Assembly (NCBI RefSeq): GCF_002633015.1 | Contig: NZ_NSIU01000022.1 | Coordinates: 1-39,097, forward strand | Origin: Sulfuricurvum sp. PD_MW2 | GTDB taxonomy: Bacteria > Campylobacterota > Campylobacteria > Campylobacterales > Sulfurimonadaceae | Direction: 5' to 3' | DNA: 39,097 bases | Shown here: positions 1 to 39,097 of the stretch, piece by piece | Numbering within the stretch: the stretch's first letter is position 1 | Layout of the letters: each line of letters opens with the position of its first letter | Notes under the pieces: model-generated | Told to the model about the DNA's origin: nothing | The model's input: the letters and a program-made list of their open reading frames with translations, nothing else | The model's database searches: none | Translations under genes and position numbers: made by a program

Positions 1-12
1 TCGGAGCGTTAA

Positions 13-1332
13 GTGTTGATAAGAGACAGGAAAAAAACTATATTATTTCTTCTCACTTTGGAGATGCTCTCTTTTTCAAAAGAGATCTCCTATGAAGCGT
101 TAAAGATTTCTGCAACAGAACACTCCCACTGGCTTAAACTCCGCACTATTGATACCTCAATTGAGAAAACCCGTTTGGACAGTGTCTATTCGGGTCTCTA
201 TCCTCAGTTATCCCTTGGCTACAGCGGAGAGTATAATAAAAACCTAGATCAAACAACTTCCGGAAGCATATCGGTAGGGGGGACTACGATCAATTCAGCT
301 GTTCGCAATAAAGACTCTTTGGCGTTAAGTCTCAATTACGAACTCTATCACTTCGGAACGACACTAAAGCAAATCGAAATATCCAAAAAAGAGATAGCAT
401 TCAAAAAGCTTGAAGTATGTAATGAAGAAAACAAGCTTTTTCGAGAAATCTTGGACCTTTATGCAACGGCTCAAAAAGCTCAAAGTGAACAGAACTATAA
501 AGCTCAAATGCACGCATTACGTCAAGAACTCTATACCCTCAAACAACGTCTTTATGCCGCAGGGAAAGAGTCACGTGTATCGGTCGGGGATGAAGCGATC
601 CGTCTGATAGAACTGGAGCGGGATATTGAACGTGCTCAAATGAGTTATGAAGAGAACCTCATAGCCCTCACCAAACTTTCCCATATCGATCTTGACCTAA
701 AATCGACCCAATTGCTTCCTTTAGGCACCAAAGCCAAAGATATTCATATCGGAAGTTTCGAAGAGAGTTCTCAAGCTCGCCAGTACAGAGATAAAATTGA
801 CCAAAAGAATACCGAAATCTCCCTCAACATCCGTACCCAGCTTCCGGTACTATCGCTTTATTCAAACTATTACCTCTACGGTTCTGATATGCATAACGCC
901 TACAACGCTTTTGAAGATATGAAACCCAATAGCTGGAATGCAGGGTTAAGCCTCCGATGGAACCTGTTTGAGGGGTTCAAATACAACAGTGAATCGGCAC
1001 GATTGCATTTCGAGAGGGATCGATTGAATGAAGAGTATGCATTAGCCAAACGGGAGTTTGATGCACAAACCCAAATCTCTCAACAAAAAATAGACCGTTT
1101 AACCCAATTGCAAAAAAATAATGTATTGATAGTGAATGAATCCCGCTCCAAAATAGCCATGATCAAACGGCTAAGAGAACATGGTGAAGCAGACGCGGTG
1201 AGTGAGGTGAGTGTGAAGCTCGAAACATTAGAGAGGGAGTTGACATTGGAATCTGAGAGGATACAACATGCTTATGAAGCGGAAGCATTGAAGTTGCAAC
1301 ATAGAGGAGCGGAAGAATGCACTCCGCGTTAA
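13..1332 (+). CDS. TolC-family outer membrane channel of a type I secretion system
   Basis: This is the likely outer membrane efflux channel that connects the downstream ABC exporter and HlyD-type adaptor to the cell exterior. The 439-residue product is the usual size for TolC-like proteins. It begins with a short basic, hydrophobic signal-like stretch (RKKTILFLLTLEML), followed by long amphipathic, Gln/Glu/Lys-rich helices interrupted by beta-strand-like segments (for example LSLYSNYYLYGSD and AGLSLRWNLFEGF), the two-repeat pattern of this family. The start is GTG at 13, or TTG at 16, behind a GGAG motif at 3-6. There is no ATG before codon 18, and the window begins just 12 bases upstream, so a start further upstream cannot be excluded. 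Its last 16 bases overlap the next gene, which indicates translational coupling. The family is clear; the exact ortholog is not. Confidence 0.85.
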   Translation: MLIRDRKKTILFLLTLEMLSFSKEISYEALKISATEHSHWLKLRTIDTSIEKTRLDSVYSGLYPQLSLGYSGEYNKNLDQTTSGSISVGGTTINSAVRNKDSLALSLNYELYHFGTTLKQIEISKKEIAFKKLEVCNEENKLFREILDLYATAQKAQSEQNYKAQMHALRQELYTLKQRLYAAGKESRVSVGDEAIRLIELERDIERAQMSYEENLIALTKLSHIDLDLKSTQLLPLGTKAKDIHIGSFEESSQARQYRDKIDQKNTEISLNIRTQLPVLSLYSNYYLYGSDMHNAYNAFEDMKPNSWNAGLSLRWNLFEGFKYNSESARLHFERDRLNEEYALAKREFDAQTQISQQKIDRLTQLQKNNVLIVNESRSKIAMIKRLREHGEADAVSEVSVKLETLERELTLESERIQHAYEAEALKLQHRGAEECTPR

Positions 1333-3416
1333 CGGCATTAGAGGTTGCCGCAAAACTCAACCGTATCGCGATCGATACCCGTGTCATCATCAAAGAATAC
1401 GCTCTAGGGGAAAGCGAACCCTCCATCGAAGAGCTTAACCGTATCGCGATAGCACAAGGGTTTCGTGCTACCATCAAAAAACTCTCGATCGAGAAACTGA
1501 TCGAGAACTATCCTATGCCCATCATTGTTCAGCGGCTGGATGGAAGCTACTTTAGCATCTTGCAGGCCAATGGGGAAAAACATGAGCTATTGATCTTCGA
1601 CATTACCCGTAAAGAGCCTTATATTATGTCATATGAGGAGTGGGCGCAACAGAGTAGCGGTAAAAGTATCGTCCTTAAACACCGAATCTTGAGTGCGGAA
1701 GCCCGTTTCGGATTCGGATGGTTTTTTTATCAGATCATGAAATATAAAAAGGTAATTGCCGAAGTCTTGATCGCCTCGTTCGTCCTCCAGCTCTTTGGTC
1801 TCGTCGCACCGCTCTTTACGCAGGTGATACTCGATAAAGTTCTCGTCCATCGTTCTATGAGTACGCTCGATGTACTCGCTATCGCTTTTATCGCCGTGGC
1901 GATCTTCGAACTCATGATCACTCTGATCAGAAGCTACATTTTTGCCCATACCACCTCTAAGATCGATGCGAGATTGGGTGCCAAACTCTTTCACCATCTC
2001 TTAGCCCTCCCGTATGTTTATTTCGAAAAGCGGAAAGTAGGAAATATTATCTCCCGTGTACGTGAACTCGATCAAATACGTGAATTCATCGCCAATAAAT
2101 CAGTCACCTTGATCCTTGATGTTTTGTTCTCCGTCGTATTCGTAGCGGTGATGCTTCTCTACAGTGTCAAACTTACTCTTATCGTCGTAGGCTTCGTTGC
2201 CGTCATCGGAACGCTCTATTTCTTTATTACCCCCGAACTTCGCCGCCGCCTTGAAGAGAAGTTTCAGATGGGAGCTAATTCCAACGCCTATCTCGTCGAA
2301 GCGGTGAGCGGCGTACAAACGGTCAAGTCCCTGGCACTAGAAGGGTCCATGCAGCGCAAATGGGAAGATTATCTCGCCCGTTACGTCAACTCCGGTTTTC
2401 ATCTGATCAACCTCTCCAATATCTTAGGCGGGGTGAGCGGCGTACTCCAAAAACTCATGACCATCTCGATGCTCTATGTAGGGGTAACGCTGGTACTTGA
2501 AGGTAAGCTCAGCGTCGGACAGCTCATCGCCTTTCAGATGTTTGCCAACCAGTTCACAGGACCAATGCTGCGTCTGGTCAATCTGTGGAATGAGTTTCAA
2601 CAAACGCTTCTATCGGTCGAGCGTCTGGGGGATATTCTCAATACCCCGACCGAACAGACCGATGATAAAGCGATTACACTTCCAGGAATCGGAGGAAGCG
2701 TGACGTTTGATAACATCAATTTTAGCTATGCTCCCGATAAGCCGGCCGTCTTGCACGGTATCAGCGCCGAAATACCGCAAGGTTACAGCGTAGGATTGGT
2801 AGGACGCAGCGGCAGCGGTAAAAGTACGATCACGAAACTGATCCAACGTCTCTATATCCCTAACTCGGGAACGATCTATATCGACGGGGTTGATATACGC
2901 CATATGAATCCTAAATGGCTCCGTAACAATATCGGAGTGGTGTTACAGGAGAACTACCTCTTTAGCGGAACAATCAAAGAGAACATCTCCCTCTCTCGTC
3001 CCGATGCTCCGATGGAGGCAATCCTAAGCGCATCGCGTATGGCGGGAGCGCATGAGTTTATCAGTGAACTCTCCGAAGGGTACGATACCCAAGTAGGTGA
3101 GAGAGGTGCGGCGCTCTCCGGAGGTCAACGCCAACGGATCGCCATCGCCCGTGCGTTGCTCACCAATCCTCGAATCCTCATCTTTGATGAAGCGACCTCG
3201 GCGCTGGACTATGAATCTGAGCGGATCATCCAGAATAATCTTCAGAGCATTAAAACGGGCAGAACGATGTTTATCGTTGCTCATCGTCTCACTACCGTCA
3301 AAGACTGCGACGTCATCCTAGTCATGGACAAAGGGCACATCGTCGAGCGCGGAAGCCATGAAGAGTTGATGAAACTCGGCGGATACTATCACAAGCTTTA
3401 TACACAGCAAGGTTAA
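1317..3416 (+). CDS. Type I secretion ABC transporter with a C39-like domain (HlyB/LapB class)
   Basis: This inner membrane ATPase drives one-step export of unfolded substrate, most likely the giant RTX protein encoded downstream. Residues 1-130 form a peptidase-C39-like domain. The catalytic Cys is absent near the N-terminus (ALTALEVAAKL), and the position of the catalytic His reads DGSYFSIL, so it should bind the substrate rather than cleave a leader, as in HlyB. Residues about 145-440 hold the ABC transmembrane segments. The nucleotide-binding domain follows, with Walker A GRSGSGKST (about residue 497), signature LSGGQRQR (about 599), Walker B ILIFDEATSALD (about 620) and an H-loop in IVAHRLTT. 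The 699-residue length is typical. The ATG has GAGGAG six bases upstream and overlaps the end of the channel gene. Confidence 0.95.
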   Translation: MHSALTALEVAAKLNRIAIDTRVIIKEYALGESEPSIEELNRIAIAQGFRATIKKLSIEKLIENYPMPIIVQRLDGSYFSILQANGEKHELLIFDITRKEPYIMSYEEWAQQSSGKSIVLKHRILSAEARFGFGWFFYQIMKYKKVIAEVLIASFVLQLFGLVAPLFTQVILDKVLVHRSMSTLDVLAIAFIAVAIFELMITLIRSYIFAHTTSKIDARLGAKLFHHLLALPYVYFEKRKVGNIISRVRELDQIREFIANKSVTLILDVLFSVVFVAVMLLYSVKLTLIVVGFVAVIGTLYFFITPELRRRLEEKFQMGANSNAYLVEAVSGVQTVKSLALEGSMQRKWEDYLARYVNSGFHLINLSNILGGVSGVLQKLMTISMLYVGVTLVLEGKLSVGQLIAFQMFANQFTGPMLRLVNLWNEFQQTLLSVERLGDILNTPTEQTDDKAITLPGIGGSVTFDNINFSYAPDKPAVLHGISAEIPQGYSVGLVGRSGSGKSTITKLIQRLYIPNSGTIYIDGVDIRHMNPKWLRNNIGVVLQENYLFSGTIKENISLSRPDAPMEAILSASRMAGAHEFISELSEGYDTQVGERGAALSGGQRQRIAIARALLTNPRILIFDEATSALDYESERIIQNNLQSIKTGRTMFIVAHRLTTVKDCDVILVMDKGHIVERGSHEELMKLGGYYHKLYTQQG

Positions 3417-3424
3417 TAGAAACT

Positions 3425-4738
3425 ATGAATCTCTTTCACACCAAAGACAAACACGAATTTACCCCGCTTCTCGTCGAGATTGAAGAACGCCCGACTTCTC
3501 CGCTGGGACGGGGGCTGTTTTACACCATCATCGCGATTCTCGTCGTAGGGCTTCTTTGGCTCTTTTTTGCCAAGATCGACGTTGTAGTGAGTGCTAGAGG
3601 CAAGGTGATCCCGGAAGGGGAGATAAAAACACTTCAACCGATAGAATCGGGTTCCATCAGCGCTATCCATGTGCGTGAGGGGCAAGCGGTCAAAAAAGGA
3701 GATCTTCTCATCGAAATCGATCCCTCCGTCAGTGAGACAGATTTGGAGTCCAAACAAAAAAATCTCTCCCTGATGGAGCTCGAAATAGGGCGGCTAAATG
3801 CATTAATCAAAGAGAAACCTTTTATCCCTAATCCTGCATGTACCGACAATGCTGCTATATCCGCGCAGCAGTTAGCCTATATCTCCACCAAAAGCGCCTA
3901 TGATCAGCAGATTATGGTGACCGAGCAGCAAATACAGCAGGCCAAAGCTCAAAGCCAAAGCGCTAACGCCGATACGGCACGACTCAAGCAGCTCCTCGGT
4001 AATGCCAAAGAACACGAAGCACGCCTCAATGAGGTACTCGATATCATTGCCAAGCGTGACTATATCGATGCTCAGAATCAACGGATCGAGTATCAAGAAC
4101 AGTTGCGGATGAGGGAACATGCCCAAAGCCAATCAGATGCCCACATCGCCGAATTACAAAACCAACTTCGCCTCACGACCCAGCAATATCGTCAAAAGCT
4201 ACTCGAAGAGCTGACACAGAAAAACAAGGAAGCCACCGCACTGCGCACTGAAGTGGAAGCGAGTCTATTCCGTCACACCAAACAGCGTATTCTCTCTCCT
4301 GTGGATGGCTACGTAGGACAACTCCTTGTTCACACCGTTGGCGGTGTCGTTACCCCGGCTGAAAAACTAATTACCGTCGTCCCCAAAGACGCACCCTTGC
4401 TTATCAAAGCGACTGTCATGAACCAAGACATTGGCTTTGTAACCAAAACGATGGAATCGGAAGTGAAAATCGATACTTACGATTTCCAAAAATACGGACT
4501 GATCCATGGACACGTTAAACACATCGCTGATGATGCCATCGAGGATGAGAAACTGGGATCCGTATACGAGATCATGATTACTCCGACCAACACGACACTC
4601 AAAGGAGAAGGGAAAACCCTCCCTATCCATGCAGGGATGAGTGTCACGGCAGAACTCAAAGTGGGTAAACGCAGAGTGATCGAGTTCTTTATTTATCCGA
4701 TGATCAAATATCTCGATGAAGGGTTGAGTGTGAGATGA
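3425..4738 (+). CDS. HlyD-family periplasmic adaptor of type I secretion
   Basis: This membrane fusion protein bridges the ABC exporter and the TolC-like channel. The 437-residue product has a short cytoplasmic N-terminus and one membrane helix (about residues 31-50, FYTIIAILVVGLLWLFF). A beta/lipoyl half-motif follows (GSISAIHVREGQAVKKGDLL), then a long Gln/Lys/Glu-rich coiled coil (about 95-275), the second lipoyl half (SPVDGYVGQLLVHTVGGVV) and a C-terminal beta-barrel region. That is the standard HlyD layout and length. It starts eight bases after the ABC gene ends, so the two are probably cotranscribed. The ribosome-binding site is weak, which suits coupling to the upstream gene. Confidence 0.95.
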   Translation: MNLFHTKDKHEFTPLLVEIEERPTSPLGRGLFYTIIAILVVGLLWLFFAKIDVVVSARGKVIPEGEIKTLQPIESGSISAIHVREGQAVKKGDLLIEIDPSVSETDLESKQKNLSLMELEIGRLNALIKEKPFIPNPACTDNAAISAQQLAYISTKSAYDQQIMVTEQQIQQAKAQSQSANADTARLKQLLGNAKEHEARLNEVLDIIAKRDYIDAQNQRIEYQEQLRMREHAQSQSDAHIAELQNQLRLTTQQYRQKLLEELTQKNKEATALRTEVEASLFRHTKQRILSPVDGYVGQLLVHTVGGVVTPAEKLITVVPKDAPLLIKATVMNQDIGFVTKTMESEVKIDTYDFQKYGLIHGHVKHIADDAIEDEKLGSVYEIMITPTNTTLKGEGKTLPIHAGMSVTAELKVGKRRVIEFFIYPMIKYLDEGLSVR

Positions 4739-4797
4739 AAATATTAAGACAAAGGATACCTATGCAAAATAATCCAATCCAAAGAAAGGCAGCCTAA

Positions 4798-5655
4798 ATG
4801 AAAAAGTCCTTGTTATTCCTACTCGTTTTCATCACGAGTATCACCCTCTACGCTTCCGACGTGATCCTCTCCAACACTCTCGGGGCATACTACTGCGCCC
4901 AAGAACCGAATCCAAAGACCTATATCAAACATACGGTTGAAGATCCGATCAGCATTTACTGGGAGGACAACGTCTATCCTGGGTTTGATGATAAAGATGC
5001 CGAACTGATGGTGAAGAACTACCTTGACGGGGTGCATTTGCAAACGATGGCACTCAATACACGCGATGGAAAAGTGAAGATGTACTTTTATGTCAATATA
5101 CCTCAAAGTTATGTTGCTCTGGTGAAGGAGGGGTATACGGTTACGAAGGAGGCTCAAAAAAAGCATGCGATATTTGAAGATGCTTGGAAAAAATACAAAG
5201 CCAAAGAATGGACAAAAGCAGAATTTGATGTTGTTGCGAAGGACTCTGGGGAAGCGAACAAAATAAAAGAATCCCTCACCAAACAGATCGAAACTGAAAA
5301 AGTGAAACTTGATCTTGTCATCACTGAAACGACTCGCGATCAAATGCCCCAGATGAACTACACCGTAAAAACCGAAGAAGTCCATCTCTCAGACTTAGCC
5401 AGTAAAGTTCTCTACAGTGATGAAGTTAAAGTCACTGATAACCGAACCAAAGAGGTGATTGCCTATAACCGCCGTATCATGCAGCTCTATTCAGCTAGTT
5501 TGATACCAGATGTGGCGATGGGTGGAAGACGATTTTACCCACATCCGCTGTGTGGAAAATCAGGGATAGAGATATTCGATGAAGATGTATTTACAGCTAT
5601 GGGAAGGGTAGGTGTAACTATTTTCCCCTTTAAACACACAAAACTATACTGGTAA
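4798..5655 (+). CDS. Secreted protein of unknown function, between adaptor and RTX genes
   Basis: I do not recognise this 285-residue protein. It has a clear Sec signal peptide (MKKSLLFLLVFITSITLYA, cleavage likely before SDV), so it should be periplasmic or surface-associated. The mature part has only two Cys, one near the N-terminus (YYCAQEP) and one near the C-terminus (HPLCGKSG), which could form a disulfide. A central Lys/Glu-rich, probably helical stretch (about residues 118-170) is flanked by beta-prone regions. It sits 59 bases after hlyD and ends ten bases before the RTX start, so it is almost certainly in the same transcript. Position suggests an accessory role in folding, surface retention or immunity for the RTX lipase, but nothing in the sequence proves this. 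An AAAGG motif lies about eight bases before the ATG. Confidence 0.75.
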   Translation: MKKSLLFLLVFITSITLYASDVILSNTLGAYYCAQEPNPKTYIKHTVEDPISIYWEDNVYPGFDDKDAELMVKNYLDGVHLQTMALNTRDGKVKMYFYVNIPQSYVALVKEGYTVTKEAQKKHAIFEDAWKKYKAKEWTKAEFDVVAKDSGEANKIKESLTKQIETEKVKLDLVITETTRDQMPQMNYTVKTEEVHLSDLASKVLYSDEVKVTDNRTKEVIAYNRRIMQLYSASLIPDVAMGGRRFYPHPLCGKSGIEIFDEDVFTAMGRVGVTIFPFKHTKLYW

Positions 5656-5664
5656 GGATTACTT

Positions 5665-8600
5665 ATGGCAAACATTCAAGACACAATCACAGAAATGGGT
5701 CAACTTTCCAACTTGGCGTATATTAGTTATGGAGATCAAATATACAAAGGGAGAACTTTTCAAGAAAATTTTACATTAAAAGACAAAGACGGAAAACCGG
5801 TTGCATTTTATCTTGACAACTCTTATACCGTTATCGATTATGATAACAACTCTGGTGGACATGGAATGGAAGCTGTTCTGCTACGGAATAACACTACAGG
5901 AAAATTCGTCATTGCCTTTCGAGGAACACAGGAACCCGAAGACTATGTCTATGACGTAACAACAGGATTTCTCAATTATAATCCGCAAATTCCAGATGCA
6001 ACGAAATTTGTAAATGATATGATTGATAAATATGGAAGTAGTGAAGGGCTTTTAAAATCCAACCTCACCCTCACAGGACATAGTCTGGGAGGTATTCTCA
6101 CCCAAGCAATCGGTGCAGATTTAAGAATCCCAGGTTATACCTTTAACTCATGGTCATCGAGTAATCTGATTGATTATACCAATTGGCTTCCTGATCCATT
6201 GGGGCTTTTGCATCGTGTTGCTTCATGGCTTGGGTGGGGAGCGGAAGAAGAAACATTTGCTCAACATAATATCCTCAATATCTCCTATACCGATTCAGGA
6301 ATGACTAATGGCGATCCGTTGTCTAATGCGCTAAGCGAAGTCCTCTGGATAAATAAATTTTTAGGCCCAATACTACCAATTTTTGGTGAAAACCTCAATA
6401 CTATTGAGGGACATAGAATGCCTAATTTGATAAAGGCATTAAATCATTATGATGCTGTATTGAAATATTTTGAAAACAAAGATTTTGTTGTGTTAACCAT
6501 GGCATATATGCTTAGTGATTTATCTCATGCTAATAAATATTACGAAACAACGGAAGGTTTTTTTAATTTAATTGGGCTTAAAAGTGCCGCATTAAACTCT
6601 TTATCATTTAACTTTTTGAATGACTTAACCCAATTTGAAATAGCCGATCAAGCTAAATCTGACCGAGCTGTTCTCTTTGCCCTTATCCGTTTAAACGGCT
6701 TTGCAGTTGAGGGTAATTTGAATGCTTATAATCTCGATTTATCTAAATATTCATCACAATATATCGAAGATCGCAGTCTGTTACTTTATACAGCTCTTCA
6801 TGCAACTACTCTTGATAGAAGTAAGTTAGAAATTCGTGATAGAGGGTTTGGAATTGGGTATGGAAGTTCTAATAACTTCGATATACAACATATTATTTTT
6901 GGTTATGATGGTGAAGACGACTTTATTGAAAAAGATTTTGGGATCATTGGAGGGAATAAAGAAGATCACATTTACGGTATGGGTGGGGATGATAAACTAT
7001 TTGGTGGTGCTGGCGATGATATCCTTGATGGCGGAGAGGGAAATGATAAACTTTATGGCGGTACAGGCAATGATACCTATTACTCAGGTGATGGGGATAC
7101 GATCAGTGACGAAGACCGTAAAGGTAAGGTATATTTTGAAGAGAAACTTCTCACAGGTGGAACGTTAAGTGAAGAACATGAACTCTACAATCTCTATCAA
7201 GGTGATGGAGGGACTTACTACTTCCAAAAAAACAATAATACGCTGATCTACCAAAAAGGGGATCAATTTCTCACCATTGAGGATTTTTATATACAAGCAA
7301 ATACGTTAGAGATAACTCTAAGCGATGGTGGCACGGTAGGAGGTAGTACTACTACTTCCAATTCTACAGGAGGGGGCAGTTCATCAGGCGGAGGCACAAG
7401 TGGTGGCGGAAGTTCATCAGGTGGAGGTACAGGTGAAACAGGGATAGGAGGTGATCCAACCTCGACTGACCCAAGCAATCCAACTCCAACTGATCCAACC
7501 GATATTCCTCCTGAAGATACCTCAACTGACAATCCCAAAGACGGTCACCCCTTTGACCCAACCTCATTCGATCCACCGCGCCGTGATCCTCTCGTACTAG
7601 ACCTAAACCATGACGGTAAAATCTCCACCGTATCCCTCTCTGATTCGAATGCTTATTTTGATCTGACAGGAGATGGGATAAAAGAGAAAGTAGGGTGGGT
7701 TCAAGCCTCTGAGGGAATCGTAGTATTTGATAAAAACGGTAACAGCAAGATCGACGGTATCAGTGAAGTATTCGGAACGGCTACCACGAGCGGATTTGCG
7801 GAACTGCGAGCTTTGGTGGATACTAACTATGACGGAGTGATCGACCGACGTGATGAACTCTACTCTCAGCTCAAAGTCTGGCAAGATACCAACGGTGATG
7901 GTATCTCTCAATCCAACGAACTCAAATCCCTCAGCCAAGTAGGGGTCAAAAACATCGAACTAAACGTCATTGGTACCAACATCAACCTAAACGGCAATAT
8001 CCTCAGTGAAGCAGGACGTTACGGTGACAGTAGGGGTACACGTTCTCTCGCGGCGGATATAGAGCTGACGTTTGACTCGCGTATCACCACCGTCGATACC
8101 GCTCTCATCCCTGATTATACTATACATCCCGAAGCCGAAGCTCTTCCAAAACTCCGAGGATATGGTGTCGTCTATAACAGTGAAATAGCCTACAACATTA
8201 ATCCCCATCTCATCTCTATCGCACAATCGCTCACCTCCGATCTCTCCACCCTCGCACAAGGGTTTGATCAGTACCTCGCCGAATACTCAGGGTTCAATAC
8301 GATGTTAAGAACCGTACAGGAAAAATACGCTCTCTCAACCACTCCGATCCTCTCCGATATGGATAAAAAAGTATGGATATACGAACACTTTATGGGAGTG
8401 AATCGTTTTAGCAGTGCTATAGAGTCCCGTATCCTCTCAACAGCAGAGGCTATGCAAACAGGCGCTCCGGCGAATGTAGTCGCAGGAGCCTATAACACTG
8501 CCAACGTCAATGCTGCCTACACCAAACTCCATGATCGCTATGAAGCAATGTTTGCTCTGCAAAGCCTCTATCCGCAGATCATGAACACAATGACCTACAA

Positions 8601-11600
8601 TGTCGGCATCGATGAGTTCGTAATCTCCGATACTGCGACATTTACCCAAAGCATCACGGATTATTTCAACAATCCGAATAATACGATCGAATCCAAACTC
8701 TATCTCGCTGATGCGATGAATACACTGGAGACGACGTTTTTGCATTTTACCGCTGCTGAAGTAACGGCAGGGATCACCGATCCATTGATAAGAGAACTCA
8801 CTAGCGCCATCTATACCGGAACGTATAAAGCACACGTCTATGAAAACGGTACCTACAGCTCAGGTAATATTCTAGCCGTCGGAAGCGAGAATGCCGACAT
8901 GATCACGATAGGCGGATTAGCAGGCTCTACAGTTTTGGCGGGGAGAGGAGATGACATCATTAACGGCTCAAAAGGCAATGATGTCTATCTTTATCGCACT
9001 GGGGATAGACGTGATACGATCATCGATGGAGGCGGGAGTGATACGCTTCGTCTCACCGATCTGTTCCAAAGTGACATTGTACTTCGATCTGAAGGGAAAA
9101 ATTTGATTATTGCTCGTTTTGAATATGGTAAAACGTTTGAAGAATTGAGCGATAAAGTGACATTCATCAACTGGCTCGATAGTGTGAATCGTATTGAAAA
9201 TATCGTATTTAGCAATGGAAGCAGTCTCGATTTCTCCACGATTGTTCGTGATTATTTTATCGGAAACGGTGATGATCGTATCGATCTCTCATCGGGTGCA
9301 GACACAATAGACTCTTTGGGCGGAAATGACATTCTACATGGTTTGGAGGGGAATGATTCACTCGATGGAGGAGCAGGTAACGATGTTCTTTACGGAGATG
9401 AAGGGGATGATATACTAGCCGGAGGTAGCGGAAACGACACCCTCGATGGGGGAAGCGAAAATGACACCTACCTCTATAACCTCGGAGACGGTAAAGACGT
9501 AATACTCAACGTGAGCGGAAAGGATACTTTACAATTCGGTGCAGGCATTAGTATAGATTCTCTGTTCGTCCAATATCTCACCAACGGCGATATGGTAATC
9601 GGACTCAAAGAAGATGCTAAAACGCTCTCAGAACTCAGCGATACAATCACGATTCGCGGATGGAATAATCCATCAAATCATTTGGAATCGATCCTCTTAA
9701 GTGATGGCAGTGTCGTCAATCTCGATACACTTCAAATCCCAACTGAGGGGGATGATCTTCTCACATTCGGTGATAACAGAGTGAGTATCGATCTATTGGG
9801 TGGCAATGATACAGTTATTTCAGGCAGCGGAAATGATGTAATTGATGGCGGCTATGGAGACGACATCTTGATAGCGGGTGTGGGGAACGATATCCTCAAC
9901 GGCGGAGTTGGTAGTGATACCTTGCAAGGGGGATTGGGAGATGATCTCTACCTCTACAGTAGAGGTGACGGTAAAGACACTATCATCGATGAATACCGCT
10001 ATGGTTACAACGGTAATTCCCAATCCAATGCAGGAAACGATACCCTCCGTTTTGGTGAGGGAGTCACGACTGCTGATCTAATTGCTAAAGTGGTTGGTGA
10101 TGATCTGATTCTCGCACTCAAAGAAGAGGGTAAAACGTTTGAAGAACTCGGCGACGTTATCACGATCAAAAACTGGGTCAACCCTGCTATCCGGATCGAA
10201 ACAATCCGCTTGAATGATGGCAGTATCGTCGATCTTGCCTCTATCCAATCGGCGAGCGAAGGAAATGATAATCTGATCTTCGGCGACAGTGCCGTAAATG
10301 TGGATGCCCTCGGTGGTAACGATACGCTTATCACAGGTTCAGCCAATGACGTGCTTCACGGCGGTGAAGGTGCAGATACGATCCGAAGTCAGGGCGGGGA
10401 TGATACCCTCTACGGTGATGCGGGAAATGATGTGCTTTATGCGGGTAGTGGTAATGACATCCTCAATGGCGGTGAGGGTGCTGATATCCTCTACGGGGAG
10501 AGCGGCAATGATACATTAGCGGGTAACGGCGGTAACGATACTCTCGTAGGAGGATTAGGAAACGATACTTACCTCTTCGGTTTGGGGGATGGACACGACA
10601 CGATCATCGACGAATACACTTACGGTTCAGGGGGCAACGATACGCTTTGTTTCGGTGAGGGGATTACGACAGCCGATCTCGTTGCTCGTTCAGTGAGCGG
10701 CAGTAACGATCTGCAAATCGGTATCCGAGAGAACGGCAAAGGGTTTGATGCTTTTAGCGACATTATCACTCTAAAAAAATGGTTTGATGCGTCCATGCGG
10801 ATCGAGAATTTCGTACTATCTGATGGAACGTCGATCAGTCTCTCGCAAATACAAGCAGGAACCGATGGAGATGATTACCTCGTTTTCGTGGATACAGATA
10901 CGGTAATGGATGCGCTGGGCGGTAATGATACAGTCATCACTGCAAACGGCAATGATACGATTAGCGGCGGAAGTGGTAATGATGTGCTAATCACTAATAG
11001 CGGAAATGATACTCTTAGTGGAGGGGAAGGGAATGATATTCTTAAAGCAGGCGATGGAAACGACATCCTCAGCGGTGGCATCGGCAACGATACATTAGAG
11101 GGGGGAGCGGGTAATGATACTTACTGTTTCGGTATCGGCGATGGCAAAGATCGCATTACCGATGGCTCAGGAGTAGATTCTCTCATCTTCGGGGATGGGA
11201 TTTCAACGGATAATCTTGTCGCCCGTGTCATCAACGGTAGTGATGATCTGCAAATCGCGATCCGTGAGGATGGCAAGAGCTTTGATCAGCTCAGCGACGT
11301 CATCACTATCAGCGGTTGGCGAAATGCGGCATACCGTATCGAAAACCTCCGTTTAAGTGACGGAACTGCCATTGCCCTTACTCAAATCGAACGATCCAGC
11401 GAAGGGGATGATTATTTGGTATTCGGTGATGAGGGGGGTAGTGTCAATGCTCTTGGTGGTAACGACACGATTATCACGGGTGAAGGGGCTGATACCCTCA
11501 TAGGGGGAGCAGGCAGCGACATCCTCAAAGGAGGAAAAGGTAACGATACTTATCTCTTTAACCTGGGCGACGGAGTTGATACCATCTTCGATGAGTTAGG

Positions 11601-14600
11601 CAGTGATACCCTCAAATTCGGGGATGGGATTACTAAAAATGATTTGATCTTTAAACAACAGGGAAATAATTTAGTTATAGGTATAGCCGAAATCAATAAA
11701 ACCTTCAATCAACTCAGTGATGTTATTACAATTACTGATTGGTTTAAATTCAACACAAATATCGAAAGTATCGTTTTTGCCGACAATACGTCGATGAGTC
11801 AATCCGATATTGCGGGATTGTTTGTTGCCAATAATATTGATGGAGCCCTCTATAGTAAACTGGGTGCAATTATGTACGGTGGGAGTGGAAATAATACCTA
11901 CGTGTATAATCGCGGTGACTTCGCAGTCGTAATCGATGATCAATACCAACAGGGTCAAATTGATGTAAATGCCGGAAATGACACTCTCTATCTCAGTGGA
12001 GGAATCAATAAAAGCGATGTGACGTTTGGGGTAGTTGGAAATGATCTTGTCTTAAAAATAGCACCAAAAGTTGATACCTACGAACAACTCAGGGATTACG
12101 TGATCATTAAAAATTGGGCAAATGTAAATCGCGGAGTAGAAAAAGTCATCTTCAGCAATGGAGAGACCTTGAATATCGATAAAACCGTTACATATCCTGC
12201 GACAGCGTTTAACTACGCATGGGTATCAAGCCAATATAAAATTTATGGAGACGATGCAAACAGTATTATCGGTACAAATACGGATGAGACATTTGAGACC
12301 AACGGAGGCAACGATACGATCAATACCGGAGGTGGTAATGACCGCATCTATGCAGGTCCGGGTAATGACGTAATCGAGGGAGGTGCAGGAAACGATGTTA
12401 CTACAATGGGTACAGGTGATGATAGCGTGACCGACAGTGGTGGAAATGATGTTTATCAATACAATAAAGGGGATGGAAAAGATACGATTTATGATTTGAG
12501 TGGAAATGATACGGTGTTATTTGGTGCAGGAATTAGCGCAGATGATTTAATGTTTCAAGTTAACGGTAAGGATCTTATAGTCGCAATCAAAAATGGGGAT
12601 ATGGCATTTGATACCTTAAGTGACAAAATCATTATTAAAGATTATTACAATCTCAAAACAAATATTGAGACGTTTAGTTTCGCTAGCGGAGAACCGAGTA
12701 TCACAAAAGATATGATTTTCACAAATCTTCCTCTTGCAGATAACAGCGCAATGAAGTTGGATGGTGCTGATGATGCGTTGGTCATTTCTAATTCAGAAGG
12801 GTTAAATGTTATAAAAGGGCTAACCTTAACATCTACGTTTAGTTACAATGGGATGGGAACAGGATATCAGAGTAGTACATATGGTATGTTGGTGACAAAG
12901 GCATATACGAATTATGCAGCGTCATATTCCATGGCAATCGATTCAACCGGAAAACTATTTTTTCAAGTCATTGAAGCCAACAATACATCCCATCGTATAT
13001 ACTCAAACACTACTCTGCATACCGGAACACTATACGACGTTGCAGGAATGTATGATCAATCTTCAGGTGTATCAAAAATCTACATTAACGGCGTATTGGA
13101 TACTGAGGCTAATGTTGGTATATTTAACATCATGCAGTCATCAGAAAGGGTGGTTGTCGGAGCGTATTGGGGATCTAGTAGTAGTTTGCGTTCATACTTA
13201 AATGGAACAGTGAGCGATGTTCAAATTTACGACAGAGCACTCTCAGAGACTGAAGTGAGCAGTATTGCAAACGGCGGTACCGGTTCAAGCGGTTTATTGA
13301 CACATTTCGATTTTGAAGGGTCTAATCCATTGCTGGATTCATCCGCCAATGGGTTTACAGCGATTCCTTTCGGAAATCCTATAGTTATTAATAACGGTAC
13401 TTTTACACCTCCTATCATTCTTGATTTGAATCATGATGGTATCACGTCGGTTTCATTAGATGATTCTTATACCTATTTTGATTACGCTGCCGATGGACTC
13501 AAAGAACATACGGCATGGATCGAAAAAGGAGATGCTCTCTTGATCCGAGATATTAATAATGATGGCATTATTAATGACGGTAGCGAGCTCTTCGGAGATC
13601 GTACTAAGCTCGCCGACGGTACTCTGGCAAGCGATGGTTATTCGGGATTGGCACAATACGATACAAACAATGATGGTGTGATTGATAAAAACGATGCGAA
13701 TTTTTCACAACTCAAACTTTGGAAAGATACAAATCAGAACGGTAAAACCGATGTAGGTGAACTGGTCGATCTCTCTGTCGCGGGAGTAACGTCACTCTCC
13801 CTTAACCGTGCCAATGGTAGTGTTTACACTCAAACTACGGAAAACGGAAATATAGTCACCAATGAAACCAACTATTCGAGTCTCGCTGGTACAGGAATCA
13901 TGCGTGACGTATGGTTCAAGATCAATGCGACTGATACGATCACCGATAATGATACGCTCTACGGAACGAGTGAATCCGAAATTCTTAGTGGTGATATCGG
14001 AAATGACACCTATGTCATTGCTTATGGGGGTGGATCAGACGTAATCGACGACAACGGCACCGGAGCCGATACCCTCAAATTCATCAGCGGTATCACTGCC
14101 GATCGTCTTGTTGTTCAATGGATTCGAGGAACGGACGATCTTCGTATTGGTATACGGGAAAACGCAGAAAACGATACCCCAATCACCGAACTACCTAATA
14201 CCATTCTCATCAAAAATTGGTTCAACGATACTGGTGCAATTGAGCAGTTTATATTTGGTGATGGCACCAAATTGAACCGCCAAGGCATCTATGATCTGCT
14301 CTTAAATGTCGAAGGCGATTTGACGATGCGGGTACTGGATGCAGGCAATAGTCTTAGTGGTAATAGCGGAAATGATGTCCTTTATGGTTTGGCAGGTTCC
14401 GAGACTCTCTACGGTAAAGAGGGCAGCGATTATCTCTCCGGTTTAGCAGGTGATGATTATCTCATCGCTAGAGCAGGTGATGATGCATTGGAAGGTGGAA
14501 AAGGAGATGATCAATTAGAAGGAGGCAGTGGAGATGATTATTACCTCTTTGAAAAAGGTGATGGCAAAGATGTCATTATTGATTCAGGTGGAATAGATAC

Positions 14601-17600
14601 TCTCTATTTTGGTAACACTATTGATCGCCGTGATGTTGTTATCAAGATGGAGGGAGAGGACCTAATCGTCACCTTTTCTTACAATGATGGAATATCCAAC
14701 GATGCCATCGATCAAATAACCATCAAAAACTGGAATGTTGATGATTTTAGACTCGAATCCTTTGCCTTCAGTGATGGTAAAGAATATACCTTGAATGAAT
14801 TGATTGCCAAAAATACGAACCATGCTCCAGAGATGTTCTTCGAAGAGGGAGAGCGAACTCTTGGTAAAGAGCGTAGTGCCAAAGGGATATTGCTTGCCGA
14901 TGACATGGATGGAGATTCACTTAGCTATTCAGTCACTTCTGCACCGACGATGGGAACGATCAGTATTAATCAATATGGAATTTGGAGCTACAGCGGGACA
15001 TCACGCAATGCAGGAACCGATACTGTAACCATAGCAATTAAAGACGGACGGGGGGAGACGACAACGACATTGTCATTTGTAATGGAAGCCCTCAACCAAG
15101 CTCCTGAAGCCCCAGCAGAGACTACCCATACACTCCAAGATATTCGTATCCTTAGCGGAGAGATCGGAGCTACAGATCCAGATGGCGACACACTTACTTA
15201 TACGGTAAGCTCCGCAGCTGCTCACGGAACAATCATTGTCGATGCAAACGGTGTATGGAATTACAGTGCAGCAAATGGTTATATGGGAAGCGATAGCGCT
15301 ATTATCACGATTGATGACGGTAACGGAGGAGTAATCACGCAAACTTTGAATTTCGATGTAAAAGTATCAGCTCCAACACTTTCCGACAGTACCTCCAATC
15401 TCCTTGAAGATACTAGTGCTACAGGAGTCTTGAATGTTACTAACCCAGTAGGCGGCATACTCACCTATGAAGTGCTTACTTCATCCTCTAAAGGCTCATT
15501 TAACATCAACGAAGCAGGGGACTGGAACTATACTCCTAATGCTGACTTAAACGGAGATGACAGCGTCATCCTCAAAGTGACCAATGAATACGGATTGAGT
15601 ACGACCACCAGATTATCATTTGCTATAGAAGCTGTCAACGACGCTCCAAACGTCATCGGAACGGTTCATCTTGCTATGGTAAACGAAGACAGTGGGACGA
15701 TAACGATTACGGCAGAACAGCTCCTCTCAAACGCAAGTGACGTGGACGGTGATACGTTGAGTATTAAAAACCTCACTGCTTCGAGCGGAACGCTGATTGA
15801 TAATCATGACGGAACTTGGTCGTTGATACCATCAGCAAATTTCAACGGTACAATTACCCTGAATTATAGTGTCTCAGACACGCAGATCGATACCGCCGCC
15901 ATTGCAACGCAATATCTAGTTCCAGTCAATGACGCACCTGTAATCGATGCAAATAATCAGCATTTTCTTTTAGAAAACACTCGTACAATGGGTGGGACAA
16001 TAGCAGTAAGCGATGTCGATGGTGATACGTTGGCTTACTCGGTCAGTACCCAAGCCACTCATGGAGTTGTAAGTGTCGACAGTTATGGAAATTGGACATA
16101 CAAAGCAGATGGATCATTTAATGGAGAGGATAGTGCTATTGTCACGATTGATGATGGACATGGTGGTCAAGTAACTTCAGTATTAAATTTTACAGTCAAG
16201 GGATACCTATATGAAGGTAAGAACTTGATTATTAATGATAACGGTACTGATACATTGGTTATGACATCGGTCAATCAAGAAGATATGACTTTTAGCCGTA
16301 ACGGCAATGATCTAGCTATCCGTGTCAATAATGGATCGACCGTAACACTGAAAAACTTCTTTACGAATATAACAGCCGGTGTTCAAACAATTGCTACAGC
16401 CCAAGGTAATATAACCCTTATTAGAGACGCCATCAATAACTCCCAATACGGAGGATACAGCGCTAGCGATTCTAACGATCACCTCATAATCGGCGATGAC
16501 AACAGTAACTGGCTTATCGGAAACGGGGGAGATGACATCATCGTTGCAGGCTCGGGGTACGACTACGTTAACGGCGGTGATGGAAATGATCTATTGATCG
16601 GAGGCAGTGATGCTGACAATCTCTTCGGCGGTAACGGAAACGATACAATATACGCTGATGATGGAAACGACAGCGTATACGCAGGAACAGGTAATGATGA
16701 ACTCTTTGGAGGCAACGGCGATGATACCTTATTTGCCGATGACGGAAATGATACTGTTAGCGGAGGTGCGGGTAACGATACGATTTATGCTGGAACCGGA
16801 AACGATACGATCAAGGGCGGTACCGGAAATGACTCCATCAATGGTGATACAGGAAGTGATACTTACCTCTTTAATATAGGTGATGGAAACGATACCATCG
16901 TGGATACTTCATCGTATGGAAGTTTAGATAAAGATACCCTTGTATTCGGTGCTGGAATCACCAAAAATAATTTGCAGTTCATACGCGATAATTACGATTT
17001 AGTGTTAAAAGTAAATGACAACGATTCGGTTAGAATCCAATACTGGTTTGGATCAGATAAAAGAAATACCTTGGAATCTATTTTATTTGCTGATCAAACA
17101 ACATTGACAACCGATCAAATCAACAACTTGGCAATCGTTAAAGGAAGTACAGGGAATGATTGGATAAGTGGAATCGATTATATGAACGATCATATGTATG
17201 GACTCGCAGGCAATGACGGTCTTTACGGTTACGGTGGTAATGATACTCTCGATGGTGGTGATGGAAATGACATCGTCGATGGCGGTGCGGGTAATGATAC
17301 ACTTATCGGCAGTAAAGGTGCTGATTCTCTCAACGGAGGATACGGTAGCGATACCTACAGTTTTAGTATTGGAGACGGGGCTGATACGATTACCGATTGG
17401 TCGCAATACGGTAGTAACGATTCGGATTGTATTACATTCGGTGCAGGGATCACCAAAAATGATGTGCGTTTTATGATGAAAAATGGTAATTTGTTAATTG
17501 GCTATGCTCAGAATGATACCATCAACGTCCAATACGCTAAAAACTCCCAAGCACAAATCGAGAAATTTACCCTTAGTGACGGCAAATATCTCACTTCAAA

Positions 17601-17730
17601 TGATCTGAATGTGATTATCCAATCGATGAATGCCTACGCTACAGATCACGGCATGTCAATCACTTCGCTTGATACAGTGAAAAACAATCAGTCACTCATG
17701 AATATTGTCGCCGGAGCATGGCATCCATAA
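5665..17730 (+). CDS. Giant RTX exoprotein with N-terminal class-3 lipase-like domain
   Basis: The 4021-residue product is the likely cargo of the adjacent exporter. Residues 1-280 resemble a class-3 lipase: FRGT (85-88) as oxyanion motif, the elbow GHSLG with Ser140, and probable Asp217 (NGDPLS) and His250 (EGHRM). A first RTX block follows (about 413-482), then a Gly/Ser/Thr/Pro linker (about 555-635) and an EF-hand-like segment (from 643). A long RTX array (about 1085-2350), a LamG-like domain (about 2362-2536), a second EF-hand-like segment (about 2584-2730), more RTX, five cadherin/VCBS-like repeats (3052-3512) and a C-terminal RTX array complete it. There is no Sec signal, and I found only three Cys, both usual for type I substrates. 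The start follows TAAGGA. Function as a calcium-dependent secreted lipase or adhesin is inference. Confidence 0.92.
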   Translation: MANIQDTITEMGQLSNLAYISYGDQIYKGRTFQENFTLKDKDGKPVAFYLDNSYTVIDYDNNSGGHGMEAVLLRNNTTGKFVIAFRGTQEPEDYVYDVTTGFLNYNPQIPDATKFVNDMIDKYGSSEGLLKSNLTLTGHSLGGILTQAIGADLRIPGYTFNSWSSSNLIDYTNWLPDPLGLLHRVASWLGWGAEEETFAQHNILNISYTDSGMTNGDPLSNALSEVLWINKFLGPILPIFGENLNTIEGHRMPNLIKALNHYDAVLKYFENKDFVVLTMAYMLSDLSHANKYYETTEGFFNLIGLKSAALNSLSFNFLNDLTQFEIADQAKSDRAVLFALIRLNGFAVEGNLNAYNLDLSKYSSQYIEDRSLLLYTALHATTLDRSKLEIRDRGFGIGYGSSNNFDIQHIIFGYDGEDDFIEKDFGIIGGNKEDHIYGMGGDDKLFGGAGDDILDGGEGNDKLYGGTGNDTYYSGDGDTISDEDRKGKVYFEEKLLTGGTLSEEHELYNLYQGDGGTYYFQKNNNTLIYQKGDQFLTIEDFYIQANTLEITLSDGGTVGGSTTTSNSTGGGSSSGGGTSGGGSSSGGGTGETGIGGDPTSTDPSNPTPTDPTDIPPEDTSTDNPKDGHPFDPTSFDPPRRDPLVLDLNHDGKISTVSLSDSNAYFDLTGDGIKEKVGWVQASEGIVVFDKNGNSKIDGISEVFGTATTSGFAELRALVDTNYDGVIDRRDELYSQLKVWQDTNGDGISQSNELKSLSQVGVKNIELNVIGTNINLNGNILSEAGRYGDSRGTRSLAADIELTFDSRITTVDTALIPDYTIHPEAEALPKLRGYGVVYNSEIAYNINPHLISIAQSLTSDLSTLAQGFDQYLAEYSGFNTMLRTVQEKYALSTTPILSDMDKKVWIYEHFMGVNRFSSAIESRILSTAEAMQTGAPANVVAGAYNTANVNAAYTKLHDRYEAMFALQSLYPQIMNTMTYNVGIDEFVISDTATFTQSITDYFNNPNNTIESKLYLADAMNTLETTFLHFTAAEVTAGITDPLIRELTSAIYTGTYKAHVYENGTYSSGNILAVGSENADMITIGGLAGSTVLAGRGDDIINGSKGNDVYLYRTGDRRDTIIDGGGSDTLRLTDLFQSDIVLRSEGKNLIIARFEYGKTFEELSDKVTFINWLDSVNRIENIVFSNGSSLDFSTIVRDYFIGNGDDRIDLSSGADTIDSLGGNDILHGLEGNDSLDGGAGNDVLYGDEGDDILAGGSGNDTLDGGSENDTYLYNLGDGKDVILNVSGKDTLQFGAGISIDSLFVQYLTNGDMVIGLKEDAKTLSELSDTITIRGWNNPSNHLESILLSDGSVVNLDTLQIPTEGDDLLTFGDNRVSIDLLGGNDTVISGSGNDVIDGGYGDDILIAGVGNDILNGGVGSDTLQGGLGDDLYLYSRGDGKDTIIDEYRYGYNGNSQSNAGNDTLRFGEGVTTADLIAKVVGDDLILALKEEGKTFEELGDVITIKNWVNPAIRIETIRLNDGSIVDLASIQSASEGNDNLIFGDSAVNVDALGGNDTLITGSANDVLHGGEGADTIRSQGGDDTLYGDAGNDVLYAGSGNDILNGGEGADILYGESGNDTLAGNGGNDTLVGGLGNDTYLFGLGDGHDTIIDEYTYGSGGNDTLCFGEGITTADLVARSVSGSNDLQIGIRENGKGFDAFSDIITLKKWFDASMRIENFVLSDGTSISLSQIQAGTDGDDYLVFVDTDTVMDALGGNDTVITANGNDTISGGSGNDVLITNSGNDTLSGGEGNDILKAGDGNDILSGGIGNDTLEGGAGNDTYCFGIGDGKDRITDGSGVDSLIFGDGISTDNLVARVINGSDDLQIAIREDGKSFDQLSDVITISGWRNAAYRIENLRLSDGTAIALTQIERSSEGDDYLVFGDEGGSVNALGGNDTIITGEGADTLIGGAGSDILKGGKGNDTYLFNLGDGVDTIFDELGSDTLKFGDGITKNDLIFKQQGNNLVIGIAEINKTFNQLSDVITITDWFKFNTNIESIVFADNTSMSQSDIAGLFVANNIDGALYSKLGAIMYGGSGNNTYVYNRGDFAVVIDDQYQQGQIDVNAGNDTLYLSGGINKSDVTFGVVGNDLVLKIAPKVDTYEQLRDYVIIKNWANVNRGVEKVIFSNGETLNIDKTVTYPATAFNYAWVSSQYKIYGDDANSIIGTNTDETFETNGGNDTINTGGGNDRIYAGPGNDVIEGGAGNDVTTMGTGDDSVTDSGGNDVYQYNKGDGKDTIYDLSGNDTVLFGAGISADDLMFQVNGKDLIVAIKNGDMAFDTLSDKIIIKDYYNLKTNIETFSFASGEPSITKDMIFTNLPLADNSAMKLDGADDALVISNSEGLNVIKGLTLTSTFSYNGMGTGYQSSTYGMLVTKAYTNYAASYSMAIDSTGKLFFQVIEANNTSHRIYSNTTLHTGTLYDVAGMYDQSSGVSKIYINGVLDTEANVGIFNIMQSSERVVVGAYWGSSSSLRSYLNGTVSDVQIYDRALSETEVSSIANGGTGSSGLLTHFDFEGSNPLLDSSANGFTAIPFGNPIVINNGTFTPPIILDLNHDGITSVSLDDSYTYFDYAADGLKEHTAWIEKGDALLIRDINNDGIINDGSELFGDRTKLADGTLASDGYSGLAQYDTNNDGVIDKNDANFSQLKLWKDTNQNGKTDVGELVDLSVAGVTSLSLNRANGSVYTQTTENGNIVTNETNYSSLAGTGIMRDVWFKINATDTITDNDTLYGTSESEILSGDIGNDTYVIAYGGGSDVIDDNGTGADTLKFISGITADRLVVQWIRGTDDLRIGIRENAENDTPITELPNTILIKNWFNDTGAIEQFIFGDGTKLNRQGIYDLLLNVEGDLTMRVLDAGNSLSGNSGNDVLYGLAGSETLYGKEGSDYLSGLAGDDYLIARAGDDALEGGKGDDQLEGGSGDDYYLFEKGDGKDVIIDSGGIDTLYFGNTIDRRDVVIKMEGEDLIVTFSYNDGISNDAIDQITIKNWNVDDFRLESFAFSDGKEYTLNELIAKNTNHAPEMFFEEGERTLGKERSAKGILLADDMDGDSLSYSVTSAPTMGTISINQYGIWSYSGTSRNAGTDTVTIAIKDGRGETTTTLSFVMEALNQAPEAPAETTHTLQDIRILSGEIGATDPDGDTLTYTVSSAAAHGTIIVDANGVWNYSAANGYMGSDSAIITIDDGNGGVITQTLNFDVKVSAPTLSDSTSNLLEDTSATGVLNVTNPVGGILTYEVLTSSSKGSFNINEAGDWNYTPNADLNGDDSVILKVTNEYGLSTTTRLSFAIEAVNDAPNVIGTVHLAMVNEDSGTITITAEQLLSNASDVDGDTLSIKNLTASSGTLIDNHDGTWSLIPSANFNGTITLNYSVSDTQIDTAAIATQYLVPVNDAPVIDANNQHFLLENTRTMGGTIAVSDVDGDTLAYSVSTQATHGVVSVDSYGNWTYKADGSFNGEDSAIVTIDDGHGGQVTSVLNFTVKGYLYEGKNLIINDNGTDTLVMTSVNQEDMTFSRNGNDLAIRVNNGSTVTLKNFFTNITAGVQTIATAQGNITLIRDAINNSQYGGYSASDSNDHLIIGDDNSNWLIGNGGDDIIVAGSGYDYVNGGDGNDLLIGGSDADNLFGGNGNDTIYADDGNDSVYAGTGNDELFGGNGDDTLFADDGNDTVSGGAGNDTIYAGTGNDTIKGGTGNDSINGDTGSDTYLFNIGDGNDTIVDTSSYGSLDKDTLVFGAGITKNNLQFIRDNYDLVLKVNDNDSVRIQYWFGSDKRNTLESILFADQTTLTTDQINNLAIVKGSTGNDWISGIDYMNDHMYGLAGNDGLYGYGGNDTLDGGDGNDIVDGGAGNDTLIGSKGADSLNGGYGSDTYSFSIGDGADTITDWSQYGSNDSDCITFGAGITKNDVRFMMKNGNLLIGYAQNDTINVQYAKNSQAQIEKFTLSDGKYLTSNDLNVIIQSMNAYATDHGMSITSLDTVKNNQSLMNIVAGAWHP
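6898..7110 (+). repeat. First RTX nonapeptide block after the lipase-like domain
   Basis: This stretch encodes tandem GGxGxDxxx nonapeptides, including GMGGDDKLF, GGAGDDILD, GGEGNDKLY and GGTGNDTYY. Such repeats fold into a calcium-binding beta-roll. The block separates the lipase-like domain from the low-complexity linker and is isolated from the larger arrays that begin about 1.8 kb later. Confidence 0.85.
7327..7570 (+). repeat. Gly/Ser then Asp/Pro/Thr low-complexity linker in the RTX protein
   Basis: The encoded segment is first GGGSSSGGG-like and then rich in Asp, Pro and Thr (for example TDPSNPTPTDPTD). It lies between the lipase/RTX head and the EF-hand-like segment and is most simply a flexible tether. 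The short repeats in the DNA make it a likely site for length variation. Confidence 0.75.
8917..12720 (+). repeat. Tandem array of RTX plus HCBP-related modules
   Basis: About eight degenerate modules follow one another. Each has several RTX nonapeptides, a strand of the type TYLFNLGDGKDTI, then SDTLxFGxGI, a DLxIxIxExGKTFxxLSDxITIxxW stretch and RIExIxLSDGS. The W-containing motif recurs as TFINW, TIRGW, TIKNW, TLKKW, TISGW, TITDW, IIKNW and IIKDY. This matches the haemolysin-type calcium-binding related domain alternating with RTX repeats. Five further copies occur downstream, 13 in all. The repeats are clear in protein but diverged in DNA. Confidence 0.85.
12750..13275 (+). other. LamG/concanavalin-like domain inside the RTX protein
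   Basis: Residues about 2362-2536 fit the LamG-like jelly-roll pattern: MKLDGADDALVI at the start, a central LYDVAGMYDQSSGVSKIYINGV motif region, and the closing GTVSDVQIYDRALSETEV. Such domains often bind glycans or other surface ligands. It sits between the large RTX array and the second EF-hand-like segment and contains no RTX repeats, so it looks like an inserted module. Confidence 0.75.
14818..16200 (+). repeat. Five cadherin/VCBS-like tandem repeats in the RTX protein
   Basis: Five units of about 90-97 residues begin near 14818, 15094, 15367, 15637 and 15928. Most start with an N-x-A-P motif, and each has a central glycine-rich strand of the form GT(I/L)xxxxxGxW. Units 1, 2, 4 and 5 carry an Asp-Gly-Asp calcium-type motif (such as DVDGDTLxY); unit 3 has NPVGGILTY instead. 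This is the bacterial cadherin-like/VCBS repeat pattern typical of large adhesins. Confidence 0.8.
16480..17400 (+). repeat. C-terminal RTX arrays of the giant exoprotein
   Basis: Two dense runs of GGxGxDxxx repeats (about 16480-16860 and 17190-17340) are each followed by a TYLF/TYSF strand and an FGAGITKN motif. They precede a roughly 110-residue C-terminus ending in AWHP. Calcium-triggered folding of the last RTX repeats outside the cell usually powers type I export, so these are the likely secretion-proximal repeats. The signal itself should lie in the final 60 or so residues. Confidence 0.8.
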
Positions 17731-17748
17731 TAACAAAAACAATCTTTT

Positions 17749-17762
17749 TCCCCGAAAGGGGA
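17749..17762. other. Short hairpin after the RTX gene, function unclear
   Basis: TCCCC-GAAA-GGGGA gives a five-pair stem with a GAAA tetraloop, 18 bases past the RTX stop. The T-run lies before the stem on the plus strand, and on the minus strand the hairpin is followed by A, so it is not a canonical intrinsic terminator in either direction. It could still protect the 3' end of the long mRNA. The rest of 17731-17879 shows no gene. Confidence 0.4.
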
Positions 17763-17879
17763 GCTCCAATATACTCTTCTAAATTTCAATATAATATATC
17801 TTAGGTTGATCATTTAAAAAGTTAAAGCCTTTTTAATATCTTGAAATAGGGACTAGAGTGTAGCGCCCCCTGATATCAT

Positions 17880-18317
17880 TTATTTAATATCTTTTATGGT
17901 TTCTCCATAATAATTTTTACGATAGTCACTGATAATCTGCGCATGATCAAATACGAGTTTTTCATATGGAATAGCATCAAGAGGATAAATAAATGCTTCT
18001 TTTGCATCATCAGCACCTACAGGTATTCCAAATGCTTTGCAAACATAGATAATCGAAACGCAGTGAAAACGTGAATCCCGAGTAGGATCGGAGTAGACTC
18101 CGTGTAGAGATTGTATCATGACATCAAGAGATAGCTCTTCTTTCATTTCACGTACGACAGCACTCTGAACACTTTCTCCGATATCAACAAATCCGCCGGG
18201 TAAAGCAAGCCCTTTAGGTGTGTTCAGCCGTTCGATGAGGACAATTCCTTCAAATTCACCCGTATTGTTGTAAATCTCAACAATGCCGTCAACGGCTAAG
18301 AAAGGAGTTTGAATCAT
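17880..18317 (-). CDS. Nudix hydrolase, ADP-ribose pyrophosphatase-like
   Basis: This 145-residue protein carries a Nudix box, G-x5-E-x7-RE-x2-EE, in GGFVDIGESVQSAVVREMKEE (about residues 41-61). The usual Gly after the EE pair is replaced: it reads EELSL. The family hydrolyses nucleoside diphosphates linked to another group; short proteins of this type often act on ADP-ribose or nucleotide sugars, but the substrate cannot be read from the sequence. It converges with the RTX gene and diverges from the exonuclease gene across about 107 bases. An AAGG motif lies upstream of the ATG. It looks like an ordinary chromosomal gene unrelated to the secretion locus. Confidence 0.88.
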   Translation of the reverse strand: MIQTPFLAVDGIVEIYNNTGEFEGIVLIERLNTPKGLALPGGFVDIGESVQSAVVREMKEELSLDVMIQSLHGVYSDPTRDSRFHCVSIIYVCKAFGIPVGADDAKEAFIYPLDAIPYEKLVFDHAQIISDYRKNYYGETIKDIK

Positions 18318-18424
18318 TGATGGCCTTGGAAGATGAATTATTACTTTTGATATTATAATCCAATCAACTGCACCTTCTTGGTAAAATAACGAGTAAAATT
18401 AATGCACACACCGTTGGAGAACCT

Positions 18425-18949
18425 TTGATTATTCTGGACTTTGAAACCAACTCCGCTAATATCTATGACGTAATTGAAGTCGCAGCGTTTCGTATCAAAA
18501 AAGAAGAGGGTGTTTATGTGATTGCCGATACTTTTCATCGTTATTACTTTTCCGAGTATGAGGTTAATCCGTATGCTCTTGCCGTCCATAAACTCTCACC
18601 TCAGCGAATTGAGAGATTGCGCTTGGATGCCGATTACGCAGAGTATTTTGTAGAGGATAGTGAATTTAGAGAGTTCTGTCTAGGTTCTAAAACACTTATT
18701 GCTCACAACATAGCGTTTGAATTGCGTCATCTTGGTGAGCTTGTTCAATTTGAGAAACATTTTTGTACGATGAAAATGAATAAAAAGATTGTCGGAGCTC
18801 TCAATATCCGAGGAAGCCTGAAAAATCCAAAACTTCTGGAGACTTGCCGACATTATGAGATTGAGTTTGATGAAGAACAATATCACAGTGCCATCTACGA
18901 TGTCACAAAAACGCTCGAAGTTTTAAATTGTATGAATGTAGATATCTAA
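18425..18949 (+). CDS. DnaQ-like DEDDh 3'-5' exonuclease
   Basis: This 174-residue protein has the exonuclease core: ExoI DFET (residues 5-8), ExoII AHNIAFELRHL, and ExoIII YHSAIYDVTKT with the His-x4-Asp pair. The ExoII Asp of the DEDDh signature reads Glu in this protein, a conservative change that may alter metal binding. There is no extra domain, so it is either a stand-alone exonuclease or a proofreading-like subunit; the substrate is unknown. The start is TTG at 18425, supported by GGAGA five bases upstream and by the conserved ILDFET following directly. It is read away from the Nudix gene and is probably monocistronic. Confidence 0.82.
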   Translation: MIILDFETNSANIYDVIEVAAFRIKKEEGVYVIADTFHRYYFSEYEVNPYALAVHKLSPQRIERLRLDADYAEYFVEDSEFREFCLGSKTLIAHNIAFELRHLGELVQFEKHFCTMKMNKKIVGALNIRGSLKNPKLLETCRHYEIEFDEEQYHSAIYDVTKTLEVLNCMNVDI

Positions 18950-19017
18950 TGATACGGTGAGTATCGGAGAGACTGCAATCACTCTTCAATGGACGAGAGG
19001 GGTTTAAACGAGATAGT

Positions 19018-19227
19018 TTAAGACGCGATAGATACGTTCTCTTTTTGGAGCAACACAAATCGTTTGTTCATTCTCCTGATATGAATGATCCACAAAGCAA
19101 ATAAAGCTAAGGCTATAAGAGAAAATTGAGTGATTTGTTTTCCCCCTGCATGTGCGCTGTACATTAAGCCTATTAAGAAGAAAATCGATAAAAAATAAAA
19201 GCGGGAAAAAAATTTAGCTGTTTTCAT
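19018..19227 (-). CDS. Small two-helix membrane protein, unknown function
   Basis: This 69-residue product has two hydrophobic segments (about residues 10-25 and 36-49), separated by a short loop with AHAGGKQ and followed by a basic tail (IRRMNKR). The first helix could also be read as a signal peptide ending at AHA. It lies 74 bases downstream of ackA on the same strand and might be the last gene of the pta-ackA transcript. Its Shine-Dalgarno is weak and I know no family for it, so it is a plausible but unproven gene. Confidence 0.5.
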   Translation of the reverse strand: MKTAKFFSRFYFLSIFFLIGLMYSAHAGGKQITQFSLIALALFALWIIHIRRMNKRFVLLQKENVSIAS

Positions 19228-19301
19228 AAAAATGTCCGAATTTAAAGTTGAATAGCTAAATCGGCAAAAGAATAAATATATTTATAATAATAAGTATTCT
19301 T

Positions 19302-20411
19302 TTACATATTTTTGAGTTTGTTTTGAACGTATAGAGCAATCTGGCGCTCTTCATCCGTAGGAATGACAAGTAAGGCAACGCTGCTTTGCTCTGTATGAAT
19401 CTGGACTTCACCTTTGCGATTTTTATCAGAATCGATTTCAATCCCGAAGTGTTCGAGTCCATTGCATACCATTTCATGTATCAGCGGCGAGTGTTCTCCA
19501 ATCCCCCCTGTAAAAACAATGGCATCAACACCTCTCAGCACCGCCATATACTCACCTAAGTGTTTGCGCAACCGGTAAGAAAACATATCCAATGCCAAGG
19601 CTGCATGGTGATCACCATTGGTCTTTGCTTCAATTATGCTGCGTAGATCATTGGTTCCCGCGATGGCGAAAAGACCGCTTTTTTTATTGAGCATTGTATC
19701 GATCTCCTCGACGGACATACCGCTTTGATGGACCATATAGGCGATAATAGAGGGATCGATATTGCCGCAGCGTGTCCCCATCATCAACCCTTCTAAGGGG
19801 GTCATCCCCATAGAGGTATCGATACTTTTCCCTTTTTCGATAGCGCAGGCACTCACTCCGTTTCCGATATGAAACGTGATGAGGTTGAGCTCATCGAGCG
19901 GTTTTTCCAAGATACGGGATGCTTGGATACTGACGTAATGGTGCGATGTACCGTGAAAGCCGTAACGTCGGACATGATAGGTTTCATACCAATTTTGCGG
20001 CAGAGGATAGCGATAGGCATGTGGCGGAATAGTTTGATGAAATGCGGTATCGAAGATCGCGAAATTTGGAACATTCGGGGCGATAGTACGTGCTGCGATA
20101 ATCCCTTCAATATTGGCCGGATTATGCAGGGGTGCCAGAGGGATTAATGCGGTGATTTCATACAATACACTATCGTCTATCAATATCGGTTCATGAAATT
20201 TATCCCCTCCGTGAACGACGCGATGACCTATCGCATTGATTTGAGTAATGTCGATACCATGTTGCTGAAATTGAACCTGCATCAACTCAAATCCGTGATG
20301 ATGATCGCGAAGCTCTTCGATCAGGGCATGATCGATCACCCGTAAGGTTGCAGAGTCAAAGAGGGTGTATTTGATGGATGAGCTTCCAGCATTAATGACG
20401 AGGATACTCAT
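19302..20411 (-). CDS. ackA: Acetate kinase
   Basis: AckA interconverts acetyl phosphate plus ADP and acetate plus ATP in the cytoplasm. Together with Pta it links acetyl-CoA and acetate for overflow, acetate uptake or acetyl phosphate signalling. Diagnostic motifs are the N-terminal INAGSSSIKY, GHRVVHGG, the catalytic region YGFHGTSHHYV, HIGNGVSACAIEKGKSIDTSMG, TPLEGLMMGTR and the C-terminal FTGGIGEHSP. At 369 residues it is somewhat shorter than the usual 395-405, with no obvious loss of active-site motifs. The ATG overlaps the pta stop codon as ATGA, so translation is coupled. Confidence 0.97.
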   Translation of the reverse strand: MSILVINAGSSSIKYTLFDSATLRVIDHALIEELRDHHHGFELMQVQFQQHGIDITQINAIGHRVVHGGDKFHEPILIDDSVLYEITALIPLAPLHNPANIEGIIAARTIAPNVPNFAIFDTAFHQTIPPHAYRYPLPQNWYETYHVRRYGFHGTSHHYVSIQASRILEKPLDELNLITFHIGNGVSACAIEKGKSIDTSMGMTPLEGLMMGTRCGNIDPSIIAYMVHQSGMSVEEIDTMLNKKSGLFAIAGTNDLRSIIEAKTNGDHHAALALDMFSYRLRKHLGEYMAVLRGVDAIVFTGGIGEHSPLIHEMVCNGLEHFGIEIDSDKNRKGEVQIHTEQSSVALLVIPTDEERQIALYVQNKLKNM

Positions 20412-22489
20412 ACACGCTCACTCTGGGCTTGAATAGCGGTAATGAGGACGGTGTTCACGATGTCGGCTATTTTACATCCGCGGCTGAGATCGTTGATGGG
20501 TTTGTTGAGCCCTTGAAGGATTGGTCCGATGGCAATGGCATGAGATGAGCGTTGTACGGCTTTATAGGTATTATTGCCTGTATTGAGATCAGGGAAGATA
20601 AAGATGGTTGCTTGACCCGCTACCGGTGAGTCTGGGAGTTTGATCTTTGCGACATCGGGATCGATCGCCGCATCGTATTGAATCGGCCCTTCGATCAGAA
20701 GTTCGGGATAACGTTCTTGAACAATCCGGGTTGCTTCGCGTACTTTGTCTACATCGTCTCCATGCCCTGATGTTCCGGTTGAGTAGGAGAGCATGGCGAT
20801 CCGTGGTTGAATCCCAAAGGAAGCGGCGCTCGATGCTGAAGTGATTGCGATTTCGGCGAGTTCCGAAGCGGTTGGGTCTTGATTGATCGCACAATCAGCA
20901 TATACTAATACTTTCGTTTCCAAGCACATGAAAAAGAGGCTGGAAACGAGCGAAATGGAAGGGAGTGTTTTGATAATCTGCAATGCAGGAAGGATGGTGT
21001 CTTGGGTAGTATGAATTGCCCCTGAAACCATCCCATCTGCATGGTTGTTATACACCATCATAGTTGCGAAATACGAATAGTGCGTCATTGCTTCTTGAGC
21101 CGTTTGGAAACTGAGCCCTTTGTGTGAACGCATGCGATAAAACTGATCGACATAGTGTTCTCTCCATTCGGAGATTGAGGGATCGATAATCGTTGCTTTG
21201 GAAATATCGATCCCTAATTGATTGGCGTGATGGAGTATTTGTTGTTCATTTCCAAGTAATATGAGATCGACTGCATCCCGCCGTAACAAAATCTCAGCAG
21301 AGCGTAAAATCCGCTCATCGGCACTTTCAGGTAAAACGATGCGTTTTCGTGAAGTACGCGCACGCTGATAAAGGGCATATTCAAACATAGCGGGAGTCAT
21401 GATATCTGTATGGATCGTGTGGATTCGATCGAGAAGAAGTTCAATATCGATTGCGTTCATAAATTCACCCATGGCCAAAGCAATTTTACGGTGCTGGTCA
21501 GGTTGAAAGGTAGGGATAATAGCATCAATCATAACCGTACTTTGATAGGTATCGCTATCGATGCTCAAAATGGGAAGATTGAGTGTATCGATTCCATGGA
21601 GAAGTGTGAGAAAATTCTCAGGAGGGATTAATCCTCCTGTCAGCAAAATGGCTGCAATCGAAGGGAAATCTTTCGCACTGTTTGCATATAAAATAGCCAG
21701 AATAATATCAAGCCGATCTCCCGGAACGATTATAAGGTCATTGTTTTCGATACGATCTAGGAGATGCTCAATCTGCATTGCCGCGATTTTAGGACGATAG
21801 ATGTCACGCTCTAAATCTTTTCCGATGAGAAGTCTGCAACCCAGAGATCGTTTCACCTCCGCTACGCTGATACGGTTGAGCTCATCGATCTCTTGCATGA
21901 AAAAGATCGGAAGACTCTGATCATATTCGTATTCTTGGAAAGATCGGTAGGCATGCGGATCCAATCGGTTGAGAAACAAAGCAATCGACTCAACATATTC
22001 GTTTTTGAGCGATACACGCTCCATATCGATCTCATGGATCAGTTGCTCATAGGTTTTGTTGTTTCCGTTGAGGACACTGACGTAGGGAGCTTGAAGATTT
22101 TTGGCAACAAGATGGTTGAAATTATAGGAAAGCATTTTGGAAAATGAAGCTTGATCCAGCCCTTGAATCAAGACGAAATCGTGTTGTTCTTCCAATGATC
22201 GGTAGCGTTCGATCAAACGTTCAATGATGTATGCTTCTTTATTCTCAGAGAGGAGTTCTTCGATCTCCCTGAGGGTAAAACCATAGCTTTCCTGAGGTGT
22301 TTGGCTGAGGTTGAAATACTCAATCATAAAATGAATATCGTGATCTAGGGAAGATGTTTCCATGACAATCGGACGGAAAAATGCGATCTTGTCGATGCGG
22401 CTTTTGAGAAGCTCAATAATCCCAATCGTGATGATGAGTGAACCGGAATTGGGTTCTGATGACGCGATATAGAGATTTTTGCTGCTCAA
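20408..22489 (-). CDS. pta: Phosphate acetyltransferase, long three-domain form
   Basis: Pta interconverts acetyl-CoA and acetyl phosphate, the step paired with AckA. The product is about 693 residues, the long form with regulatory N-terminal domains. An N-terminal P-loop-like segment (IASSEPNSGSLIITIGII) is followed by a DRTGG-like domain (about 200-310). The catalytic PTA domain occupies the second half, with RIVLPESADERIL, ADGMVSGAIHTT, SYSTGTSGHG, VAGQATIFIFPDLNTGN and YKAVQRSSHAIAIGPILQG. I prefer TTG at 22489: AGGAG lies seven bases upstream and the protein then starts MSSKNLYIASSEP. An in-frame ATG at 22507 would have no Shine-Dalgarno and almost no leader from the predicted -10 box. 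It overlaps ackA by four bases. Confidence 0.95.
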   Translation of the reverse strand: MSSKNLYIASSEPNSGSLIITIGIIELLKSRIDKIAFFRPIVMETSSLDHDIHFMIEYFNLSQTPQESYGFTLREIEELLSENKEAYIIERLIERYRSLEEQHDFVLIQGLDQASFSKMLSYNFNHLVAKNLQAPYVSVLNGNNKTYEQLIHEIDMERVSLKNEYVESIALFLNRLDPHAYRSFQEYEYDQSLPIFFMQEIDELNRISVAEVKRSLGCRLLIGKDLERDIYRPKIAAMQIEHLLDRIENNDLIIVPGDRLDIILAILYANSAKDFPSIAAILLTGGLIPPENFLTLLHGIDTLNLPILSIDSDTYQSTVMIDAIIPTFQPDQHRKIALAMGEFMNAIDIELLLDRIHTIHTDIMTPAMFEYALYQRARTSRKRIVLPESADERILRSAEILLRRDAVDLILLGNEQQILHHANQLGIDISKATIIDPSISEWREHYVDQFYRMRSHKGLSFQTAQEAMTHYSYFATMMVYNNHADGMVSGAIHTTQDTILPALQIIKTLPSISLVSSLFFMCLETKVLVYADCAINQDPTASELAEIAITSASSAASFGIQPRIAMLSYSTGTSGHGDDVDKVREATRIVQERYPELLIEGPIQYDAAIDPDVAKIKLPDSPVAGQATIFIFPDLNTGNNTYKAVQRSSHAIAIGPILQGLNKPINDLSRGCKIADIVNTVLITAIQAQSERV

Positions 22490-22517
22490 TCCATTTCTCC
22501 TGCACATGATTCAGGAT

Positions 22518-22523
22518 ATTATA
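22518..22523 (-). promoter_or_regulatory. Candidate -10 box for pta-ackA
   Basis: On the minus strand this reads TATAAT, a perfect consensus. It predicts a start near 22511, giving a leader of about 20 bases to the TTG at 22489 with AGGAG inside it. No good -35 element is visible, which is common in Campylobacterota. The call rests on the hexamer and its spacing only. Confidence 0.4.
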
Positions 22524-22589
22524 GTATATTTAACCCGCTTCACTACTAATCTCAACTATACTGCTATTACACATTACGAGGATTTTTTT

Positions 22590-23843
22590 ATGCCATTTTC
22601 CCCTTTTAAGCTTTCATCATCTATCCTTCGAGCCGTCAGTGAAAGTGGTTATATACAACCGACACCCATCCAAGAAAAAGTCATTCCATTGGTGTTAGAG
22701 CGTCATGACATTATCGCTCAGGGACAAACCGGAAGCGGTAAAAGTGCAAGTTTTGTTTTGCCGATTTTGCATCTTTGGTCACAGGGCAGAGGGGAAGGTA
22801 AAGGAAAAATCAAAGTGCTTATCCTCACTCCGACACGTGAACTCACACTTCAAGTGGCACAGACGTTTGAGACGATGGGAAAAAATCTTCCGAAAACTCC
22901 TAGAGTGGTGAGTCTAATCGGGGGAGAGGGGATAGGAGATCAACTCTATGCAATCCAGCAAGGGTGTGATATTCTCGTTGCAACGTCAGGACGATTTCTC
23001 GATGTTTTGAGAAAAAAACAGATGAATCTCTCATCTTTGGAATTTTTTGTCCTAGATGAAGCAGACAAGATGCTCGATTTTGGATTTGTCGAAGAGTTGG
23101 ACATGATTTTAGATTCTATCCCACCAAAGCGCCAAAATCTACTATTTTCTGCAACGTATCCTCCGAAAATGGAGATGATTGCCGCAAAAATTACCCAAAG
23201 TCCGATCCATATCTCTATAAAATCAGAGATACCGACTGTTGAGTCTATCCATCAGCGCGTTATTGAGGTAAATCCCGAAAATCGCGGCCCGTTGCTGCGT
23301 CATTTGCTTACAACCGAGAAATGGGAACAAGTATTGGTTTTTATGGCAAATAAAAGAGCTTCGGACAACATTGCCGCAAAGTTTCGCAAATATGGATTTT
23401 CCGCTGATTCTTTTAACGGCGATCTTCTCCAAGAAGATCGTATTTATGTGTTGGAACAGTTCAAAGCAAAAAAAATTCGTATCCTTTTTGCCACGGATAT
23501 CGCAGCACGGGGACTGGATATCGACGGTATTACCTGTGTCATCAATTTTGATCTTCCCCGCTCTCCCGCTGATTATATCCATCGTATCGGTCGGACGGGA
23601 CGTGCAGGAAAATCGGGGCTTGCTATATCGTTTATCGGATTTAATGAGTATGATCATTTCGCCTTGATCGAAAAACGTTCCAAAATAAAACTGCCGCGTG
23701 AGCAGATTGCGGGATTTGAACTGATCGGTACTCCGCCACCGAAAGTCAAAGGCCCCGAACCGATCAAAGGGAAAGGGAAAAGTAAAAAAGACAAAGCCCG
23801 TGAACTTGCCGCCAAAAATACAAAAGCTTCAGGAAATTTATGA
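22590..23843 (+). CDS. DEAD-box ATP-dependent RNA helicase (RhlE-like)
   Basis: This cytoplasmic RNA helicase probably acts in RNA remodelling, ribosome assembly or mRNA decay. In order it has the Q-motif region (PFKLSSSIL...PTPIQ), motif I GQTGSGKS (about 45-52), PTREL, a TSGR variant of TPGR, DEAD (156-159), SAT, the motif V region DIAARGLDIDG and motif VI HRIGRTGRAG. A short Lys-rich tail (GKGKSKKDKARE) follows, as is common for RNA contact. The start is ATG 22590, behind CGAGGA about seven bases upstream. The frame is open further upstream, but those codons lack a ribosome-binding site and conserved sequence. The stop overlaps the tex ATG as ATGA, so the two are translationally coupled. 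Confidence 0.95.
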   Translation: MPFSPFKLSSSILRAVSESGYIQPTPIQEKVIPLVLERHDIIAQGQTGSGKSASFVLPILHLWSQGRGEGKGKIKVLILTPTRELTLQVAQTFETMGKNLPKTPRVVSLIGGEGIGDQLYAIQQGCDILVATSGRFLDVLRKKQMNLSSLEFFVLDEADKMLDFGFVEELDMILDSIPPKRQNLLFSATYPPKMEMIAAKITQSPIHISIKSEIPTVESIHQRVIEVNPENRGPLLRHLLTTEKWEQVLVFMANKRASDNIAAKFRKYGFSADSFNGDLLQEDRIYVLEQFKAKKIRILFATDIAARGLDIDGITCVINFDLPRSPADYIHRIGRTGRAGKSGLAISFIGFNEYDHFALIEKRSKIKLPREQIAGFELIGTPPPKVKGPEPIKGKGKSKKDKARELAAKNTKASGNL

Positions 23844-25957
23844 ACAGCCTTATAGAACTTATATCATTAAAAACCGGACTCACTTCTAAAACCGTTGCCA
23901 ATATTCTAAAGCTGCTCGAAGAGGGTTCAACCATCCCTTTTATCGCTCGATACCGTAAAGAGATGACGGGTGGAGCTACTGATGAGCAATTACGTGAATT
24001 TGAAAATATTTATGCATATTCAAAAAAGCTTTTGGATCGTAAAGAGGAAGTTGCACGGCTGATCGGTGAGCGATCAGAGTTGAATGAGGAGCTCAAAAAT
24101 CGATTGAAAAAGGCCGCAACGCTTCAAGAGATCGAAGATATCTATCGTCCCTTTAAAGAGAAAAAAAATACCCGTGCCAGTATCGCTATCGCAGCGGGGT
24201 TGGAACCATTGGCCGACATATTGGAGCGTGGACAATCAGAATTGGACGAGTTTAAAAAACGAGCTGATGCTTTTGTGAAAGGTTCTATCTTATCGCGTGA
24301 GGATGCCATCAAAGGATCACAGGATATTATCGCGGAACGTTACAGTGATGAAGCACGCGAGCGTGAATATTGGCGGCGTCAATTGTTGGAATATTCATCT
24401 TTTGAGATCAAAGCGGCCAAAGGGATGAAAGAGGAAGGGCTGTATGCCAAACTCGCCGGTAAAACGGAAAAAATCGCTTCTATTCCTTCGCACCGCTATC
24501 TTGCGATGATGCGCGGGGTGAGCGAAAAAGAACTGAGTGTCAAAATTACGATCGATATGGAACGTGTTGAGAATACGATAAAAAATTATAAAATCCCTAA
24601 AAATGCAAAAAGTTCCCGAACGCTTTTATTGGAGAGTTATTTGGATGGATTCAAACGGCTCCTTTTCCCCTCATTGGAGCGAGAAATTCATGCAATGATC
24701 AAAGAGCGCTCCGATGTTCAGGCGATTCATACATTTGGTAAAAACCTATCACAGCTTTTGAGTTCTCCTCCGGTGACAAAACGGACTATTTTAGGGGTAG
24801 ATCCGGCATATCGTACAGGATGCAAGCTCGCTGTAGTCGATGAAAACGGTACCTACTTAGATCATGCCGTTATCTATCCTACTCCGCCTCAGAGTGATTA
24901 TACGAAAAGTGTAACTGTTGTCAAAGAACTGATACGACGCTATGGAATCAACGCTGTCGCTATCGGAAATGGTACGGCGTCTCGTGAAACACAGGAATTT
25001 TTTGCACAGCTCAATCGTGATGAGGGGGTAAATATTGCTTATACGGTTGTTTCAGAAGCCGGGGCATCGGTCTATTCGGCTTCTAAAATCGCTCAAGATG
25101 AGTATCCGCAACTCGATGTTACAATACGCGGAGCGATCTCTATTGCTCAGCGTCTGCGTGATCCGATGGCTGCATTGGTAAAGATCGATCCAAAATCTCT
25201 CGGAATCGGTCAATATCAGCATGACGTTGATCAAAAAATGTTGGAGAAAAAACTAGAAAATGTCACTGAAGATCTTGTTAACCGGATCGGGGTCGATCCG
25301 AACAGCGCTTCGGTATCGCTTCTCTCTTACGTCGCTGGCGTAGGGACAAAAGTTGCCCGATCTATTGTAGAACATCGTGAGAAAAATGGATCGTTTAAAG
25401 CTAAAAATGAGCTTCTTAAAGTCAAAGGTCTTGGAGCTAAAGCATACGAGCAGTGTGCAGGATTTTTTCGAATACGGGAGGGCAAAAGTGTATTGGATAA
25501 TACCGGAGTACATCCTGAGAGTTATCAAGCAGCGGATATGTTGATTAATAATTACGATCTCTCAAACATCACCAAAGAGAATCTGCCGCAGATTGCACAA
25601 CAATTGGGGGTAGGGGAAGCAACATTGGCGGATATCGTTACAGAACTACGTAAACCGGGGTTTGATCCGAGGGAGAGTCTGCCGCCGATCGTATTCCGAT
25701 CCGATCTCACCGATATCAAAGAACTGCAAGAGGGCTCTATTGTTTCAGGGGTTGTACGCAATATCGCCGATTTTGGAGCATTCGTGGATATCGGGCTGAA
25801 AAATGACGGATTAATCCATATCTCTCAAATGTCAGAAAAACGTATCTCGCATCCTCTTGAGGTTTTAAGTGTCAATCAGCAGTTAAGTCGTATCCGTGTT
25901 ATCGAAGTTGACAGCACTAAAGGAAAAGTTGCCCTTAGTCTCAAAGAGGTGCTCTAG
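23840..25957 (+). CDS. tex: Tex-family RNA-binding transcription accessory protein
   Basis: Tex proteins bind nucleic acid and act in transcription or RNA metabolism. The 705-residue product has the full Tex order. A helical N-terminus with TIPFIARYRKE is followed by a YqgF/RuvC-like domain (ILGVDPAYRTGCKLAVVDENG, about residue 317). Helix-hairpin-helix motifs (YVAGVGTKVARSIVEHREKN and VKGLGAKAYEQCAGFFRI) precede a C-terminal S1 domain (VSGVVRNIADFGAFVDIGL...GLIHISQMS, about 634-704). It is slightly shorter than the E. coli homolog of about 773 residues. It overlaps the helicase stop by four bases, so the pair probably forms one RNA-handling operon. Confidence 0.95.
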   Translation: MNSLIELISLKTGLTSKTVANILKLLEEGSTIPFIARYRKEMTGGATDEQLREFENIYAYSKKLLDRKEEVARLIGERSELNEELKNRLKKAATLQEIEDIYRPFKEKKNTRASIAIAAGLEPLADILERGQSELDEFKKRADAFVKGSILSREDAIKGSQDIIAERYSDEAREREYWRRQLLEYSSFEIKAAKGMKEEGLYAKLAGKTEKIASIPSHRYLAMMRGVSEKELSVKITIDMERVENTIKNYKIPKNAKSSRTLLLESYLDGFKRLLFPSLEREIHAMIKERSDVQAIHTFGKNLSQLLSSPPVTKRTILGVDPAYRTGCKLAVVDENGTYLDHAVIYPTPPQSDYTKSVTVVKELIRRYGINAVAIGNGTASRETQEFFAQLNRDEGVNIAYTVVSEAGASVYSASKIAQDEYPQLDVTIRGAISIAQRLRDPMAALVKIDPKSLGIGQYQHDVDQKMLEKKLENVTEDLVNRIGVDPNSASVSLLSYVAGVGTKVARSIVEHREKNGSFKAKNELLKVKGLGAKAYEQCAGFFRIREGKSVLDNTGVHPESYQAADMLINNYDLSNITKENLPQIAQQLGVGEATLADIVTELRKPGFDPRESLPPIVFRSDLTDIKELQEGSIVSGVVRNIADFGAFVDIGLKNDGLIHISQMSEKRISHPLEVLSVNQQLSRIRVIEVDSTKGKVALSLKEVL

Positions 25958-26009
25958 ATTTTTAAACAATAGAGCGTTACAATGAGAACAAATAAGCAGG
26001 AGCTCAAAG

Positions 26010-27038
26010 ATGGCATCCGTAGCATGGCTCTCTCATAAACTCTCGGACGGACGAATCGAATGCGAAGCGTGTTCTCAACACTGCAAGCTTTACGAAGGGG
26101 AATACGGCATCTGCGGAGTACGCAAAGTCGAAAACAATGAGTTGCTCTTGTTGACATACGGCCTTGCAGCTGCGGTCAATATCGATCCGATCGAAAAAAA
26201 ACCGATGTTCCATTTTTTGCTGGGGACAAGTGTGTTTTCATTTGGAACGGTCGGCTGCAACTTTTCGTGTACATTTTGCCAAAATGCGGATATTTCCCAA
26301 TATCCAAAAGAACATCACCATCGTATTGTCGGGCAACCTCTATCGCCTGATGATGCTGTTGCTTTAGCACTTCAGCACGGATGTAAAAGTATCGCCTATA
26401 CCTACAACGAGCCGGTAGTTTTTTTCGAATATACTTATGATACTGCTCGGCTTGCTCACGCAGCAGGACTCAAAAATATCTATGTCACCAGCGGTTATGA
26501 AACCCATAAAGCAATCGATACGATCGAGCCGTATTTGGATGGGATGAATATTGATATCAAAGCATATAGTCAATCTTTTTACAAAGATATTTGCGGTGCA
26601 TCGCTCAAACCGGTATTGGATACCATCGAATATGCCCATAAAAAAGGGATATGGATCGAGACGACCACGTTGCTCATACCGGGGTTAAACGATTCAGATG
26701 AAGAGATACGAAAAATTGCTGCGTTTCAAGCATCGATTGATCCATCGATGCCATGGCATATCAGTGCATTTCATCCGACGTATAAGATGACGGATCGTCC
26801 TCGAACTCCCGAATCTACTCTCAGACGTGCGTATGAGATCGGTACTGAAGCGGGATTGAAATATATCTACGTCGGAAACATTGACGATAGATCGCGTGAA
26901 TCGACCTATTGCCCTACGTGTCATAAATTGCTCATTGAACGTCATGGGCATATAGGCCAATACGTTACGAACTCTCTCATTCATGATAATTTATGTCCTT
27001 ATTGCGCTACGTCTATCGAAGGTATATGGATGTTTTAG
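26010..27038 (+). CDS. amrS: AmmeMemoRadiSam-system radical SAM enzyme (AmrS-like)
   Basis: This 342-residue radical SAM enzyme has the [4Fe-4S] motif C-x3-C-x2-C in VGCNFSCTFCQNADISQ (about residues 88-95), with the family's Gln-Asn after the last Cys. Extra Cys pairs lie near the N-terminus (CEACSQHCKLYEG...GICGVR) and C-terminus (CPTCHK and CPYCAT), likely for metal binding. YNEPVVFFEY and NIYVTSGYE are also typical of this PflA-related family. AmrS usually works with AMMECR1 and Memo-like proteins, neither of which is in this window; the substrate in bacteria is not settled. AGGAG lies eight bases before the ATG. It follows tex by 52 bases and may share its transcript. Confidence 0.88.
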   Translation: MASVAWLSHKLSDGRIECEACSQHCKLYEGEYGICGVRKVENNELLLLTYGLAAAVNIDPIEKKPMFHFLLGTSVFSFGTVGCNFSCTFCQNADISQYPKEHHHRIVGQPLSPDDAVALALQHGCKSIAYTYNEPVVFFEYTYDTARLAHAAGLKNIYVTSGYETHKAIDTIEPYLDGMNIDIKAYSQSFYKDICGASLKPVLDTIEYAHKKGIWIETTTLLIPGLNDSDEEIRKIAAFQASIDPSMPWHISAFHPTYKMTDRPRTPESTLRRAYEIGTEAGLKYIYVGNIDDRSRESTYCPTCHKLLIERHGHIGQYVTNSLIHDNLCPYCATSIEGIWMF

Positions 27039-27073
27039 GTACACTTAATACTATTTAACAATCGGAATACGTA

Positions 27074-27943
27074 ATGAAACAGATGATGCGGATATATCGT
27101 GAAAATCGCGAAGCGGTTGAAGGTTTTTTACTCACAACGATCAATGACAATCAAAAAATAGAGACTGATGAGGGAGAGGTCAAAAAAATCTTCAAACGTC
27201 TTCCTTGTCTAAGTGACATGTATCTGATAGATGAATCAGGGATCCAAATAACACCGACATGGCGTCGAAACGAGTATGATGAATCGCTCAAAGGGACGGA
27301 TCGATCGTATTTTATTAACAGAATACAGTTTGATGAGAAGGGGAACTATGTTTCAAACCCCTATATCTGTGCCAATAGCGGTAAACCGAAACTTTCCATA
27401 GCCCGTAAACATGCAGATGGAAAAATTGCTGTTTTCGATTTGGAGTTGATAGCGGTGTTGAGTAAAATGCATTTGATCGACAGCAATCGGCTTATTTCAA
27501 AACTCTCTGTAGCGATTTATGCATTGTTAGGGAGCGGTTTGATATTGCTTGCGCTCTTTTTGGGAATTTACGGGTTGATCGGATTTGTAAAAGCAGTGCT
27601 CTCCTTTGGGGATGAGACGCTCCATTATGTGTTTAAATCGATCATCGGAATCACTCTTGCCATTGCGATTTATGATCTATCAAAGACGATACTGGAACAA
27701 GAAGTTTTTTATCGATCTTTGACGTTGGAAGAGGGGAGCGAATATAAAACGCTGAGCAAATTTTTAACGTCGATTATTATTGCACTCTCCATCGAATCGC
27801 TTATGGTTGTTTTCAAAGTGGCAATCGATGATATCCGTAACATGCATTTCGCATTTTATCTGATCAGCGGTGTGGGTATCTTGATCGTCTCTATGGCGAT
27901 CTTGAATTATGTCAGCCGTAAAAAGAATAAAAGTCCGGAATAA
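27074..27943 (+). CDS. PDC/Cache-like sensor protein with four C-terminal membrane helices
   Basis: Residues about 5-140 resemble a PDC/Cache sensor (FKRLPCLSDMYLIDESGIQITP, GTDRSYFINRI, YVSNPYICANSGKPKLSIARK). The rest has about four hydrophobic segments (near 147-175, 185-205, 233-252 and 262-282) and a basic tail RKKNK. Unusually, there is no helix or signal peptide before the PDC-like part, and no kinase, GGDEF or methyl-accepting output domain. It may therefore sense a cytoplasmic ligand, or the N-terminus may be translocated in another way. The function is unknown. It sits 35 bases after amrS and 20 bases before the methyltransferase, all on one strand. Confidence 0.7.
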   Translation: MKQMMRIYRENREAVEGFLLTTINDNQKIETDEGEVKKIFKRLPCLSDMYLIDESGIQITPTWRRNEYDESLKGTDRSYFINRIQFDEKGNYVSNPYICANSGKPKLSIARKHADGKIAVFDLELIAVLSKMHLIDSNRLISKLSVAIYALLGSGLILLALFLGIYGLIGFVKAVLSFGDETLHYVFKSIIGITLAIAIYDLSKTILEQEVFYRSLTLEEGSEYKTLSKFLTSIIIALSIESLMVVFKVAIDDIRNMHFAFYLISGVGILIVSMAILNYVSRKKNKSPE

Positions 27944-27963
27944 TGGTTGTTGAGGGATAGAAT

Positions 27964-28569
27964 ATGAGTGAACGTTTCAACCAGGCGGCCCCAGATTGGG
28001 ATAAAGGTGATTTGCGCCAAAATATTGCGCATGCCGTGTTTCAAACGATTATTTCTCGAATCGCTTTGCTCAAAGGGATGAATATTATGGATTTCGGTGC
28101 CGGAACGGGGTTGCTCAGTTTTAAAATTGCACCGATGGTCAATCAGGTTGTCGGCGTTGATCTCTCAGAGAAGATGTTGGAACAGCTCGCATCCAAAAAT
28201 ACCCCTGAACTGCAGGTTACTCCTCTCTATCATGATATCCTCACAACACCGCTGGATCAGCAGTTTCATGGAATCGTTAGCTCGATGGCGATGCATCACG
28301 TAGAGGATACGGCGGAGCTTTTTCGAGCTTTTTACGATCATTTGAAACGGGACGGATTTATTGCCATTGCCGATCTTGAAGCGGAAGACGGTACCTTTCA
28401 TTCTCACGGCAATGAAGGGGTTCATCATTTCGGATTTGAACGGGATGCTCTGCGCACAACAATCGAAAAAGCGGGATTTTGCAATGTCCGTTTTCACCAT
28501 GCTTACACGGTCGAGAGAGAGGATCAAAACTATCCTATTTTTCTCCTAACCGCTTCCAAAAACTCCTAA
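27964..28569 (+). CDS. Class I SAM-dependent methyltransferase
   Basis: This 201-residue protein has the Rossmann-fold methyltransferase motif I in IMDFGAGTGLLSFKIA (about residues 41-56), the acidic motif II VVGVDLSEKML, and post-I motifs SSMAMHHVEDTAELF and LKRDGFIAIADLEAEDG. It belongs to the small UbiE/BioC-like methyltransferases, but the substrate is not evident. It begins with GGGAT just upstream of the ATG and ends only 59 bases before nifE. Read-through from here would therefore enter nifE, which matters for the proposed nifE hairpin. Confidence 0.88.
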   Translation: MSERFNQAAPDWDKGDLRQNIAHAVFQTIISRIALLKGMNIMDFGAGTGLLSFKIAPMVNQVVGVDLSEKMLEQLASKNTPELQVTPLYHDILTTPLDQQFHGIVSSMAMHHVEDTAELFRAFYDHLKRDGFIAIADLEAEDGTFHSHGNEGVHHFGFERDALRTTIEKAGFCNVRFHHAYTVEREDQNYPIFLLTASKNS

Positions 28570-28577
28570 ATCTGCCT

Positions 28578-28595
28578 TCTCGCACATTTCTTGCA
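28578..28595 (+). promoter_or_regulatory. Sigma-54-type promoter of nifE
   Basis: TCTCGCACATTTCTTGCA fits the -24/-12 pattern (TGGCAC-N5-TTGC) except that the GG at -25/-24 reads CG. The -12 C is at 28594, predicting a start near 28606, 23 bases before the nifE ATG. The same 18 bases recur before nifN with one change, which strongly supports function. RpoN is encoded about 8 kb downstream. Confidence 0.75.
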
Positions 28596-28599
28596 TTGG

Positions 28600-28631
28600 C
28601 ATAGGTACTTCATCTTGAGGAGTATTCTATG
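28600..28631 (+). promoter_or_regulatory. Inverted repeat enclosing the nifE ribosome-binding site and AUG
   Basis: The left arm CATAGGTACT (28600-28609) pairs with the right arm AGTATTCTATG (28621-28631): CATAG/CTATG plus TACT/AGTA, with a G-U wobble and one bulged U between them. The loop ends in TTGAGG, part of the Shine-Dalgarno, and the right arm ends in the AUG. The predicted sigma-54 start at about 28606 lies inside the left arm, so only read-through RNA could form the whole stem. Confidence 0.5.
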
Positions 28632-29990
28632 GTCAGCCGTTCCAAAATCAAAGAGTTGATGAACGAAAGCGCCTGCTCGCACAGCAAAGAGAAAAAACCG
28701 GGTGAGGGGTGTGACAAACCAAAGCCAGGGCTTGCTACGGGAGGATGTGCGTTTGATGGAGCTCAAATATCACTATTTCCCTATGCCGATGCCGTGCATC
28801 TTGTCCATGGACCGCAGACGTGTTTGGGAGCATCCTGGGAGACCCGTGAGACAAAAACGTCGTACACGGGGAGGGATCATACCCAGATGGGCTTTACCAC
28901 GGGGATCAATACCAATGATGTGATCTTCGGCGGTGATAAACGGCTTGGTGAGTCGATCGACTACATTATGGAACACTACCGTCCCGAAGCGATTTTTGTC
29001 TATTCCACGTGTGTTACGGCACTTGTGGGGGATGATATCGATATGACGTGTAAACTCGGGAGTGAAAAACACGCTATCCCTATCGTCCCCGTCCATGCGG
29101 CGGGATTTGTCGGAAGTAAAAATCTCGGTTCACGCCTTGCAGGCGAAGCGGTATTGGAACATCTGATCGGTACAAAAGAGCCCGAATTTATGACCCCTTA
29201 TGACATCAATTTGATCGGTGATTACAATGTCACGGGGGATATGTGGCAGTATCTTCCTATTTTTGAAAAGATCGGTATTCGTGTATTAAGCTCCATGAGC
29301 GGAGATGGACGGGTAGGAGATATACGATGCGCTCATCGTGCGAAGCTCAATGTGATTGTATGTGCCAAATCTCTTATTACGTTGACCCGTAAAATGCAAG
29401 AGAACTATGGTATCCCTTGGATTTCGGTTTCGTTTTACGGGAAACGCGATACGACGTTTGCAATACGGGAGATTGTGAACGCGTTGGGTGATCCAGAGCT
29501 AATTTTGCGAGCCGAGGCGGTGATTGCCGAAGAAGAGGCAGCATTGGAAGAGAAAATTGCCCCCTATAAAGCCCTTTTTGAAGGGAAAAAAGCGGTACTC
29601 AATACGGGGGGAAACAAAGCGTGGTCGATCGCGTCGGGGTTGCAAGATTTGGGGATTGAGGTCGTAGCGACGAGCATTGCCAAATCGACGCAGGATGATA
29701 TCGATAAAGCGCGCGAGTATCTGGGTGAAAACGGGGTATTGATGAAAAAACCGGCCGCAGAACAGGGGAAAATCATTGATCAGACGGGGGCACATATCCT
29801 CCTCGCCGGAGGTCGAAGTCTCTATACCGCGATCAAAAAAAAGATCAGTTTTATCGATGTCAATCAGGAGAAAAAGACAAGCTATGGAGGATACAACGGA
29901 CTGCTCAATCTTGCAGAAGATTTGAAATATGCCTTTAGAAATCCAGTTTTTGCCAATGTTGGAAAAAAGGCTCCATGGGAAACTGAATAA
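28629..29990 (+). CDS. nifE: Nitrogenase FeMo-cofactor scaffold subunit NifE
   Basis: NifE pairs with NifN to form the scaffold on which NifB-cofactor is converted to FeMo-cofactor before transfer to MoFe protein. The 453-residue product has the conserved Cys positions C40 (ATGGCAFDGA), C65 (HGPQTCLGASW) and C128 (VYSTCVTALVGDD), the NifD-like core GGDKRLGESI and VNQEKKTSYGGYNG near the end. A Cys-rich N-terminus (ACSHSKEKKPGEGCDK) is also typical. The length is normal. The start is ATG 28629 behind GAGGAG. It has its own sigma-54-type promoter. It is unusual that nifN does not follow directly: two signalling genes intervene. Confidence 0.97.
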   Translation: MVSRSKIKELMNESACSHSKEKKPGEGCDKPKPGLATGGCAFDGAQISLFPYADAVHLVHGPQTCLGASWETRETKTSYTGRDHTQMGFTTGINTNDVIFGGDKRLGESIDYIMEHYRPEAIFVYSTCVTALVGDDIDMTCKLGSEKHAIPIVPVHAAGFVGSKNLGSRLAGEAVLEHLIGTKEPEFMTPYDINLIGDYNVTGDMWQYLPIFEKIGIRVLSSMSGDGRVGDIRCAHRAKLNVIVCAKSLITLTRKMQENYGIPWISVSFYGKRDTTFAIREIVNALGDPELILRAEAVIAEEEAALEEKIAPYKALFEGKKAVLNTGGNKAWSIASGLQDLGIEVVATSIAKSTQDDIDKAREYLGENGVLMKKPAAEQGKIIDQTGAHILLAGGRSLYTAIKKKISFIDVNQEKKTSYGGYNGLLNLAEDLKYAFRNPVFANVGKKAPWETE

Positions 29991-30086
29991 AAAACGTTTA
30001 ACTATCCATATTGCAACAAAGATGCAACGTAGGAGAGATACTATTATCCTTATAAAATGAGAGACTCGATATAGGGATAACGCACG

Positions 30087-31322
30087 ATGCAAAATGATTT
30101 GAAAATTCTTACACGACTTGGCAAAGATCTGAGAATAATGATTGTTGCCGGTACAGAAGAGCTTTCTCATACTTCCCGTGAAATATTGACTCCCTATTTT
30201 GATGAAATTGTGGCTGTTACTTCGGCTCGCGATGCTATCACCCAATACACTCCGAGTACTTTTGCCATAGTCTATGTTGATCTGAGTCTTAGCGATATGG
30301 ATGGAATGGAACTTATCACGAAACTCCAAAGTCTTGACAAATATCAAAAGTTTATTGTTCTGATTGATAAAGAGAATGTTCCTGTCATGACAAAACTGTA
30401 TGAAATAGGGGTGACATTTTTTGCGATCAAACCTTTCATGCCGAAATGCTTTTTGCAGGTGACCTACGATGTTATACGGATCGTCTTGCCGGATCAATAT
30501 GTAGAAGAGCAGGTGCGGGAATTTCACAAAAAACTTGAAGATATTACCGAAGAGAACAAATTGCAATGCAATCTTTTAATGCAGCAATCCAAATTGGTTC
30601 AAACCGGGGAAATGCTCTCGATGATCGCCCACCAATGGCGTCAGCCTCTATCGGTGATTACCGCTATTATCGCAACAACACGAACACGGATGGATTTGGA
30701 TCTTTACAAGCGATCAGATGACCCTTATGGGGCAATCGAGAAGGATTTGCATAACGCTTTTGTCCGGATTGAAGAGGCTGCCGATTTTTTATCAAAAACG
30801 GTTAATGATTTTCGTAATTTTTACCGCCCGACGAATACGGCAAATACTTTCAATGTAGCTGAATTGATCAATAGTGTATGCCGTATGGTAATTCCTGAAA
30901 AACATTATCTTGACATAGAGTTAGACTTGAACATAGATACCGGCATCGTTATTACTAACTTTGAAAATGAACTCAAACAGGTACTGATCAATATTATCAA
31001 CAATGCCAAAGATGCATTTATAGAAAAAGATATAGCAAAACCGAAACTTCGTATTACTCTTCAAAAAAAGGGCGAGAGAATTTGTATCAATATCACGGAT
31101 AATGCGCAGGGGATTCCTCAGGCTATCATTGAGAAAATATTTTTACCTTATTTTTCTACTAAGAGCGAAAAAAATGGTACCGGTATCGGATTGCATATGG
31201 CAAAAACTATCATTGAACGGCATGTAGGCGGTACATTGAGTGTCAGTAATGATGCAGTATTTGGGGGAGCTGATTTTAGTATTGAAATTATCCCCGATAA
31301 ACTAAATGAGGAGGAATTATGA
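30087..31322 (+). CDS. Soluble histidine kinase with a degenerate receiver domain, within the nif cluster
   Basis: The 411-residue protein has no membrane helix. Residues about 15-130 are receiver-like: Asp65 (YVDLSLSDMDG) and Lys115 (FAIKPF) are kept, but the acidic pair reads Ala21-Gly22 (IMIVAGTEE) and the Thr/Ser position reads LIDKE, so phosphorylation is doubtful. A short coiled coil follows, then the H-box MIAHQWRQPLS with His182, an N-box (NIINNAKDAF), ITDNAQGIP and a G-box GTGIGLHMAK near 364. It is thus probably an active kinase with a pseudo-receiver input. The stop overlaps the next gene as ATGA. A cytoplasmic signal (nitrogen, redox or a protein partner) is likely, but unknown. 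Confidence 0.88.
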   Translation: MQNDLKILTRLGKDLRIMIVAGTEELSHTSREILTPYFDEIVAVTSARDAITQYTPSTFAIVYVDLSLSDMDGMELITKLQSLDKYQKFIVLIDKENVPVMTKLYEIGVTFFAIKPFMPKCFLQVTYDVIRIVLPDQYVEEQVREFHKKLEDITEENKLQCNLLMQQSKLVQTGEMLSMIAHQWRQPLSVITAIIATTRTRMDLDLYKRSDDPYGAIEKDLHNAFVRIEEAADFLSKTVNDFRNFYRPTNTANTFNVAELINSVCRMVIPEKHYLDIELDLNIDTGIVITNFENELKQVLINIINNAKDAFIEKDIAKPKLRITLQKKGERICINITDNAQGIPQAIIEKIFLPYFSTKSEKNGTGIGLHMAKTIIERHVGGTLSVSNDAVFGGADFSIEIIPDKLNEEEL

Positions 31323-32368
31323 TCAGTGCCAAGGATGTTTATCATTTTTCACAAAAACTCTGTGTTTTGTATGTAGAAGATGATGCGTGTTTACGAGAAG
31401 AGATGACATTATTGCTCAGTCCGTTTTTTGAATACATTGATGTCGGTGTAGACGGTGTAGACGGATTGGAAAAGTATAATTCCCGAAAATTCGATATTGT
31501 CATAACCGATATCAATATGCCTAGAATGAATGGTATTGATATGATTTCAGCGATTCGGGAAATTCATCCGGAACAAAAAGTGATTGCAGTTTCAGCCCAT
31601 AATGAACCGGAGATTTTGATTCAGTTGATTGAAAATGGTGTCAGCAGCTTTATTTTAAAACCGATTATGCAGCAAAATGTTCTCAATGTACTCTATCCGG
31701 TCTGTAGGGATGCAAATGCACAAAATGTCAATATTGAACTTTTTGAGATGCTTAACCGTGAACGCAGCAAACTTGAAAAACAGGTGAGATTGCTCACGGC
31801 ACAAATCAATGCAATCTCAATCAAGAATGATCAGGTGAATGAACTTTTAACAAATGATACGACAAGTCTTGTAGATCCGGTATTGGAAGATTATTTTGGT
31901 CATGATTTAGACGATGATGCCGATAGCGTATTGTTTATCAAAGATGATACCGATGAGATGAGTGAAATTTTGAATGATATTTTGGATCAAATTTGTCTAT
32001 ACAGTAGTAATTTCGATATTGAGCACATTCGTAAGATGTCGGTATTGATTACTAAATTCTCAAATATTTTATACCGTTACACCCCATTTTTGGATCCATT
32101 GGCAAAAAGTATTGGTGAATTGGCAAAAATCATTGAAGATGATGAGGTTAACTTTACTACCTTGTTCAATAAAAATCCCGAACATATTTTAAAACTATTC
32201 GATGCTATTTGTATTGACATGACTCTTTACGTTCAACGCTTCTCGGTAGAAAGCATGGCGATGAAGAATATTCATCAGATTCATCTTCCGACGATTATGA
32301 GTATTCAGCAAGTGATTGGATTGATTAATCCGGAAGATTTGGAAGAGGGTGATTTAGACCTCTTCTAA
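31319..32368 (+). CDS. Response regulator without a DNA-binding domain, partner of the adjacent kinase
   Basis: Residues about 12-130 form an intact receiver: Glu20-Asp21-Asp22 (VEDD), phospho-acceptor Asp64 (VITDINMPRMNG), Ser92 (VSAHNE) and Lys114 (ILKPI). A coiled-coil linker (RERSKLEKQVRLLTAQ) leads to about 200 residues of acidic, helical sequence with no recognised helix-turn-helix, GGDEF, AAA+ or enzyme motif (for example EDYFGHDLDDDADSVLF). Output is therefore probably by protein-protein contact. Overlap with the kinase gene by four bases makes them a cognate pair. It ends six bases before the nifN sigma-54-type element. Confidence 0.85.
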   Translation: MISAKDVYHFSQKLCVLYVEDDACLREEMTLLLSPFFEYIDVGVDGVDGLEKYNSRKFDIVITDINMPRMNGIDMISAIREIHPEQKVIAVSAHNEPEILIQLIENGVSSFILKPIMQQNVLNVLYPVCRDANAQNVNIELFEMLNRERSKLEKQVRLLTAQINAISIKNDQVNELLTNDTTSLVDPVLEDYFGHDLDDDADSVLFIKDDTDEMSEILNDILDQICLYSSNFDIEHIRKMSVLITKFSNILYRYTPFLDPLAKSIGELAKIIEDDEVNFTTLFNKNPEHILKLFDAICIDMTLYVQRFSVESMAMKNIHQIHLPTIMSIQQVIGLINPEDLEEGDLDLF

Positions 32369-32374
32369 AAGTTA

Positions 32375-32392
32375 TCTCGCACACTTCTTGCA
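32375..32392 (+). promoter_or_regulatory. Sigma-54-type promoter of nifN
   Basis: TCTCGCACACTTCTTGCA is identical to the nifE element except for one base. The -12 C is at 32391, predicting a start near 32403, about 15 bases before the ATG. It begins just after the response regulator stop, so nifN and the genes behind it can be transcribed independently of the kinase/regulator pair. Confidence 0.78.
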
Positions 32393-32395
32393 ATA

Positions 32396-32422
32396 TCCAT
32401 GACAACAAGGAGTTGTCATGGA
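32396..32422 (+). promoter_or_regulatory. Perfect 11-bp hairpin holding the nifN start codon, Shine-Dalgarno in loop
   Basis: TCCATGACAAC (32396-32406) and GTTGTCATGGA (32412-32422) are exact reverse complements separated by AAGGA, the Shine-Dalgarno core. The right arm contains the nifN ATG (32418-32420). The predicted sigma-54 start (about 32403) is inside the left arm. RNA from that promoter keeps at most about six pairs and leaves the AUG free; read-through RNA can form all eleven. Confidence 0.7.
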
Positions 32423-33716
32423 ATTCTCCCTCTCTAAACACGAACATAAACCGCTTCAAGTAAATCCGATCAAACACTCCCAGCCGATGGGGGCAACCCT
32501 CGCATTTTTAGGGGTAAAAGATTGTATGCCTCTCATGCACTCTGCACAAGGGTGCGCCTCGTATACCAAAGTCTTTTTTACCCGACATTTCAACGAACCC
32601 ATCGCCATTAACAACACTTCGGTGAGTGATATTACTGCCGTCCTCGATGGGGGAGATTATTCGATACTCATGGCAATTGAGAATATCCAGAATAAAGAGA
32701 AAAATCTCAAGCCTTCCATGATCGGTCTGCACACGACGGGACTTACCGAGACCAAAGGGGATGATGTTCGCGGCGTTGGAACTCATATCGAGATCCCTTA
32801 TGTGTTCGTCAATACTCCCGATTATGAAGGGGGAATGGAGAGTGGATGGGCGCTCACAGTCACGGCAATGATCGAACAGCTCACCGTAGAGGCAACCGAA
32901 ATCAAATCTGACAAGCTCGTTTTTCTTCCTCATCTCAGCATGCAGCCGATCGAAGTGGAGAAGATCAAAGGATTTTGCGAGGACTTCGGGTTTGAGACCT
33001 ATGCACTTCCCGATCTCTCGACCTCACTTGATGGGTACTGGGAAGCAGGGCAGGGAAAACTTGCCAACGGTGGAATCACGGTTGAACAGATACGCGATTT
33101 GGCAACCTCTAGTGTTGTTGTCAGTATCGGCGCATCGATGAAAAAATCGGCATTGGCACTTCAAAAAAAGAATCCTTTAATTACGCATTTTCATTTCGAT
33201 CATCTGATGGGATTGGACGGGTGCGACAATTTTGTAAGTAGCTTGATGGAAATCCGACAAGATGAACCAAAACCGATGATTAAACGGTGGCGAGCGCGGT
33301 TACAAGATGCGATGCTCGATACCCATTTTCTGATCGGGAGTTCCCATTTTGTTATTACGGGAGAACCTGATATGTTAGTGGGGATGTGTTCCTTGATCAA
33401 CAGTGTCGGCGGAACCATCCGTGCAGCCGTCTCCACGACGTTTAGCGATTCGCTCCACCTGATCGATGCGGAGAAAGTATTTGTCGGGGATTTGGAAGAT
33501 GCATGCGCTTTTTTTGATGATGCGGATATGGTCATCAGCAATTTTCATGCAGAACGGATCTTGCATACTACTTATCATACGGCGCTCGTTGTCCGAGGAT
33601 TTCCAAATTACGAAGAGTTAGGAAACCAGCTCAAAAACGATCAACTGTATGAGGGAAGTACTTACTTTTTGTTTGAAATAGCTAACGAACTGAGAAAGGT
33701 TAAACATGAACACTAA
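32418..33716 (+). CDS. nifN: Nitrogenase FeMo-cofactor scaffold subunit NifN
   Basis: NifN is the beta-type partner of NifE in the cofactor scaffold. The 432-residue product shows the NifN/NifK-like N-terminus NPIKHSQPMGATLAFLGVKD, Cys46 in MHSAQGCASYTKVFF, and STSVSD-like NNTSVSDITAVLDGGDY. It also has IGLHTTGLTETKGDDV, YVFVNTPDYEGGMESGW, and HFHFDHLMGLDGCDNF later on. The length is usual for NifN. The ATG follows AAGGAG, which lies in the loop of a strong inverted repeat. Its 3' end overlaps nifX by 11 bases. Confidence 0.96.
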   Translation: MEFSLSKHEHKPLQVNPIKHSQPMGATLAFLGVKDCMPLMHSAQGCASYTKVFFTRHFNEPIAINNTSVSDITAVLDGGDYSILMAIENIQNKEKNLKPSMIGLHTTGLTETKGDDVRGVGTHIEIPYVFVNTPDYEGGMESGWALTVTAMIEQLTVEATEIKSDKLVFLPHLSMQPIEVEKIKGFCEDFGFETYALPDLSTSLDGYWEAGQGKLANGGITVEQIRDLATSSVVVSIGASMKKSALALQKKNPLITHFHFDHLMGLDGCDNFVSSLMEIRQDEPKPMIKRWRARLQDAMLDTHFLIGSSHFVITGEPDMLVGMCSLINSVGGTIRAAVSTTFSDSLHLIDAEKVFVGDLEDACAFFDDADMVISNFHAERILHTTYHTALVVRGFPNYEELGNQLKNDQLYEGSTYFLFEIANELRKVKHEH

Positions 33717-34158
33717 AATCACAGTAGAGGGGAATGGGACAATGAATAGCGCATTGAGAGTTGCATTTGCAACCAAAGACATGGAAGAGGTCAATGCCCA
33801 CTTCGGCGGTGCAAAAGAGTTTGTCGTCTACAACGTTTCACCAGTGGGTTATGAAGTTTCTGAAGTGATCAAAACCGATACATCAGAACTCGAAGATGAT
33901 GATAAAACCGATTTTCGTATTCGCGCTCTCAAGGGAGTCAATATCATGTATTGTGAAAGTATCGGAGGTACTGCGGCGGCAAAAGTGATCCGCTCCGGAA
34001 TCCATCCGATGAAAGTGAACGAACCAACTCCGATCGAAGATATTTTAAAAACATTGGTCACGATGATCAACGGCAATCCTCCGCCGTGGGTCAAAAATAT
34101 CATGAAGATGGAAACACTACACGATGTAAGACAAGACCGATGGGCAGAGGGAGAATAA
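33706..34158 (+). CDS. nifX: Nitrogenase cofactor carrier protein NifX
   Basis: NifX binds cofactor precursors during FeMo-cofactor assembly. The 150-residue product has the family core: ALRVAFATKDMEEVNAHFGGAKEFVVYNV at the start, then DFRIRALKGVNIMYCESIGGTAAAKVIRSGIHP. The frame opens with ATG 33706, overlapping the nifN end. A second in-frame ATG at 33742 has AGAGGGG nine bases upstream and gives the shorter N-terminus (MNSALRVAFAT) that is more usual for NifX, so either start is possible. The next gene begins immediately after the stop codon. Confidence 0.93.
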   Translation: MNTKITVEGNGTMNSALRVAFATKDMEEVNAHFGGAKEFVVYNVSPVGYEVSEVIKTDTSELEDDDKTDFRIRALKGVNIMYCESIGGTAAAKVIRSGIHPMKVNEPTPIEDILKTLVTMINGNPPPWVKNIMKMETLHDVRQDRWAEGE

Positions 34159-34611
34159 ATGGAAGCAGAAAAACAACTCAGTGACTTTGGACTGGAGATC
34201 GTTCGTCAAATCCGTGCACTTGACCAATTTGGGAATTGGGCAAAAATCGGTGATGAAGAGCTCCTCGTCAAAAAGTATGTGAAAACCAAAGAGGAACTAA
34301 AGCTTGTCCCATTGATCGCCGACATTGATGAGATGATGATCAACGATATCAAAATGATCTACAAAGCGATCGCTCTTTCGTTTGAACGTAAAACGGGTGT
34401 AGTGTGCAACGTCATTATGGAGATGAGTCATGAGGGATTCGGTCGCTGTGCAGTGATCGCCGATCGTATCTGCATTGTCAACAAATATTTCAAAGATGCA
34501 CATCGCTTCAGTTATCGCACTTTGGATGCGCTGTTTGAAGACGGAGATAAAACGTTATCTCAGGCGATTGAGATATATGAACAATACAAACCATGTATTA
34601 AAGGGGAATAA
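34159..34611 (+). CDS. NifX-associated nitrogen fixation protein (DUF269 family)
   Basis: This 150-residue acidic, helical protein (FGLEIVRQIRALDQFGNWAKIGDEELL...RTLDALFEDGDKTLSQAIEIYEQY) matches the family that almost always follows nifX in diazotrophs. Its exact role is unsettled, though the linkage suggests cofactor assembly. Its start directly abuts the nifX stop (TAAATG) and its stop abuts the flavodoxin start in the same way, so the three genes are tightly coupled. GAGGGAGA precedes the ATG. Confidence 0.92.
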   Translation: MEAEKQLSDFGLEIVRQIRALDQFGNWAKIGDEELLVKKYVKTKEELKLVPLIADIDEMMINDIKMIYKAIALSFERKTGVVCNVIMEMSHEGFGRCAVIADRICIVNKYFKDAHRFSYRTLDALFEDGDKTLSQAIEIYEQYKPCIKGE

Positions 34612-35127
34612 ATGGCAAAAGTAGGAATTTTTTTCGGAAGCAGCAGTGGAGTGACACGAGGAGCGGCAGAACTTTTAGCCGATGAGTTCAAAGGTTCGGA
34701 ACTCATCGATATGGAAGAAGATTTTGATGGTATTGATCAATTTGAAGATTTTGATGTATTGCTCATCGGTTCATCCACATGGGGACAAGGGGATCCGCAG
34801 CGTGACTGGGTTGACCCTTTGTACGAATTGGATAATGAACGCCCCGATTTAGACGGAAAAAAAGTCGCTTTTTTTGGTGCGGGAGATCAAAAAACGCACG
34901 GAGAACACTTTTTGAGCGCACTTGGGAAAATGTATGATCTATTTACCTCTTTGGGAGCGAGTGCGTACGGGTTTACCTCGACTAGTGGGTATGAATACGA
35001 GTTTTCGTTGGCAGAACGTGAGGGGAAATTCTGCGGTCTGGGGATAGATGATGTGAATCAGGAAGATTTGACCGAAGAGCGGGTCAAAACGTGGGCATCC
35101 CAACTCAAAAGTGAGATGGGGTTATAA
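34612..35127 (+). CDS. Flavodoxin, probable electron donor to nitrogenase
   Basis: The 171-residue length fits long-chain flavodoxins. The FMN phosphate loop reads FFGSSSGVTRGAAELLADEF near the N-terminus. LLIGSSTWGQGDPQRDW and VAFFGAGDQKTHGEHFLSAL are the other FMN-contact and core motifs. Its place inside the nif cluster suggests the NifF role, passing low-potential electrons to the Fe protein, or electron supply for cofactor assembly. That assignment is from context; the fold assignment is from sequence. AAGGGGAATA lies just before the ATG. NifW follows after a few bases. Confidence 0.94.
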   Translation: MAKVGIFFGSSSGVTRGAAELLADEFKGSELIDMEEDFDGIDQFEDFDVLLIGSSTWGQGDPQRDWVDPLYELDNERPDLDGKKVAFFGAGDQKTHGEHFLSALGKMYDLFTSLGASAYGFTSTSGYEYEFSLAEREGKFCGLGIDDVNQEDLTEERVKTWASQLKSEMGL

Positions 35128-35139
35128 AAGGAGATGGAG

Positions 35140-35514
35140 ATGGGAACATTAGCCGAATTTCAAAAAATAACCGATACTGAAGATTTTTTCGATTTTTTTG
35201 ACCTTGAATACGATGAACGGCTAATACAAGTCAAGCGTTTTCATATTATGAAAAAATTTGGTGAACTGGTTGAAAAAGCTAAAGGTCATGACATGGGGAG
35301 CGAATCGAAGCTGCTCGAGTATTACCGCTTTGCACTTTTGACCGTCTATAAAAATTTTGAGAACGGGTATAGCCCATCTGCCGCTGACGTATGGGAAATG
35401 TTTGACAAACCGAGCGCTTGCGGAACCTGTTCAACGTCAAGTAGCTGCAGTACAATCGAGGAGGTGAGTAATGGAACGCATGCCTGTATCAGCCACAATA
35501 CCGTCAGCTTCTGA
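35140..35514 (+). CDS. nifW: Nitrogenase-stabilising/protective protein NifW with a Cys-rich tail
   Basis: NifW helps mature or protect MoFe protein, especially against oxygen. The core matches the family: a short helical N-terminus (EFQKITDTEDFFDFFDLEYDERLIQVKRFHIMKKFGEL) and LLEYYRFALLTVYKNFENG. The C-terminus carries ACGTCSTSSSC and a further Cys (HACISH), a Cys-rich tail that may bind metal. I chose ATG 35140 because AAAAGGAG is seven bases upstream; the in-frame ATG at 35134 abuts that Shine-Dalgarno and is unlikely. The last 44 bases are also read as the start of nifZ in another frame. Confidence 0.85.
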   Translation: MGTLAEFQKITDTEDFFDFFDLEYDERLIQVKRFHIMKKFGELVEKAKGHDMGSESKLLEYYRFALLTVYKNFENGYSPSAADVWEMFDKPSACGTCSTSSSCSTIEEVSNGTHACISHNTVSF

Positions 35515-35914
35515 AGATATGCCGATTGATGAGGCTTCACGTCGTACCAACCTCTACAAAATGTCAACTAAAGATGAGATTTTGTCACTTTATCGAGTGG
35601 GCGAGCGGGTTCGATTGATCAAATCGATCCGAAATGACGGAACGTATCCCTACGCCCAGGTGGGCGACGTCCTGATCGAAGCGGGAGCAGAAGGATATGT
35701 CCGTAAAATCGGCGATTTTTTGCAAACGATCCGCATCTATGAGGTAAATTTTTTCGAAGAGGGGTTTATTTTCGGATGCCGCGAAGCGGAGTTGGAAAGT
35801 GCTCTTGAGGAAGACGGCTACGATGAAGTCGCCGAAGAATTACGATGGATCAAAGAACATCGTGCATCGCGAGTCGCTCAGAGGGCGGCGCAATCTCAAG
35901 AAGAGGGGGAATAA
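35471..35914 (+). CDS. nifZ: Nitrogenase P-cluster maturation protein NifZ
   Basis: NifZ assists formation of the second P-cluster of MoFe protein. The family core is clear: YRVGERVRLIKSIRNDGTYPYAQVGDVLIEAGAEGYVRKIGDFLQTIRIYEVNFFEEGFIFGCREAEL. About 37 residues precede it and a charged helical tail follows, making this 147-residue form longer at the N-terminus than many NifZ. GAGGAGG about eight bases before ATG 35471 supports this start, even though it overlaps nifW by 44 bases; in-frame ATGs further in (for example MSTKDEIL) are weaker alternatives. Confidence 0.93.
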   Translation: MERMPVSATIPSASEDMPIDEASRRTNLYKMSTKDEILSLYRVGERVRLIKSIRNDGTYPYAQVGDVLIEAGAEGYVRKIGDFLQTIRIYEVNFFEEGFIFGCREAELESALEEDGYDEVAEELRWIKEHRASRVAQRAAQSQEEGE

Positions 35915-35998
35915 ACAAACGCTTTTCTGAGATTTTTGCATACTGTATCAAATTGGTGCCCTTGCGGCTAAATAATCGTAATCAACAAAGGAGTTGGG

Positions 35999-36289
35999 AT
36001 GACAACACGTGTAGAAATTATGAATGACTTTTTGGCGATCAACGTCATACCGGGCAAAACGATCCAAGACATCGTTGAAGCTTCCGGTAGTGCTCTTCCA
36101 TTCGGTTGCCGAGACGGTGAATGCGGTACTTGTGTCGTAATGATCGAATCAGGTATGGAATTCATGAGTGAAATTACCGAAAAAGAGAAAGCGGTACTTA
36201 AAACGCTTAATGAAAGCAATCCGAAAGCTCGTCTTGCCTGCCAAATGAAAGTGATCGCACCAAACGGTTTGGTACGTATCAAATACTAA
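35999..36289 (+). CDS. [2Fe-2S] ferredoxin linked to nif
   Basis: This 96-residue protein has the plant-type ferredoxin ligands: FGCRDGECGTCVV (C-x4-C-x2-C) and a distal Cys in ARLACQMKV. IPGKTIQDIVEASG is the typical N-terminal part. It probably transfers electrons for nitrogenase or for Fe-S assembly; similar ferredoxins are often found next to nifW/nifZ. AAAGGAG lies seven bases upstream of the ATG. It is separated from nifZ by 84 bases, where I see no convincing sigma-54 element, so it may be read from the upstream genes or from its own weak promoter. Confidence 0.92.
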   Translation: MTTRVEIMNDFLAINVIPGKTIQDIVEASGSALPFGCRDGECGTCVVMIESGMEFMSEITEKEKAVLKTLNESNPKARLACQMKVIAPNGLVRIKY

Positions 36290-36376
36290 AACATTACAAT
36301 CTTTATTCGTGGCGAAATTGTTGAGTCATGAATAGGATTGTTTATTTTTTAATCATTAAACTGCTTAAAAAAATAC

Positions 36377-36382
36377 TATACT
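36377..36382 (+). promoter_or_regulatory. Candidate housekeeping -10 box for rpoN
   Basis: TATACT lies 16 bases after TTAAA-containing sequence (ATTAAA), a plausible sigma-70-type pair in the AT-rich 155-base gap between the ferredoxin gene and rpoN. It would start transcription near 36389, giving a leader of about 55 bases. That leader would contain the possible rpoN hairpin arms. Confidence 0.35.
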
Positions 36383-36400
36383 TTTCATAAGAACAAAATA

Positions 36401-36414
36401 TGCACTCGGTTTGC
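36401..36414 (+). promoter_or_regulatory. Possible sigma-54-type site before rpoN
   Basis: TGCACTCGGTTTGC keeps GCAC and TTTGC at the same 5-base spacing as the nifE and nifN sites but has AT rather than TG at the first two positions of the consensus. The -12 C at 36414 predicts a start near 36426, 19 bases before the ATG at 36445. It would allow RpoN autoregulation. The match is weaker than the other two and the surrounding sequence is not shared. Confidence 0.3.
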
Positions 36415-36444
36415 GTCAATGTGTATTTTTTTAGGCGGTTTATC

Positions 36445-37710
36445 ATGCAAACGACACTCTCTTATAAACAAAAGCAGCTTCCCCGTTTATCAATGCAGAC
36501 ATGGCTCCCTTTATTGCAATGTTCATTGAATGATCTTGAAAAACATTTACAAATTATTACAAATGAAAATCCTTGTTTAGAGGTAAAATCTGGATTTGAA
36601 GAGTCAAATTCAGGAGTAGGGGGAAATACGGCATACGGCGCATTTCAAAACTATGTTTCCAATTCATCGAGCGATCAGATCGAGTGGCTCAGTATCTCTT
36701 CTACTTCACTCTATGAAAAACTTGATGAACAGATTGTTGCACCGCTATTTCCCACGCCAATCTCTCAAAAAATTGCACGTCAAATCGTTTACTACATTAA
36801 TGACGAAGGGTATTTTGAAGGCTCGGTCGAAGAGGTAGCACGGCAGTGTGACACTGATGCTCAGAGTGTCGAGAGAGTGCGTCAGCGCTTTGCCCACTTG
36901 GAACCCTCCGGTGTTGGGGCTGTCGATTACAAAGAGTCCTTTTTGTTTCAGCTCAGCGACTATGATTTGGACGATGAACTGAGTATCTTGCTCAGTGCGA
37001 TGATTTTGCAGTTTGACAAGATGGAAAAATTTATCAACCATCCGAGATTGCATGATGCCAAACATATACTGCAGCAGCTCCATAATCCTCCGGCATTGGA
37101 GTATATGGAACCGGAAGCACAAGTGACTCCAGATTTGTTCGTTGAGTTTTCGGGTTCGGAACTCAATATCCGTATCAATCATGCCTTTTATCCCGATTTG
37201 CAGGTGAATTTGATCGATAAATACGATAATTTTGCCCGTCAAAAATTCAAAGAGGCACGTGAACTGGTGAAATTGCTCGATTTGCGTAAAGCGACCCTTT
37301 ATAACGTCGCATTAGTGCTGCTTGAGAAACAGTATGGCTTTTTTATGGGGGGAGAGCTGAAACCGCTTCGTTTGCAGGATGTGGCGGATGAACTGGGATT
37401 TAACGAATCGACGATCTCTCGTGCGATTGCCGATAAATATATCCAAACCGAACGGGGACTCTTTGCGTTCAAAGATTTTTTTTCCAACTCGATCGGAGAA
37501 GTCTCCACGTCAGAGATCAAACATTTCTTACAGCGTTTGGTGAGCAGTGAAAACAAAGAGGACCCATTTAGCGACAAAACACTGCACGAGATGATCGAAG
37601 AGCGTTTTGGGGTGAAAATGGTGCGTCGCGTTATCGCCAAATACCGTCAGGAACTCGATATCCCTTCCTATAAAGAGCGGTTATTTTTGTATAAACTTGA
37701 ATTGCTCTGA
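36445..37710 (+). CDS. rpoN: RNA polymerase sigma-54 factor RpoN
   Basis: Sigma-54 directs RNA polymerase to -24/-12 promoters and needs an AAA+ activator. The 421-residue product has all parts. Region I is at the N-terminus (YKQKQLPRLSMQTWLPLLQCSLNDLEKHL), followed by an acidic region and the core-binding domain (KIARQIVYYINDEGYFEGSVEEVAR). The helix-turn-helix region is LRLQDVADELGFNESTISRAIADKYIQTERGLFAFKDFF. The RpoN box is MVRRVIAKYRQ, close to the consensus ARRTVAKYRE. I chose ATG 36445, with AGGCGG upstream, because the 15 codons before it do not resemble a sigma-54 N-terminus. Its position after nif genes suggests a role in nif control; no NifA-like activator is in the window. Confidence 0.95.
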   Translation: MQTTLSYKQKQLPRLSMQTWLPLLQCSLNDLEKHLQIITNENPCLEVKSGFEESNSGVGGNTAYGAFQNYVSNSSSDQIEWLSISSTSLYEKLDEQIVAPLFPTPISQKIARQIVYYINDEGYFEGSVEEVARQCDTDAQSVERVRQRFAHLEPSGVGAVDYKESFLFQLSDYDLDDELSILLSAMILQFDKMEKFINHPRLHDAKHILQQLHNPPALEYMEPEAQVTPDLFVEFSGSELNIRINHAFYPDLQVNLIDKYDNFARQKFKEARELVKLLDLRKATLYNVALVLLEKQYGFFMGGELKPLRLQDVADELGFNESTISRAIADKYIQTERGLFAFKDFFSNSIGEVSTSEIKHFLQRLVSSENKEDPFSDKTLHEMIEERFGVKMVRRVIAKYRQELDIPSYKERLFLYKLELL

Positions 37711-37758
37711 TTATATGTCAATCTGACAAAAAAATGAGAGGATGCAGAAGATCGCACT

Positions 37759-39036
37759 ATGATGCGCTCTATGATTATCCATTTAGACCTTGATTGTTTT
37801 TTTGCTTCCTGCGAACGGGTACACAATAGCGCATTGAATGGAAAATGTGTTGCGGTCGGAGGACGGGGGGATCCCTTTATCTTCGATAAAAATCCGGCGC
37901 AGGGGAAAAAGCTCATGAATCTGAACAGCGGGGCGTTTGTTCCGTCGTTGTTTCATGCCCAATACGATAATAAAGAGTATTTCAAAGACGGCGATACGCT
38001 GCGCGGTATCATCACGACGGCAAGTTACGAAGCGCGTGCATATGGGGTGAAAACGGCGATGAGTGTTCATGAAGCACTCCGTCTGTGTCCACATTTGATT
38101 TTGCTTCCTCCGAATCATCTGCTCTACCATACGATGAGTCATGAGTTGATGGAGTTTCTCGCCACGGTTGTTCCCGTGATGGAGCAATACAGTATCGATG
38201 AGATGTTCGGTGATCTGAGAGGATGGATTGCGGATGAAGACACGGATGCCTTTATACGAGAACTCCAACATCAGATTATGGGGCAGTTTAAACTTCCGGT
38301 TTCGATAGGGGCCAGCTGTTCCAAATGGATTGCGAAACTGGCAACTTCCGCCGCTAAACCGTACGGTACACGGGTTATCCGTCATGATGAGATTGAATCG
38401 TTTGTCAAAGATATTTCGATTGGTGAATTTCCTGGCGTAGGAAAAGCGTTATCCGCTAAAATGGCTCGATACGGGATCAAAACCATCGGGGATGCCTGGC
38501 GTTCAGAGAATCTGATACGATCATGGGGCAGGGCTGGACATGATTTGTACCAGCGGTTGAGAGGAGAGGATAACGAACCCGTTCAATCAAAACGCTCTCG
38601 AAAAGGGATAGGGCTGTCACGTTCAATGGATCATCCGATAGAGGAACGTGATGAGCTTTATCGCCGTATCCACATTTTGGTGCGTCACTGGAGTCATACC
38701 ATTATGAAATTAGGAGTCAACCCGACAACGTACGCCTTTTCACTTGGATTTGATAACGGCCTTAGTTCAAAAAAACAGTATACATTGTATCGCTTGTTCA
38801 ACGAACATTTTTTACACCATTTTTCGATTGAAAAATTTAGAGAACTTGATATTTATCCTCATAGCAGTATCCGTTACATTGGTATGAGTGCGACAAAGTT
38901 TACATCTCATGATCCGAAAAGCTTCGATTTGCTCGAAATACAAAATGATACAAAAATGAACAAACTCACAGACGTATTAACCCAAATACGGGATAAATAT
39001 GGAATGGATATAGTACGAAATGGTAGCGAATTGTAA
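37759..39036 (+). CDS. dinB: Y-family DNA polymerase (DinB/Pol IV-like)
   Basis: This translesion polymerase has IHLDLDCFFASCE with a catalytic Asp, the second acidic motif YSIDEMFGDL (usual SIDEAYLD), SIGASCSKWIAKLATSAAKP, and the thumb helix-hairpin-helix IGEFPGVGKALSAKMARYGI. A little-finger domain follows. After VAVGG it has an insert of roughly 35 residues (RGDPFIFDKNPAQGKKLMNL...) before GIITTASYEARAYGVKTAMS, where most Pol IV proteins have only a few residues. The 425-residue length reflects this insert. ATG codons at 37759, 37762 and 37771 are all possible starts; the last begins right at MIIHLDLD. It follows rpoN by 48 bases but shows no link to nitrogen fixation. Confidence 0.9.
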   Translation: MMRSMIIHLDLDCFFASCERVHNSALNGKCVAVGGRGDPFIFDKNPAQGKKLMNLNSGAFVPSLFHAQYDNKEYFKDGDTLRGIITTASYEARAYGVKTAMSVHEALRLCPHLILLPPNHLLYHTMSHELMEFLATVVPVMEQYSIDEMFGDLRGWIADEDTDAFIRELQHQIMGQFKLPVSIGASCSKWIAKLATSAAKPYGTRVIRHDEIESFVKDISIGEFPGVGKALSAKMARYGIKTIGDAWRSENLIRSWGRAGHDLYQRLRGEDNEPVQSKRSRKGIGLSRSMDHPIEERDELYRRIHILVRHWSHTIMKLGVNPTTYAFSLGFDNGLSSKKQYTLYRLFNEHFLHHFSIEKFRELDIYPHSSIRYIGMSATKFTSHDPKSFDLLEIQNDTKMNKLTDVLTQIRDKYGMDIVRNGSEL

Positions 39037-39097
39037 TCATTCTATGTAGGAATCACAAAAATTGGATCTTTTATTTAGATATTTGAATATGCAACAC

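Follow-up and report, generated by a model that had tools for sequence, protein, structure and literature searches.

In the insertion sequences IS10 and IS50, fold-back of the mRNA inhibits translation of the transposase; the complementary strand is present in external transcripts alone, so that the gene is guarded against chance activation by external promoters. Phage T4 uses hairpins at the translation start sites of genes e, soc, 49 and I-TevI, which lock early read-through RNA, while RNA from the late promoter is made without the 5′ strand (PMC3014915). For gene e, an inhibition of ~100-fold was measured, and the scheme is conserved in related phages (PMC3014915).

Here, we describe a hairpin at the start of nifN in Sulfuricurvum sp. 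PD_MW2, within a window (the whole stretch of DNA analysed) of 39,097 nucleotides. The original prediction had invoked the logic of T4 gene e for this hairpin, and the scheme laid out in the T4 review (PMC3014915) is indeed the same. Like gene e, nifN would have its start hidden in longer upstream transcripts and open in RNA from its own promoter, which would begin in or after the 5′ strand, and pairing is mostly kept in relatives. With IS10 and IS50, nifN would share protection from chance activation by outside promoters.

Drawing on comparisons of related leaders and on RNA folding predictions, we consider that the nifN hairpin has probably been selected as a translational lock that acts against read-through and forms part of the nifN promoter itself. 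In a sigma-54-type promoter, the anti-start strand would be encoded from the −12 box to ~+1. Transcripts entering from upstream would contain this strand, draw the Shine-Dalgarno sequence and/or the AUG into a stem and be poorly translated. Initiation by RpoN and NifA at ~32403 would leave most of the strand out of the transcript, no stem would form and the start site would be open. NifN synthesis would then be tied to the gene's own promoter, irrespective of the cargo between nifE and nifN. In this scheme, we infer the position of the start, the existence of read-through RNA and the effect on translation.

The hairpin and promoter element at the nifN start

The features referred to below are as follows.

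28580–28631, plus strand: nifE element (28580–28595), the same element as at nifN, and a weaker start hairpin (ATG at 28629)
30087–32368, plus strand: kinase and response regulator genes (Pfam), cargo of the nifE–nifN gap in this genome and a possible source of read-through
32377–32392, plus strand: −24/−12 element TCGCACACTTCTTGCA (TCGCAC-N5-TTGCA), sigma-54-like, with exact or near copies before nifN in 21 leaders and before nifE
32396–32406, plus strand: 5′ arm (anti-start strand), −7 to +4 of the predicted start, perfect complement of 32412–32422
32403, plus strand: predicted transcription start (+1), 12 nt past the −12 C and inside the 5′ arm
32407–32412, plus strand: Shine-Dalgarno sequence AAGGAG, with AAGGA as the loop and G as the first base of the 3′ arm, invariant in all promoter-proximal leaders
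32412–32422, plus strand: 3′ arm containing the nifN ATG (32418–32420), with just one variable base in class I (see below) and a paired double change in G012
32418–33716, plus strand: nifN open reading frame (TIGR01285, 377.8 bits; cut-off 326.8)

The inverted repeat proved to be exactly where it had been reported: 32396–32406 (TCCATGACAAC) and 32412–32422 (GTTGTCATGGA) are 100% complementary over 11 bp, the loop between them is the core of the Shine-Dalgarno sequence, and the ATG lies within the 3′ arm. Among perfect hairpins with a loop of 3–8 nt in the window it is the longest, with ~0.07 such hairpins of at least 11 bp expected by chance over the whole window. RNA with the full stem has a folding energy of −16.9 kcal/mol (z −5.5; 0 of 200 shuffles equally good) as compared to −4.5 kcal/mol (z −0.2) for RNA starting at 32403. 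The predicted release of the AUG in promoter-derived RNA was thus reproduced at the level of folding prediction: opening the start site would cost ~16.5 kcal/mol in read-through RNA and ~4.9 kcal/mol in RNA from the predicted +1. Two other identities of the hairpin were rejected, namely an intrinsic terminator, as a U tract is absent 3′ of the stem, and a known RNA family, as an Rfam search of the leader returned 0 family matches. No copy was found in plasmid or viral collections.

A sigma-54-dependent start near 32403, as originally predicted, is likely from the arrangement of the element. Spacing, −12 box and the GC at −13/−12 agree with this assignment, whereas the −24 box (TCGCAC versus the consensus TGGCAC) is atypical, its −25 base being C instead of G, as also in many nifE genes. 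The element before nifH reads TAGAAC-N5-TTGCA, and nifE genes of outgroup genera carry TGGCAC, TGGTAC or TCGAAC, followed by N5-TTGCA, at the equivalent place. Since TGGCAC or TGGTAC occurs there in outgroup nifE, the −24 box of Sulfuricurvum appears to be a derived form of the sigma-54 element.

Both RpoN and NifA are encoded in the genome, with two RpoN genes (one in the nif cluster), a NifA above the TIGR01817 cut-off and, in addition, a FlgR-like activator. The two RpoN genes (window 36400–37710 and G000:C13:17582–18832) are 43% identical; the one in the nif cluster may be adapted to TCGCAC, the unusual −24 box that nifE and nifN have. The NifA site TGT-N10-ACA was not enriched upstream of nifN in the 21 leaders (1 found, 1.4 expected). 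Such an activator site is not strictly required for a sigma-54 promoter, and a divergent NifA site at nifN is possible.

Leader variation among Sulfuricurvum genomes

Across 41 Sulfuricurvum genomes and genome contigs, nifN occurs in three arrangements. In G007, G026 and G032, nifE adjoins nifN and no promoter precedes it, as in outgroup genera. Twenty genomes, contributing 21 leaders, have [CA]CGCAC-N5-TTGCA ~40 nt before the nifN ATG, and on those contigs that reach nifE, other genes separate nifE from nifN. G030, G035 and G038 keep the element but have ~70 nt of extra sequence with a repeat before the ATG; in this long leader, the lock is absent. The short repeat (GCCGCTATGGCACTAAAGCTTGC...), situated in the promoter–nifN interval of these three genomes (L011, L013, L014), also occurs just 3′ of nifN in G003 and G010 (L005, L024) and resembles a REP-like or other small mobile element.

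Within the 21 promoter-proximal leaders, Shine-Dalgarno sequence and start (AAGGAGTTGTCATGG) are nearly constant, and it is the stretch from the −12 box to the Shine-Dalgarno sequence that varies. In class I (13 of 21 leaders), the 5′ strand pairs with the ATG side; in class II (8 of 21), CTCCTT pairs with AAGGAG, the Shine-Dalgarno sequence. A comparison of the arms in relatives had been named beforehand as a check, and its outcome was favourable: the 5′ arm varies, pairing is mostly kept, and eight genomes use a different hairpin. Because this comparative prediction held, the earlier interpretation, while only partly supported, is now stronger than when it was proposed.

The two classes are mixed on the nifN tree, where they have switched at least four times; the sisters G020 (class II) and G024 (class I), grouped with support of 100/100, are one such case. 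Given that class II leaders are highly alike, recombination of leaders between lineages appears as likely as re-evolution of the classes. In G022 and G024, the minimum free energy fold joins the −12 region to the Shine-Dalgarno sequence rather than forming the class I stem. The nifN gene of G012 (L028) is apparently broken (split matches, internal stop), with promoter and hairpin intact.

We computed with ViennaRNA the cost of keeping the region from Shine-Dalgarno sequence to AUG unpaired, both in read-through RNA and in RNA beginning at the predicted +1. This opening cost was 8.0–16.7 kcal/mol for read-through RNA of the 21 leaders and 3.7–7.4 kcal/mol, mostly ~4.9, from the predicted +1, the mean dropping from 12.2 to 4.9 kcal/mol. 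Scanning the 5′ end along the leaders gave means of 12.1 kcal/mol at −8 relative to the predicted start, 7.5 at −4, 6.6 at −2, 5.1 at −1 and 4.9 at the start, and a flat course beyond. Class II leaders were almost open at −4; class I leaders opened no earlier than the last base before the start or the start itself. With the predicted +1, the promoter would omit all or most of the 5′ strand from its transcript in 21 of 21 leaders.

These profiles bear on the alternative that the hairpin lies inside the functional nifN mRNA, with transcription starting upstream of the stem, and either stabilises the 5′ end or acts as a regulated switch, responding for example to a bound factor or to temperature. 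We regard this as unlikely. The −24 box is atypical and the start predicted, and some factor could open a stable hairpin on a start codon; however, the class II 5′ strand starts only ~5 nt past the −12 C, too near for a sigma-54 start before the strand, and in both classes the cost flattens at or before the predicted +1. The leader has no Rfam counterpart, and the loop offers no conserved sequence beyond the Shine-Dalgarno sequence for a factor to bind.

The lock against read-through that we prefer was also weighed against functionless pairing, arising as a by-product of shared ancestry, a pyrimidine-rich spacer and a −12 box (CTTCTTGC) partly complementary to AAGGAG. Random spacers of equal composition alone reached a mean of 8.2 kcal/mol (sd 0.38), partly through pairing of this promoter sequence with AAGGAG; four leaders (G017, G021, G022, G024) pair weakly and did no better than random spacers, and nifH leaders had no excess. 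Yet the 17 distinct spacers, taken with their relatedness, averaged 12.4 kcal/mol, and 400 of 400 null sets were lower. Together with the two alternative stems and the substitution spectrum described below, which is biased relative to adjacent columns, this makes a mere by-product improbable. Among 150 start sites with a good Shine-Dalgarno sequence in the loci compared, taken as background, nifN and nifE starts prevailed at the top of the cost ranking. A high opening cost alone is not diagnostic, as promoter-less nifN starts at the nifE–nifN junction can be costly too (18.3 kcal/mol in G026).

In class I, 95.7% of cells were paired, as against at most 59.7% in slid alignments. Parsimony on the nifN tree placed 14 changes in the ten core arm columns, two of which break pairing and 12 retain it. 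The latter are wobble-tolerated transitions, C/U opposite G and A/G opposite U, whereas ~ten changes in the four adjacent upstream columns were nearly all transversions (Fisher p ~0.0005–0.003, depending on how ambiguous events are counted). G012 provided the single paired double change, from A-U to G-C. Class I showed no excess covariation over shuffles of the 3′ letters, variation being almost wholly one-sided; covariation is in fact almost impossible here, since Shine-Dalgarno sequence and code leave the 3′ arm no freedom to change.

This pattern would not be expected of a DNA-binding site. That a repressor binds the dyad as a DNA operator overlapping the promoter start—the perfect symmetry of the dyad being centred near +6, a common repressor position—seems to us very improbable, since dyad sequence and position differ between classes I and II while pairing is kept, and one-sided wobble changes spoil the symmetry of the DNA yet preserve pairing of the RNA.

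The nifE–nifN gap and other nif leaders

The window carries nifE, a kinase gene (30087–31322), a response regulator gene (31319–32368) and nifN in this order; elsewhere, it holds a 4021-residue open reading frame (5665–17730). The kinase and regulator genes had been named as the origin of read-through RNA. They are codirectional with nifN, the regulator gene ends 27 nt before the hairpin, and no plus-strand intrinsic terminator was found between the two. Nonetheless, this part of the prediction stands for the present locus at most, as the kinase pair was found in this genome's gap only among the genomes examined.

The gap (window 29991–32417; L112–L130) is an insertion hot spot. Depending on the genome, unrelated genes occupy from 0 to 7.5 kb of it, and in most cases the nifN promoter that comes next is the same. 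Cargo elsewhere, named from translated sequences alone, comprises MscS-like, flavodoxin-fold oxidoreductase, TrpB-like, chemoreceptor, Fic, PIN and HEPN/MNT genes. As gap genes differ in nearly every genome, it is plausible that the lock shields nifN from transcription that happens to start upstream.

The gene directly upstream of nifN is divergent in 10 of 19 scored genomes. Since this applies to about half of the genomes, read-through from a neighbouring gene cannot be the general source of the locked RNA; with divergent cargo, the source would have to be nifE itself or pervasive transcription. The lock was present with either orientation, and its strength with a codirectional as compared to a divergent neighbour (13.2 versus 11.7 kcal/mol) did not differ significantly (p 0.12). 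General insulation fits better than a response to a single upstream operon such as the kinase pair.

In this genome, opening the nifE start was predicted to cost 8.4 kcal/mol in read-through RNA and 6.3 kcal/mol from the predicted +1, within the spacer-shuffle null. A subset of genomes has a nifE start stem, GGATACT/AGTATCC, with some double changes and 77% of cells paired; covariation in this stem was not above shuffles. The strength of the nifE lock rose with a codirectional upstream gene (p 0.009), an association that was not significant in phylogenetically independent pairs. The nifE promoters of outgroup genera showed little lock. Leaders of nifH were rejected as locks, CCCCTTG/CAAGGGG occurring in some genomes only, unconserved and not above the null.

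A broader reading, for and against which we see the balance as even, is that Sulfuricurvum nif promoters at the insertion hot spot carry a built-in, evolvable lock. The segment from −12 to +1 would be selected as RNA that its own promoter never transcribes, would have been rebuilt or exchanged several times, and would keep the nif gene silent unless NifA and RpoN fire.

Relation to known systems

If the lock exists as proposed, a strand that is active in read-through RNA only can be encoded by cellular promoters as well as by phage and insertion sequence promoters, and expression depends, through translation, on which promoter gave rise to the RNA. Such insulation would pay for tightly activated sigma-54 genes located beside changing cargo. 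Other sigma-54 regulons can be screened for the pattern, which might also find use as an insulator when nif clusters are engineered. In line with the original prediction, no precedent for nif genes was found in the literature searched, in which subscription papers are scarce, nor was there one for sigma-54 promoters.

With respect to IS10 and IS50, the inhibitory strand there is part of the terminal inverted repeat, while that of nifN spans the −12 box to +1 and has no role in transposition. As compared to T4 gene e, nifN belongs to cellular metabolism and has a promoter of the sigma-54 type, two stem designs interchange within one genus, and the effect, measured in T4, is a prediction in the case of nifN. 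The mechanism is thus known in kind, and its setting and the two interchangeable stems are, as far as we can tell, new.
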